NCBI RefSeq assembly: GCF_032854445.1
Contig: NC_088305.1
Span: 7,257,606-7,321,605, forward strand
Source of the DNA: Liolophura sinensis
Taxonomy: Eukaryota > Mollusca > Polyplacophora > Chitonida > Chitonidae
Reading direction: 5' to 3'
Length of the DNA: 64,000 nucleotides
This document shows, in pieces, positions 1 through 64,000 of this stretch (position 1 is its first letter; each line of letters opens with the position of its first letter). A model generated the notes under the pieces. It had not been told where the DNA came from, did not search any database, and was given only the letters and a program-made list of their open reading frames with translations. A program made the translations under genes and the position numbers.

Positions 1-30
1 ACACCAATCAGATAAATAAATAAATAAATG
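1..30 (+). mobile_element. 3' tail of a tRNA-SINE cut by the window edge
   Basis: Begins acaccaatcagataaataaa, the terminal motif of the common SINE family in this window followed by its (AAAT)n tail. Confidence 0.6.
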
Positions 31-189
31 CGCAGTTGAATTCTTAGTAATGAGCAGCATGCTGTGTGGGGAGTGGCTGAATGGTTAAGCTAAAATAAAC
101 TTGACGTCTTTTTTTATAACTCCATACTCACAAATTCTTCACTTGTGCGTTGGTTGCTGTTCCTCTAGGCAGAGCAAATAAGTATCAGG

Positions 190-320
190 GGGAAAACCAC
201 CAAACTTTGGCAAGTTGCAGATGAACTTTCCAACATGTACAGATGTACAGATATGCACACCATATTGGTTCAGCTAGCGATGAAGAGACAAGTGTCTTTT
301 AAACCACTCCCACATTGACC
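190..320 (+). repeat. Dispersed repeat, 'fingerprint' family R2 copy
   Basis: Contains aaccaccaaactttggcaag, then gatgaactttcc, then cagatatgcacaccatattgg. The same ordered motifs recur at 1425-1580, 7405-7510, 15170-15215, 26485-26600, 32680-32765 (minus), 50640-50860 and 55780-55890. Best-preserved copies have a cacgtgtgacg core. It looks like a SINE body but no full unit with promoter boxes is visible. Confidence 0.5.
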
Positions 321-778
321 ACTCCTTCAAATAAAACAATAAGCAAATATTATGGCACTGGCAGGATTTGATCATTTATGGTTGAGGTCTATATGATTGT
401 ACTGTAACGAGTCAGAATGAACTGAAACTAAACTGAAAGTGAAACCTAAACTGAAAAGACATTACATCAGTGGTCATTACAGTAACGTTTGTTCAAAATA
501 AGGATGTCAGTGACGGTAAAAGCGAGTAAGACATGCTGAGATTCCAGGTATTGGAAACTTGCTAGCTAGCAGCCATTGTGTGTGTGGTTTGCATTTGAAT
601 TTGATTTGGCTGTGACTCCCAGATGTTCCAGGTAAATCACATCGGTTGAGTCCAGATACTCTACACTGGAAATAAGCAGTCTTGAGCTATCAGCACATGA
701 AAACTATTTATTTTAAAAAGTGATTAGAATTATCAAATCATTAACAGTAAAAAAAACTCATTGTTGCTGCATTGTCAG

Positions 779-3700
779 ACATCACCATAGCAACAGAAGT
801 GCTTCAGGTGCCCCTGGAGAAGAAGAAGAAGTGGCTGATCCATGGTATAGACATCACACGTAATGCCATGTCGGTGATGCTGATAGCCAGGTGAGTGGTT
901 AAGATGGTGTCCATTTCACAAGATGTAGGTTCAGTACTTAGCCTCTGACTTCAGTTCCTTGTGATTCTGCAGCCTTCACTGTTTTATGTTCCTTGTTAAT
1001 ACCATGAACAAGCTACTCATAGGGCCGATACTATACAGTTTGTTTTATTTTTTTGATTGTTAATTTCTTTGATTGCTAATTTCTTTGATTGTCAATTTCT
1101 GTCATTGTTAATTCCTTTGATTGTTAATTTCTTTGATTGTCAATTTTTTGATTGCTAATTTCTTTGATTGTCAGTTTCTTTGAATGCTAATTTCTTTGAT
1201 TGTCAATTTCTGTCATTGTTAATTTCTTTGATTGTCAATTTTTTGATTGCTAATTTCTTTGATTGTCAGTTTTTTTGATTGCTAATTTCTTTGATTGTCA
1301 GTTTCTTTTATTGTCGATTTTTTGACTGTCAATTTCTTGGATTGTTTATTAACCTCATACACCAGAATTTTTCTCTTAGTGCATCAGTTTTATGATTTGA
1401 AGAAACAGGAGTGAAAAGTGCAAATCACCAACATTTACCAAGTTGTTGAAGAACAGTTTGTGATGTACAAATCTGCACACCTCATTGGTGGAAGACTTCT
1501 TTGAGCATTAGACTGCCCCAGTGGCCTCACAAGCGCTGTTAACTGCAAAGTGTCTCACACAACAGCGAGGACGGGGGAATCTGCAAGTTCCCTGCGGGAG
1601 AGGTTATATAAATTCTGTCATGCAGTACTGTTTTTCTTTAAAACAAGTATTTATCGTTATTTTTTTGTTTCAGTCCCACGTCCAAATTTGATCACCTGGC
1701 TTTTCGAGATCCATATCAGGTGAGAAAATATGTCATTCCCAAGACTTGACAATATTCATCTTTTTCTATAATCTAAGAATAGGCTGTTTTATGGATACTC
1801 TAGCTAGTGGTAATATGCTGGGCCAGTAAAGTTCCAGTAGTTTTTGTCCATTTGAATTTCGAGGTTTTTGAAATTCAAAGTAAAAAAGTCTTCACCTACA
1901 TAATGTACGTATTATATATAATGTATTATTAATGGATGATGAGATGCTGTATGTTGGGATGTACATGTGTGTATTGTGTGATATGTTTGTCTGTCATTTT
2001 GTTAATACTGGATGATGAGATGCTGTATGTTGGGATGTACATGTGTTTTACTGTGTGACATTATTTGTCTGTCATTTTGTTAATACTGGATGATGAGATG
2101 CTGTATGTTGGGATGTACATGTGTGTATTGTGTGACATTATTTGTCTGTCATTTTGTTAATACTGGATGATGAGATGCTGTATGTTGGGATGTACGTGTG
2201 TGTATTGTGTGACATTATTTGTCTGTCATTTTGTTAATACTGGATGATGAGATGCTGTATGTTGGGATGTACATGTGTGTATTGTGTGACATTATTTGTC
2301 TGTCATTTTGTTAATACTGGATGATGATATGCTGTATGTTGGGATGTACATGTGTGTATTGTGTGACATTATTTGTCTCATTTTGTTAATACTGGATGAT
2401 GAGATGCTGTATGTTGGGATGTACATGTGTGTATTGTGTGACATTATTTGTCTCATTTTGTTAATACTGGATGATGAGATGCTGTATGTTGGGATGTACA
2501 TGTGTTTTACTGTGTGACATTATTTGTCTCTCATTTTGTTAATACTGGATGATGAGATGCTGTATGTTGGGATGTACATGTGTATATTGTGTGACATTAT
2601 TTGTCTCTCATTTTGTTAATACTGGATGATGAGATGCTGTATGTTGGGATGTACATGTGTTTTACTGTGTGACATTATTTGTCTCTCATTTTGTTAATAC
2701 TGGATGATGAGATGCTGTATGTTGGGATGTACATGTGTATATTGTGTGACATTATTTGTCTCTCATTTTGTTAATACTGGATGATGAGATGCTGTATGTT
2801 GGGATGTACATGTGTGTATTGTGTGACATTATTTGTCTGTCATTTTGTTAATACTGGATGATGAGATGCTGTATGTTGGGATGTACATGTGTGTATTGTG
2901 TGACATTATTTGTCTCTCATTTTGTTAATACTGGATGATGAGATGCTGTATGTTGGGATGTACATGTGTGTATTGTGTGACATTATTTGTCTCTCATTTT
3001 GTTAATACTGGATGATGAGATGCTGTATGTTGGGATGTACGTGTGTGTATTGTGTGACATTAATTGTCTGTCATTTTGTTAATACTGGATGATGAGATGC
3101 TGTATGTTGGGATGTACATGTGTGTATTGTGTGACATTGTTTGTCTGTCATTTTGTTAATACTGGATGATGAAATGCTGTATGTTAGGATGTACATGTGT
3201 GTATATTGTGTGACATTGTTTGTCTGTCATTTTGTTAATACTAGATGATGAGATGCTGTATGTTGGGATGTACGTGTGTGTATTGTGTGACATTAATTGT
3301 CTGTCATTTTGTTAATACTGGATGATGAGATGCTGTATGTTGGGATGTACATGTGTGTATTGTGTGACATTGTTTGTCTGTCATTTTGTTAATACTGGAT
3401 GATGAAATGCTGTATGTTGGGATGTACATGTGTGTATATTGTGTGACATTGTTTGTCTGTCATTTTGTTAATACTAGATGATGAGATGCTGTATGTTGGG
3501 ATGTACATGTCTGTATTGTGTGACATTGTTTGTCTGTCATTTTGTTAATACTGGATGATGAGATGCTGTATGTTGGGATGTACATGTGTGTATTGTGTGA
3601 CATTGTTTGTCTGTCATTTTGTTAATACTGGATGATGAGATGCTGTTTGTTGGGATGTACGTGTGTATTGTGTGACATTATTTGTCTGTCATTTTGTTAA

Positions 3701-6700
3701 TACTGGATGATGAGATGCTGTATGTTGGGATGTACATGTGTGTATTGTGTGACATTATTTGTCTGTCATTTTGTTAATACTGGATGATGAGATGCTGTTT
3801 GTTGGGATGTACATGTGTGTATTGTGTGACATTGTTTGTCTGTCATTTTGTTAATACTGGATGATGAGATGCTGTATGTTGGGATGTACATGTGTGTATT
3901 GTGTGACATTATTTGTCTCTCATTTTGTTAATACTGGATGATGAGATGCTGTATGTTGGGATGTACATGTGTGTATTGTGTGACATTATTTGTCTCTCAT
4001 TTTGTTAATACTGGATGATGAGATGCTGTATGTTGGGATGTGCATGTGTGTATATTGTGTGACATTATTTGTCTGTCATTTTGTTAATACTGGATGATGA
4101 GATGCTGTATGTTGGGATGTACATGTGTGTATTGTGTGACATTATTTGTCTCTCATTTTGTTAATACTGGATGATGAGATGCTGTATGTTGGGATGTACA
4201 TGTGTGTATTGTGTGACATTATTTGTCTGTCATTTTGTTAATACTGGATGATGAGATGCTGTATGTTGGGATGTACATGTGTGTATATTGTGTGACATTA
4301 TTTGTCTGTCATTTTGTTAATACTGGATGATGAGATGCTGTATGTTGGGATGTACATGTGTGTATTGTGTGACATTATTTGTCTGTCATTTTGTTAATAC
4401 TGGATGATGAGATGCTGTATGTTGGAATGTACATGTGTGTATTGTGTGACATTATTTGTCTCTCATTTTGTTAATACTGGATGATGAGATGCTGTATGTT
4501 GGGATGTACGTGTGTGTATTGTGTGACATTGTTTGTCTCATTTCGTTAATACTGGATGATGAGATGCTGTATGTTGGGATGTACATGTGTGTATTGTGTG
4601 ACATTGTTTGTCTGTCATTTTGTTAATACTGGATGATGAGATGCTGTATGTTGGGATGTACATGTGTATATTGTGTGACATTGTTTGTCTCATTTTATTA
4701 ATTCTGGATGATGAGATGCTGTATGTTGGGATGTACATGTGTGTATTGTGTGACATTATTTGTCTGTCATTTTGTTAATACTGGATGATGAGATGCTGTA
4801 TGTTGGGATGTACATGTGTGTATTGTGTGACATTATTTGTCTGTCATTTTGTTAATACTGGATGATGAGATGCTGTATGTTGGGATGTACATGTGTGTAT
4901 TGTGTGACATTATTTGTCTGTCATTTTGTTAATACTGGATGATGAGATGCTGTATGTTGGGATGTACATGTGTGTATTGTGTGACATTATTTGTCTGTCA
5001 TTTTGTTAATACTGGATGATGAGATGCTGTATGTTGGGATGTACATGTGTGTATTGTGTGACATTATTTGTCTGTCATTTTGTTAATACTGGATGATGAG
5101 ATGCTGTATGTTGGGATGTACATGTGTGTATTGTGTGACATTATTTGTCTGTCATTTTGTTAATACTGGATGATGAGATGCTGTATGTTGGGATGTACAT
5201 GTGTGTATTGTGTGACATTATTTGTCTGTCATTTTGTTAATACTGGATGATGAGATGCTGTATGTTGGGATGTACATGTGTGTATTGTGTGACATTATTT
5301 GTCTCTCATTTTGTTAATACTGGATGATGAGATGCTGTATGTTTGGATGTACATGTGTATATTGTGTGACATTATGTGGCTCTCATTTTGACATCACATT
5401 TATACTGGATGATGAGATGCTGTGTGTTGGTGTTGACAGGTACATATAATCAACCTTGTGGATGTGGATAAGGAAGTGGAGGCTTTGTTACACAGAGTCA
5501 TGTCATCTGATGGTAAGCAGCTGTGTTTGTTTGCCAGAACCATTTTGTTTTTTGCTTGGTCAAATTTGTTTATACATTAATTCCAGAAGGCTTTGACCAG
5601 TTGCCCTTGTGTTACTTATTTCATATTGCCCATCAACGTTTCTAGCAATGTTCATATTATATGTTGACATTTGCAGCCGTGTTCATATTGCATGTTGCCA
5701 TTTGTGGCAATGTTTATATTGTATGTTGACATTTATGGCAATGTTCATATTGCATACTGACATTTGTGGCAATGTTTGTATTGCATGTTGATATTTGTAG
5801 CAGTGTGCATGTTGATATTTGTGGCAGTGTCCATGTTGCATGTTGACATTTGTGGCAATGTTCATATTGCATGTTGACATTTTTGGCAGTGTTCATGTTG
5901 CATGTTGACATTTTTGGCAGTGTTTACATTGCATGCTAACATTTCTGGCGGTGTTTATATTGCATGTTGACATTTCTGGCAGTCTTCATATTGCATGTTG
6001 ACATTTGTGGCATTGTTTACATTGCATGTTGACATTTCTGGCAGTGTTTATATTGCATGTTGACGTTTGCAATGTGACATTAATATCCTGACATCATTAA
6101 TTGTTTTCTTTCTATGCATATCATTACCGCAGAGTTCTAGTGGGTTTCATTTTGGTGTCAAATTTTCATTTTCGGCCACAAAATTTTACTGCCCAGTTGA
6201 ATTCTTTGATGGTTGATGTGTGATAAATAGATTGTTAAACCATGGAATATGTCCGGGGTTTCCAGAGTCTCTGCAGTCGCTGGCTGACGTAATGGAGCTG
6301 CTACGACAGTACGTATGTCGTGGGAAAGCCTTCCCATCATCCTTCAGCTGGATGTGGGAGGTGAAGGACAAATGGCCCTCGTTCTCCATCAGACAGTTAC
6401 AGACCATGAGGTAGGTCACGGAACAAAATTAACGCTGGTCTGTGGCCATTAGAATTGTGGTCAGGCCAGTACTGAGTTTGACCTTTTCCAGACCAGGGAC
6501 CTGTTGCACAAACCGCATATACATGTCGCGTTACGTGCACATAGCTTCCATGGCAACCAGTATTGTAAAAATTATGTCGCCATGGTAGTTACATGAGCGT
6601 ATTGCTCTGTTTGCTTTATGAGTGAGTGAGTGAGTGCTTGGGGTTTAACGTCGTACTCAACAATTTTTCAGTCATATGACGACGAAGGAATCCTTAGGGT

Positions 6701-9700
6701 GTATGTGATGTGCCTCCTTGTTGCAGGACGGATTTCCACCGCTCTTTTATTTAGTGCTGCTTCACTGAGACGACTTACCGAAGGCAAGTAAGCCGCCCTG
6801 CCCGAGCCATTATACTGATACGGGTCAACCAGTCGTTGCACTATCCCCTTCATGCTGAACGCCAAGCGAGGAAGTTACAACTTCCTCTTTTAAAGTCTTA
6901 GGTGTGACTCGATCAAGGATTGATCCTGGATCTACCGGTCCTGAAGTTTGCTTTATGAAACGGGACCCTAGTGATTAAGTTTTGTGTGGAAATTTTCTGA
7001 TTGAGTTTGAGTTTTGGGAACAGTCCATCTAAATCAGTGTTAACTTTCCAGTGTTTGATGTGCTAAAATTTATTTACTTATTTGGTTACAGTTTTATATG
7101 GTACTACTACAGTGACCAGTATTATGGCGGTAGAAAACCGCACAGAGCCCGAGGGGAAACTCACAACCATCAGCAGGTTGCTGTCAGACCTTCTTACATA
7201 TGGCCTAAGAGGAAGATATGCTAAAAGCAACTCTCTATATGTTTAATTTTTAAACACCATATGATAGAGCAGGTTGCGATCAAGAGGTTATTTTGTGAAA
7301 GTTTGCCTCTTAGTCACATGGTGCTGGTTCAAACCCAGGATGAGCCAGAAGTTTATGTATTCCTCCACTGTGCTTGTGGGGTAGAAAAAAAAAAAAAAAA
7401 AGTGGAGGATGCCCGTGTGGTGAGTTACATTGGTTGAAGACTACTTGTCTTTCACACCTGTGATGTGCATACCCATATTCGGACATCAAAATTGAGAATG
7501 TCCGCCAGAGGTTTCCTCGTGGACGTTGACCCTTGAGTGAGCAGGTTTAGTTACAGCTTTAGTGTGTGTGTGTCAGGTATCACATTCTTCACTGCCTCCA
7601 CATAAACAGTAAGTGGTGTACATGCATTCTTGAGTATCACCTAAAACACCGATCAGATAAATAAATAAACATGAGTGACATAATCTCTCTCGATGGCAAA
7701 AGCACCATGTAAGGAAGTACATTTTTTCCATTTCAGATTTTTCTCGCTGACCAGAAAAGCAATGGCTGCAGCCTCACTGAATCTGAAATCAGAAAAGGTA
7801 TGAGACCATGTCATTCAGGTTTCCTGCGGTGTTGATCAATTTGAAATTAGAGGAAACATGAAAATCACATAAAGCTCAGATGATCGTTAGTTTTCAATAT
7901 TTCTTTAGAGAGAAAAAGACACTTGAAAATAATTTTGGCATGGTGGGTATTTGGAAGTGATATAATTTAGATTAAATGCATGTGTTTACAAATTGACGTT
8001 CAAATAAATTTTCAAATTAACAAATCTGATTTTGGGATCATTTTTCTTGTGTTGTTCTGCTGTAAGCAAATCTGAGGCACACTTGAATAAAAATGTGATA
8101 GTTATGATTTTTTACATTTGCATGGCCAAGGGCATTGGATTCCTCCATAAAACTCATGTTATATGTAACTCCTCATGTTATACATGTATGTAACTCCTCA
8201 TGTTATATGTAACTCCTCATGTTATATGTAATGCCTCATGTTATGTGTAACTCATGTTATACATGTATGTAACTCCTCATGTTATATGTAACTCCTCATG
8301 TTATGTGTAACTCCTCATGTTATATGTAACTCCTCATGTTATACATGCATGTAACTCCTCATGTTATATGTAACTCCTCATGTTATATGTAACTCCTCAT
8401 GTTTATGTAACTCCTCATGTTATATGTAACTCCTCATGTTATATGTAACTCCTCATGTTTATGTAACTCCTCATGTTATTCATGCATGTCCTCATGTCAT
8501 ATGTAACTCCTCATGTTATACATGTATGTAACTCCTCATGTTATATGTAACTCCTCATGTTATATGTAACTCCTCATGTTATATGTAACTCCTCATGTCA
8601 TGTAACTCCTAATGTTATACATGTATGTAACTCCTCATGTTATACATGTATGTAACTCCTCATGTTATATGTAACTCCTCATGTTATACATGTATATAAC
8701 TCCTCATGTTATATGTAACTCCTCATGTTTATGTAACTCCTCATGTTATTCATGCATGTCCTCATGTCATATGTAACTCCTCATGTTATACATGTATGTA
8801 ACTCCTCATGTTATATGTAACTCCTCATGTTATATGTAACTCCTCATGTTATATGTAACTCCTCATGTCATGTAACTCCTAATGTTATACATGTATGTAA
8901 CTCCTCATGTTATACATGTATGTAACTCCTCATGTTATATGTAACTCCTCATGTTATACATGTATATAACTCCTCATGTTATATGTAACTCCTCATGTTA
9001 TATGTAACTCCTCATGTCATGTAACTCCTCATGTTATACATGTATGTAACTCCTCATGTTATACATGTATGTAACTCCTCATGTTATATGTAACTCCTCA
9101 TGTTATATGTAACTCCTCATGTTATATGTAACTCCTCATGTTATATGTATTGTCATCAACTAAATACAATTGTAGATTATACCCAGTGGTTGGGACCTAT
9201 TCAGAGTTACATGTATCTGGTACAGTAGGCTGTGATACAGCACGTTATTATTATTGTGGCGTAATGACCCAGGAGCCTCTCATCAATGCAGTTGCTGTGA
9301 GTTCAAGTCCAGCTCATGCTGGCTTCCTCTCTGGTCGTACGTGGGAAGGTCTTCCAGCAACCTGCGGATGGTCGTGGGTTTCTTCCCACCATAATGCTGG
9401 CCACCGTCGTATAGGTGAAATATTCTTGAGTACTGCATAAAACACCAATCAAATAAATAAATAAATTATTCTTGGTTGCACAACTCTGATTGTGTTTCAA
9501 CACCCAGGATCCATATTTATCATGCTACTGAAGACTTAAGTTCTAAATTACAAGTCCACAAAAAGCCAAACCCAGAACAGGAAAGATCTCAAATTGGGGT
9601 TAATACATTGTTGTGCGGTAAAGAATCAGTGTACAAATTTCAAACTTGCTAGAGCGAAGCATTTCATTTGTAGCTGTATTTAAATGTTTGACTTTAGTCT

Positions 9701-12700
9701 TAAGAGGTTTGATAAAGGGTCATAAAGTTCTCTTAGACTTACCAAATCAGAACAAGTCTTACCTTCCAGTATTATTTCTGAGCTGATATTTGAGCTTCAA
9801 TTCTAATTTTCAATTTTTTCATGAAAGTGGCAGACACCTCTAAGTGTTAAAATAAAAACAGTGTGTAAACATACACTACACATGTAGGTGAGAATTTTAG
9901 CAGAATAAATTGTTTTGAATCTACCACAACGTTAGACTTGTCCAAGATTTATTCTGACTGTCACCTTATATATCTATATATAAGTGAAATATTCTCTCAC
10001 GTAAATAAAGAAGTAAGTCCAAGGTTTGCTCGTCACTCAACATGATCTCTATGTTTTGCTCTGCCAGCTGCTGCCGATCTTGCAGAAGGAGGTGAAGACA
10101 TTGACAGATCTCATCCTTACCCAGCATGCACTAGTGGTGCTTAAACAGCTGCAAGGGGAGACAATCCTGCTCAGAGACGAAGGTGAGAAGAACTTACCCT
10201 AATTCCTCAACATTGTCGCACATAAAAAGAGCAACCTTTAGTACCATTTTTATTTTGATTTGGAGACAAAACTACAACCTCCTTTGGAGTGGGGTGGGGT
10301 GTTGGTGGGGGCCAACTTCACCACATCACAAAAAGTACAATTTTAGCTGTCTGCACAAAATGATGCTCTCAGAATATGCTGAAATAAACATCTTGCAAAT
10401 GGGTGAAAAGGCTGAATAATTACAGTAAATTATTAAGATGAAAGTATTTCTGTGTATGACCAAGTTTCATGTCATGCATCTGACCAAGTTTCATGTCATG
10501 CATCTGACCAAGTTTCCTGTACATGCATCTGACCAAGTTTCATGTCATGCATCTGACCAAGTTTCATGTCATGCATCTGACCAAGTTTCCTGTACATGCA
10601 CATGACCAAGTTTCCTGTACATGCACATGACCAAGTTTCATGTACATGCGTCTGACCAAGTTTTCTGTACGTGCACATGACCAAGTTTCCTGTACATGCA
10701 TCTGACCAAGTTTCCTGTACGTATATCTGACCAAGTTTCATGTACATGACCAAGTTTCATGTACATGCATCTGACCAAGTTTCATGTCATGCATCTGACC
10801 AAGTTTCATGTCATGCATCTGACCAAGTTTCCTGTACATGCATCTGACCAAGTTTCATGTTCATGCATCTGACCAAGTTTCCTGTACATGCATCTGACCA
10901 AGTTTCATGTCATGCATCTGACCAAGTTTCATGTCATGCACATGTGGCATGTACATGCATCTGACAAAGTTTCATGTTCATGCATCTGACCAAGTTTCAT
11001 GTCATGCATCTGACCAAGTTTCATGTCATACATCTGACCAAGTTTCATGTCATGCATCTGACCAAGTTTCATGTCATGCATCTGACAAAGTTTCATGTTC
11101 ATGCATCTGACCAAGTTCCATGTACATATATCTGACCAAGTTTCATGTCATGCACATGTGGCATGTACATGCATCTGACAAAGTTTCATGTTCATGCATC
11201 TGACCAAGTTTCATGTCATGCATCTGACCAAGTTTCATGTCATGCATCTGACAAAGTTTCATGTTCATGCATCTGACCAAGTTTCATGTCATGCATCTGA
11301 CCAAGTTTCATGTACATGCATCTGACAAAGTTTCATGTTCATGCATCTGACCAAGTTTCATGTCATGCATCTGACCAAGTTTCCTGTACATGCATCTGAC
11401 CAAGTTTCCTGTACATGCATCTGACCAAGTTTCATGTCATGCATCTGACCAAGTTTCCTGTACATGCATCTGACAAAGTTTCATGTCATGCATCTGACCA
11501 AGTTTCATGTCATGCACATGTGGCATATACATGCATCTGACAAAGTTTCATGTTCATGCATCTGACCAAGTTCCATGTACATGCATCTGACCAAGTTTCA
11601 TGTCATGCATCTGACCAAGTTTCATGTTCATGCATCTGACCAAGTTTCATGTCATGCATCTGACCAAGTTTCATGTCATACATCTGACCAAGTTTCATGT
11701 CATGCATCTGACCAAGTTTCATGTCATGCATCTGACCAAGTTTCATGTCATGCATCTGACCAAGTTTCATGTCATACATCTGACCAAGTTTCATGTCATG
11801 CATCTGACCAAGTTTCATGTCAGGCATCTGACCAAGTTCCATGTACATATATCTGACCAAGTTTCATGTCATGCACATGTGGCATGTACATGCATCTGAC
11901 AAAGTTTCATGTTCATGCATCTGACCAAGTTTCATGTCATGCATCTGACCAAGTTTCATGTCATGCATCTGACCAAGTTCCATGTACATATATCTGACCA
12001 AGTTTCATGTACATATATCTGACAAAGTTTCATGTTCATGCATCTGACCAAGTTACATGTCACTTTTTGTTTTTGGCACAACAATGTTTCATAATATTTG
12101 ATGTGTTCATCTCGCATAATGACGAAACCTTTACTTACAAGTTGTCTGATTGGAATAAATGTGTTCTGGAGAATCTAATGTACAGTACATGTACACCACT
12201 CTTCTGCTTTCACATTTGTGAAGGTTAGATTTTAAGACTGAAAATTTAACATGCTTCTCCAAACGCAGTTTGTTTTGAATCAGTGAAAATTAAAAGCTTA
12301 GGGTTTTGACTGTCAGCTGTCATGGAATATTTCACCATCAATTGGGGTCGTTATGAACATATTTCTGTGTAGCCAGAATCGTTGTAAACATAATGCTGTG
12401 TAGCCAGAATCGTTGTAAACATATTTCTGTGTAGCCAGAATCGTTGTAAACATAATGCTGTGTAGCCAGAATCGTTGTAAACATAATGCTGTGTAGCCAG
12501 AATCGTTGTAAACATAATGCTGTGTAGCCAGAATTGTTGTAAACATAATGCTGTGTAGCCAGAATATAAAAGTTGCCCCCTTTCATAGTTTGAAGACCAA
12601 TTTCTCTATTTGATTTTTTATCCTTGATATACATAAAAGGTTCTTACAGTGTACATGCATTAACAAACGTTGCTTAAATGGCATTTGTGTTTAATATATG

Positions 12701-15547
12701 CAGCATGTAACGTCTAATTTTGTTTGTTTGGGTTTTGTTTATTTTAGAGAAGCTAAGTTTGAGACTAATGTGTCAAAAGGTGACGGAAATGTCGACGGAG
12801 TTTGGGTTAACATCTTCGGCACAAATTGCTGATGCAGTGTGGAAGAAGTTTGATCTGGAGGATTTCCCTTTCGAACATTGCTCAATCTGTGAACTCGGTA
12901 AGATTTTGTGTTATATTCAGTTTACGTTTACCTTTACGCATATCAAAGAGCATCTTTCAGTGCAATTTATTCATTTTTTTTAATTTGGGATTATTATGGG
13001 ACCAACCGTCATGGGTGCCCTCAGGGCTCTGCTTGGTTTCGTTGTATAATTGAAATATTCTGGAGTAAAATTTGGCGTAAAACACCAATCCAAAAAAAAA
13101 AAATAAATGAAATCAACTGCTTCAAATAAAAAAGATGTATGTGATATCCCCTGGGTCCCAATAAACCATCGTATAGTCCAATGCTTTGAAAACATTTTAT
13201 TCAGTGGGAAAAATGCTAAAAAAAGACTGAATATAAGTGTTCTCAGCAAACAACACAATACTACATGTGAGATATTGTAACTATTTGAATTTGTGTTTTC
13301 TTTAATAGTTAAATAACTGTGTCACTAAAATCTAAACTTAAGACCATGTCCATAATGCTGTATTCTTTACACTTCAGTTTTGTATTCTTTCACCTCATGT
13401 AGATCACTTTTATCGCTGAATTTGCAATGTTTGATTGCTTTTAAAAATTTCTTGAATGTGAATACGTGTGCTTGTAGATGAAGTTCGATGAAAAAGCTCA
13501 CGCTTTATTTTAATTGGTTTGACTAAAAATCAGTTGACCTTGAGTTCAGTTTTGATATTTCAGGAAATTTGTACAACAAAATGATACAGTGTTTATGCAG
13601 CTTAAGACGATGCCAATTTTATTTTGTGTTTGCAGGGCTAGTCAACACTAAAAAATCCAGCAGTAGAATGAAAATAAAACTCAAAATCCACCTTTTTACT
13701 TTGTTTGATTCTGATGTTTTTGTAATTTTGATGTTTTTGTGATTTTGTGTTTCAAATAAATGTGTCTTTAACAGGAAAAATTGCTGGGAAAAATTAGATG
13801 TTTTCTTTTTTTTTTTCAAGTTTAAGTTTTACTTCTATTAAAATAACAATTTAAAATTTTTGTGTCCAAACTGAATTGTAGCTATATTTATTGCAACGTG
13901 AGTTTAGATGTAACATATACAAAGAGAGTTGTCAGCATTCATGAATCTCATGTAGGATTTAAGAATGATTTTGATTTAATGACTGACCAGTCATATGAGC
14001 TTGGGAATGTACAAGTGAGGAAAGGGTATGTTCTGTGTTTCTCTTGAATGTCGTATCCCTTGGCTTCATACACGTACATCTAAGAAATCTATATTAAAAG
14101 TTACCAAACACCTCAGAATAAAATGGCATTAACCATTTGGATCTGTGTTCACACCTCTGCCGAAAAGAAACTCAGTTTCTTTGTTGTGAATTTTTTTTTT
14201 TTAAAAGAGTTGAAACCAAGGGAGGATACCCATGTGACCTGCGATAACAACCATAAATTTGGTAAGTGAATTAAAGCGGAAAATGTTGTTCATTGAAGAT
14301 TGAATACCCTCAAATATGGAACATGACCTAAAATTGCATTTTTAGAAGCAAATAAACATCACTAAATATTGCCTTTGTTGGTGAAACTGATTTTTTTTCA
14401 GTAGATATGGTCCTACATTTCAAGCAAGCCTCAAAATACTTTTCCAAGTTCAGTGGAATTCCCAAATTCAGGTCAAATGTAGTTATTGGTGAAATTTTAG
14501 GACATTTACCCAGGTTTACTGGTTGTTGGTATAAGGTAGAATTTAAATCTACTCTGATATGCAGTTTTCAAAAACCTGCCATGGGGGGCCTCTGTGGCCT
14601 TGTGGTTGCTGTACTAGCACAAAGACCCATGAGCCTCTAACCAGTGTGAATGCTGTGGGTTCATGCAGACATCTTCTCAGGTGGTACATGTGTGTTAGAA
14701 GGTCTGCCAGCAACGTGCAGATGGCCATGGGTTTCCCCAGGTTCTGCCTGGTTTCCTCCCACCATAATGATTGCCAAATCCTCAGTCAAATTAACAATTG
14801 TTTCGGTTTGTGTCGCAGGTCGCTGTTGTGTCACCTTGATTGCATGTCAAAATGTCCCGTATAGGAAGTGCCAAGTTTGTGACGCTCTGTCATTACCAAG
14901 GCAACGCTTAGAAGGTATGACTCTTACATAGTTTCAAGATGACACATTTGTAAATCATTACCTCATTTTGTTAATCTTGTGGTTAACTGAATCAGGTACT
15001 CTTGGGGTGCTGAAAGGTGTTTAAAAGTAACATCTGTGATGTTGATGTTGAAAACTGTGGGTGAGGAATTGGTTTAATGTGGTTTGATTGCTTATTATTG
15101 ATGCCATTCTGAAGATAACTTTGCACGTAAGAAAGCGGCCAGCTCCATAGATGGAGGAAACTTGAGCACACAGAAAAAACCATAGGCCTTTGGCAGCTAA
15201 CTGATGAACTATCCGACTACTGAGGCACAGTTTTTTAACGTGCGGATTGAACTTATTTTGGTGAAAAGTGATTTCTGATGAATTACACTTGCTCTAGGAG
15301 TAATTATCAAAAGGTAGGCTTGATAACTGTGTCAACCGGAAAATCTGAAAATTTGTAGTTCAAAGCTGGATTTGAACCCACACATGGTGTGTCAGTGATT
15401 GAAGCTGCACTGGCTTTTGGTGGAAATGGAAATACATGTAAAGCAACTATTAATGCTGTTTTTTCTGCTTTGATTTCAGACTTTCCCTGGATCAGTAACT
15501 CAAGTCTGCACTCATGTACTTTATGTGAAGGAAGATTAAAGTTGTAG
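779..15547 (+). CDS. GTF3C4: TFIIIC90-like subunit of transcription factor IIIC, C-terminal ~305 residues (10 exons, 5' partial)
   Basis: Exons are 779-890, 1674-1719, 5440-5512, 6266-6410, 7737-7797, 10068-10182, 12748-12897, 14208-14261, 14819-14914 and 15480-15547; the stop is TAG at 15545-15547. Every intron starts GT and ends AG and all nine junctions keep phase. The 920 coding bases give about 305 residues; earlier exons lie off the left edge (human protein about 820 residues). Seen: a propeller-like start (WLIHGIDITRNAMSVML), a helical middle with two tryptophans (SWMWEVKDKW), and a C-terminal zinc module assembled across four exons: HCSIC, then CDNNHKFGRC, then RKCQVCD, then WISNSS and SCTLCEG. 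That C-x2-C / C-x4-H-x3-C / C-x2-C / C-x2-C order with a W before the last pair is the TFIIIC zinc-finger pattern. Known: TFIIIC binds the B box of tRNA genes and SINEs in the nucleus and recruits TFIIIB; human GTF3C4 also has reported histone acetyltransferase activity. No other family I know fits. Confidence 0.88.
1051..1350. repeat. Intronic tandem repeat, 16-bp unit
   Basis: About 18 units of tttctttgattgttaa with gctaa/gtcaa variants, in the intron between the 779-890 and 1674-1719 exons. Confidence 0.85.
1425..1580 (+). repeat. Dispersed repeat family R2 copy
   Basis: Reads caccaacatttaccaagttg, then gtacaaatctgcacacctca, then ttggtggaagacttcttt, the same order of motifs as at 190-320, diverged. 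Confidence 0.5.
1920..5430. repeat. Large intronic minisatellite, 77-bp unit, ~45 copies
   Basis: The unit contains gttaatactggatgatgaga, tgctgtatgttgggatgtac and gtgtgacattatttgtctgt. Spacing between successive ggatgatgag motifs is 77 bp, with a few 72-79 bp variants. It fills almost the whole 3.7-kb intron between exons 1674-1719 and 5440-5512, and units differ by only a few substitutions. Its last, degenerate unit reaches to about 10 bp from the splice acceptor at 5438-5439. Confidence 0.95.
5636..6075. repeat. Intronic minisatellite, 31-bp unit, ~14 copies
   Basis: Repeats tgttgacatttgtggcaatg followed by ttcatattgca at 31-bp spacing, in the intron 5513-6265. Open frames on both strands here (about 60 codons) are by-products of the period. 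Confidence 0.9.
6622..6945 (-). mobile_element. SINE of a second family, with exact 13-bp target-site duplication
   Basis: Insert of 324 bp bracketed by gtttgctttatga at 6609-6621 and 6946-6958. On its sense (minus) strand it starts with a tRNA-like segment holding a B-box-like GGATCAATCC and ends with a (CACT)n-type tail, seen on the plus strand as gtgagtgagtgagtgcttgg. The body (gggtttaacgtcgtactcaa, cagtcatatgacgacgaagg) is a repeat I recognise as widespread in molluscan sequences. The A box is missing, so the head may be 5'-truncated. Confidence 0.85.
7067..7228 (-). mobile_element. Degenerate copy of the common tRNA-SINE
   Basis: Inverted tail tttatttacttatttgg, then agtattatggcggtagaaaa, gcacagagcccgaggggaaa and caggttgctgtcagacctt. 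The tRNA head is lost. Confidence 0.7.
7405..7670 (+). repeat. Composite repeat: R2-family segment followed by a SINE tail
   Basis: A run of 17 A (7386-7402) precedes gtggaggatgcccgtgtggt and attggttgaagactacttgt (R2-like). The end, cacctaaaacaccgatcagataaataaata at 7638-7669, is the terminal motif of the common SINE. Confidence 0.45.
8156..9155. repeat. Intronic minisatellite, 19-bp unit with 25-bp variants and a ~270-bp higher-order duplication
   Basis: Unit tgttatatgtaactcctca; longer variants add an acatg step. The rare variant ttattcatgcatgtcctcat occurs at 8476 and again at 8746 with the same neighbours, showing a recent ~270-bp block duplication. Confidence 0.9.
9240..9467 (+). mobile_element. 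Common tRNA-SINE, nearly complete
   Basis: Contains gtaatgacccaggagcctct, B box region gtgagttcaagtccagctca, core acgtgggaaggtcttccagc, cctgcggatggtcgtgggtt and tail aaaacaccaatcaaataaat. The A-box end is eroded. It lies in the intron 7798-10067. Confidence 0.85.
10455..12060. repeat. Large intronic minisatellite, 24-bp unit (25-27 bp variants)
   Basis: Repeats catctgaccaagtttcatgt followed by catg or acatg. Over 60 units, with several hundred-bp blocks repeating a rare marker (cacatgtggcatgtacatgc at about 10937, 11152, 11516 and 11874). The 24-bp phase keeps frames open on both strands; these are not genes. Confidence 0.93.
12348..12568. repeat. Intronic minisatellite, 30-bp unit, ~7 copies
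   Basis: Unit tgtagccagaatcgttgtaa plus acataatgctg, alternating with an acatatttctg variant. Lies in the same intron as the 24-bp array, which ends 290 bp upstream. Confidence 0.9.
12998..13108 (+). mobile_element. 3' remnant of the common tRNA-SINE
   Basis: Degenerate ctcagggctctgcttggttt, then tgtataattgaaatattctg and taaaacaccaatccaaaaaa with an A-rich tail, in the intron just after exon 12748-12897. Confidence 0.65.
14208..15547 (+). CDS. GTF3C4: Last three exons of the TFIIIC90-like gene: most of the TFIIIC-type zinc-binding domain
   Basis: The short 54-bp exon 14208-14261 (ELKPREDTHVTCDNNHKF) is too small to stand out as an open frame. It is needed because it supplies the C...H pair and the correct phase between exons ending at 12897 and starting at 14819. 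In the next exon an apparent stop (TAG at about 14929) follows GAAGGTATGA; splicing at 14914/14915 avoids it and joins to 15480, adding DFPWISNSSLHSCTLCEG and thereby the final zinc-ligand pair. An unspliced form would lose that pair. Confidence 0.85.
14583..14775 (+). mobile_element. 5' two-thirds of a common tRNA-SINE
   Basis: Starts ggggggcctctgtggccttg, contains ggtctgccagcaacgtgcag and ggtttcctcccaccataatg, and stops before the usual aagtgaaatattcttgag end. It sits 45 bp upstream of the exon at 14819. Confidence 0.75.
15170..15215 (+). repeat. Short R2-family remnant
   Basis: cctttggcagctaactgatg followed by aactatccgac matches the central motif of the R2 copies. Confidence 0.35.
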
Positions 15548-15843
15548 CATTGGATCATCATGACGTTTGTCAGCATGTAGCACTCCAGTTATCATGAGAT
15601 CAAACCTTGTCAATGTCATTTCGTTTTTTGTTTTTTTTTGTTTTTCTTTATTTTCAGTTTTGTAAGTATTTCCCAAGTTTGCCTATCTGAAATCAGCGGG
15701 CACACAATATTTTACAGGTTTCTAAACACAGTTGTAAAACCTAATTTTCAAATGAACATGAGAGAGCTTTATGGTTAGTGATGTATTTTGGTTTTCTCTG
15801 CCTGTGGTTTGTATGAAGGCTGAATATGATCAAGTTGAAGGTA

Positions 15844-15849
15844 AATAAA
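15844..15849 (+). promoter_or_regulatory. Candidate polyadenylation signal AATAAA for the TFIIIC90-like gene
   Basis: This is the first canonical AATAAA found about 300 bp downstream of the stop codon. It is placed by sequence only; no cleavage-site evidence is available. Confidence 0.4.
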
Positions 15850-16377
15850 AATTGGATATTTGTTAATGAACTGACCAGTGGTGCTTGAAAAAATGCTGCC
15901 TTTTGACAAGCTCAAAATATCCAGATGATATGTGTGATCATTTCTGAGCATCCAAAGACACAAAATGGAATGATGGAGACTCAAGCCAATACAGCAGGCC
16001 TCGTTTTGAATCACAAGGACAGCAGAAAAAAAACTGCCTGTACGGTTTACATGAATATGACAAAAAGCTGACATTCTGCCAGATGTATATGTTTATATAC
16101 ATTAACATTTATATAATATACTGATGAATATTCATTAGCAAGTATGACCCTGTTCTAAATACGTAAGGCTGAATCAATGACACCAACATCTCCCCTCCCC
16201 CCAACCCCCAACCCCCTTTATGAGATACACAATTGCATAAGTTTTTGTGCCATTTTCATGCCATTTCATTTGCCTACCATTAGTGAAAGTGCATATACAT
16301 ACATTTTAAATGTACATTATTCAGTCAGAACTTTTCTTTGCCTCAGAAATTTTTATATGCCAAAGATATGTAATGCT
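15850..16377. other. No gene seen downstream of the TFIIIC90-like gene
   Basis: AT-rich sequence with a C-rich tract at about 16190-16217. The 99-codon minus frame at 15775-16074 overlaps the 3'UTR and shows no recognisable domain. Confidence 0.4.
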
Positions 16378-16480
16378 GGGGGCTTCTCCGTGACTGAGGT
16401 GGTTTAATAGCACGCCAGCACGACGTAATGACTCGGGAGCCTCCCACCATTGAGGTCTCTGTGTTTAAATAAACGAACCA
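16378..16480 (+). mobile_element. 5' (tRNA-head) fragment of the common SINE
   Basis: ggcttctccgtgactgaggt, gcacgacgtaatgactcggg and agcctcccaccattgaggtc match the head; it ends before the core. Confidence 0.65.
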
Positions 16481-16559
16481 AATGTGTAATGCTGTGGAAC
16501 TATGCTGTTGGACATGTAAATAAGTTGAACTATACCTGTACTTGTCATCTTTGGTAACA

Positions 16560-16735
16560 TTTACTGGTTGCTGGTTGTGTTATCAGTGCTGGTTGGTGCA
16601 TCAGCTGGTTGGAGTGCCAGTGCTGGTTGTAGTATCAGTGCTGGTTGGAGAGTCAATGCTGTTGGCAGCGCCATTGTTGGTTGTAGTGTCAGTGATGATT
16701 TTAATGTCAATGCTAGTTGTAGTAGTACCAATCCT
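16560..16735. repeat. Minisatellite, ~21-bp unit
   Basis: Degenerate repeats of gtatcagtgctggttggag type, about 8 copies; the 21-bp period leaves two frames open. Confidence 0.75.
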
Positions 16736-16982
16736 GTGTCTCCAGGATGTGTAGGTACATGTATATTATTTCAATATTACATAATAACAAGTTCGTGGTA
16801 TTTGCTTTTCATTTGGTCCGTCCCCCATCAGTTTGAGTATACCTGTTAGGTCAGTGGTGAATACGTGCATGAATGAATGATTATGGCTTTAAGTGACACC
16901 AGATCGGCAGTATTTCCGCCACATTTTGGCGAGTGAACACCTGAGGTCGGTACCATATTCGATAGAATTTCAGGTACACGTG

Positions 16983-17198
16983 GGGCCTTCATGGTATAGT
17001 TGTTTATAAGTCCAGCTTATACTGGATTCCATTCAAGGCATACTTGGGAAGGTCTCGCAACCACCTGCGGATGGTCGTCGGTTTCCTTTAGGCTCTGCCT
17101 AGTTTCCTCCCACCATAATGCTGGCTGCCATGGTGTAAATGAAATGGCCTGAAGTATGGCCTAAAACACCAGTCAAAGAAATAATGAAATAAATAAAT
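16983..17198 (+). mobile_element. Common tRNA-SINE, diverged
   Basis: ggccttcatggtatagttgt head remnant, cctgcggatggtcgtcggtt, ggtttcctttaggctctgcc-like core, tcccaccataatgctggctg and ctaaaacaccagtcaaagaa tail. Confidence 0.8.
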
Positions 17199-17747
17199 CT
17201 GATTTATCAGCATTTTAGCCATGTTAGTGTTTTCTTTGCCTATAAACGAGTGCAAAAACGCCAAACTATTTTGGGATGTAAAACCTCGTGCAAATTTGTG
17301 TTAAATTTCATGCTAGAGTTTTCTTTATTTTTAAGTTCATCTTCCATGTTAAAAGACAGAATATGAAAACTCTGACCAGCCGAGACACCAGCGGACTTTA
17401 ATACTGTAATTCTGCAACCTTTCCGCATGTTTGTTAGGTGTTTATTCAAGCATATCTTAAAGGAATTATTCTGTTTTGACCGATAAAATTATATTTTTCG
17501 TGAAACCCTGAAAATGGCCAATCTAACCAATGTAGTTTTGTCTCAAAAATCAAATTAAAAAAATGAATAAATTGCACTGAAAGATGCTCTTTCATTAGCG
17601 AAAAGGTGGAGAAATGAGGTTACATAAAACGGAATATAACACAAAATGTTAACGACTTCACAGATTGAGCAATGTTCGAATGGGAAATCCTCCAGATTAA
17701 ATACTGTTCCGTTGATATAAATAATGATCTTGTGGAGCGGATTAGGG

Positions 17748-18005
17748 AGACTCCTGGCGGGGTGATTAGCGTGCTAGCGCAGCACAATAACACAGGAGCT
17801 TCTTACCTATGCGTTCGCAATGAGTTAAGTCCAGCTCATGCTAGCTTCCTTCCCAGCCTCCCCTCCCCGGCAAAGTCTACCAGCAATCAGCGGAAGGTCG
17901 TGTGTTACTCCTCTTATTTTTTTCTTAACTCCCGCCATAATTTGGCCGCCGCCGTGTAAGTGAAACATTTTTGAGTACGGCGCACAGTACCAATCAAACA
18001 GATAC
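17748..18005 (+). mobile_element. Common tRNA-SINE, diverged
   Basis: gattagcgtgctagcgcagc, gagttaagtccagctcatgc, an expanded C/T-rich core, ccataatttggccgccgccg and gtaccaatcaaacagatac end. Confidence 0.75.
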
Positions 18006-20440
18006 GTGACATCATCTGCAGCCTGTTTTACAAAGAGGTTTTGGTCTAACGTTCTAAAGTCCAAAACATTATTCTTCAATACAAAAGAAAATATTTTAAG
18101 CTGGATACTAAAACTTGCCTGACAGTCTACCGCATAGAATTCGCATAGAATAGAATATGGCATAGAGTCAACGGTCAAAATTTTATCGATTTGATGGACA
18201 TATTCTTAAGACTTCAATTTGAATTATTATTTTAAAGTAAAGGCCGACATCACTCCAGTGAAACCGACTCCAGAGTTATGAAACCGGAACTAGTTCGAGT
18301 ATTTCCGCCATTTTTGGTATTTGATGGGTGTCCATCGCAATGGTTCTGCTAGGAAAGCGCTAGTTGGAAAGGTATGCCACACATAGTGTGGAGCCGATTT
18401 CTCTGACCATACGGATACAGGCGACAGTTTGTCTGTACCGTCCGTGTCTGAACCATCCATGATCGGGTTTCCATGGAATTTCTATCTGCTCGTCCATCCA
18501 AGGACGTGACTAAACCGACCCGTGTGGTGGACCAAGCTTCCGATCACATTTTCTTTGAAGCCGACCGCCTTTAATGTTTGATTGGCGCTGACTGACATCA
18601 AAGGGGGGTGTTAATCAGGCACGCTTTTGGAGTCGTGACGCTCCGGTTAGCGCGCGCGAATCTTTTTCGCGGTGACTCAACTTGCGGGAAAGATCCGACT
18701 GCCTCGCGGATTTACTGCGCTTTTGTGGCGGAATTGTCCTTAAACCGTTCGATTGATTGAGAGTTTATGCAGTCAACATTCCTGTTAAAGCTGATACCCA
18801 TAAACGAGCCCGGTATTCCTGTCTTGATCACCGTTATCGACAGTTTCTTTAGATAAGGCTTAGGAATGCTCCATCAGAGCTTTCATACGCTCGACAACTT
18901 GACCAATCCGATTTTCCGGAAGATATGATTTGCCTATACAAGCTATTCCACTGACTGTGCTCCACTATACAAAGAGATGATACAAAATAGACATGAGAGA
19001 AAATGAGAGGATATGAAAGTCTGGAAAGAACTGTCAATGAGCAATATACATGGTTTCAATATTAACCTAATCCTAGCCGAGTATGGCAAGCCAAAACATT
19101 GCTGCGCTAAATTCAAACAATTCTCTTGTATCCAATATGAACCCAATACATACACTGCAAACGCTTCAATGGTAAAAAGTATGTTTTTTCGCATTCAGTA
19201 CACATAAAACTTCAATAATTAAATAAAAGCACGGATTAAATTCAGGTATTTTACACATAATTCCACATGTTGTCGATCAACTTGCTTTTCCAACTTTATG
19301 ATATTTGGAAAATAAGTTGCTGATTATTGAGTTGCTAGATTGTGGAAACGCTATGAACAGAAATAAATTAGTTGACTGCTCAGTCTCTTGACAGGATAAA
19401 GTCTGCTATTAGTTCCCTTTGCATTATTTTATTGTGATTGTATGTTAAATGTCGCGAAAACATAGCATTTGGAGTAATTCTGGACAAGTGACGTCTAATA
19501 ACTCGCAATTAACATCACTGTATTTTTTTTTACTTAATTCGGATTAACCCAAGGTGCTAGGGGGCGCGTAGATTGCTATGTGTGTATTTACATTAACAGT
19601 TAAAACAAAACCCTGACTGAGGTATACTGACAAGAGACCGTGTCTCACCGGTTTCCAGCTATCACACTGTCATCGCCGCTCCGGTCTTTTTCTCTATGCT
19701 GTAGGTCTTTAATTATACTACATAATATTCTTAAGTGTGTTCCCATATAGCCTACAGTCGGAGATTGGTCTGACCTTATGTTTGTCAAAATTTTGTTCGT
19801 GAAATCGCTCGAATGAATGGTTTTCTGGTTGTGGAGAAAATGGAAGGAAAAGAAAATATTCCTTCCTTCACCGTTAGATTGGAATCATGACTAAAAACAA
19901 AATAGTTATGACATCACAAAATGTAAGCATGGAAAGTACACAGTTTAAATTTTCTGCTACCTCTGACCCAGTTGCCGTTGGACACATCTGGAAACCCCCT
20001 TTAGGTGGCTATGTTCTATATTTAACTGTAGACTCTGGTTGCCATCTCTCGGCTTCCATTTATAGGCACATCGATTCTTTTCGGGTAAATACCTCCACCC
20101 ACTATAGTCAGGTGTTCTCTAGTCTGCTTTCCTCGCCAAGGCCCTGGAACCAGGATACGTGTATGTTATCCATACCTTCTGTGATACACCCGTAATCGGT
20201 AGTTCTGGGATGGATTTATTTTGCGCTGTGATTTATTCTAGGCCAAATATCGATCTTATAAACAGTAGGGTTTTGTTGTACTTGGCCTAGATTACCGTAT
20301 TTATCTTATTTATGTAGGCCTATTTATTCATTTATTTTTCACTTGGATTATAATTTAGAGTTTTTCACAGATACTTGGGTGATCAGGTTTATTGGTGAAG
20401 CAGGGTAAAAACCACTGCATTTTGGCAAGCAGGCCTAATT
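18006..20440. other. Mostly unassigned intergenic DNA with one dispersed-repeat copy
   Basis: Apart from the R3 copy at 19455-19725, no exon, RNA gene or known element is recognised. The longest frame (102 codons at 19887-20195) has no visible domain. 18600-18760 is locally CpG-rich (gttagcgcgcgcgaatcttt), without further support as a promoter. Confidence 0.4.
19455..19725 (+). repeat. Dispersed repeat family R3, copy 1
   Basis: Shares gagtaattct, gcaattaacatcactg, ggtgctaggggg, aaccctgactg, gacaagag and tctctatgctgta in the same order with 25340-25625. Other copies are at 54255-54375 and, inverted, 55495-55685. Confidence 0.75.
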
Positions 20441-20454
20441 ATGGAATGCCAACG

Positions 20455-20735
20455 ATGTTGCTTCCTGCTATCGTCCCATCGCATCGTACCATCCTCCCAT
20501 GGCTTTTTACCGTCGTCTTATCACTTGGCAATATCGTTCCATCGCTTCCTGCCATTGTCACATATCACTTCCTGCTATCATCACATCGCTCCCAACCATC
20601 GTCCCATCGCTTCCTATAATCGCCCCATCACTTCGTACCGTCGTCTCATCGCTTTTTATCATCGTCATATCGCTTCCAGCCATCGTCCCATCGCTTCGTG
20701 TCATCGTCCAATCGTTTTCGGTCATCGTCCCACAA
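20455..20735. repeat. Minisatellite, 21-bp unit
   Basis: Units such as cccatcgcttcgtgtcatcgt and catatcgcttccagccatcgt; about 13 diverged copies. The 166-codon frame over it is a consequence of the 3n period. Confidence 0.85.
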
Positions 20736-20850
20736 TTCAACACTCTTCAAAAGGAAAAAAATATGCATGCAGTTTTACGCCTCTCAAGCAGTCTGTACAC
20801 ACGTTTATAGCGTCTGTTTCAGAACATGACAATGCAAAGCGTTGTTGGTG

Positions 20851-20905
20851 TGTTATTTATTTATTTGATTTATGTTTTACGCCGTGCGCAAGAATATTTT
20901 GTTGG
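20851..20905 (-). mobile_element. Short 3' fragment of the common SINE
   Basis: tatttatttatttgatttat followed by gttttacgccgtgcgcaaga and atattttg. Confidence 0.7.
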
Positions 20906-20983
20906 TATGTTAACGCAACCACCCAACTGCTGCATACTTAATAACATTTGGTTTCTTTAGAGTATACTTTCAATCACTATTAC

Positions 20984-21180
20984 GGTCGCGGTGAGTTCAA
21001 GTCCAGCTCATGCTGGCTTCCTCTCCGGTCGTAAGTGGGAAGGTCTGCCAGCAACCTGCGGATGGTCATGGGTTTCCCCCGAGCTCTGCCCGGTTTCCAC
21101 CCACCATAATGCTGGCAGCCGTGGTATAAGTGAAATATTCTTGAGAACGGCGTAAAACACCAATCAAATAAATAAATAAA
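20984..21180 (+). mobile_element. 5'-truncated common SINE with exact 14-bp target-site duplication
   Basis: Begins ggtcgcggtgagttcaagtc and runs to the (AAAT)n tail. Flanked by tcaatcactattac at 20970-20983 and 21181-21194, a clear retrotransposition signature. Confidence 0.9.
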
Positions 21181-21315
21181 TCAATCACTATTACATAACA
21201 AGGGTCACAAGAACATCACTCTAGCCAATACAACCTTAGAGTTTGCCATAGTAAATGAACATTAAGCAGCAACAGAGAAAACTAAATTATTTCTGTTCTA
21301 CCGTAATACTTCCCA

Positions 21316-21626
21316 GGTGGCTTCCGTGGCCGAGGGGTGAGCACGCCAACGCGGCACAATAACCCAGGAGCCTCTCACTAATGCGGTCACCGTCAATTTA
21401 TTTTTTTTTTTTTTTTGATTTTTTTTTTTGATCGGTGTTTTACGCCGTACTCAAGAATATTTCACTTATACGACGGCGGAAACCCACGACCATCCGCAGG
21501 TTGCTGCCAGACCTTCCCACTTACGGCCGGAGAGGAAGCCAGCATGAGCTGGACTTGAACTTACAGTGACCGCATTGTGCCTCGCCAGCCGTACGTGGGA
21601 AGGTCTAACAGCAACCTGCGAAGAAT
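21316..21626 (+). mobile_element. Common SINE interrupted by a second, inverted SINE
   Basis: The head on the plus strand (gtggcttccgtggccgaggg to gcggtcaccgtcaa, 21316-21400) resumes at about 21590 with ccgtacgtgggaaggtctaa and stops at 21626. The gap holds a minus-oriented copy. About 35 bp of the outer element were lost at the insertion point. Confidence 0.8.
21401..21589 (-). mobile_element. Inverted common SINE nested in the plus-strand copy
   Basis: T-rich tail (21401-21431), gttttacgccgtactcaaga, cgacggcggaaacccacgac, gcaggttgctgccagacctt and ctggacttgaacttacagtg. The insertion makes a head-to-head pair of SINEs. Confidence 0.85.
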
Positions 21627-22289
21627 TACCTTCCTTACAGCAATGCAGGAGACAAGGTTAAAAGTCCGATAACAATAGCTGGTAATAGCTCTGTATGACA
21701 TACAACTGATAAAAAGGACGAATTACGCTGGTATATACTGCTTAATTAAGTTTTTAAAAAAATATAAAAAAAATATGAAAAGGGGCACATTAATCTGAGT
21801 AATGTGGCACTTGAAATCATTAGATAAGGTTTGTTTTCTGCTTTTTCCGCCTACAGTCGGTTGTCATCACCTAAAAACGTCGTTCAAATACAACTTTTAC
21901 GAGCTGCAGAGCTTTTCCATTTAGTATAGTGTTAAAATAGCTACAAGAGTGACAGCATATCGAATTTCTCCAGGAAATGGTTTTCTGTTCTGCATACGAT
22001 TGTAAGAACAGGGTGTCGAAAGATCCTGGTGTTAGTTTTTTGCAAGTTTCCAAACGATGTGACCCTCAGGATGAATTCTGTACCCACTAACAAACAGCTG
22101 TATTTTCTCTCGCCGGCTTGTGATTGGCTAAGGCAGTAAATCTGTTGCTTTTGGTGGATTTAAAATCATTATTACGTTTCTCAGAAGCCATCGTGGTAAA
22201 ACGCAGTTTAAACAGGTTATAATCTTTAGAATTATGATCAGTAGCTAAAACTGGACACTAATAAATGTAATAAACAATATTCATTTTAG

Positions 22290-22810
22290 AGTACCCAACT
22301 CTTCGGTCATAGGTGTGACAGGCTATAGTTTGGTGTCTGGTGACCGCGAATATCATCTGATGAGTACCTCAGCCTTCGGCTGTTGATGGGACTGGCCGTT
22401 CTCTTGTGTCTGATGGTTGTGAGTACCAGCTGGTGAGCACCTCAGGCATAGGTCATAGGTGTGACAGGCCAACCTCTGGTGTATTTTGAATGTGTATACC
22501 AGCTGGTGAGTATCTCAGACTTCGGTCATTGGTGTGACAGGCCATCGTTTGGTGTCTGGTGAATGTGAGTACCAGCTGGTGACTACCTCAGGCATCGGTC
22601 ATAGGTGTGACAGGCCAACCTCTGGTGTCTGGTGAATGTGTATACCAGCTGGTGAGTATCTCAGTCTTCGGCCATTGGTGTGACAGGCCATCGTTTGGTG
22701 TCTGATGACCGCGAATATCATCTGTTGAGTACCTCAACCTTCGGCCATTGGTTTGACAGGCCGTCCGCTGGTGTCTGGTGACTGTGAGCACCAGTTAGTA
22801 CCTCAATCTC
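22290..22810. repeat. Minisatellite, 73-bp unit, ~7 copies
   Basis: ggtgtgacaggcc motifs lie at about 22312, 22459, 22531, 22604, 22677 and 22750. Units also carry gtaccagctggtgag and cctcaggc/cttcggtcat. Confidence 0.9.
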
Positions 22811-22814
22811 AGCC

Positions 22815-23310
22815 AATGGTGTTCCTGGCCGTCCTCTGCTGTTTGGTGGCTGTGATTACTATCTAGCGTCTTCGTCCAGTTTGTGACTGGCATTGGCGTG
22901 ACTGGCCTTCCTCTGCTGTTTGGTGGCTGTGATTGCCATCTGGTGTCTTCGTCTAGTTTGTGACTGGCATTGGCGTGACTGGCCGTCCTCTGCTGTTTGG
23001 TGGCTGTGATTACTATCTAGGGTCTTCGTGCATTTTGTGACTGGCATTGGCGTGACTGGCCGCCCTCTGCTGTTTGGTGGCTGTAATTGCCATCTAGTGT
23101 CTCCGTGCAGTTTGTGACTGGCATTGGCGTGACTGGCCGTCCTCTGCTGTTTGGTAGCTGTGATTACTATCTAGGGTCTTCGTCCAGTTTGTGACTGGCA
23201 TTGGCATGACTGGCCGCCTTCTGCTGTTTGGTGGCTGTGATTGCCATCTGGTGTCTTCGTCCAGTTTGTGACTGGCATTGGCGTGACTGGCCGTCCTCAG
23301 GTGTCTGGTG
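22815..23310. repeat. Minisatellite, exact 77-bp period, ~6 copies, evolved from the adjacent array
   Basis: ggcgtgactggcc (or ggcatgactggcc) at 22895, 22972, 23049, 23126, 23203 and 23280. Units hold ctctgctgtttggtggctgt and agtttgtgactggcattggc. Similar gactggcc/gtctggtg words suggest descent from the 73-bp array to its left. Confidence 0.92.
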
Positions 23311-23437
23311 GCTGTAAGTACAAGGTCGTAATTGTCAGTCTAATCTAAGTCTGCTTGGATACATTTCTTGGTCTCTCTCGCACTTTTGAAATTCAAATAT
23401 GGAAGGCTAGACAGGAATCCCCAGATGCTGTTTATTT

Positions 23438-23619
23438 CAGGCCGCCTTTAATCATTAAATACTCTTCATCGTGTAGGAAGGTACGTTTTTGATGTCCAAG
23501 GGCAGTTTTGCGATTTACCCAGGGCCACGACTCCTCAACAATGACCCAGTCCCGCACGTTGTCCGCAGTATGAACACTGCCATGGAGATTGTCGCCGATG
23601 ATATCTTCGAGAGGTGAGT
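23438..23619 (-). other. Orphan exon-like open frame, minus strand
   Basis: On the minus strand ccacag at about 23619-23624 could act as an acceptor. It is followed by an open frame of about 60 codons (YSPLEDIIGDNLHGS, NVRDWVIVEESWPWV, HDEEYLMIKGGLK) ending in TAA inside ctgaaataaa, so stop and AATAAA overlap. Composition looks protein-like, but no family is recognised and no partner exon was found. It could be a terminal exon, a transposon remnant or chance. Confidence 0.3.
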
Positions 23620-24310
23620 ACCTGTGGTTTAACATTGGGGACCAGAGCTTTGAAGTTTGTAATAAACTTGTAATAGTTTAATAAACTTGTAATAGTGTAA
23701 TAAACTTGTAAATGGAGACAAATACAGAAAAAAAGCTTGACTTATCATACGGATGTATGATAGTATTTGATGTGTATTTGGAAGGAAAGATTTATTATAT
23801 ATTGTGACTTGTATTACACTGTTGGCTGTTGCTAAGCTGACTACAAAAGTTACAGCTTGTGCCAGCCAAGAGGAGTGAAATACACGGTATAATCACTGTG
23901 TAATCGAACTTTTTATCTATTTGACTGTTGCACAGGGCCAAGTAACACATTTATCACCATTGCCACTAGTTTTACGATTTTCACAGAAAATCCTCAAAGG
24001 ACGCTTTACAACTAGACAGGATGTCAGCAGTGAGGTATAATATTTTCATGTAGAAAAACAGGTAAAATTGACTTGAATATGAAGCACAATTACTGAAGAA
24101 CATGTGCAATTTAGACTTTTTGCTTTATCAAAACAAAAGCAGATTTTGCTATTTTAAGGTGTTTTCCTGCTGAAATTCCCTTCATACTAAAATATGATTA
24201 CGTGAACCAAAATCATTTCCATGTATTTGGTGTCTAGTTAGGGAGTAGTAAGCTGTAACGAAGTATCGTGTTGGTTCACGCAATCATATTTTTATAAATC
24301 GGGGAAAAAA

Positions 24311-24568
24311 AGCCTCCGTGGCTCAGTTGGTAAGCGCGCTAGCGCAGCGCAATGACCCAGGAGTCTCTCACCAATGCGTTCGCTGTGAGTTCAAGTCCAG
24401 CTCATGCTGGCTTCCTCTCTGGCCGTAAGTGGGAAGGTCCTCTAGCAACCTGCGGATGGTCGAGGGTTTCCCCCGGTTTCCACCCACCATAATGCTGGCC
24501 GCCGTCGTATAAGTGAAATATTCTTGAGTACGTCGTAAAACACCAATCAAATAAATAAATAAATAAAT
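24311..24568 (+). mobile_element. Full-length common tRNA-SINE
   Basis: A box TGGCTCAGTTGG, gcgctagcgcagcgcaatga, B box GTTCAAGTCC, core ggtcctctagcaacctgcgg, ccaccataatgctggccgcc, tcttgagtacgtcgtaaaac and (AAAT)n tail. Internal pol III promoter boxes are intact. Confidence 0.9.
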
Positions 24569-25339
24569 CTTGGTATATCGCATGATCCGACTCAAACGTT
24601 ATCGTGTTTATTTCGCACATACATGTTCATCAGTCGAACACCTGTATGATGAACCCGATCATATCAAAAGCTAGTTTGTATTTGTTGAAAGTGACATTAT
24701 TGCAGTATATACTCAATAAGCTATATTATGATTTGAGGTATTCTGGTCATATAGGTAACGATGCGATCAATCACAGAAATTCTTCTCATAACTGAAATCG
24801 GCCGTTCCATAAAATCAGTCAATGTGAATTTACAAATCAACCAAGTTTACAATCAAATGTGACAGGTAACATACAGGAGTGAAGCTTTTAGGAAAACAGG
24901 TGAAAACGTATTTCTTTTCGTAACAGATATAGCCGTTAAACACAATCACGAGTTTTGTGTTGACGTATGGAAGCCTGATGCGGTCACATGCATTTTACTT
25001 TATGTACACTCGAATATCGTGTGTCGTTACGAAAAAGTAATCCGGCCCAAAAACAACACATGCATAGATCTATCAAAATTAAGGGCCGGATAATAACAAA
25101 CTGATGGAGTAAGTATGGCCATGTACCATCTGCATCAGAGAAAACTCAGTTTAAAATGGACGAATCTGTTTTGTGCACAGAACGATGTAACAGAACCAGC
25201 GTTTCCAACGTCGAAGTGTTTATTGTGACTGATAGCCAGGTGTCAGTCTGAATGAGAAGACGTATTGATCGTTATAAGACTGTCTGTTGTGTGATTTATA
25301 CAGTGAGTTAGCACTGTTTTAATGTGGTTTTGTGTTAAT
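24569..25339. other. Unassigned intergenic DNA
   Basis: No repeat, exon or RNA gene recognised. Confidence 0.35.
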
Positions 25340-25625
25340 TGTGATGACAACACAGCTTTTTTGAGTAATTCTAGACCAATGACATCTAATAAATTGCAAT
25401 TAACATCACTGCTTTTATTTACCTACACGTAATTCTACTTAAGCCGTGGTGCTAGGGGCATGTGAATCGCTACTATTTATGCATTTACACGAACAGTTAG
25501 GATAGAACCCTGACTGGGGTGGATTGACAAGAGGCCGTATTTCAACGGTTACGTGTGATCATTTGCCAGCCACCACACTGTCGCCGCTGCTCTGGTTTAA
25601 CTCTCTATGCTGTACTTTAATTATA
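25340..25625 (+). repeat. Dispersed repeat family R3, copy 2
   Basis: Aligns by eye over its whole length with 19455-19725 (gcaattaacatcactg, gtggtgctaggggcatg, agaaccctgactgggg, ctctatgctgtacttt). Confidence 0.75.
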
Positions 25626-25755
25626 AGTGTATTCTGATGACAGACAGCCTGATGTGTGATTTGTAGCCTGTGTGATGCACTTAAATAGACGCGTTTATGG
25701 TGACAGACAGTCTGCTGTGTGATTTCTATCTTCTGTGATACACTTAAGTAGACGG
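25626..25755. repeat. Two-copy ~63-bp tandem repeat
   Basis: gacagacagcctgatgtgtg and gacagacagtctgctgtgtg each followed by atttctatc/gtagcc, tgtgat.cacttaa.tagac. A related stretch is at 25267. Confidence 0.6.
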
Positions 25756-25869
25756 AAGAAAGATGTAGAACCAACTGAAGCCCAGTCAAAATTCGTTGGC
25801 CCTAATGTTCTTTAAACATCTATCAATGAAATACAATTATTTTCATGTCCTTTTTTTTGGTACACCTCA

Positions 25870-25940
25870 GACACCGATCTCAGGTCGACAGAGGCTATAA
25901 ACAGCATCAGACAATACTATGCCTATCTGCTAAATGGGGT
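25870..25940 (+). other. Orphan exon-like segment
   Basis: A pyrimidine run and acctcag acceptor precede an open frame (TDLRSTEAINSIRQYYAYLL NG) ending at a gtacgt donor-like site. No homology recognised and no neighbouring exon found; chance is possible. Confidence 0.25.
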
Positions 25941-26484
25941 ACGTTTGTGTTGGCATAGCGTACGGGTAGCTAAAGGTAGACGCTATTTATTGAGTGTATA
26001 TCTATTTTTTTGAGTGCAGAAGACATAACCAAGCCATGTGATCAGCACTGATTGACTTTGCTCTTGTCAACGAGACCGTGTTTGAGAAGGAGCATACCTT
26101 TCCTAGTTTATGTCTATACGTTATCATATTTCATAAATTTAGGTACGGGTATGTTATAAATTTTGCAGACGGACTTGCGATTCAGAAATATCGTTGAGAC
26201 GGACATAGCATTTCGCATTAAATATGCTGGGCTGGACCACTGTTAGCTTCGTCCGTCCAACTTGGGCGCGCCTTGTCCATTTGACGCTCCATCCATCCGC
26301 TCTCCGTATGCTTGAAATATGGGTGTCGAAATAGATACTCATGTACCAATGATCAGCAACAAAGGACGTTACGCTTCAAAAGGTCTCGACTTGTCGGCAT
26401 CATCTTGTGCTGGAGAACGGTCACCCTCTGATTTATTTGTATGATGGTTCTTTCACGTCATACTCATAGAAGGGATGGTATGTG

Positions 26485-26600
26485 TGGAAGAAACCAGACA
26501 GCCCAGAGTAAACCACCGACCTTTCGCAAGTTAGCAACGAACTTTGTCACGTGTGACGAACACGTAGATACATATATGTGTGCGCCATTTTGGCTTGCCG
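26485..26600 (+). repeat. Dispersed repeat family R2, well-preserved copy
   Basis: agtaaaccaccgacctttcg, caagttagcaacgaactttg and tcacgtgtgacgaacacgta in order. Confidence 0.6.
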
Positions 26601-27129
26601 AAAAGGGGACCTCAACGAACACAATGGCAAGACAGGTGTCGTCTACAAAGAGTAGGCCTACGTTCTAAATTCTTCTTCCGAAGGTTTTGTGTCTATAACT
26701 AATAAGTTTTGCTTTGTGCTGAGTGATCTCTGTTCTCAGTGTACAGACTAACTGATAGCCGAAACAAACAAGAAATCCACAACGACTCGTTTAGTGGGCA
26801 ATGCTGTTGTAAGACAGTAGACAGCTATAAGCCCGATTGGTTGGCGGAGTAGGAAACTTCTTGAGATTAATGCAGTACCGAAATTCTCCTACTGATATCA
26901 CTGATATGTTGTTGAATGGAGAGACACACAGTGACGGCTAGTGAAATTGGGCGCGTAAAATAGAGTGTTTCACGGTCGATCCTTGATTGAATATTACAGA
27001 AAAAAGGCCTACCCTTCATTAAAAGCGCCTGTTCTCAGTAAAGCCCTGTTTTCTGCCTCCTATCAAGGTATATTTGTCCACCCCTGAGGTACCCACCTCT
27101 CCAAATGAAATGATTGCTTTCTGACCTTC

Positions 27130-27912
27130 ATCAACCTTACCTGTTTGGCCATCCACATGATTGCCTTTCTGACCTTCCCTAGTCCTTGCTGTCCGACCAG
27201 TCACATGACTGCCTTTCTAACCTTCCTCAGTCCTTCCAGTCTGACCATATACGTTTGCCTTTCTGATATTCCCCAAGAATTCCTGTCTGGCCTTCCTCAA
27301 TCCTTCCTGTCTGACTACCCACATGGCTGCCTTTCTGATATTCCCCAATCCTTCCTGTCTGACCATCTACATGACAGCCTTTTCCCCCTGCCCGACCATC
27401 CACATGACTGCCTTTCTGATCTTCCCCAATCGTTTCTCTCTACCCGTCCACCTGACTGCCCTTCTACTCTTCCCTAATCTTTCCTGTCCGACCATCCACA
27501 TGACTGCCTTTCTCATCTTCCCCAATCCTTTCTCTCTAACCATCCACATGACTGCCCTTCTAATCTTCCCCAATCCTTCCTGTCCGATCATCTACATGAC
27601 TGCCTTTCTGATATTCCCCAATCCCCTCTCTCTGACCATCTACATGACTGCCTCTCCTTCCTGACCGACCACCATCTACATGACTGCCTTTCTCATCTTC
27701 CCCAATCCTTTCTTTCTAACCGTCCACATGACTGTCCTTCTAATCTTCCCCAATCCTTCCTGTCCGACCATCTACATGACTGCCTTTCTGATATTCCCAA
27801 TCCCCTCTCTCTGACCATCTACATGACTGCCTTTCCTTCCTGTCCGACCACCATCTACATGACTGCCTTTCTGATCTTCCCCAGTCGTCTCTCTGACCAT
27901 CCACAGGAATAG
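27130..27912. repeat. Minisatellite, ~45-52-bp unit with a ~180-bp higher-order block
   Basis: Units of catctacatgactgcctttc, tgat(a)ttccccaatcc and ttcctgtccgac. The stretch from about 27590 is repeated at about 27770 with the same internal variants (cccctctctctgaccatcta). The frames of 110-113 codons over it are by-products. Confidence 0.88.
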
Positions 27913-28137
27913 GTAAGTCCACTGTTCCTCGTGAATTCCTCAAGCGGAAGTTAAGAATGGTATCCAGGTCACATACACAAGGCACACTGACGAATGTTTT
28001 TTATCAAACCTCTAGCTATACCCTTCCCTTGAAAAGTGGTTAGCGGTAAAGTCTCAAGTCTATGCCCGGCGCTAAGAATCCGGTCCTCGGATATTTGTAT
28101 AATTTCTGACATACCTTTGTCTTTGGGAGCTAGTGTT

Positions 28138-28215
28138 TAACGTTGTTTTGGAAATGGATCTTGCGATTATCGACTTGGAACCCCCTTTAAGGACTACTAA
28201 TGGTATACGAATGTC
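28138..28215 (+). repeat. Dispersed repeat R5, copy 1
   Basis: ttgttttggaaatggatctt, acttgga.cccc, ggtatacgaatgtcgg; parallels 51790-51870. Confidence 0.45.
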
Positions 28216-28744
28216 GGACATGACGCTTATATTCACACACAGTGACATCCAAAGCCACCTACAGTGGAATTGGGATAAAAGTACATTACACGACAAAGAG
28301 ACGATGAGCTATAAAAGCTCAGAACAGTAGCCTCAACCACAAGAATAGTCGGCGACGAATCACTCATTCGATGTATATAAACAATAACATGTTTACAACA
28401 AATCACAGCTGGTTCTAGAAAGGACATAGAGAAAGAATATATATTGACAGTGAGCATTCAGAAACACCACTCCAACTGGCTTTAAACTATAGAAAGAGTT
28501 CCAAATCTAGGTCAGTCGCTGACTCGTTTAGCCTCAAACCGGTTCATTTACAATGCATACCAATGAAATTAACACAATGTATTACATACAGGGTCACAGC
28601 AGTCAAACTACAGTATTTGACGTGTTTGTATTTCCACGTATTCTCTATTCTAGTCACCTCTTTAACATCTAAATCACAATTTAATATGACGGTTTACTGC
28701 TTTGTAATATCTGTTGGGACCTTTGCCTTGGTTTGTTTACACCG

Positions 28745-29200
28745 TCATAACCAATATGACTGACCGAACGTTCAAGGGGCTTACATTTAAAACTGTCAAA
28801 CCCATTTAGAGTGACTGAACGATCAAGGGGTGCTACATTTAAAACCGCCATAACAAATTGAAATGACTGAGTAGGGAAGAGGGCTACATTTAAAACCGTC
28901 ATAGCTAATTGGAGTGACTGACCAGTGAACAGGGCAACATTAAAAACCACCATAACCAATTAAAGTCACTAAACGGTCAAGTGGGGCTACATTTAGAACC
29001 GTTATAACCAATTGGAGCAACTGAACAGTGAAGAGTGCTACATTTAAAACCGTCATAACTAATTAGAGTCACTAAACGGTCAAGAGGGCTACATTAAAAA
29101 AAACCGTCATAGCTAATTGGAGTGACTGAACAGTGAAGAGGGCTACGTTTAAAACTGTCATAACCAATCAGAGTGAATGAACTGTCATGGAGGCTACACC
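28745..29200. repeat. Minisatellite, 50-54-bp unit, ~9 copies
   Basis: ctacatttaaaaccgtcata motifs at about 28781, 28833, 28884, 28934, 28987, 29038, 29089 and 29143, separated by gagtgactgaacagtgaaga-type sequence. Confidence 0.88.
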
Positions 29201-29479
29201 ATGCGTAGTAAGAGATTTAGTTTTAAAACCTGCAACATTAAGAACTGCCAAAAACGCACATACATGCAGAGTCACTGAGTGCTACGTTACAAATGATTGT
29301 ATGTTGAAGAGGGCTTTGCTTGAAACAACCATCTGCAAAGTCAAGGTTAATACACAGAAAGCTGTTAAATGGAAAATCTTTTTTCAAGTCTTTTGCCCAA
29401 TATTTTGCGAGGGGATTTTGTCGTAGCGTTCGGTGACCATCTATCTGTTCGACCGTCCACCTGTCCAAGTCCTTAGTAT

Positions 29480-29790
29480 GACGCTATCTCTTGAACAACT
29501 TACCTCAACTTACACCATACTTCCCACGTGTCATGTGGAAGAGTTTTAGCCACCTTGGTGCATTTTCAAGGTTACTGGGATAATTAAAGTTAAACTTTAT
29601 GAAAGGCTAGTTATCAGACACAATATCTCTTAAACGGTTTAACTCAAGTTTACCACAAAATTACTCCACAGTTGCCCCGTATCATAAGGGATTATATCAT
29701 ATCATATCATTTTCTTCGACCATTTTCAAGGTCACCGGGATCACTAAATTTAAAAAAGCCTGGGTCATCCAGATTCAGCATTTGATTTAC
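29480..29790. repeat. Two degenerate ~139-bp tandem units
   Basis: ctatctcttgaacaacttac at 29485 and atatctcttaaacggtttaa at 29624, each followed by a tcaagttta/ccac, ccaca(gt) and cattttcaaggt(t/c)ac.ggga block. Confidence 0.65.
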
Positions 29791-29975
29791 TCTGGGCACT
29801 CCCGTTTCCTTTCCTGCAAAAAACTTAGATTAGTACAGGGTGAAACATTAGCGAGTGAACTGAATGAATTGACCTTCCTTTTTCTGGAAACGGAATTTGA
29901 TGTCGCTAAACATTAGACCACTTCCAGATCATTTCCATTGGTGCCTTTTCCGTCACTCGACATCGAATCCCTTCT

Positions 29976-31420
29976 AAGTGTGGACAAAGGAATTGTTTAA
30001 CGTTTGAACTCTTAAACACCTCAAATAACTGCAGTTCGTCTCTGATTGGTAAATCATATTATGTTCAATCTTACGTTAATCGTAGTTGTCAATCATCATG
30101 TTGCTTTTATTTGGTTGTGGTCAACAGTATGTTAGAAAGACGACCTAAAAATTACATCAAAATGGCCACAGAAAATCTGTTAGGAAAAAACTGCTAATAG
30201 ACAAAAATTTTTCTCCCTCCAACCATGGATGGGACCACTTCAGCATTCAAATAATAGACATGATTTATCCTTCATCAACGGACACTGTTTCCGATGCCGA
30301 ACGGAAAATACTTGATGGACAACTATTTGATACGCAGGAGCTTCGTAGAGGTTTTCCTTATGGCTTAAATGCCAATGTTATGGAGGCTGGTAGCGTAACA
30401 TCCAGTCAGCCACACGATTCTAACATAACCCAATTGTCCAAATGCCATCAAAGACGGCAACGCAGCCATGGCGGAAGTTTAATAAAGTATCGATTCACAG
30501 CAACATAACTGTCAGCTACCTGTAAGGTTTGTTTAAAACAACTGATAGCATGCACGCTCTAGGCACAGTATTATGGGCACTTCCTCATAAAATACTGAGC
30601 AAAGTGAATGCCGAAGCAACGCCCACTTCCGCGTATGTATACCCTATTTTCGACTTTATCGTCCAGTCAAAATAGTTCAGACTACTAAAACTAGAATGTG
30701 TTTAAAATTAAAGTACCTAGATAGTGGTCCTGATTTAATCAACATCCCTTGAATTTTAAATGATCCAGAGGTTATCAATGTTGTGCCGAATTACTTCAAC
30801 ATACGAGATCCCCTATGTATTTTCCAGCAATGTACTAAACCAAAGATGTTCAATTACCCGAAAGCAGTTAAAGATTTTGAGTTGACCAATTACACTTCTA
30901 ATAGGTACATTTGTGACTGTGAATCGTCAGACTTTACTTACCATCCATGTAAACGTGTCATGACTGGTAACCTTAATATTATAAATAACGATGATCTATG
31001 AAGACTGCTTGTCAGGGGTCCCGTGTATAGAGAACCGAGAAAGATAAATATTCGAGCTAATAAAAAAAAATTGTCCTTACGCCGGAAGCTATATACTAAT
31101 AGTGTATAGGTATCCCGATGGGTGCCAGTTGTGCCCCACTTTTGGCTGACCTATACCTGTCCTCATATCAGTACGATAATATGCAGAAACTATTAAGGAG
31201 TAATCATCACTAGGCGCGACCTTTCTCATTCACTAAACAGTATACTGATTTTGATTGGCGTTTTACGCCGTACTAAACAATATTTCACTTATACGACGAC
31301 GAACAGTATATTGATGATGTGCTAGCTTAAACAACCCATGTGTGGCAAAACGGTTTCCTCTCCCGCAGATTGTATGACAGTTTCCGCGGTTGCCCTAACC
31401 AGATAGCCATTTTCCTTATA
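29976..31420 (+). mobile_element. Decayed Penelope-like retroelement with GIY-YIG endonuclease upstream of reverse transcriptase (Naiad-like)
   Basis: Three coding blocks lie in order on the plus strand. Endonuclease 29976-30507: a CG..NC pair (KCGQRNC), then GKSYYV, CFYL, QQYV at 30122-30133, HRKSV, WDHFSIQIID, ERK and PYGLN at 30356-30370; this is the Zn-associated GIY-YIG domain of Penelope-like elements, broken by one frameshift near 30110 and a TAA near 30143. Linker with RQRSHGG at about 30450. Reverse transcriptase N-terminal part 30783-31091: YICDCESS, MTGNLNIINN, LRRLLVRGPVYREP. RT core: IGIPMGASCAPLLADLYL from 31106, then FSFTKQY/YIDDVLA with the catalytic YIDD interrupted by a SINE fragment. 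Much of the RT fingers is missing between YREP and GIPMG, and the thumb is reduced to an LYD-like trace near 31370. Many stops make it a non-functional relic. Endonuclease-before-RT order is that of permuted Naiad/Chlamys elements; two adjacent unrelated fragments are the alternative. Confidence 0.78.
31251..31301 (-). mobile_element. 5'-truncated SINE fragment inserted in the Penelope-like RT, with target-site duplication
   Basis: Only the last ~50 bp of the common SINE (minus orientation, ttttacgccgta...cacttatacgacg) is present. It is bracketed by 13-bp near-identical direct repeats, aacagtatactga at 31236-31248 and aacagtatattga at 31302-31314. Removing it restores FTKQYIDDVLA, the RT catalytic motif, so the SINE landed exactly in the YIDD codons. 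Confidence 0.8.
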
Positions 31421-32419
31421 TATATATAATATGAACAGAAACGAGTTTGTGACCGGGCTACAACGGCAAGTGTTTTCCCCGTGAAATTTTCATTTGTGGT
31501 GGACACATTTTTCCACTTGCGCGGTTGTCATGGTAACGACCTACCCGTCATCAACAACCATGAAGACTTCTCTCAGGGGTTTTACTCACCACAGTGCAGC
31601 TGGTATTCTTTTATGCATTTCAAACAAACAAGCAACTGAGATAAATATTTTATTATCGACAACTGATATTCTGGCATAGTGCACGATTTAAATACTGATT
31701 TCACACAGTCACCCTAGAGCACACCTTGCGCCGTTCCAACATCAGTGAAAACTATTGACTGCTTCTCTTTGAATGATTCCGTCCAATTGGCCTGGCGATT
31801 ATTGACCTGGGACGGCCTTACTGGTAGACGACTGTATAAGAATGTTTGTTTCGACATAAAGATACATATACATGTACCCATCCCCTGGAGTGTTAACAGT
31901 GTTAAAAAAATGTCATGACATCCTCTCAATCCAGCGGCAATAGCAGAAAGTGTAGTAGTGATGGGAAGTTGATGTTTTTCATGTGTTGTTGAAACAAGGG
32001 CTTGCCTGCGGTGCTATGGCATCGCGCGAAAGTAACACTTAGTTGAAGTCGTATGACAGCTAACGTATTCCCATGTACGTGGATACGGGACTATGTTTTT
32101 GTGAGCTGGTTTGACATATCTGAAGATTATATGTCATCTAGTGCAATACAATATTGGATGAGAAAACTTTATGATGTCCTCTCTCCCTGTTTCCCGGAAT
32201 GCTGAAACGTGATAACGTCAGTACAACGCATGGGCTACGAATGGTTCACTTCTCACTAAAGTATTAATACAACAAAGAAAACGGACGAAAAAATATACTC
32301 TGTGGTTTTTGAAAAGCGTTTGTCGTCTTTTTCAAATTAATACCGACAGAATGTCAGTGGATTATCATAATAATTTTACATCATATTCTACATCTTCGTT
32401 TTAGATCATATCGAATTTC
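31421..32419. other. Unassigned DNA downstream of the Penelope-like relic
   Basis: May include the eroded 3' end of the element; nothing further is recognisable. Confidence 0.35.
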
Positions 32420-32530
32420 GATGTATTTATTTATTCATTTATTTATTAATTTACTTGATTGGTGTTTTTCAAGAATATTTCACTTATACGAAGACGACCA
32501 ACATTATGGTGGGAGAAAAACCGGACAACT
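32420..32530 (-). mobile_element. 3' part of a common SINE
   Basis: tatttatttattcatttatt tail, cttgattggtgtttttcaag, atttcacttatacgaagacg, acattatggtgggagaaaaa. Confidence 0.7.
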
Positions 32531-32679
32531 CTCAAATACCCAGAAACCTCAAATCCTGGAAATGTATCGATACCTTATGCAAATCTCTGGACACTTAATG
32601 TATTCTGCTATTGCAGCGGATTGTTCTGTTAAATATAACACACATAATTTAACATAAAGATTCCTACAGTATAACGGTA

Positions 32680-32826
32680 TCTTCCACCAGTATGGTGTAC
32701 ATTTGTGTACGTCACATGTGGGAAAGTTCATCCGCAGTTTACACGCGACACTCTGGTTCCTTCCGACTACAAAACTATAAGAATTCTTGAGCATGGCGTT
32801 AAGCACAGGCGAACAAATAAATAGAT
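32680..32826 (-). repeat. Inverted R2-family remnant next to a short plus-strand SINE tail
   Basis: ccagtatggtgtacatttgt and gtacgtcacatgtgggaaag read as R2 on the minus strand; 32785-32826 (attcttgagcatggcgttaa, gaacaaataaatag) resembles the common SINE end on the plus strand. Confidence 0.45.
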
Positions 32827-32954
32827 TTAATCAGAAAGGATTCCTCATCGACAGTTATGGTAATTCCGCGCTTGGCAGTGAACATACCTGTAATGCAGTA
32901 GTTAAAGTAATGGATGGTAATGTGTCTTGATGGAGCATCACACCTGGTGTGATC

Positions 32955-33785
32955 GACATAGCGTTCCACTGAGGTAGTAGTAGCCGGCTCAAAGTTCCAG
33001 TGAGGTAGAAGTAGCCGACTTTGTGTTCCAAGGAGGCAGCCGTAGCCGACATAGTGTTCCAGTAAGACAGAAGTAGCCGGCATAGTCTTCCAATGAGACA
33101 GCACTAGCCGGCATAGCCTTCCAGTGAGGCAGCAGTAGCCGACACATCGTTACAATGAAGCAGCAGTAGCCGAAAAAGTGTTCCAATGAGGCAGAGGTAG
33201 CCGGCATGGTCTTACAGTGAAGCAGCAGTAGCTGGCATAGCATTCCAGTAAGGCAACAGTAGCCGGCATAGTAGTCCAATGAGGTAGCAGTCGCCGGAGT
33301 AGTCTTTCAATGAGACAGCAGTGGCCGGCATGGTGTTCCTGTGAGGCAGCAGTAGCCGGCATATCGTTCCAGTGAGGCAGCAGTAACCGGTATTTTGTTC
33401 CAATGAGGAAGCAGTGGCCGGCATAGTGTTTCAATGAGGTAGCAATAGCAGGCATATCATTCCAATGTGGCAGCAGTAGCCGACATCGTGTTCCAGTGAG
33501 GCAGCAATGGCCGGCATAGTGTTCCAGTGAGGTAGAAATAGCAGGCATATCATTCAAGTGTGGCAGCACTGGCCAACAAAGTGTTCCAGTGAATCAGCAG
33601 TAGCCGGTACAGCATGCCAATGAGGCAGCTGTCGCCGGCATTGTCTTCCGGTGTGGCAGCAGTAGCCGGCAAAGTATTCCAATGTGGCAGCAGTAGCCGA
33701 TATAGCATCCAGTGAGGCAGCAGAAGTCGGCATAGTGTTCTAATGAGGCAACAGTAACCAGCATAGTGTCCCAATGAGGCATGTC
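32955..33785. repeat. Minisatellite, 31-bp unit, ~26 copies
   Basis: Unit gttccagtgaggcagcagta plus gccggcatagt. Because 31 is not a multiple of 3 a 93-bp (31-codon) protein period appears in all three minus frames (up to 139 codons); no gene is implied. Confidence 0.92.
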
Positions 33786-34109
33786 ATGGCTGAGTATTCA
33801 AAATGTGACCTAATAGACAGAGACAACCGTCAGGTAGGCCAGTGTAGGAAATAGTATTAAACACCACAAAGGAATACCAGCATACATTAAAGTCGCTCAC
33901 TTCCGTCTACTTTTAACATGTTTACCGCTAGCACCAACCGATGATAAAGGCGGCTCTTGGATATTAAGCAGGATGTATAACCCAGTTACATCTGCATTGC
34001 AGTAGACCCTCGAATGGAATTCCCGGCAGTTACCGGCCAGACGGCACAGGTCGATAACATCGATCGTCTCTATGACACGTGTCCCAAAATACACATTGTC
34101 TGTCTAACC

Positions 34110-34830
34110 TATCAATAGACGTAAACACCAGATATGAGTGGTCGGTCTATCCGAGGAGTAAATATATGTATACAGTAGATATGGGCCACACAAATACACA
34201 GGGTCGGTGTAACCGTAGAACAAATAGACGTAAACAGTAGGTATGGACGACATAAATACACAGGGTCGGACTAACCGTAGAATGAATAGACGTAAACAGT
34301 AGGTCTGGGCCACATAAATACACAGGGTCGGTCTAACCGTAGGACAAATAGACGTAAACAGTAGATATGGACTACATAAATACACAGGGTCGGTCTAACC
34401 GTAGAACAAATAGACACAAACAGTAGATATGGACTACATAAATACACAGGGTCGGTCTAACAGTAGAACAAATAGACGTAAACAGTAGGTATGGACCACA
34501 TAAATACACAGAGTCGGTCTAACCGTAGAACAAATAGACGTAAACAGTACAGATGGGCCTATTCAAGGTTGGACTAACCATAGAAATAGACGTAAACAGC
34601 AGATATGGGTGATGGGAATATGCGAGGTTGGTCTAACTGTACAATAAATAGGCCTATACAGTTGATAGGAGCCACACAAATTGACAAGGTCAGTCTAACC
34701 GTAAAACTAGGCGTAAACTGTAGATATGGGTGACTGAAATATGCGAAATAGATCTAACAGGAAAAATAGACGTAAACAGTGCCGAAGGGCCACACAGATT
34801 CACAGGGTAGGTCTAACAGTAGAAATACGA
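34110..34830. repeat. Minisatellite, 62-bp unit, ~11 copies
   Basis: ggtcgg(t/a)ctaacc at 34202, 34264, 34326, 34388 and 34450, with caaatagacgtaaacagtag and cataaatacacag; units decay towards the right end. Confidence 0.92.
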
Positions 34831-35740
34831 AATGTTTGGGGCTGAGCTACCGCGCAAAACGTTAACACTGTCGCTTAAGGAAAATTAATGGGGGGTCTGT
34901 TGCCAAACAGACGTAACCAGTAGACATGGGATTGTAGCTAACGTAGACCACAGATTGGCACCAGTTTCTGGTCATGCAGTTGGCATCTATATATTCTTTC
35001 GACATGGGCATTTTTGTGCACACTGAAGGATGTAATTGCATATGCACATACCAAACATCTGGAATTTTGTATGTGTGCCTAATTCAGGAAATCTAGATGA
35101 TGCAAACTTATTGTGAAGTCGACTGTATATTGCCCTGAAATCCCCACAGTATGGCTGTAATGTTGACGAAGTCACAATCATTCATTCATAATCAATCACT
35201 TAGCCTATAGTCGTAAAATAAGTAAGCCTAAGGTTGTTGACAGAATGTTGTTATTATGTTGTATATCATAATTGAGCTAATACTGCTTTGGAAGAGTTAA
35301 CAGCTACTATTTGTACCCAGTCCAAATGTGACCATTTTGTGTGGTCTGAGGGCCAGGTATGGCAATGAAATGTGTTACTAATATATTTTATTTTCTCCTC
35401 ACAGGGTTACTCTCCTTTTCCATTGGTCGAGAGACGGTCACAAGATATTCTGCAAAACATGACTTACAATGATCACGCGCTCAAGGAATGCAACGTCACA
35501 CTCACAAAGTAATATCCCAGGTTCACGAGGCAATATCCGACGATCTCGTGCTAATATCCAACGATCACGTGCGTTTATTCCACGACAGTTTTCCCCCTTT
35601 GTTGTCTGCCCGGCGTCTGTGTGTTTGTACAGTGGCCATTTCCAACGGTTTACAGTTATAGCTCCGTTATCGATGTACAAATCCAGCAATTTAAACACAA
35701 CCCAAAAAGGTACAATGTTTTTTCGGTATAATAAAACATA
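34831..35740. other. No gene assigned; one 129-codon minus frame
   Basis: The frame 35438-35827 (minus) contains a short internal repeat (RDRWILARDRRILPRE) and shares its end with the foldback at 35741-35875. No domain is recognised; it is more likely transposon-derived than a host gene. Confidence 0.35.
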
Positions 35741-35875
35741 TGGTACATGATGTGGGATATGATATGAGGAATTGTCAGCTCTCGACACGTGATATTCAAC
35801 TTGGACTTCGCCCTTACTGAATATCACTTCTTGCTGGCTGACAATTCCTCATATCCCATCCCACAGTACGCACCA
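35741..35875. repeat. Long imperfect inverted repeat (foldback)
   Basis: The 39-bp arms 35741-35779 and 35837-35875 are inverted copies with a few mismatches (gatatgaggaattgtcagc versus gctgacaattcctcatatc). Inside them gtgatattca (35789) and tgaatatcac (35818) form a second inverted pair, leaving a short loop. Confidence 0.8.
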
Positions 35876-36049
35876 TTTGTATAATATTGCAACCTTACGT
35901 CATGCATGCTAATAGTGTGAACCACACTTGGAGATCTTAAAATACAGAACTTAAAGCGTACATGAAACGCTTGTTTTTTTTTTAATATGGTGTATATTAT
36001 ATGGCTGAAGATATAGAAGTACAAAAATTAATTCTTGGGGCGTAAAAAT

Positions 36050-36240
36050 GCCTCAGCGGTCAGTTCGGAAATTAAGTAGCGTCAACGATGATAGCTGTCA
36101 AAACAACTTTGCTGGGGCGGGGGGGGGGGGGTGGGGGGTGGGGGGCGGAGCCTGAAGTGGGGGTACTACACTGGTCACGCGTTCTCAGTATGTTCATCGA
36201 TGTTGTCATTTCCGACCATTGACGAAAAATATGCATACCT
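36050..36240 (+). repeat. Dispersed repeat family R4, copy 1, with a G-run
   Basis: cggtcagttcggaaattaag, gatgatagctgtcaaaacaa, tttgctgggg, gatgttgtcatttccgacca, aaatatgcata. A run of about 25 bp that is nearly all G starts at 36115. The second copy is 53715-53880. Confidence 0.65.
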
Positions 36241-36725
36241 CAAGGTACAGAATGGATTGTTAATTATATGAATAAAATTTGATGAAGGTGTTTTCTGAGC
36301 ATTATTTTTCATGATTTCATTAAATTAGTTTCATGAGCAACTCGATTCGATTTGTTCGATTTGCTTTTCAGTTGAAAAATGCATGCAACAGATGTGATTT
36401 TCCCACATCGGTCAAGAATGGCTACCGTGAGTATTCGTTCCTTTCACGCAAAAAAGTGGTGACCACCCTCACAGCTATGATACACCTTATTGTAATCAAC
36501 TATATATGTTGTATAATCTCAAAAACGTGTTTGCTGATCATTATTTTGATATTTATTGATTTGTCTGGGATCATTCGCCTTTATTGTCAGCATTTAGCCA
36601 TTTACTTACACAAAATGTAGAAGAACTCCTCAGTTAAAACCACAGACTCCACACATGTCACATAAATGAGAAACCAAACACTACATCTTTTACTCTGATA
36701 CAACTAGATGGACTAGTAGAACAAT

Positions 36726-37032
36726 TTATATGTGATATTTATTTGTTTGATTGGTGTTTTACGCCGTACTCAAGAATATTTCACTTATACGACGGCGGCC
36801 AATATTATGGTGGACGGAAACCGGGCGGAGCCCGGAAGAAAGGCACGATCATCTGCAGGTTGCTGTAAGACCTTCCTACGAACGGCCGGAGGGGAAGCCA
36901 ACATGAGCTGGACTTGAACACACAGCGAGCGCATTGGTGAAAGGATCCTGGGCCATAGCGCCGTACTGGCGTGCTATCCCCATCTGCCACGCAGACCTCT
37001 TTAGTGTGATGCAGCTGTCTTTCTAACACATT
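36726..37032 (-). mobile_element. Full-length common SINE with exact 19-bp target-site duplication
   Basis: Direct repeats gatggactagtagaacaat at 36707-36725 and 37033-37051 bound a 307-bp insert. Its sense strand is minus: head with ggtctgcgtggcagatgggg, B box GTTCAAGTCC, core and the inverted tail tatttatttgtttgattggt at 36739. About 30 bp at the 5' end are not in other copies. Confidence 0.93.
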
Positions 37033-37051
37033 GATGGACTAGTAGAACAAT

Positions 37052-37870
37052 AGAGTCAGGCCAAAAAAAATTTGTGGGGGTAGATTTGCAGGCCACGTAC
37101 AAGTGTGTACGATACAATGTAAAGCGTGACACGGACAATAAATGTCCAGTGGTCAGTCGAGGGCAGATTACAACAACAAAAATGGATATTGAAGTTATCT
37201 ACAAACAATCTACAGATAACCGCATTTTAATCCTCCTTTAATCTTTTTTTAAGGTGATGTCTTTGCTTTTAGAACATACACATCGTGGGTCCAACATTGT
37301 AGTAGTCGTCTGAACCACTCTACCTCCAGGCGTTTAATCAACGAGGTCGTGAATTCTTTCCCAAATGTTGTCGTTTAGGATTTGTCCTAGTGTTAAGAGG
37401 TGTAACCGGTATCTGAAAAAAGGCGATGTATTCCTCCGGTTACCTCCAGCAACACACTTCCCCGCCGTTATGTAAGGAAAGTATCCTTGGGCAGGACGCT
37501 ATATAAGCCCCAATTAAGTATGTAAATATAAAAAACAATAAGCACTGGAGTCATAGAAGATTGCACCATAGGGAGTAAAACCAGAACAGTGACTACAGTG
37601 GCATTGTTGGTAAATGGTCACACGATCCAGTGATTGACATGAACCGTAAGACACACCTTATGTACACAGCCTATTCTTGTGGAAATGGCGAAAGGACATG
37701 ACTACACAGTTACACAAAAGTTAGGTTTTCTCTAGGTTGTAGGGAATCAAACTTCATCAACATTATTGTTTTCGTAATTTGTAATTAATAGTTTATAAGC
37801 ATAGCGATAAAAATAGATCCTAGTACCTGTTCATCACTGACTGGGCTCATTTTGATGGATCGCGCTGCAA
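37052..37870. other. Unassigned intergenic DNA
   Basis: No element or exon recognised. Confidence 0.35.
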
Positions 37871-37871
37871 G

Positions 37872-38133
37872 CATATTTATTAGATTGATGTTTTACGCCG
37901 TGCTCATGAATATTTCACTGATACGACGGCGAACAGCATCATGGTGGGAGGAAACTGTGGACAGAGATCCTGGGAAACCCACGACCATCTGCAGGTATCT
38001 GGCAGATTGTTCCACGTACGACCGGACAGGAAGCCATCATAAGCTGGAGTTGAGCTCATAGCAACCGCATTTGTGAGAGGCTTCTCAGCTATTTTGCTGC
38101 GCTAGCACGCTAACAACTAGGCCAGGAAAGCGC
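37872..38133 (-). mobile_element. Common SINE, near full length
   Basis: Inverted tail atatttattagattgatgtt, then acgccgtgctcatgaatatt, cgacggcgaacagcatcatg, ctggagttgagctcatagca and, at the head end, gctgcgctagcacgctaaca. Confidence 0.82.
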
Positions 38134-38734
38134 CCAGGCTTCCATTGAATGGAATGGAATGGCCCTAGGTTGGTGTGCTGGTCGGGATTGGCTTGTTTTC
38201 TTTAATTCCGATTCCTTGTCAACAACGTCTCTTGATTTAGTCTTTCTTGATTATCGTCTTTCCATATCATTTCTATACCATTCTAATTTCTTTGATTCAA
38301 AGGCCACTCCCAGTTTGAGTCACATGATATGTCTGACTCACGTGGCTAGTATCACGTGACCGCTGATCATCCAGCACCACGGTCGTCTCGATATTTTTCT
38401 ACTGCGTAAATTGTTCTGATATCCATAAGGGCAGAAAAATAAGCTGTGGTCAACTACGGGTCATCGGTTACCAAGACAACCGCGGGATATTTTTACGCAA
38501 AAGCTACGATAAAGATTAATTCACCGTGTATGATGAGGGGTTTGACCATCTCCGTTTAATAAGTTACTGGTCGGGAAAAGAAACCTCTCTAAGCAGTTTG
38601 GTATGCTTGCTAGAGCCGACAGATTTAACCATTGTCATGTTGATCACTTGTCTGAAGAGCAAATTCAGTTCAGACAACCATTTATAGGTCTAGTGAAGAT
38701 TCAGTCATTGAGTTTACTTACATGCAAAACTGCC

Positions 38735-39190
38735 ATTTTCGAAAATGTATTTGCCTGTCATGTTTGGTATATCATTATTGATGTAAAATGTATTTGCCTG
38801 TCAGGTTTGGTATAGCATTATTGATGTAAAATGTATTTGCCTGTCATGTTTGTTATAGCATTATTGATGTAAAATGTATTTGCCTGTCATGTTTGTTATA
38901 GCATTATTGATGTAAAATGTATTTGCGTGGACATCATGTTTGGTATAGCATTATTGATGTAAAATGTATTTGCCTGTCATGTTTGTTATAGCATTATTGA
39001 TGTAAAATGTATTTGCCTGTCATGTTTGTTATAGCATTATTGATGTAAAATGTATTTGCCTGTCATGTTTGTTATAGCATTATTGATGTTAAATGTATTT
39101 GCGTGGACATCATGTTTGGTATAGCATTATTGATGTAAAATGTATTTGCGTGGACATCATGTTTGGTATAGCATTACTGATGTAAAATGT
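38735..39190. repeat. Minisatellite, 43-bp unit with 46-bp variant, ~10 copies
   Basis: tgtaaaatgtatttgcctgt, catgtttgttatagcattat tga; three units carry gcgtggacatcatg instead of gcctgtcatg. Confidence 0.92.
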
Positions 39191-39500
39191 GACTTCATAA
39201 AGAAAAAATCATTCTCAAAATAAAAACTGTTTACTTTGGCAAAAAATTCGTTTTGAAATAAAATTGGGCGCTTTTGAAGTAATCCTGCTAACCACTTTTA
39301 GAATAAAAACTGACAATAATCGAGATGTTCCACTCTTGACTATAAGCTATGAAGAAACTGCATTTGTGATTTTCAAAATCGGTCAGAAGTTTTCAAAAGT
39401 ATACAGTAAAATTAATTCAAAACTGGTGAAATATTTTTGTCACAAAACCAAAAGATTTTTTGGGTTTCCCTACATATGCACCAACTGTACACTCTTCAAC

Positions 39501-39775
39501 TATTTGATATTTATTTATTTTTGGATTGGTGTTTTACGTCGTACTCGAGAATATTTCACTTATACATCTACTACGGCGGCCAGTATTATGGTGGGAGGAA
39601 ACTGATCAGAGCCCAGGGGAAACCTACGATCATCCGTCGGTGTCAGACAGATCTTCCCACGTACGACCGGAGAGGAAGCCAGCGTAAGCTGAACTTGAAC
39701 TCACTGCGCCCGTATTGGTGAGTAGCTCATTGCGCCGAGCTGGCACGCTAACCACCTCGGTCAAGGAGGCCCCCG
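39501..39775 (-). mobile_element. Common SINE, near full length, with 11-bp target-site duplication
   Basis: cactcttcaac at 39490-39500 and 39776-39786 flank the element. The tail is tatttatttatttttggatt, and the head reaches gaggcccccg, the inverse of the usual cgggggcctc start. Confidence 0.87.
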
Positions 39776-39786
39776 CACTCTTCAAC

Positions 39787-42120
39787 ATTTACAGCAGCAG
39801 TTCATTTACAAAGAACATCCCCCAAAGAGTTTTTTAATAATAGTATATATTTGGACGTGTTCAAGGGCTAAGTCTTTTTGCTTTAAACGCATATGTTTTA
39901 AACTTCAAAACAACATTTTTCCCAACATGAAGTCGTCACTGCCATTGAATGTCGACGTTTGACCTACACCATTATAAGGTGTGTGTGACAGCCTTTGAAA
40001 GAACGGAAAATCCCTCTACAGAACTTGCCGAAATTTGTATTTTGTTTACATCGATGTTTCATTCGGCACAGTGATTGATGGCCTACTCAACTCAGTCATC
40101 TGTAAAACCTTCTCACGTCACAGGTCACATACATCTTGCTGGACATGTGATGTTCTTCTCATAGTTCGATTTTAATAAATGTGTTTTTGCTTTCAAGTTG
40201 TGTTATAAAACAATTCACACATAAAATGAAAATGTTTACACACTTGTTTTGTTTCCGTGTTATATCCGAGACGAATGTATCTAAAGGTATAAGATGTCCA
40301 AAAAATTATAAGCTGGAAACTGTGTTTTTGAGAACTGGAGAAAGGTGCGAGAGAGGAGAGGATAGGCGCAAACAGATATGGACATAACAAAGGAAGCATA
40401 TGGTGCACTTTCAAATTACATTTCGTCTCTCTGAAAAAGTGGCATCATTGTGCTGAATATTACATAAAAACGGATTGCATGATAATGTCGCCTTGACCTG
40501 ACCGTCGCTAGGTCCTTTATGTGTGTATTATGTAATCGGAAACCCCTTGGCACCCGACATGAGCTGTGTAGCTGCCTCATCAAATCGCGTGCTAATCACA
40601 GATAATCGGATGTCAGATTCCTGTTTGTTTCAAACTTTACAGACGCCTCGTCGTTAGGATGACATACATCAGCTGGTCGGCAGAGTGACAGATGCTAGCC
40701 TAGCTCATTCTTGACGGGGGTCGAAAGTGTACTGGCACAAAATGTCCAAACACATCGAGTGCCTCAACAGGATGGCCTTTGCATCATATTGTCGGTTTAC
40801 CCGTCCAAGAATTGGATGTGTAAACTTTACATGAACCGATGGTTTAATCATGATAAGACCTTGACATTAATTACCCAGTAAAGCTATCGAAAGAATCTCT
40901 GCGACCGCTCCTTATTGACGTCGACAATATCATAGCCATATCGTAGCGGTGCGATTACAGAATTAATGGCAGCAGGCTATCACGAGCCTGTCTTACACTC
41001 TAAAATGTTTTCATATAAGAAAAAACCCAACATATGTCACATAAACCCAACATTTGATATACTACGCAGTTGATTTCCTGCTGGTCTCTTTTTAATGCTT
41101 GTTGTTCTGCGATAACGGGAAATGAGTAAGTGTGCTGCACTGCGTCACGTGGTTAATGATCTGTCATTACAACACGAGGTAACATCACGAGTTCATCGTC
41201 TCAGTCACATGCCATTTACAATCACGCGCCACAGCTAAAGCGAAAAAAAAAGACAAAAAAATGATACCAGGTATGACTGGACAAAGCGTACCACGTATGT
41301 CGCCTCCAACATCAATATTCACGATCTGTTTAAAACATGCTATATAGAACAATCATTTTCTGGTCGTGTACTTTTTTACCCACCGACGAAAGAAAAAAAT
41401 CCATGGGACATTTTGATCCTTAGACAAAACGCCGGTTGGGAGGTGATAGTGTACAGTCTTGTCTTTTTATGTGGGGGGAGATTTGTGTTTTTATTAGACG
41501 TTTAAGCTTTACAACGGATGTCGTACTGGTAAGATGTACAGCAAACAAATATACAAAAATATAACAACATACAACATATAAAATACGCAATAAGTCTAAA
41601 ATATTTTGCAGGGCCATATAGGCTGCGACCTTTGTGACCCCGAGAAGGTCGAGATCTTGATGTGCCCTTGTGGAACACGTGAATATCACGGAAGGCGTGG
41701 GGTTGCGAAGGTCGCTTTGAGAATTGGTCGATATCAGCCACCATAGTTCCTTGATGGTACATCATATGTAACCGTTGTTCTCAGCGTCAGCTGATTCATT
41801 ACCTGTCCGAAGAGGTCGCGAGCTCGAATCCAATCCAGGACGATTACCTGTAAATTTAACTCATGAGGACTATTACGCAAGTTCCTGATGAAGGCTCCTG
41901 CTTTACTCTGAGCACTCCGATTTCCTCCATACCTGTAACATGACCCCTATTCCACAGGGAATAGTAAATTTCTCCTTCTTACTTTCACTGTCGTGTATCT
42001 ACATGTTTATAGATAACGTCAATGAAAAGACCGACATCTACTGTTCATGCTGTCCAGGTAAGTTCCGAGTTCGAACTCTTCTGTCGTCGAAAGTCAAAAA
42101 AATTCATCGATTATCATGTG
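39787..42120. other. Long non-repetitive stretch without recognised gene
   Basis: No common repeats and no supported exon. 40860-40990 (gacattaattacccagtaaa, acagaattaatggcagcagg) has homeodomain-like TAATTA words of the sort found in conserved noncoding elements; function is unproven. At 41954-42051 an ag-acceptor/gtaagt-donor pair frames GIVNFSFLLSLSCIYMFIDN..., a possible orphan exon. Confidence 0.3.
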
Positions 42121-42132
42121 ACTTGTGAAAAG

Positions 42133-42336
42133 TGTTAGGCAACCATTGTTGACATCAATTTACCCATCCCTTGCCTCACCGTGTTCGAGGGGCACAAATG
42201 ACAACCTCTTTTCCTTTAGAAACTTACAAAGTTCACAGTTATCTCCATCGCCTTCTTTCTCTAAATCACCTTTTTGCGAAATTTTTTTCAGACGCCCATG
42301 TAATAATAAATGTTATCCAGGAATAGTTGCCTAACA
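42133..42336. mobile_element. Small terminal-inverted-repeat element (MITE-like), 204 bp
   Basis: tgttaggcaac at 42133-42143 is inverted as gttgcctaaca at 42326-42336, and the match extends with mismatches (tgttaggcaaccatt versus tgttaggcaactatt). No clear target duplication, so the superfamily is open. Confidence 0.6.
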
Positions 42337-42458
42337 TTTTTGACAGGTCACATGTTACATCAGGACTTTTTTGACCCTTTAGCGTCCTCCTATGTCACAG
42401 TGGTGACCCAAGTGGAAATAAATGAAGTTGAAATTTGACAGGCAAACCGCTCTATAAG

Positions 42459-42669
42459 TTATTTATTTATTTATTTGATTGGTGTTTTAAGCCGTACTCA
42501 AGAATATTTTCACTTATACGACGGCGGCCAGCAATATGGTGGGTGGAAACCGGGCAGAGCCCGGGGGAAACCCACGACCATCCGCAGGTTGCTGAGGGAC
42601 CTTCCCACGTACGGCCGGGAAGGAAGCCAGCAAGAGCTGGACTTGAACTCACAGCGACCGCATTGGTGC
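42459..42669 (-). mobile_element. 5'-truncated common SINE
   Basis: atttatttatttatttgatt tail, taagccgtactcaagaatat, cgacggcggccagcaatatg, acggccgggaaggaagccag, tggacttgaactcacagcga; stops at gcattggtg. Confidence 0.88.
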
Positions 42670-43310
42670 TGTTTAAGTTACTTTGTCTGCCTGTTAGTGT
42701 GTCTGTAGATCGGCCGGTCAAATTTTTGACGTTCTATCTTTTTACCTTACTAATAGGCAATTTACTCAGCGAGTACAGGAGAGTGCAAGACGAGACGAAA
42801 AACTAAGCAGTGCCCATTTTGTGTAGGTTGCCGTAGCGATTGCGAACTTGTACTTATATTATACCGTGGAGGTGTATATGAATTGATATATGATAATACA
42901 TAAAGATTACATGATATACAAGTGTTTACAAGTGTTTTACAGCATAATCACAAGAAACTCTATAAGTATCTCACTGAGGACAAGGAGAATAAAATTGTGA
43001 CATTAAAGGCTGAACGCAAAATAAGACTAAGTGCACGATCATGTATGTGGAAACGTCAACCAGGTCTGCTGGGCGCAGCGATGTGAGGGAAGCGGCCTGA
43101 CTGGAGCGTATGCATCGGATAGTGCAACTGGGTACCACACAATCTCAGTAAGTCATGCAGCGGTAATGCTAGTTAGAAAAGAACACCTTAAGACACAGTG
43201 GCATTCTTCCGATAACTCCTACAGACAAGATTAGCAAAGAATATTCGCCACAAAATGGGCAACAAAAACCCGCCAAAAGAAGTTCACAATCCTGGGCTTC
43301 AAAGTTAGAA
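42670..43310. other. Unassigned intergenic DNA
   Basis: Nothing recognised. Confidence 0.35.
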
Positions 43311-43580
43311 GGGGCCTCCGTGGCTCAGTCCGGTTAGCGCGCTAGCGCAGCGTAATGACCCAGGAGCCTCTCACCAATGCGGTCGCTGTGAGTTCAAGTC
43401 CAGCTCATGCTGGCTTCCTCTCCGGCCGTAAGTGGGAAGGTCTGACAGGCAACCTGCGGATGGTCGTGGGTTTCCCCCCGGGCTGTGCCCGGTTTCCACC
43501 CACCATAATGCTGGCCGCAGTCGTATAAGTGAAATATTCTTGAGTACGGCGTAAAACACCAATCAAAAAAAAAAAAAAAA
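43311..43580 (+). mobile_element. Full-length common SINE with 12-13-bp target-site duplication and pure poly-A end
   Basis: Starts ggggcctccgtggctcagtc, A and B boxes present, ends caccaatc plus about 16 A rather than (AAAT)n. Flanks tcaaagttagaa (43299-43310) and tcaaaggttagaa (43581-43593). Confidence 0.92.
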
Positions 43581-44309
43581 TCAAAGGTTAGAATTGCACG
43601 TGAAACAAAAGTGAACGATATATCAGCGAAGGAAAAGCAATGTGATTTATAAACAAGTGGTCCCAGCATGGCGGTTCCCAAAAGTTTGACAACGACAACA
43701 TATCCGATTGTTAAATCACATGATATTTGCACGTGATACAGTGAGATTACCGGTTGACCTTTGAAGGAAGTCCAACAGAGACAGAAAGCGTAGTGTGTAA
43801 CTTGGAGCGGGTATCTCACCATTGGTCTGACGAAGGAAGTAAGATTAGTTCTATTTTAGACTGCTTTAGAAAGAGAGGAAACGTGATTTGGAGAAAAGCT
43901 AAAGTCAAAATTATTATGAACACTCTCAATATTTTTTAAAATTTGTCACCTTTTACTAGTCTGTGTGTTTTCTGGTAATATTTATTTTCTGCAGTTTGTT
44001 ACAGGCGATGCATTGAATTATTTGAATTAATTCTTTTAAGTAAAATCTATATGCTTGGACGACATGTATCATTTAATTTTTCCATAAGGGCTCCATTTTA
44101 TATTTATGTATTCCTTTGATTGTTGTTTAACGTAATAACGCCATTTTAATGGAAAGTCCGGTTGACGGATTAAACCACCGAGCTTTGACAACGAATTTAT
44201 AGATTCATACTGATGGAAGGCAAAACGCCAAAACTTCATGTAAGTCCACACGAGTCCACACGAGTGAGCACCCTTCGACCACGTATGTTCACACCAAGAC
44301 TCCAAGACC

Positions 44310-44465
44310 GATATGGTCGTAAGTGCCAAGACCTGGTAACAACCTGTAGATTGTCATGGGTTTCCCTTGGACTCCGCCCAGTTTCGTCCGACCATAATGC
44401 TGCTCGCCGTCTTATAAGTGAAATATTCTTGAGTACGGTGTAAAAACAAATCAGACTAAATAAAT
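44310..44465 (+). mobile_element. 3' part of a common SINE
   Basis: tggtcgtaagtgccaagacc, gtagattgtcatgggtttcc, gaccataatgctgctcgccg, ttcttgagtacggtgtaaaa, actaaataaatcc. Confidence 0.8.
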
Positions 44466-45510
44466 CCAAGAATTTTCACAGTTCATAAAGAATCAGGATT
44501 TCACTATGTTCATTAGAGCAGAAATCTTTCATTGGATAATGAACTGAACTAGTGATAGGGTTAGACTGTCTGCATTACGCGCTGGAGGCACGGCGTTCAA
44601 TCCTGAGTAATATCACGCCTTGACACCGCAAACACCGGTAGGTCCTGGGTTATACTGAGTGACTGAGTGGCTGAGTAGGGTAGAGTGTCATATCAGATTC
44701 TTGGGCGTGACGTTCTATGAGGCAGCACTATAAAGGGTTTGGCACCAGACTGCTGGAAAGCATCACTGTCACGAAACGGTTGAAATAATACAAAAAGCGA
44801 TGTTCAAGCCCACACGATAGACGAATTAAAGGGAGGGTATTATGGAATACCATCCCCCGGCGAGGTTTTATTAATAATTCGCACAAGCAGATTGCACTCT
44901 TGCGCCATGAAAATCTTGTAGTGGAATGTGACCCGGTCGATTTGACCTGATTTTGTTTAGCAAACCGAAAGCTTGGCAGCTGTTCTGCATATTCAAATAC
45001 ATGGAATCCCTGCAGGATTACGCCTTTGACGCCGTGCATGACATCTCGACTGGAATTGTCATAAAGCACTGAGTCTGTTGACGTCTGCACAATCAATATC
45101 ATTTAATGACAGCTTGGAGAAAAGTCGTAACGCTTCCCAGCAACGGATATGCGAAAAAACAGCTGAGACGTGGTCTAATAACGTATTAAATAGCGACCTT
45201 CGGACTAGGCCCCGGAACGTGGATGGGTATATTGGCCGGTATCAGTTCGGACAACATCGATAATTTCCGTAATAAATGAAAGTTTTGCGTCAACATTAAC
45301 TCGTACATCAATCATATTCAGCTGGCTCGTTGATTTATTGGATGCCATGGATTTTTTAAGGATGGCAATAAATTTCCATGAGACGGGTTGTCTTTGAAAC
45401 GAGCATACGGGTGATTTTCTGGTGAACTCTAATAAACCAGCTGTAATTAAGCAAACAATATTGTTGACGGCTAAAACCTCGTTTATAATTCTTGAATGAA
45501 AATGACCTCA
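44466..45510. other. Unassigned intergenic DNA
   Basis: A 124-codon minus frame (44728-45102) has no recognised domain. 44820-45060 and 45330-45480 are non-repetitive and rich in homeobox, forkhead and E-box-like words (ctgtaattaagcaa); regulatory function is only a possibility. Confidence 0.3.
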
Positions 45511-45514
45511 TCGT

Positions 45515-46895
45515 GCATCTGCATGATGTGCACGATCCTGTTTGAGATCGTGCTTGGGATCATGTGCACTATCGTGTTTCTGATCATGTGCACGATCATG
45601 TTTGTGATCATGTGCACGAGCATGTTTGTGATCATGTGCACGATCATGTGTATCTGATCATGGGCACGATCATGTGTTTGTTATCATGTGCACGATCATG
45701 TTTGTGATCATGTGCACGATCATGTTTGTGATCATGTGCACGAGCATGTGTTTGTTATCATGTGCACGATCATGTGTTTCTGATCAAGGGCATGATCATG
45801 TTTGTGATCATGTGTTTGTGATCATGTGCACGATCATGTTTGTGATCATATACACGATAATGTCCACGACTATGTAAACGATCAATCTTGCGATAATGTT
45901 TATGATGTGCTTGCTAATGTGTACGACCATGTATACAATCATGTGCGTGTCCTTGTGTACGATTACATGTACGTGTGCCATCATTTTCGTGATCGCACAT
46001 ACGATTATGTGTGCAATTATGTACATAATCATGTGTACCATCATCTGCACGATTATGTGTACCATCATGTGCACGTTCATCTTTATCATCACCTGCACGA
46101 TCATGTATACCATCAAGTGCACGATCATGTGTACCGTCATGTGCACGTTCATCTTTATCATCACCTGCACGATCATGTATACCATCAAGTGCACGATCAT
46201 GTGTACCGTCATGTGCACGTTCATCTTTATCATCACCTGCACGATCATGTATACCATCAAGTGCACGATCATGTGTACCGTCATGTGCACGACCACGTGT
46301 ACACACATGTGTATGATCATGTGTACCATCATGAGCACGATCATGAGCGTGATTATGTGCACGACCATGTGTACCATCATCTGCACGATTATGAGTGCCA
46401 TCATGTGTACCATCATGTGCACGACCATGTGCGTGTTCATATGCACAACCATGTGTACCATCATTTGCATGAACATGCGTACCATCATCTGCCCCATCAT
46501 GTGTACCGCCATCTGCTCCATCATGTGTACCATCATGTGTACCGTCATGTGCACCATCATGTGTACCATCATGTGCACGACTATGTGTACCATCATGTGT
46601 ACAATTATTTGTACATTCATGTGCGTAATCATGTGTACCATCATCTGCACGGTCATATGTACGATTGGACGTATTTGTGCGATCATTTTGGTGATCGCAT
46701 ATACGGCTATGTGCGTAATCATGTGTACCATTATGTGCACGATCACGTGTACCATTATGTGCACGATCAAGTGTACCATCAACTGCACGATGACGTGTAC
46801 CATCATACGCACGATCGTATGTACCATCATGTGCACGATCAGGTGTACCATTATGTGCACCACCACATGTACCATCATGTTCACGATCACACTTC
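45515..46895. repeat. 1.4-kb minisatellite of a near-palindromic 12/24-bp unit
   Basis: Built from catgtgcacgat, catgtgtaccat and catgtttgtgat words. gtgcac and atgatcat-type steps are self-complementary. At 46069-46284 a 72-bp block (gtgcacgttcatctttatca...) is repeated three times at 46069, 46141 and 46213. The 12-bp phase leaves two plus frames (377 codons each) and one minus frame (360 codons) open. Confidence 0.95.
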
Positions 46896-47955
46896 AGTTA
46901 TTCTGTTGCTCTCATTCAGATTTAGCCTTTCTAATCATGTGGCTACATTTGACACGTGATTGCCTCTGGACTAAGGGCCGCATTGCCGACATTGCCAACA
47001 TTGCCAACATTGTTCCCCTTTGTGTTTAAATTAAGACGTTACGGTGGAATTGTTCATTACGTAACACTGTACACCCTGGAGGTTAAACTTCACGCCTGCA
47101 AAATTTTTCATTTTTCATTATAATTATTATTATAATTTTTTTTTTGCCCTTCCTCAAATCTGGGCTAGTCAGTTACTTCTCCTCAGCTCAAGAAACCGTG
47201 TTACCGTTATTTATTATTTACATGTATATTTTGTGTGTATAGCGCAGGTTCTAGTGCGGAAAACCATTCCGGGTTTCGATCCAGTGAACTCAGCGTCAGG
47301 CTTCGAACAGATATCTCGACCTTTCGGTCAACATGCCTCCAACAAAAAATCTAGAAAAATTTAAGAATTTGGAATTTTGCCAAGTGTCGAGGAGAAGTAT
47401 AAAACGATCCGAGCCTGAATTTTGTGAGGCGGTTTCAGTGTATGGCTTTACTCACACAGCATCCTACCCAACCCAAACAAAACATTCCATTAAGATGAAC
47501 AATATCTATTTCCAGTCAGGACTGTTAAACACGCTCGCCATCGACTGCTCGTTATCGGCCGCCCGTCATTAGACAACTTAGTGCCGAGTCACGCCTTGAC
47601 CGGAAGTGAGGGCGATATCAAATGACCAGGCTGGAATTTCGCCATCGAGGTACTTCCACTCAGTCTATTTATAGACCGTGCAGTGTGCAGACAATACACC
47701 GTATACATGTCTGGACTTGGCCATTTTTGACATCCAGACTGGTTGGGAGAAACTCTTTGATATGCCTGTTGTTTCGTCTGACAAGCCGAATAGTGATTTG
47801 GAGTTTACCTGCAATCAAATATAGTAGCTTCGAGGGACAATCTGATTGCATGATTAACGCCGTGCTCAAGAACATTCCATTTACATGTCGACACTCAGGA
47901 TGCGTGTAGGGACCTATACAGATCAAATTCTTAGGCCTAACTAACAATTAACACT
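46896..47955. other. Unassigned intergenic DNA
   Basis: Holds gccgacattgccaacattgc (three 9-bp steps at 46980-47010) and no recognised gene. Confidence 0.35.
47852..47890 (-). mobile_element. Tiny 3' SINE fragment
   Basis: attaacgccgtgctcaagaa followed by cattccatttacatg matches the inverted SINE end. Confidence 0.45.
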
Positions 47956-47959
47956 TTGA

Positions 47960-48510
47960 AGTCATCTATATAATGCAATTCAACCGCCTGCGACTGACAG
48001 ATACTGTACATAAAGTCATTTAGCCGCCTACAACTGACAGTTCCTTTACATAATCCAATTTAACCGACTTTAACATACAGCAAAGTTGTTTAGTCGCCTC
48101 CATCTGACAGTTCCTGCATACAAAGCAATTGTAACCATTTCCAATTGACAACTCATGTATATAAAGCAATTTAACTGTCTACAGCTGACATCTCCTGTAT
48201 ATAAAAGTCGGCTGCAACCAACAGTTCTTGGACATTAAGCAATTTAGCCGCCTACAACTGACAGTTCCTGTATATACAGCAAATTAGCCGAATACGACTG
48301 ATAGTTCCTGTATATAAACAAATTCAACCGCCTACGACTGAGAGATATTGTATACAAGGTTGTTTAGTCGGCTCCATCTGACAGTTTCTGTATATACTGC
48401 AATTTAACCGTCTACAACTGACAGTTTCTGGATATAAGACAGCTTTGTCGCCTACAACTAACAGTTCTTAGATATAAAGCAATTTAGCCGCCTACAACTG
48501 AAAATTTCTC
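47960..48510. repeat. Minisatellite, ~40-bp unit, ~13 copies
   Basis: gcaatttagccgcctacaac, tgacagttcctgtatataaa; gccg spacing of 40 bp at 48247 and 48287. Confidence 0.88.
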
Positions 48511-49525
48511 TCTATTAACATCATTTTAGAATCCAGAAAAGTCGTATTTTCCGTTATGACGGAAAGGTACCACTACTTTATTTGAGAAGGAACTGGCTTT
48601 TTTTTCAAATAGCTCATTTAGAGCGTAGGTCGTTATTGAATTCGCCGAAATTGCCACTGTGGTTGTAGCGGTGTTTTGCTCCTCTACATGGACGTTATAG
48701 TATTAATTTCTTCAAATTCGATTTGTTCGCTGCAACAGTAACATTTTCTCTCGAGTGGAGAGATAGTGGATTGCACGTACAACATTTTTCTTTATAATGT
48801 CAAGCAATGAAGGAATTGCCTTCTTCCGTTCTGATCATCTTTACAAGCATGGGGAGGACATTTATTATATCTTTCACTTTTATGTTTGTCAGTTCGTATA
48901 TGAACCCAAAAAGCAGTCCACACAGCCTCTTGTTTCAAACCAAATTTCAATAGTTTATCAGTGCATAGTTATGCAGCGCATCTTAACAACTCGCAACACA
49001 TGACAATCCACAAATCGAGTTACATGCTAAGGAGCTTGGCCTATGGCAGACTTCGGCGCTTCAACGAGTTTCCTGCAGATCTGCAGAGAATGTCGTGGAA
49101 TGTATTCCCCGAAACCTTGCTCTGTCAATCCCTGAGTGCATAACGCAATCCCTGGGCAGCCAAGTCAACCCCTTGGGGCACCACCTCGCAACCAAGTCAA
49201 TCGATGTTGTTGCGTGGCCCAGATCTGTCGTAACAAGTCACGCCCCGGGGCAGATTATCAGTGTAGCCCTGCTGAGAGTTCTAAGGCATTCTACGCATGG
49301 GCATTCCATCCAGTCTTGATTCTGGTCGTCTACAATACAACACGATCCATGCCAAAACTGTGGTTTATCCATGTTGCTTTTGTATGGGTTGGGGTCCAGG
49401 CGAGAATATTTCTCTTTATAAGAGAAACCGGAGAGTGTCTGGAGTAAGCCAGCTGCATTGGGCAGTTAACTCACAGACGGATCTGTTCAACTTCCTTACT
49501 TGTATGACAGCTTATATGCTAACAT
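48511..49525. other. Unassigned intergenic DNA
   Basis: Overlapping frames at 49095-49551 (74-103 codons) have no recognised domain. A short duplicated ccctgagtgcataacgcaat/ccctgggcag motif is at 49130-49160. Confidence 0.3.
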
Positions 49526-50125
49526 GTGTCGGCTTATATGCCAAAAAGTGACAATTTATTTGATTATACGACGGCTTATATAATAACATGTGACGGCTTA
49601 TATGCTTATACGACAGCTTATATGCTAACATGTGACCGCTTATATACTAACATGAGGGGCCTCCGTGGCTCAGTCGGTTAGCGCGCTAGCGCAGCGTAAT
49701 GACCCAGGAGTCCCTCACCAATGGGTCGCTGTGAGTTCAAGTCCAGCTCATGCTGGCTTCCTCTCCGGCCGTACGTGGGAATGTCTCCCAGCAACCTGCG
49801 GATGGTCGTGGGTTTCCCCCGGGCTCTGCCCGGTTTCCCACCATATCCTTGAGTGCGGCGTAAAACACCAATCAAATAAATAAATATACTAACATGTGAC
49901 GGCCGATATGCTAACATGTGACGGCTTACATGCTAATGTGACAGCTTATATGCTATCATATGTCGGCTTATATGCTAACATGTGACGACTTACATGCTAA
50001 CATATGTCGGCTTATATGCTAACATGTGACGACTTATATGCTAACATGTGACGACTTATATGCTAACATGTGACGGTTTATATGCTAACATGTGACGGCT
50101 TATATGCTCACTTGTGACGGCATCC
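49526..50125. repeat. Minisatellite, 22-bp unit, split by a SINE
   Basis: Unit cttatatgctaacatgtgac(g)g on both sides of the SINE at 49655-49883; about 16 units. Confidence 0.92.
49655..49883 (+). mobile_element. Full-length common SINE inserted in a minisatellite, exact 13-bp target-site duplication
   Basis: Starts aggggcctccgtggctcagt (A box TGGCTCAGTCGG), B box GTTCAAGTCC. A short internal deletion has removed ataatgctggccgccgtcgt-type sequence before ccttgagtgcggcg. Flanked by atatactaacatg at 49642-49654 and 49884-49896, itself a minisatellite unit. Confidence 0.94.
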
Positions 50126-50569
50126 ATTTTCATGGGTGAAAAAAACTGGACCAGTGCCCGAAGTATAAGCTATTAAAATAACGTTGGAGGACAAGCGTCG
50201 TATTAGATATAAGTGATGTTTTTGACGATGCTACAGTTCAGTCGTAGATTCAGATTTCTATATATTGTCAGAAGCTTAACTCCAATTCCACGTTGGCTTA
50301 CTTGTCACACTCTCTGCAGATATACACATGTCGAATCCAAAGAGTTAATGCATGAGGTTTGCCAGATATCCGGAGAGAGACATGGTGTACCCTTGAGCTT
50401 GGTTCCTCAACCCATAAACCATTCCACCGTCGATAAAGCGATAAAAATTATATTAGAGCTCGTGGGTCATCCATCAATCAAATACATAAACCATATATAA
50501 AGGACCGGTGTAGCTAAAGCGAGGATTTTGACCATAACTGCTAAACTGCGAACATGATGCAAGTCACTT

Positions 50570-50860
50570 GTAGGATTGATAAGATTGGTTCATTTATCTA
50601 TTATTTATTTATATTATTTACTTATTTATTTTGTTTACTTTGTTTATTTTATTTAATTATTTATTTTATTGTTTAACGCCACTCACGATGGCGATCATTT
50701 TATGGGTGAAGGAGATCAGAATGCCCCGGATAAACCATTAAGCTCTTGAAATTTACGGATCAACTTTCTCACGTGTGACGTACAGACTTGCGCACTGAAT
50801 GGATTGATTGGATGCTCGACAGTGCTAACAGCTACAAAAGCAGCGTAGACCGCTTACTGT
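50570..50860 (+). repeat. AT-rich (TTTA)n stretch followed by an R2-family copy
   Basis: Poly-(ttta) runs to about 50670, then gtttaacgccactcacgatg, ccccggataaaccattaagc, tttctcacgtgtgacgtaca and gacttgcgcactgaatgg. The same head (ttgattgttgtttaacg) starts a fragment at 44110-44175. Confidence 0.6.
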
Positions 50861-51789
50861 ATCAAAGATCCCACGATTTATGAGGGAACCCTCAAATTCC
50901 CTACCAAAGACCGACACCACGAGCCCCATGTGTCAATCAATTACCAAATTATTTCCCCTGTCCAAAAATTCAAGAAAGGATATCACTGATAACGGAACAT
51001 TTTTGGTTTGATATAACATTCGTTATTAGAGGCACATAATTAGGTCAAACACACATATTGGTGTTTTATCTGGATAAATGCCTTTGTTTAAATGACTTTG
51101 GACATAGCCTAGCTACTAGGGGCCTGGACTTTAATTATAACCGTATAATGAGAGAGATATCTGGAAGATTATGAGACATCATTATACGACAGTCCTGACT
51201 CAGTGATTTAGGATGTAATGGTTTTGCGATGCAATTACACGAACAATAATTTAAGACCCAGGCCATCTGTCACTAAGATCGATGTGTATTTCATGCCGAG
51301 GTTGAGAGTTGCGCCTCCAAAAAGTTCCTCTAATTTTGGCATAGCTTGTTTCGATAACAATCTTTGGTTAATTTTCCAACTCTTTTTTTTTAAAGTTTGT
51401 AATTTATATAACTGTCAAAATTGACACTGATTATTGTTTAACGTCGTACTGAAGAATTTTTCACGAGTACCACGGAAAATGACTGTACCATGCAATCAAC
51501 CACCTGTGACGTCACAGGTCACGCGTACGACGGCAATGACTGTACCATGTAAACAACCACCTGTGACGTCACGGGTCTCAGGGGGATCGCCTTGGGCGAG
51601 AGACCTAGGCTTTTGTGGAAAGAACCAGCGAGGTTCCAAATAATGCTTGTCTTTGACCATGTGGGTTCAAATGTCGTCTTCCATTGTTTTTTTATAGCAT
51701 TGAAAACTTTACATGAATTCGGTCAAATTTCTTAATATATGTACATATTTTTATATTACTTTAAAGTGTTTCTGAGGTTTATGTTGGAG

Positions 51790-51870
51790 CGATGTTTTGG
51801 AAACTGGTCTTGCATTCCTTGACCCGGAGCTTTCATTATGGTTGACGACTGATATACGAATGTCTTTAGT
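51790..51870 (+). repeat. Dispersed repeat R5, copy 2
   Basis: gatgttttggaaactggtct, tgacccggagctttc, atatacgaatgtctttagtg; compare 28138-28215. Confidence 0.45.
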
Positions 51871-52077
51871 GCAACACTATGATCAAGGAGACTCACAACA
51901 ATGCGATGCTTGTGAGTTCAAGTCCAGCTCCTGCTGGCTTCCGCTCCAGTCGTACGTGAGATCTTGCAGAAACCTGCATATGGTCGTGGGTTTCCCCCTG
52001 GCTCTTCCATGTTTCCTCCCACTGTAACGCTACCCACCGTCGAATAAGTGAACGGTGTAAAACTCCAATCAAATAGA
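51871..52077 (+). mobile_element. Common SINE, diverged
   Basis: caaggagactcacaacaatg, gtgagttcaagtccagctcc, cgtacgtgagatcttgcaga, tggtcgtgggtttccccctg, gtgtaaaactccaatcaaat. Confidence 0.82.
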
Positions 52078-53714
52078 AAATATAAAAAAAATTTGTTTGG
52101 ATACCCAGAATCGTCATTCACAAGGGCAAAATATCAAATATTTGTACCTCATCGTTGATGAGGGACCTTGCAGAAACATTGTGTAGGCGCCTAATCTCTA
52201 CGCATGTTGAAAACAAAATAGCCACATTCGCTGTTCTTCTGACCACCCCTTTCGCGATATGCCCCTGCAGCATTTTAAAGCATCTGTCCTTATCAAGCGT
52301 GATATGCAATAACAAACGTCATAAAAATACCAATTACTAGGGGGGGGGGGCTATTATTAACGAAAATATTATCTGCAGTCATTTGTCACTATAGCAGCTT
52401 TTATACAATGCTTCAGAAAGGGACCCTGATTTTATGTATGGTTTTGATGCCATTCTCCTCATGTCGAGATTCGCCAGTAATGAGATTTTCTTTAAAGTGC
52501 TACTCTTATTCACTAAGCAACCATGGCACTCAATGCAGGTCAGTGGATCGAATGTTTACGGCCACTGACCAATGACAAAGGTTAATAACGGCAAGTTTTA
52601 TTAAACTCTTGAAATGAATAATCGTTCCATTCCATCCGATAATACATGTGCGTCAAACATGACATGTATGCTTTGCATCAGGCTTTCACTATAGACCGAG
52701 CTGTTCATCGAGTCCATGCATCAGATCGTCACCGTTTGCTAATACGTGTAGTGCCTGGTTTCATTGCCAATGGTTCAAAACTTTAACAAACCCCAAAAGA
52801 GGTTATCGAATTAAATAAAAAACATAAGGTCTGATTCATACCTGAAGCGAAAACCACAAAAAAGCCAAAAAAAGCCTACACACTCTACAAACTATAATTT
52901 GCCATATTGACAGAACACTATGTTTACTATACCAGTATGTGTTATGACAAAATAGATTATATTATTGCTACAAATTGTTATGTTATATTTAACATACTTG
53001 TTCTGTTAGTATAACAGAATATTTTCGTTGGTGTAATGGGATATCGTGTTGTCCATAACATAATGTTATATGTATTATCTCCGGAAGTGCTACGATCTAT
53101 AACACTTTCGTTTAGCAATTTAAGGCCAGTGCACAATATTTCCGGTGATGATGGTATCACTCTCCAGCTTTAGTCTGGTAGTACTTGGCCACTTCAAATA
53201 GTGGTTCAGGTACAACCAGACTATGTCCAGCCTATCCTTTTGCTGTTTTTGGTAGCCTGATTTTCAAATGATTCTGTTCAAACCGCTAAATCCTTTAACC
53301 AGAACTGACTGGTTTCTTCTGATTCGTTCAACACCACAAATCCGTAAAAACCTGGATTTTTTTTTTATCGTGTGATAATATCCTCGATAATAGAAATAAG
53401 TATAGAGCCTAAATTTCATGGGAGGTTTGCATCGGGAAAACCATATGATGGAGTAAATGCTACTTTTATGAATGTCCCAACAAGCAGGGTTATTTTGTCA
53501 TTCTGTTTCCAGTTATTTCTCTGGCAGACAATCCGGCAAAATATCCGGTCAGATTTTGGGCATACATGTATTGCAAGATACGGGAAGCACTTGGTTTTTA
53601 TTTGTTAATTTCGCGTATACGATGTGGCCTAACCTATAAAAGTACAAAAGCAGCGTCTCAGTTTTCTTCTTGGAGAGTGAAAATGTCCGTGAAGTACAGT
53701 TTTCCTGAGGCCAC
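52078..53714. other. Unassigned intergenic DNA
   Basis: Short frames only. 52978-53060 is AT-rich with self-complementary words around gttatatttaac. No gene recognised. Confidence 0.35.
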
Positions 53715-53880
53715 AGGGGTCAATCCGGAAATTAAATAGCCTGCTGTGATGACGTCAGTGGTGATAGCTGTCAAAAGAATTTTGCTGGGGGAAGAGCCCA
53801 AATTAGTGCCTAGAAGCTGACGATGTCATTTCCGAATATTTCCGACCACTGAGAGAAAACATGCATAAAATAGAAGGTTT
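53715..53880 (+). repeat. Dispersed repeat family R4, copy 2
   Basis: ggtcaatccggaaattaaat, ggtgatagctgtcaaaagaa, ttttgctggggg, gacgatgtcatttccgaata match 36050-36240. Confidence 0.65.
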
Positions 53881-54254
53881 ATTAAAAATGTGATTCTTTT
53901 GTCTTACATTTCTTCACTTTTCACTTAAAACCATACTCTTCGTTTTATAGAAACTTTACATGTATCCTTTAATACAGAGTAAACTACAGCATTTCAAAAC
54001 GATGTCGTGGGTGATTTTCGACCAGCTTACTGTTTTCGCACGCGTGAGCTTAATTACAGTGTCCAACAGATAGACATCTGATGAGCGTAGGGAACATGGA
54101 TGTCACCCAAGGAGTCAGGGAGTCCAGAAGTCATGTTTTCGTTGTCCGTGAATAATGTCCAGATCGAATACAAATGCAGGCGTCTCAGTCACGTGACTGT
54201 GCATAAAGGCATAAATAGGATTAGGCAGAATTAGACGGCACGGTTATGCCCACA

Positions 54255-54375
54255 TTTACCAACAGGAGTGTTGTCACCAACTGATAAGGGGCCCTATTTC
54301 ACCAGTTAAGAGTGATCTTTTTGCCGAGTGTCGAAGCTGTTCTAGTTTTACTCTCTACGCTGTTGTCTTCTATAT
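54255..54375 (+). repeat. Dispersed repeat family R3, partial copy 3
   Basis: gttgtcaccaactgataagg, cctatttcaccagtt, ctagttttactctctacgct; right-hand part of the R3 unit. Confidence 0.55.
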
Positions 54376-54914
54376 TATACTCACTGAACAATTCAACAAA
54401 GTTTGAGTAAAGACGTGTGATAGAGTAGGCTGTACACGGTAGACTAGTTTTTAAGTCAATATAATTTATATGACGTTTACTCAAATCATCTCATTTTAGA
54501 CAGTGCTTTACAAATGCTACAATACGCCTTACATTACTGTCCAAATAAATATAATGGTGCCGTCGAGGAATTTGAACCTTTCTCACGTTCAGTAAGGAGC
54601 ACGTATTGCTGGACTGAAATCGACGCCAACGAGTTCCTCATCAAGGCCCTGGGCAAATAATGCATTCGGGGCGTTTCCAAAACTGTTCGTCTCTCTTTGC
54701 AGTGCTCTTGTTCCATGTCCGATAGGTATTTGTTGAATCGATTTCCTATGATGTTGACAGAGTGTGATCAAAGCCGAAATGCCACGGTGACACACTGTCA
54801 CCTCCTTAATCAACCAAAGGCAAAACATTAACCTAACCTAATGTTTAACGTTGATTAAAGTCCCAGGATCTATAGCTGCACACCCTCGACACATAGGGCT
54901 GTCCAATATCACAA

Positions 54915-55460
54915 TTTTATTAACGCCGTATTGAAGAATGTTTCTCTTATGGAAGACCTCGGGAGGAGAAAACCGGAATATTGAAGAATGCTTCACTTAT
55001 AGAAGACCCCGGGTAGAGAAAACTGGAGTATTGAAGAATCCTTCACTTATAGAAGACCTCGGGAGGAGAAAACTGAAGTATTGCAGAATCCTTCACTTAT
55101 AGAAGACCTCGGGTAGAGAAAACTGGAGAATTGAAGAATCCTTCACTTATAGAAGAGCTCGGGAGGAGAAAACCGGAGTATTGAAGAATCCTTCACTTAT
55201 AGAAGAGCTCGGGAGGAGAAAACCGGAGTATTGAAGAATCTTTCACTTATAGAAGACCTCGGGAGGAGAAAACCGGAGTATTGAAGAATCCTTCACTTAT
55301 AGAAGACCTCGGGAGGAGAAAACCGGAGTATTGAAGAATCCTTCACTTATAGAAGACCTCGAGTAGAGAAAACCGGAATATTGAAGAATCCTTCACTTAT
55401 AGAAGAACTCAGGTGGAGAAAACCGGAATATTGAAGAATCCTTCACTCACAGAAGAGTGT
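54915..55460 (-). repeat. SINE-derived minisatellite, 50-bp unit, ~11 copies
   Basis: The first unit reads taacgccgtattgaagaatg, tttctcttatggaagacctc, gggaggagaaaaccgg: the inverted 3' segment of the common SINE. Then ggagtattgaagaatccttc, acttatagaagacctcggga repeats every 50 bp to 55455. Confidence 0.88.
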
Positions 55461-55494
55461 GTATAAAAACAACTACACAGTATATAAGATTAAA

Positions 55495-55685
55495 CCAGAT
55501 TTAATCAGATTGCCCGATGCAGTGACGACAGTGTGACAACCGGTGAAATAAGGCCTCTTGTTAATTTACCTCAGTCAGGTCTTTATTCTTGCAGTTCTTG
55601 TAAACGCTTAAATAATTGCAAATTACACACATCCTAGCACTCCTATGTGTAAGCCGAGTTACGTGAAAAATGATAATGGCGTTAG
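55495..55685 (-). repeat. Dispersed repeat family R3, inverted copy 4
   Basis: On the minus strand: cacgtaactcggcttacaca, gagtgctaggatg, cctgactgaggtaaattaac, aagaggccttatttcaccgg, tcacactgtcgtcactgc, the R3 order. Confidence 0.65.
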
Positions 55686-55779
55686 TAGTGATAGATTATA
55701 CATCAATGGTCCATATAACTGATCAAAATGCTGTATTGTCAGAACACTGATACTTTATCATTCACTTAAAAGCAAAGTA

Positions 55780-55890
55780 AAGGGACCAGAATTTGGGGGT
55801 GCTTAAACCCGGAGAAAACCACTGACGAACTCCCCCATGTGTGACGTGCAAATATTCTAACTGTACAGCGAGATCAATATGTACGTTATG
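55780..55890 (+). repeat. R2-family remnant
   Basis: ggagaaaaccactgacgaac, tcccccatgtgtgacgtgca. Confidence 0.5.
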
Positions 55891-58049
55891 TTGTTGGAAG
55901 TCAAGTGTAACCTCGAACGCCAGACAACTTAGAGGGCCACTTAAGAGCCGCCAACCACTCAGTCTCACTAGATTAACACCATTACATTACATCGGTAAAT
56001 TTTGGGGATCTCCTGTGCGAATCTAAACGGAACCAATAGCTCTGACATAGACGTGCCTTAAAGCGATGCCAGTGTCTTCAAGTGAAGACTATATATAGTG
56101 GAAGTCTAGCTCGAACTGACATTTGATAACATGCCATAGGCGTGTTCAGGCTGTTCACAGGTATTTCAGTTTGGATAGTGACACAATGTTTGGCATCATA
56201 CTCAAAAAAACGAACACAACATTATGATGGTTTGGAGACAGCATTGCCTTCAAAGATACAAAATCTTTGTTTGATTAATTATTTTATTCCATTACTGACA
56301 AACGCTGCACAAGTATGCTCAAGGGTTTTTCACTTTCACACCGGCGGTTAGGTTTACAAATGGAGGGAACCGGATATCCGCATCCGACGTAACTAGAACT
56401 GGATTCGAACCTGCAAACACCATTGACCTGGGGCCGATGGGCAAACGCAGAGAACATCAAGGAGGAAGTCAGTGATAAAATGAAAGTTATGAAAGCCTGC
56501 ATGTATACACGGGCTTTCTCAGAAGGTCACGAGCAGATTCCTCCGCCAGGCAAATTTATCAATACCACTTAAAGTGCAAGTGAACACATCCTAAAAACTC
56601 CATTTCCAAAAAAACTCAACTGTTTCATTTACCCATCTTTCCAGATGAAGAGCATTTCCGTAAACTGATTAAGAAACTCTTGCTTGGCGCCGTCAAGATG
56701 GCCATCTGGATGCGAATGTCTAGAAGACGCTATAGATTTATGTGATTCTAATACTAATGGTACAGGAGTGAGAAAAAAAAAACGCTACAAGCAACAATAT
56801 GCTTGTTTCCTGCGTCATTATCAGGGTCGGGCTGGATATCATTCCCGGGGCATCGGACCATGTGTAAGGTTAATTGATCATTACGTATAACGAATCCGTA
56901 ATTAGAGTCGTCCTCTGAGTCAGATCCTGCCGGGACATCAAGACGAGAAATCCGTTATAACCCCTATAGTATCCAACCAGCGACGCGAGTCAACCATTCC
57001 TTACATCAATTTTACATCAAAAAAAAAAAAACGTTCCCGATTCCAGCCCCTTTCTCCCTCACCCCAACAAAGTCGTTAAATATGTCAACGAAACCTTCAT
57101 CTCCGTTTTATTACAATCTCAATTTTACATTTGATCGATATTCATTTTAAAAAAGCGGCAAATGCCACTGGTATGATTGTGGATGCATGCACGTATGCCT
57201 CGCTGCAGCAAGCACATTGCCTCTCTCCACTCCTGACTTGAGTGGCTTTCGGGTTTGCCAACGCAGCGCGAATATCGAATTCCTGGGGAGCATTACACCG
57301 TGTAAGCTCGCAGAACGCATCATGTGTAACCCAACCGGAGCCTGATCATTTCCTAACGGCGAATACTGCCCGGAAAAACTCGGGAACTAACCCCGGTAAT
57401 TTCAATAATTTAGACAGCAATACAGAGGCTTTCTGTCATTCGGTAAATAACTCAAGGAAACTCGAATCCTGGGCGAAGGAAAGGGCTAATAACCCTCCTT
57501 TCGGTGAACACCAGGCGTTGCGTATGTTTATTACCGCATATATTCAGCCATTCGTGGCAAATTGCATTACCTAATAGATCGCTAGTATATTCCCTCCCTC
57601 TCACTGCTCATAGAGCCTTAGCGATAAGTGGCTAACGACGCTCATGTGGTCGTTTGAGCATTCTGTAAACCTTCATTGAAGATCACTTGTCTTCCGCCAA
57701 TGCGGTGGTTATATCTTTACTCATGAAGTATTAGTCACACGAGGGAAATTTCCTCAGTAATTTAACTCAGGTCTCGGCGTTTTAACCAGGGCATATAAGT
57801 GGAAGATTAATGAAGATGACGTTACAAAAACCAAATTCAATCTAACAAATACACCGGTGGACAGATATGAATGTGTGTAAACTCTGAACTAAAGCTGTCA
57901 GTACTGGCGGTCCATTATTCTTCTGATTAATGGACACATTTTTTAGATACTCCTGGAATATTGTCATTGTACTAACTGTCCAAGTAGAGTGCATTCGTTC
58001 TAACCACAAGATATGGATGATATACTTTGCCTGTTTTGTGACCAGGTTA
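55891..58049. other. Mostly non-repetitive, no gene assigned
   Basis: 56300-56420 weakly resembles a SINE in minus orientation (acaccggcggttaggtttac, ctggattcgaacctgcaaac). The 110-codon plus frame at 57242-57574 is not recognised. 57480-57590 (gcgtatgtttattaccgcat, gcaaattgcattacctaata) resembles a conserved noncoding element in its word content; this is inference. Confidence 0.3.
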
Positions 58050-58370
58050 CCCAGTGAAAGGTGATTGACCAATGATGCCGCGTGGTTATGGCTTGACGGC
58101 CGGACCGTCAGTAAACACGTAACCGGCGAAGTGTGTCTGACCATTCAGGCCACGTGGATGTGGCTTGACTTCCGGTCCGATAATCCCACGTCACCAGGGA
58201 AATGTGTCTGGCCAATGTGTCTTGGCTGTGGGTTGACGTACCGGTAGGTTAGTAACACGTAACCGGCAAAATGTGACTGGCCATTGAGGCCGCTTGGCTG
58301 TGGCTTGATTTCGGGTCTGTCAGTTACACGTGCTTGGGCGAAATGTGCCTTATCAAGGAGGTGTCGTCGT
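58050..58370. repeat. Minisatellite, ~62-bp unit, 5 copies
   Basis: gtaaccggcgaagtgtgtct, gaccattcaggccacgtgga, tgtggcttgacttccggtcc; units diverge by up to a third. Confidence 0.85.
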
Positions 58371-58524
58371 GTACGTGCAATACTCTATGATATGATTCTA
58401 TGAGATGGAATGAGTTAATTATTGTACCATAGCAATATCTGTACTTATGTACCTCATACATGTAATTGCCATTTGATTAACAACTGGAAGTGACAGTTTG
58501 GGATGTATAACAGCTCATCTCATT

Positions 58525-58720
58525 GAATGATTGATTGGTTTTCATCGCCGTGCTTAAGAATTTTCCACTTATATGACGGCGGTCCGGTTTATGGCTGTGG
58601 AGGAACTGATAGCCTGGAGTAGAGTGATTTGCCTGGCAACTAGTCAACTTCTTGGCGTAAACTCGCAGCTGAAACAGCGAGAACTGGATTCGAGCACGCG
58701 ACCTCACTGTGATAGTCTAT
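58525..58720 (-). mobile_element. Diverged SINE of a related subfamily
   Basis: gattgattggttttcatcgc, cgtgcttaagaattttccac, ttatatgacggcggtccggt, then a different centre, and actggattcgagcacgcgac with a GATTCGAGC B-box-like word instead of GTTCAAGTCC. Confidence 0.6.
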
Positions 58721-59308
58721 TCAGGCGACTGGGACGTGTACGGAGCTAGGGAAAAAAAAAAACTTTTCTTTATTAAGGTGTGGGGACCTGGCACAGGGTA
58801 ATGACCCAGGAGTCTCTCACCAATGCAGTTATCAATTTATGACCTATAATTCGTTTGTATAACGTGTGTATGTTTGTTTCTTTGTCCTAAAAATCCAACC
58901 CTGGCCAAAATTCACATTTTTGAGACAAACAATTGTAATAATACAATATTTTCCATGCCTAAGTTAACTTCTCCACCAGCAGGTTATCGCCCTACCTTCC
59001 TGGCACCAAAAAAAAACCTTTCTCAAAATCAACTGAACTATCATAGTTCTTCAAAAAGGAAAAAAAAACCTGTCATGGACAAAATCTGGGTGCAAATACA
59101 GTAGTTGCTATGGTCGTTTTCATCAACCTAAGCTATACAAATGATTTCAAGTGTACATGAAGTTGATAATAATGTGTGGCTCAAAAGGTTACAGGGCTCA
59201 GATTAAAACTGATCGTCACACGTTTTCCTATCTGTACATACATGTAATCATAGCTTTCTCATGCTCAAAAAGACTGGAAACTGGACAGAAATCTAACTAC
59301 CAGGGAAG

Positions 59309-59387
<79 letters not shown>

Positions 59388-60372
59388 CATGTCTGACCTT
59401 CAAACCCTTAATCCGATTGACTTCACACTTGCTGAGTGAATTGCTGAAGGATCGAAATGTTGTGCGCAAATTAGGCAAAGGTGACACCACAAATCTTGCC
59501 AGCAGCCACTGCCGTTGAAACTCTGGGTCTGTACACAAATTTACTCTGTGACTAACTTAATATGCTATGTGCACTATGTAGCAGATATGAATAGTTTTCT
59601 ACAGGCACTGAAACAGTCCATACAAAGCAACACATGGGGATCTCCTTGGGATATCATGTATTTTGTAACTCTTCATCCTCATGTTTCTGTTACAAATGTG
59701 AGCTACGTGAAATACATGTATTCAGAAACTGGAAAAGAAAACTGACATGTTCATTTACAACAAATAAATAATACTACAATATACAATTCACACAGAAATA
59801 TTACCAAGGACAACTGGACATGTAGAGGGCGTCGATTTAAATGTAAGGCCATGTACAATATATACAGAAGATACGCCATATACTAACAAAATACAGGGCA
59901 TATACTTTCTTACTACATTGTGTACTTGAAAGTATATGTACTTGAAAGTATATGTATTTGTAAACTAAAGAATATTCTCACCATGGGCCAATTTCACAAA
60001 ACTTCTTACATATACATCAAACTTCTAGTAAAATATGGTATTTTGTAAGTAACCGCTGGGTTTTCACAATGCAGTTCAAAAAGGCAATGCAATTAATAAG
60101 AAATCCGATTGGTAAAGTGGGTTTAAATTTTGAAAAGAAAAAAAACTTAGCAGAAAAAAAAACAAACAGAACTGTGGAGATACAAGTGTGATGGAAATCA
60201 TTTGTTCTAGTATGTGGAGAGATTAAAACGTTCAAAACTAAAAATCAACTTACATCATGGACAACATCTAGAAACTTTAATAATATTACAGGTAATGTAC
60301 ATTTTCAGCTCTCTGTAGAAAACATTGCACACCAAAATTATATTTGCATGGCAGATACACTCAGAACTCTGC
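58721..60372. other. AT-rich intergenic or 3'UTR sequence with a microsatellite
   Basis: No exon recognised. It may belong to the 3' end of the minus-strand Bcl-2-family transcript; this is not demonstrated. Confidence 0.3.
59312..59384. repeat. Compound microsatellite (AT)n(GT)n
   Basis: About 17 AT steps from 59312 to 59345 followed by about 19 GT steps. Confidence 0.97.
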
Positions 60373-60577
60373 TGTTTATTGGTTTATTTGATTTGTGTTT
60401 AAAGCCGTACTCAAGAAGATTTCACTTATGCGATGGCGGCTAGCATTAAAGTGGGAGGAACCGAGCAGAGCGCGGTGGGAACGCACAACAAATCGCAGGT
60501 TGCTGGCAGACTTTCCCACATACAGCTAGAGAGGAAGCCAGCATGCGCTGGACTTGAACTCATAGTGATCACCTCAG
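60373..60577 (-). mobile_element. 5'-truncated common SINE
   Basis: ttattggtttatttgatttg, aagccgtactcaagaagatt, gcgatggcggctagcattaa, caggttgctggcagactttc, gctggacttgaactcatagt. Confidence 0.85.
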
Positions 60578-61156
60578 CTGTTTACATTGTTTCCTGTACA
60601 TGTATGTGTACATAGTAAAGCACTAGAAGTGAAGAATTTACCACACACTGGGTACATCCACTAGTTAGCATATGAATACCATGGGTAATGTTCATATACA
60701 GTACACCAAAAACTTCAACTAAACGTTTTACATGTACCAGGTACCATGGACAAGGTTAAAATATAGGCGTTAAAGTATGATATAAAATGCTTACAGATAA
60801 AATGGGCTGTGGCCCTCCCACACCATAATCATAGGCTATGTAGATGGTAAATACCACAGGCACATAAATGTACATAAAAACAAGTCGGTCACTACCACAG
60901 TAGCAACATGCAGAATCAACTTGACCATGTTCAAATCTGTAGCCTATGGTTGTGGAATGGGGGCCCAGCAAAAGGAGCTGCTTTCCAAGACGTATACTGT
61001 ATATGCAGATGAGATTGTACATGTGCATTTCAAACCCGTTCTCAAAACCACATCTATACCGTTCTTATTTGACATTTATCACTCTGATAATACACTCACA
61101 ATATAATATACCAGTATTCAGAGATCTTTTTTTTTTTACAGTGTGTTCATGTACAT

Positions 61157-61446
61157 CAGGGTTCCCACTCATGAAAGAAAACATTTTTCAAGGACATAAT
61201 ATCCTTTTCAAGGACATAAGTTACCATTTATCCTCTGATTTCAAGGACTATTCTAAAGTACCTTCAGGATCAACCTTCAGTAGCTTATTTGTTGGTTCAT
61301 TTCAAATATAATGTAATGTTTTAAAACAATGGAAATTAAAGCAAAAAGTTATACTTTCAAGGACATATCCAAAATAATGCCCTTTTCAATTATTTTCAAG
61401 GTCAAATCAATTCAAATACTGTACAGCCAACTGACTGGGAACCCTG
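61157..61446. mobile_element. hAT-like non-autonomous DNA transposon (MITE), 290 bp
   Basis: Perfect 11-bp terminal inverted repeats cagggttccca (61157-61167) and tgggaaccctg (61436-61446). The interior repeats ttttcaaggacata several times. CAGGG ends are typical of hAT elements. An exact 8-bp target duplication is not evident. Confidence 0.78.
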
Positions 61447-61547
61447 AAAGATGTATATATCCAGAAATGCCCAATAATTCACAGGAGTGTATGAGAGTAT
61501 AACATGTATTGTTTGATGTACATGCAGGAATGGGACATTTCAGGCTG

Positions 61548-61716
61548 ATATATTTATTTACTTCATGGGTGTTTTACGCCATACTCAAAAAATATTTCAC
61601 TCATACATTGGCAGCCAGCATTGTGGTGAGAAGAAATTGGGCCCAGCCCAGGGGAAACATACATCTATCTGCAGGCTGCTGGCAGACCTTTCCACATACG
61701 ACAGGAGTAGGCTGAT
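61548..61716 (-). mobile_element. 5'-truncated common SINE
   Basis: tatatttatttacttcatgg, gttttacgccatactcaaaa, cattggcagccagcattgtg, ctgcaggctgctggcagacc. Confidence 0.8.
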
Positions 61717-63185
61717 TTAAATAAACATGCTGTAAGTGATGCAAAAAAAAATGCCTTAACCTTGCTTTATAAGTTGATGTATAAATGCAAGCATATTTCC
61801 ATGTAGATGGCTGTGCATGTGAACGTACTGTTACCTCAGTCATTAGCATCAAAATATCTACAAACACAAATTTAGTTTCATGTGACTCCATTCCTGTAAG
61901 TCTGTTTCTCGATGCACAGAAGAAAAAAAAAAAAACAACATCTACTTTGCAGGATATATCCAAGTACATGCAAATCATCAAAAAGTAACAAAAATGTTTT
62001 ACCGTTCACATCACCATAACTTTAGAACATCAACATCATCAGGATTTCAAATCTGTCTATGGCAATGCTGAGAAACATGTTCACGCGACTGTAACTGAGT
62101 TCAGAACTAGTAAGAAATGGACAGTGGAAAAAGCGAGGGAAGTCTAGTATCATTTTCCAGCTTGGACTCTGCACAGTGCTTATGTCGGTCCACATGTATA
62201 CATGTACAAAAGTCAGGCTTGTCGGGAGCAGAAGACGTCTCTGAAATAATGGCAGGCAAAATGATTGGACACGAAGAAGAAAGTTATCATTGGTCCTCTG
62301 TATCGATTGGTCAGAAATAACAGGCTGGGTATTAAAAGTAATATGTATACATGTTCATGGGCTCCCTCCAGAATATCAGTGACCTGCTCCACCGTGTTCT
62401 GCTGACAACTTACTCCCATGAAGCTCCATAAGCGCCTGTTACAATCATCTGTGTGCGGGCTCTCACAAGGTTATTGCGATCTCAGTGGTTCCTCCTACAT
62501 ATCAGAACACATGTACTTGTCTTTCATGTACATCATAAAGATGTAGTAATCAACTACTTAGTTTGGAGTCAAGGAACCACACAAAGTTCTGAATATCTTT
62601 CCCTGCAAGTCACAGTACCAGACCTTATCTGACCTAAAATTTTGCCCCATAAAGGCAAATAAAGATCCTTCTGTCAGTGAAAATTACATTTTTGCAGTCG
62701 GTCACCATGCTGCATTTTAACCAAGAGCCTTTCTGTGATCAATAACACTCTCAGAGAATCAGGCAAAATGAGTTACTTGCTCATGGACAAAATTTCAGGT
62801 CAAATGCAGTACTTTTCAGGTCTAATGCAGTACTTTTGTACCTTTTAGTTCAATACCTCACTTTGACTAGTAATAGCAGTACATGTACATGTATAACCAA
62901 GGATTGGCAGGTGAGCACGATGATTTACCTTCAGGGCTGGTAGCTCAGTAGAAACGAACAAGCGGAGTACTCTTCAACGGAGCAGATTTATCCTTCTGGA
63001 ACACACGCGCACACACACACACACACACACTGGGCAGAGGACGCCGCATTATCCCACGTAACAGTGTAGGTGACAATCCATCGCTGTCTACGTAGAGGGT
63101 AGAGCATTTCACCTGTCAGTATCACCCATATTAAAGACACCTGAGCCCTGTCCCAGCCCCTCCACAGCTCAGCACACCAGAGTAG
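61717..63185 (-). other. Probable 3' flank/3'UTR of the Bcl-2-family gene
   Basis: Directly downstream (minus strand) of the TAA stop at 63186-63188. No other gene is visible. 62937-62960 (gggctggtagctcagtagaa) looks like a tRNA-type A box and may start a degenerate SINE; a (CA)n run follows at 63008-63030. Confidence 0.35.
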
Positions 63186-63326
63186 TTAAGACTTCTGGGT
63201 AAGGATTGCTCCCAACGTTAACACTCCAATCGCTCCCGCCGCATAACCACATATCTGTTTTAATGATGGCCATGGAGACTCATTTATCCTTTCTGGTCCA
63301 TTTTCGTAAAATTCCACAAACCCATC
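63186..63326 (-). CDS. Bcl-2-family apoptosis regulator, last coding exon (5' partial)
   Basis: On the minus strand an AG acceptor (63327-63328) after a pyrimidine-rich tract precedes 46 codons and a TAA stop. The exon opens DGFVEFYENG, the second half of the BH2 motif, which in vertebrate Bcl-2 and Bcl-xL follows a tryptophan that closes the preceding exon; the phase-0 junction exactly between W and D/G is the conserved BH2 intron of this family. It continues with WPSLKQICGYAAGAIGVLTLGAIL, a W-SLK lead-in and a hydrophobic segment of about 18 residues, ending in TQKS. Known: such C-terminal anchors place Bcl-2 proteins in the outer mitochondrial or ER membrane, where they bind BAX/BAK or BH3 proteins. 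The BH1, BH3 and BH4 parts lie beyond the right edge, so pro- or anti-survival type cannot be read directly; the anchor resembles Bcl-2/Bcl-xL more than Bax. The 3'UTR must lie to the left, towards 59-63 kb. Confidence 0.87.
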   Translation of the reverse strand, partial: DGFVEFYENGPERINESPWPSLKQICGYAAGAIGVLTLGAILTQKS

Positions 63327-64000
63327 CTGCGAAGAAGAAGAAAAAGCAAAATTAGCACAATTTTTAACAAAGATTCTCAAGACATCTTAAATCTACATAC
63401 AACTTGGGGTGTAATGTTTGCTCACAGAGTGCTAAGAGAAGCTTGTATGTGTTGGGTTTGTGTTAAAGACTGCTATGATAAGGGGAGACCCTTGGACGAG
63501 CTACACAGACAGTCCAAATGACAGTAGAACGCATCATTTCCTTCTGTCACGTGTGTGTAAGAAAATGACTTACTAACTAAAAAGCTAGTGAAGTGTATGA
63601 TGAATTAACACTTGGGTTACTAACATAACATCATTCTTGTACTTAAACCATTAATGCCTTTCACTGCCATTTTCAATTTGAGTTGGCTGCACTCGGCATC
63701 GTCCGGAAACAGATACTCTCTTGGAATGATCTGAATGTTTTCTGAACCCAACTTGTACATCAACTGAAGGGCGACTGACAAATTGTTTGGGAGTCTTAAC
63801 TTTAATTTATGTGTTAATAATGAACAAAAATGATGTATAATTGATTCTATTGTGAAAAAAAAAGTTGTTCTTAATATTGGGAAGAGCAGCCAAGTCCACC
63901 CTAGCCACTGAGTCATCTGAGTTGAAAATAGCGACTTGCGAAGTTCTGATGTTGTGCGAGTGTGTGCGTTGGTTACATTTGTGTTATTCGGTATATTATG
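63327..64000 (-). other. Intron of the Bcl-2-family gene with an unassigned 98-codon frame
   Basis: The minus frame 63620-63916 reads NLSVALQLMYKLGSENIQII and PREYLFPDDAECSQLKLKMA: protein-like composition, but no family recognised. It is not the expected BH1/BH2 exon; a retroelement fragment or chance is possible. Confidence 0.3.

Follow-up and report, generated by a model that had tools for sequence, protein, structure and literature searches.

A decayed Penelope-like element, probably of Naiad type with its endonuclease ahead of the reverse transcriptase, in the genome of the chiton Liolophura sinensis

Components of the relic

The stretch of DNA analysed here (the window) comprises 64,000 nucleotides of the Liolophura sinensis genome (contig NC_088305.1, positions 7,257,606 to 7,321,605). 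All parts resembling a Penelope-like element (PLE) lie on the forward strand between 29973 and 31338, as established by reading the three forward frames and recomputing positions, and they follow one another: first a GIY-YIG endonuclease, then a linker that contains CxC, then the beginning of a reverse transcriptase (RT), and last RT motifs 4 and 5, the latter with YIDD. An earlier sequence-only reading had named the endonuclease, the linker, the RT start, GIPMG and YIDD; frame reading recovered every one of them and agreed with its strand and its sequence of parts.

The endonuclease consists of two collinear parts in different frames. The first (29973-30116, forward strand) has KCGQRNC...SC as its cysteine knuckle and CCFYLV as its GIY-side strand; the second (30116-30370, forward), CGQQYV...NGHR...PYGLN, contains one in-frame stop. 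Two endonucleases, L031 and L042, which from motifs and context we read as those of PLEs (L031 also passes the Pfam GIY-YIG model), match this place in tblastn searches of the whole 64-kb window: L031 at 29976-30370 in two collinear pieces (E=4e-5) and L042 over the same interval (E=1.5e-4). In the alignment the columns C, C, C, Y and L of part 1 are common to the relic and to both of these endonucleases. Used in turn as a query, the window endonuclease finds the PLE endonucleases L033 and L044 at E=7e-9 and 5e-8. Of the CCHH residues expected of a Naiad endonuclease, one C and one H remain; N stands in place of the second H, and the position of the second C coincides with a frame change. Past PYGLN the frame continues for 45 codons without a stop (30371-30505, forward; ORF 30149-30508), and then comes a stretch of uncertain frame (30506-30698, forward) that is put in the element by its position only; neither a piece from 30371-30505 nor one from 30526-30672 had a convincing counterpart in independent sequences.

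The linker and the beginning of the RT region occupy 30699-31001 (forward) and hold two in-frame stops, with CDC at 30912-30920 and TGNLNIINN at 30963-30989. CDC provides the CxC of the endonuclease-RT linker, a motif of Naiads that, being three residues long, is weak by itself. An RT N-terminal region, GPVYREPRKIN, follows at 31002-31067 (forward; GPVYREP at 31017-31037). A linker piece of the related locus L011 matches 30921-30989 (57% over 23 aa, E=3.7e-4), and a second L011 piece matches 31005-31067 (38%, E=0.034), the best place for that piece in the window. Selenocysteine was considered as a reading of two in-frame TGAs (30750 and 30999); neither stands at a motif cysteine, and the idea is not supported.

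RT motif 4, GIPMGASCAPLLADLYLSSY, lies at 31106-31198 (forward) and includes GIPMG (31109-31123) and CAPLLADL; frame reading over the same positions gives GIPMGASCAPLLADL. In tblastn searches of the whole window the RT of L009 matches 31106-31249 at E=8e-11, with 51% identity over 49 columns, and that of L014 matches the same place at 2e-7. The family matched by RT motifs 4 and 5, present in genome records G001 and G058, is from its motifs probably one of PLEs, whose RT is related to telomerase RT; Pfam offers no match for it and PDB no relevant one. The matched part of the linker ends at 31067, and GIPMG follows after only 41 nt, as against roughly 630 nt in the relative on contig C2 of G001; between linker and GIPMG landmarks the distances are about 115 nt in the window and about 700 nt in C2. 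From this shorter spacing we infer that roughly 580 nt of the RT core are missing, an approximate figure given the low quality of C2. Nothing in 29000-32950 convincingly matched pieces from the middle and C-terminal parts of the relatives' RTs (the best E, 0.034, was for a place on the reverse strand), which indicates that only part of the RT is present. The RT region that had been described after the linker is real in its start, its GIPMG and its YIDD, but most of the core before motif 4 is gone.

A SINE inside RT motif 5

RT motif 5 is split in two. Its left part, FSFTKQYTD (31214-31249, forward), is reached by the L009 and L014 matches; its right part (31304-31338, forward) reads QYIDDVLA and then, after a frame change, LNNP, with YIDD at 31307-31318. 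In a search of a 4-kb target QYIDDVLA aligned with the L014 sequence RYIDDVLS at E=0.083, and LNNP was recognised by eye; the L014 counterpart of the split motif is FNFTFRYIDDVLSLNN. Between the two parts sits a 5′-truncated piece of a SINE (31250-31301, the end being approximate), whose sense is that of the reverse strand and which is identical at 47 of 52 positions to a copy at 43317-43573. The piece is bracketed by a target-site duplication, with a left copy at 31236-31248 and a right copy at 31302-31314 that agree at 12 of 13 positions. A match of this grade arose in one of 4000 shuffles of the right side, the flanks having been picked after being seen. Under a first null, with places drawn from the whole window, 1022 of 5000 were as good as the 13-bp duplication; since tandem repeats abound in the window the shuffle null was chosen, a choice made after the first null had been seen.

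The domain that holds GIPMG and YIDD is interrupted, the SINE piece lying between them. YIDD was also considered as part of the SINE itself; 9 of 15 bases fit the SINE as against 12 of 13 that fit the left flank, and the duplication was preferred. Because FSFTKQYTD to the left and QYIDDVLA/LNNP to the right of the SINE parallel L014, this YIDD is most likely the RT's own, cut off from the left part by a later insertion. The locus offers a worked case of a SINE inserted into an older retroelement.

The SINE belongs to a dispersed family that occupies 28 places in the window (29 matches at E ≤ 1e-5, merged), many of them partial; further places include 24315-24555 and 49662-49880. The copy at 43317-43573 is full and in the opposite orientation, and by eye it shows tRNA-like boxes and a flanking short direct repeat; ARAGORN found no tRNA in it. 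The family may be akin to molluscan SINEs. Searches of G001, G058 and G070, of viral contigs and of the literature did not turn it up. Limpet SINEs are treated in PMC11121367.

Relatives and the strength of the matches

Relatives sought by the pattern GIPMGxxCAPLLADL numbered none in viral contigs and one in genome contigs, namely L001 in G001, on a contig titled Bathymodiolus septemdierum symbiont. With the L014 RT as query, 3 of 83 genomes at the order level (G001, G058 and G070, all of one family) gave 13 rows at E ≤ 1e-5, some overlapping; in the wider sets, 1 of 369 genomes at the class level and 1 of 398 at the phylum level responded, both being G001. Judging from title and content, the PLE copies in these three records would be host mussel DNA. 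As a side observation, DNA of the host animal, several PLE copies included, appears to be present in such symbiont genome records. Like the relic, these copies have the linker and RT motifs 4-5; unlike it, they jointly keep the RT core and C-terminal parts, and their endonuclease was not found.

Searches with other parts of the relic were less productive. The relic endonuclease returned three rows from the 83 genomes, G053 first (E=0.0036) and G058:C171 second (E=0.0052). The latter is a PLE endonuclease that Pfam missed, so that the Pfam GIY-YIG model is an incomplete test; in G001, G058 and G070 that model gave eight matches, and of the two inspected, C405 is a PLE endonuclease and C162 is not. 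The relic linker returned eight rows from the same 83 genomes, with the true relative ranked last (E=0.28); the top row, in G054 (E=0.01), was rejected on seeing nothing PLE-like in its sequence. Viral contigs scanned for PLE motifs or proteins held no PLE, the few pattern-fitting stretches being unconfirmed, and tblastn of phages and plasmids gave no PLE match. Neither the relic pieces nor the X-joined pieces matched GIY-YIG or RT in Pfam, which failed to identify the cleaner relative L014 as well, and the PDB sequence search returned chance rows only, with nothing below E 0.7 for the relic pieces.

The empty Pfam and PDB results, together with the fact that no frame is open for long, are what might be said for chance resemblance within decayed repeat DNA. 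Against this, five independent queries find their best matches here, in collinear order, and for each of them 0 of 100 shuffles were as good (the second linker piece was not among the five). The linker gave the weakest of these results, with a best shuffle of 0.001 against a real value of 3.7e-4. The agreement of independent, collinear matches unequalled by shuffles indicates more than chance; chance resemblance is scarcely credible for the relic as a whole, and for the RT it is refuted. The case serves as a check that reading motifs directly from the letters can pick up relics of this kind even if Pfam sees none.

Domain order and the origin of the arrangement

A critical issue is how an endonuclease came to stand ahead of the RT. 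Classical Penelope elements place GIY-YIG after the RT, as in the canonical groups Penelope/Poseidon, Neptune and kin; the reverse order is known for the Naiad/Chlamys clade. In a 2021 account by Craig and colleagues Naiads are said to have the endonuclease before the RT and a CxC linker, among further features, and from its title the Naiad-type clade reportedly dominates many invertebrate genomes. Our data suggest that the relic is very probably a decayed and internally deleted PLE copy of this type, in which a single protein would run from GIY-YIG endonuclease through CxC linker to RT. It resembles Naiad PLEs in its endonuclease before the RT and the CxC linker between them. It differs from them in being dead, in having lost most of the RT core, including the part that would hold the insertion-in-fingers domain, and in its broken frame. 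A hammerhead ribozyme (Rfam) was absent from the window at the gathering score and from 28500-33000 at E up to 10, an absence that carries little weight, as the ends of the element may be lost; the lack of a canonical hammerhead is presumably a Naiad trait. In the literature, Naiad serves as a class name (PMC10941475) and the Chlamys group, related to Naiads, is reported in Ectocarpus (PMC12477816); the main text of a paper on bivalve elements (PMC10294476) makes no mention of Naiads.

Evidence for the order in the living element comes firstly from the relatives. On C2 the linker/YREP region (11180-11100) is followed by the GIPMG RT (10402), both on the reverse strand; since C2 holds the two on one strand, the linker and RT of the window belong to one family. 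Downstream of the RT family no endonuclease was found at ten loci on eight contigs searched with three endonuclease queries, the three weak rows (E 0.23, 0.23 and 0.41) including none that is an endonuclease. These loci (L001, L009, L010, L011, L021, L022, L023, L059, L060 and L061, with L009, L011 and L023 on one contig) carry 12 RT pieces between them, of which two are short; in each locus the sequence continues beyond the RT match for at least 1.03 kb, and several loci are of low quality. The matches of the window endonuclease to L033 and L044 serve as the control for these searches. Comparison with canonical PLEs bearing a C-terminal endonuclease (L031/L033 and L042/L044) points the same way: these share with the relic the endonuclease type and the cysteine and NGHR motifs, but differ in stopping right after the endonuclease – three codons after GIN in L031 and L042, where the window frame stays open for 45 codons past GLN – and, in L033, in the RT start. 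The canonical arrangement, an endonuclease after the RT and a stop directly behind it, is not what the window contains. Taken together, the ten-locus result, the open frame past GLN and the missing L033 flanks favour a true N-terminal endonuclease.

The flanks of L033 bear on a rival explanation, that the relic is part of a head-to-tail tandem of canonical PLEs in which the C-terminal endonuclease of one copy precedes the RT of the next. Such tandems are described in PMC3846280 and PMC11167929, and L033 itself (1-3501 of its locus, G058:C405) looks like one, with an endonuclease, a stop and, some 550 nt on, a frame with an RT start; spacing alone does not tell this arrangement from that of the window. 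Yet neither the RT start nor the pre-endonuclease region of L033 is significantly matched anywhere in 29000-32950 (best E 1.4 and 0.92, respectively), the window linker and RT match a family other than that of L033, the window endonuclease has no stop after GLN in its frame, and no direct repeat family brackets the relic in 27000-36000. A canonical tandem is consequently most unlikely, and neither it nor an RT-then-endonuclease order fits well with the absence of a downstream endonuclease at the ten loci and of canonical flanks here. The proposal that the relic is an endonuclease-first PLE thus holds up: both of its halves match independent PLE sequences, and these alternatives fit poorly. Two 24-nt inverted pairs, 75% alike, also bracket the relic and were taken as chance.

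A second rival holds that two unrelated insertions, a canonical PLE endonuclease fragment and a Naiad-type RT fragment, came to lie side by side. No independent match bridges the endonuclease and the linker, and the symbiont records contain both kinds of PLE. On the other hand, the two halves share a strand and the expected order, the canonical pre-endonuclease region has no match upstream, and the endonuclease is not a close relative of the canonical ones, being 29% identical to L031 in an alignment in which L031 and L042 are 52% identical, although decay also lowers identity. Two separate insertions are therefore an unlikely account, albeit the least unlikely of the rivals, and we consider that endonuclease and RT probably arrived in a single insertion. 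Assignment to the Naiad type would follow from the domain order and the linker. At no locus examined were an endonuclease and the matched RT seen together or in one frame, none of the relatives extending far enough in the 5′ direction to reveal one. The C2 element shows no endonuclease upstream of its linker and lends the reading no support; 5′ truncation or poor sequence may account for this. A single element that combined endonuclease and RT of different PLE lineages, so that the endonuclease-first order would have arisen anew at a later date instead of being inherited from Naiads, seems marginally less probable even than the tandem.

The history of the endonuclease-first copy can be outlined. 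In the living element the endonuclease would nick target DNA, and the RT would copy the element RNA from the nick by target-primed reverse transcription. For a Naiad-type element this step is proposed by analogy with a canonical PLE protein, for which DNA cleavage and insertion in vitro are reported (PMC11167929). After insertion, stops and frame changes would have accumulated and most of the RT core been lost; the SINE would then have inserted into RT motif 5, duplicating 13 bp. The marks of decay – stops in the endonuclease, linker and RT pieces, frame changes, the internal deletion of the RT and the SINE insertion – show that the PLE copy is dead. It is one more dead copy of a known PLE type and, as such, an ordinary genomic fossil.

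Minisatellites lie on both sides of the relic, at 28741-29198 and 32957-34729, with units of 51/103 bp, 31 bp and 62 bp, and an inverted repeat at 35731-35885 has 68-nt arms, 78% complementary and 19 nt apart. The window holds 12 open frames of at least 130 aa, several of them on tandem repeats or SINE copies; in the 24-bp arrays at 45546-46889 frames of more than 300 aa are open on both strands, probably an effect of the repeat, whose unit is a multiple of three. A 77-bp satellite at 1926-5390 comprises 45 copies with a 96% match, and its base composition differs strongly between the strands (GC skew 0.44 to 0.52).
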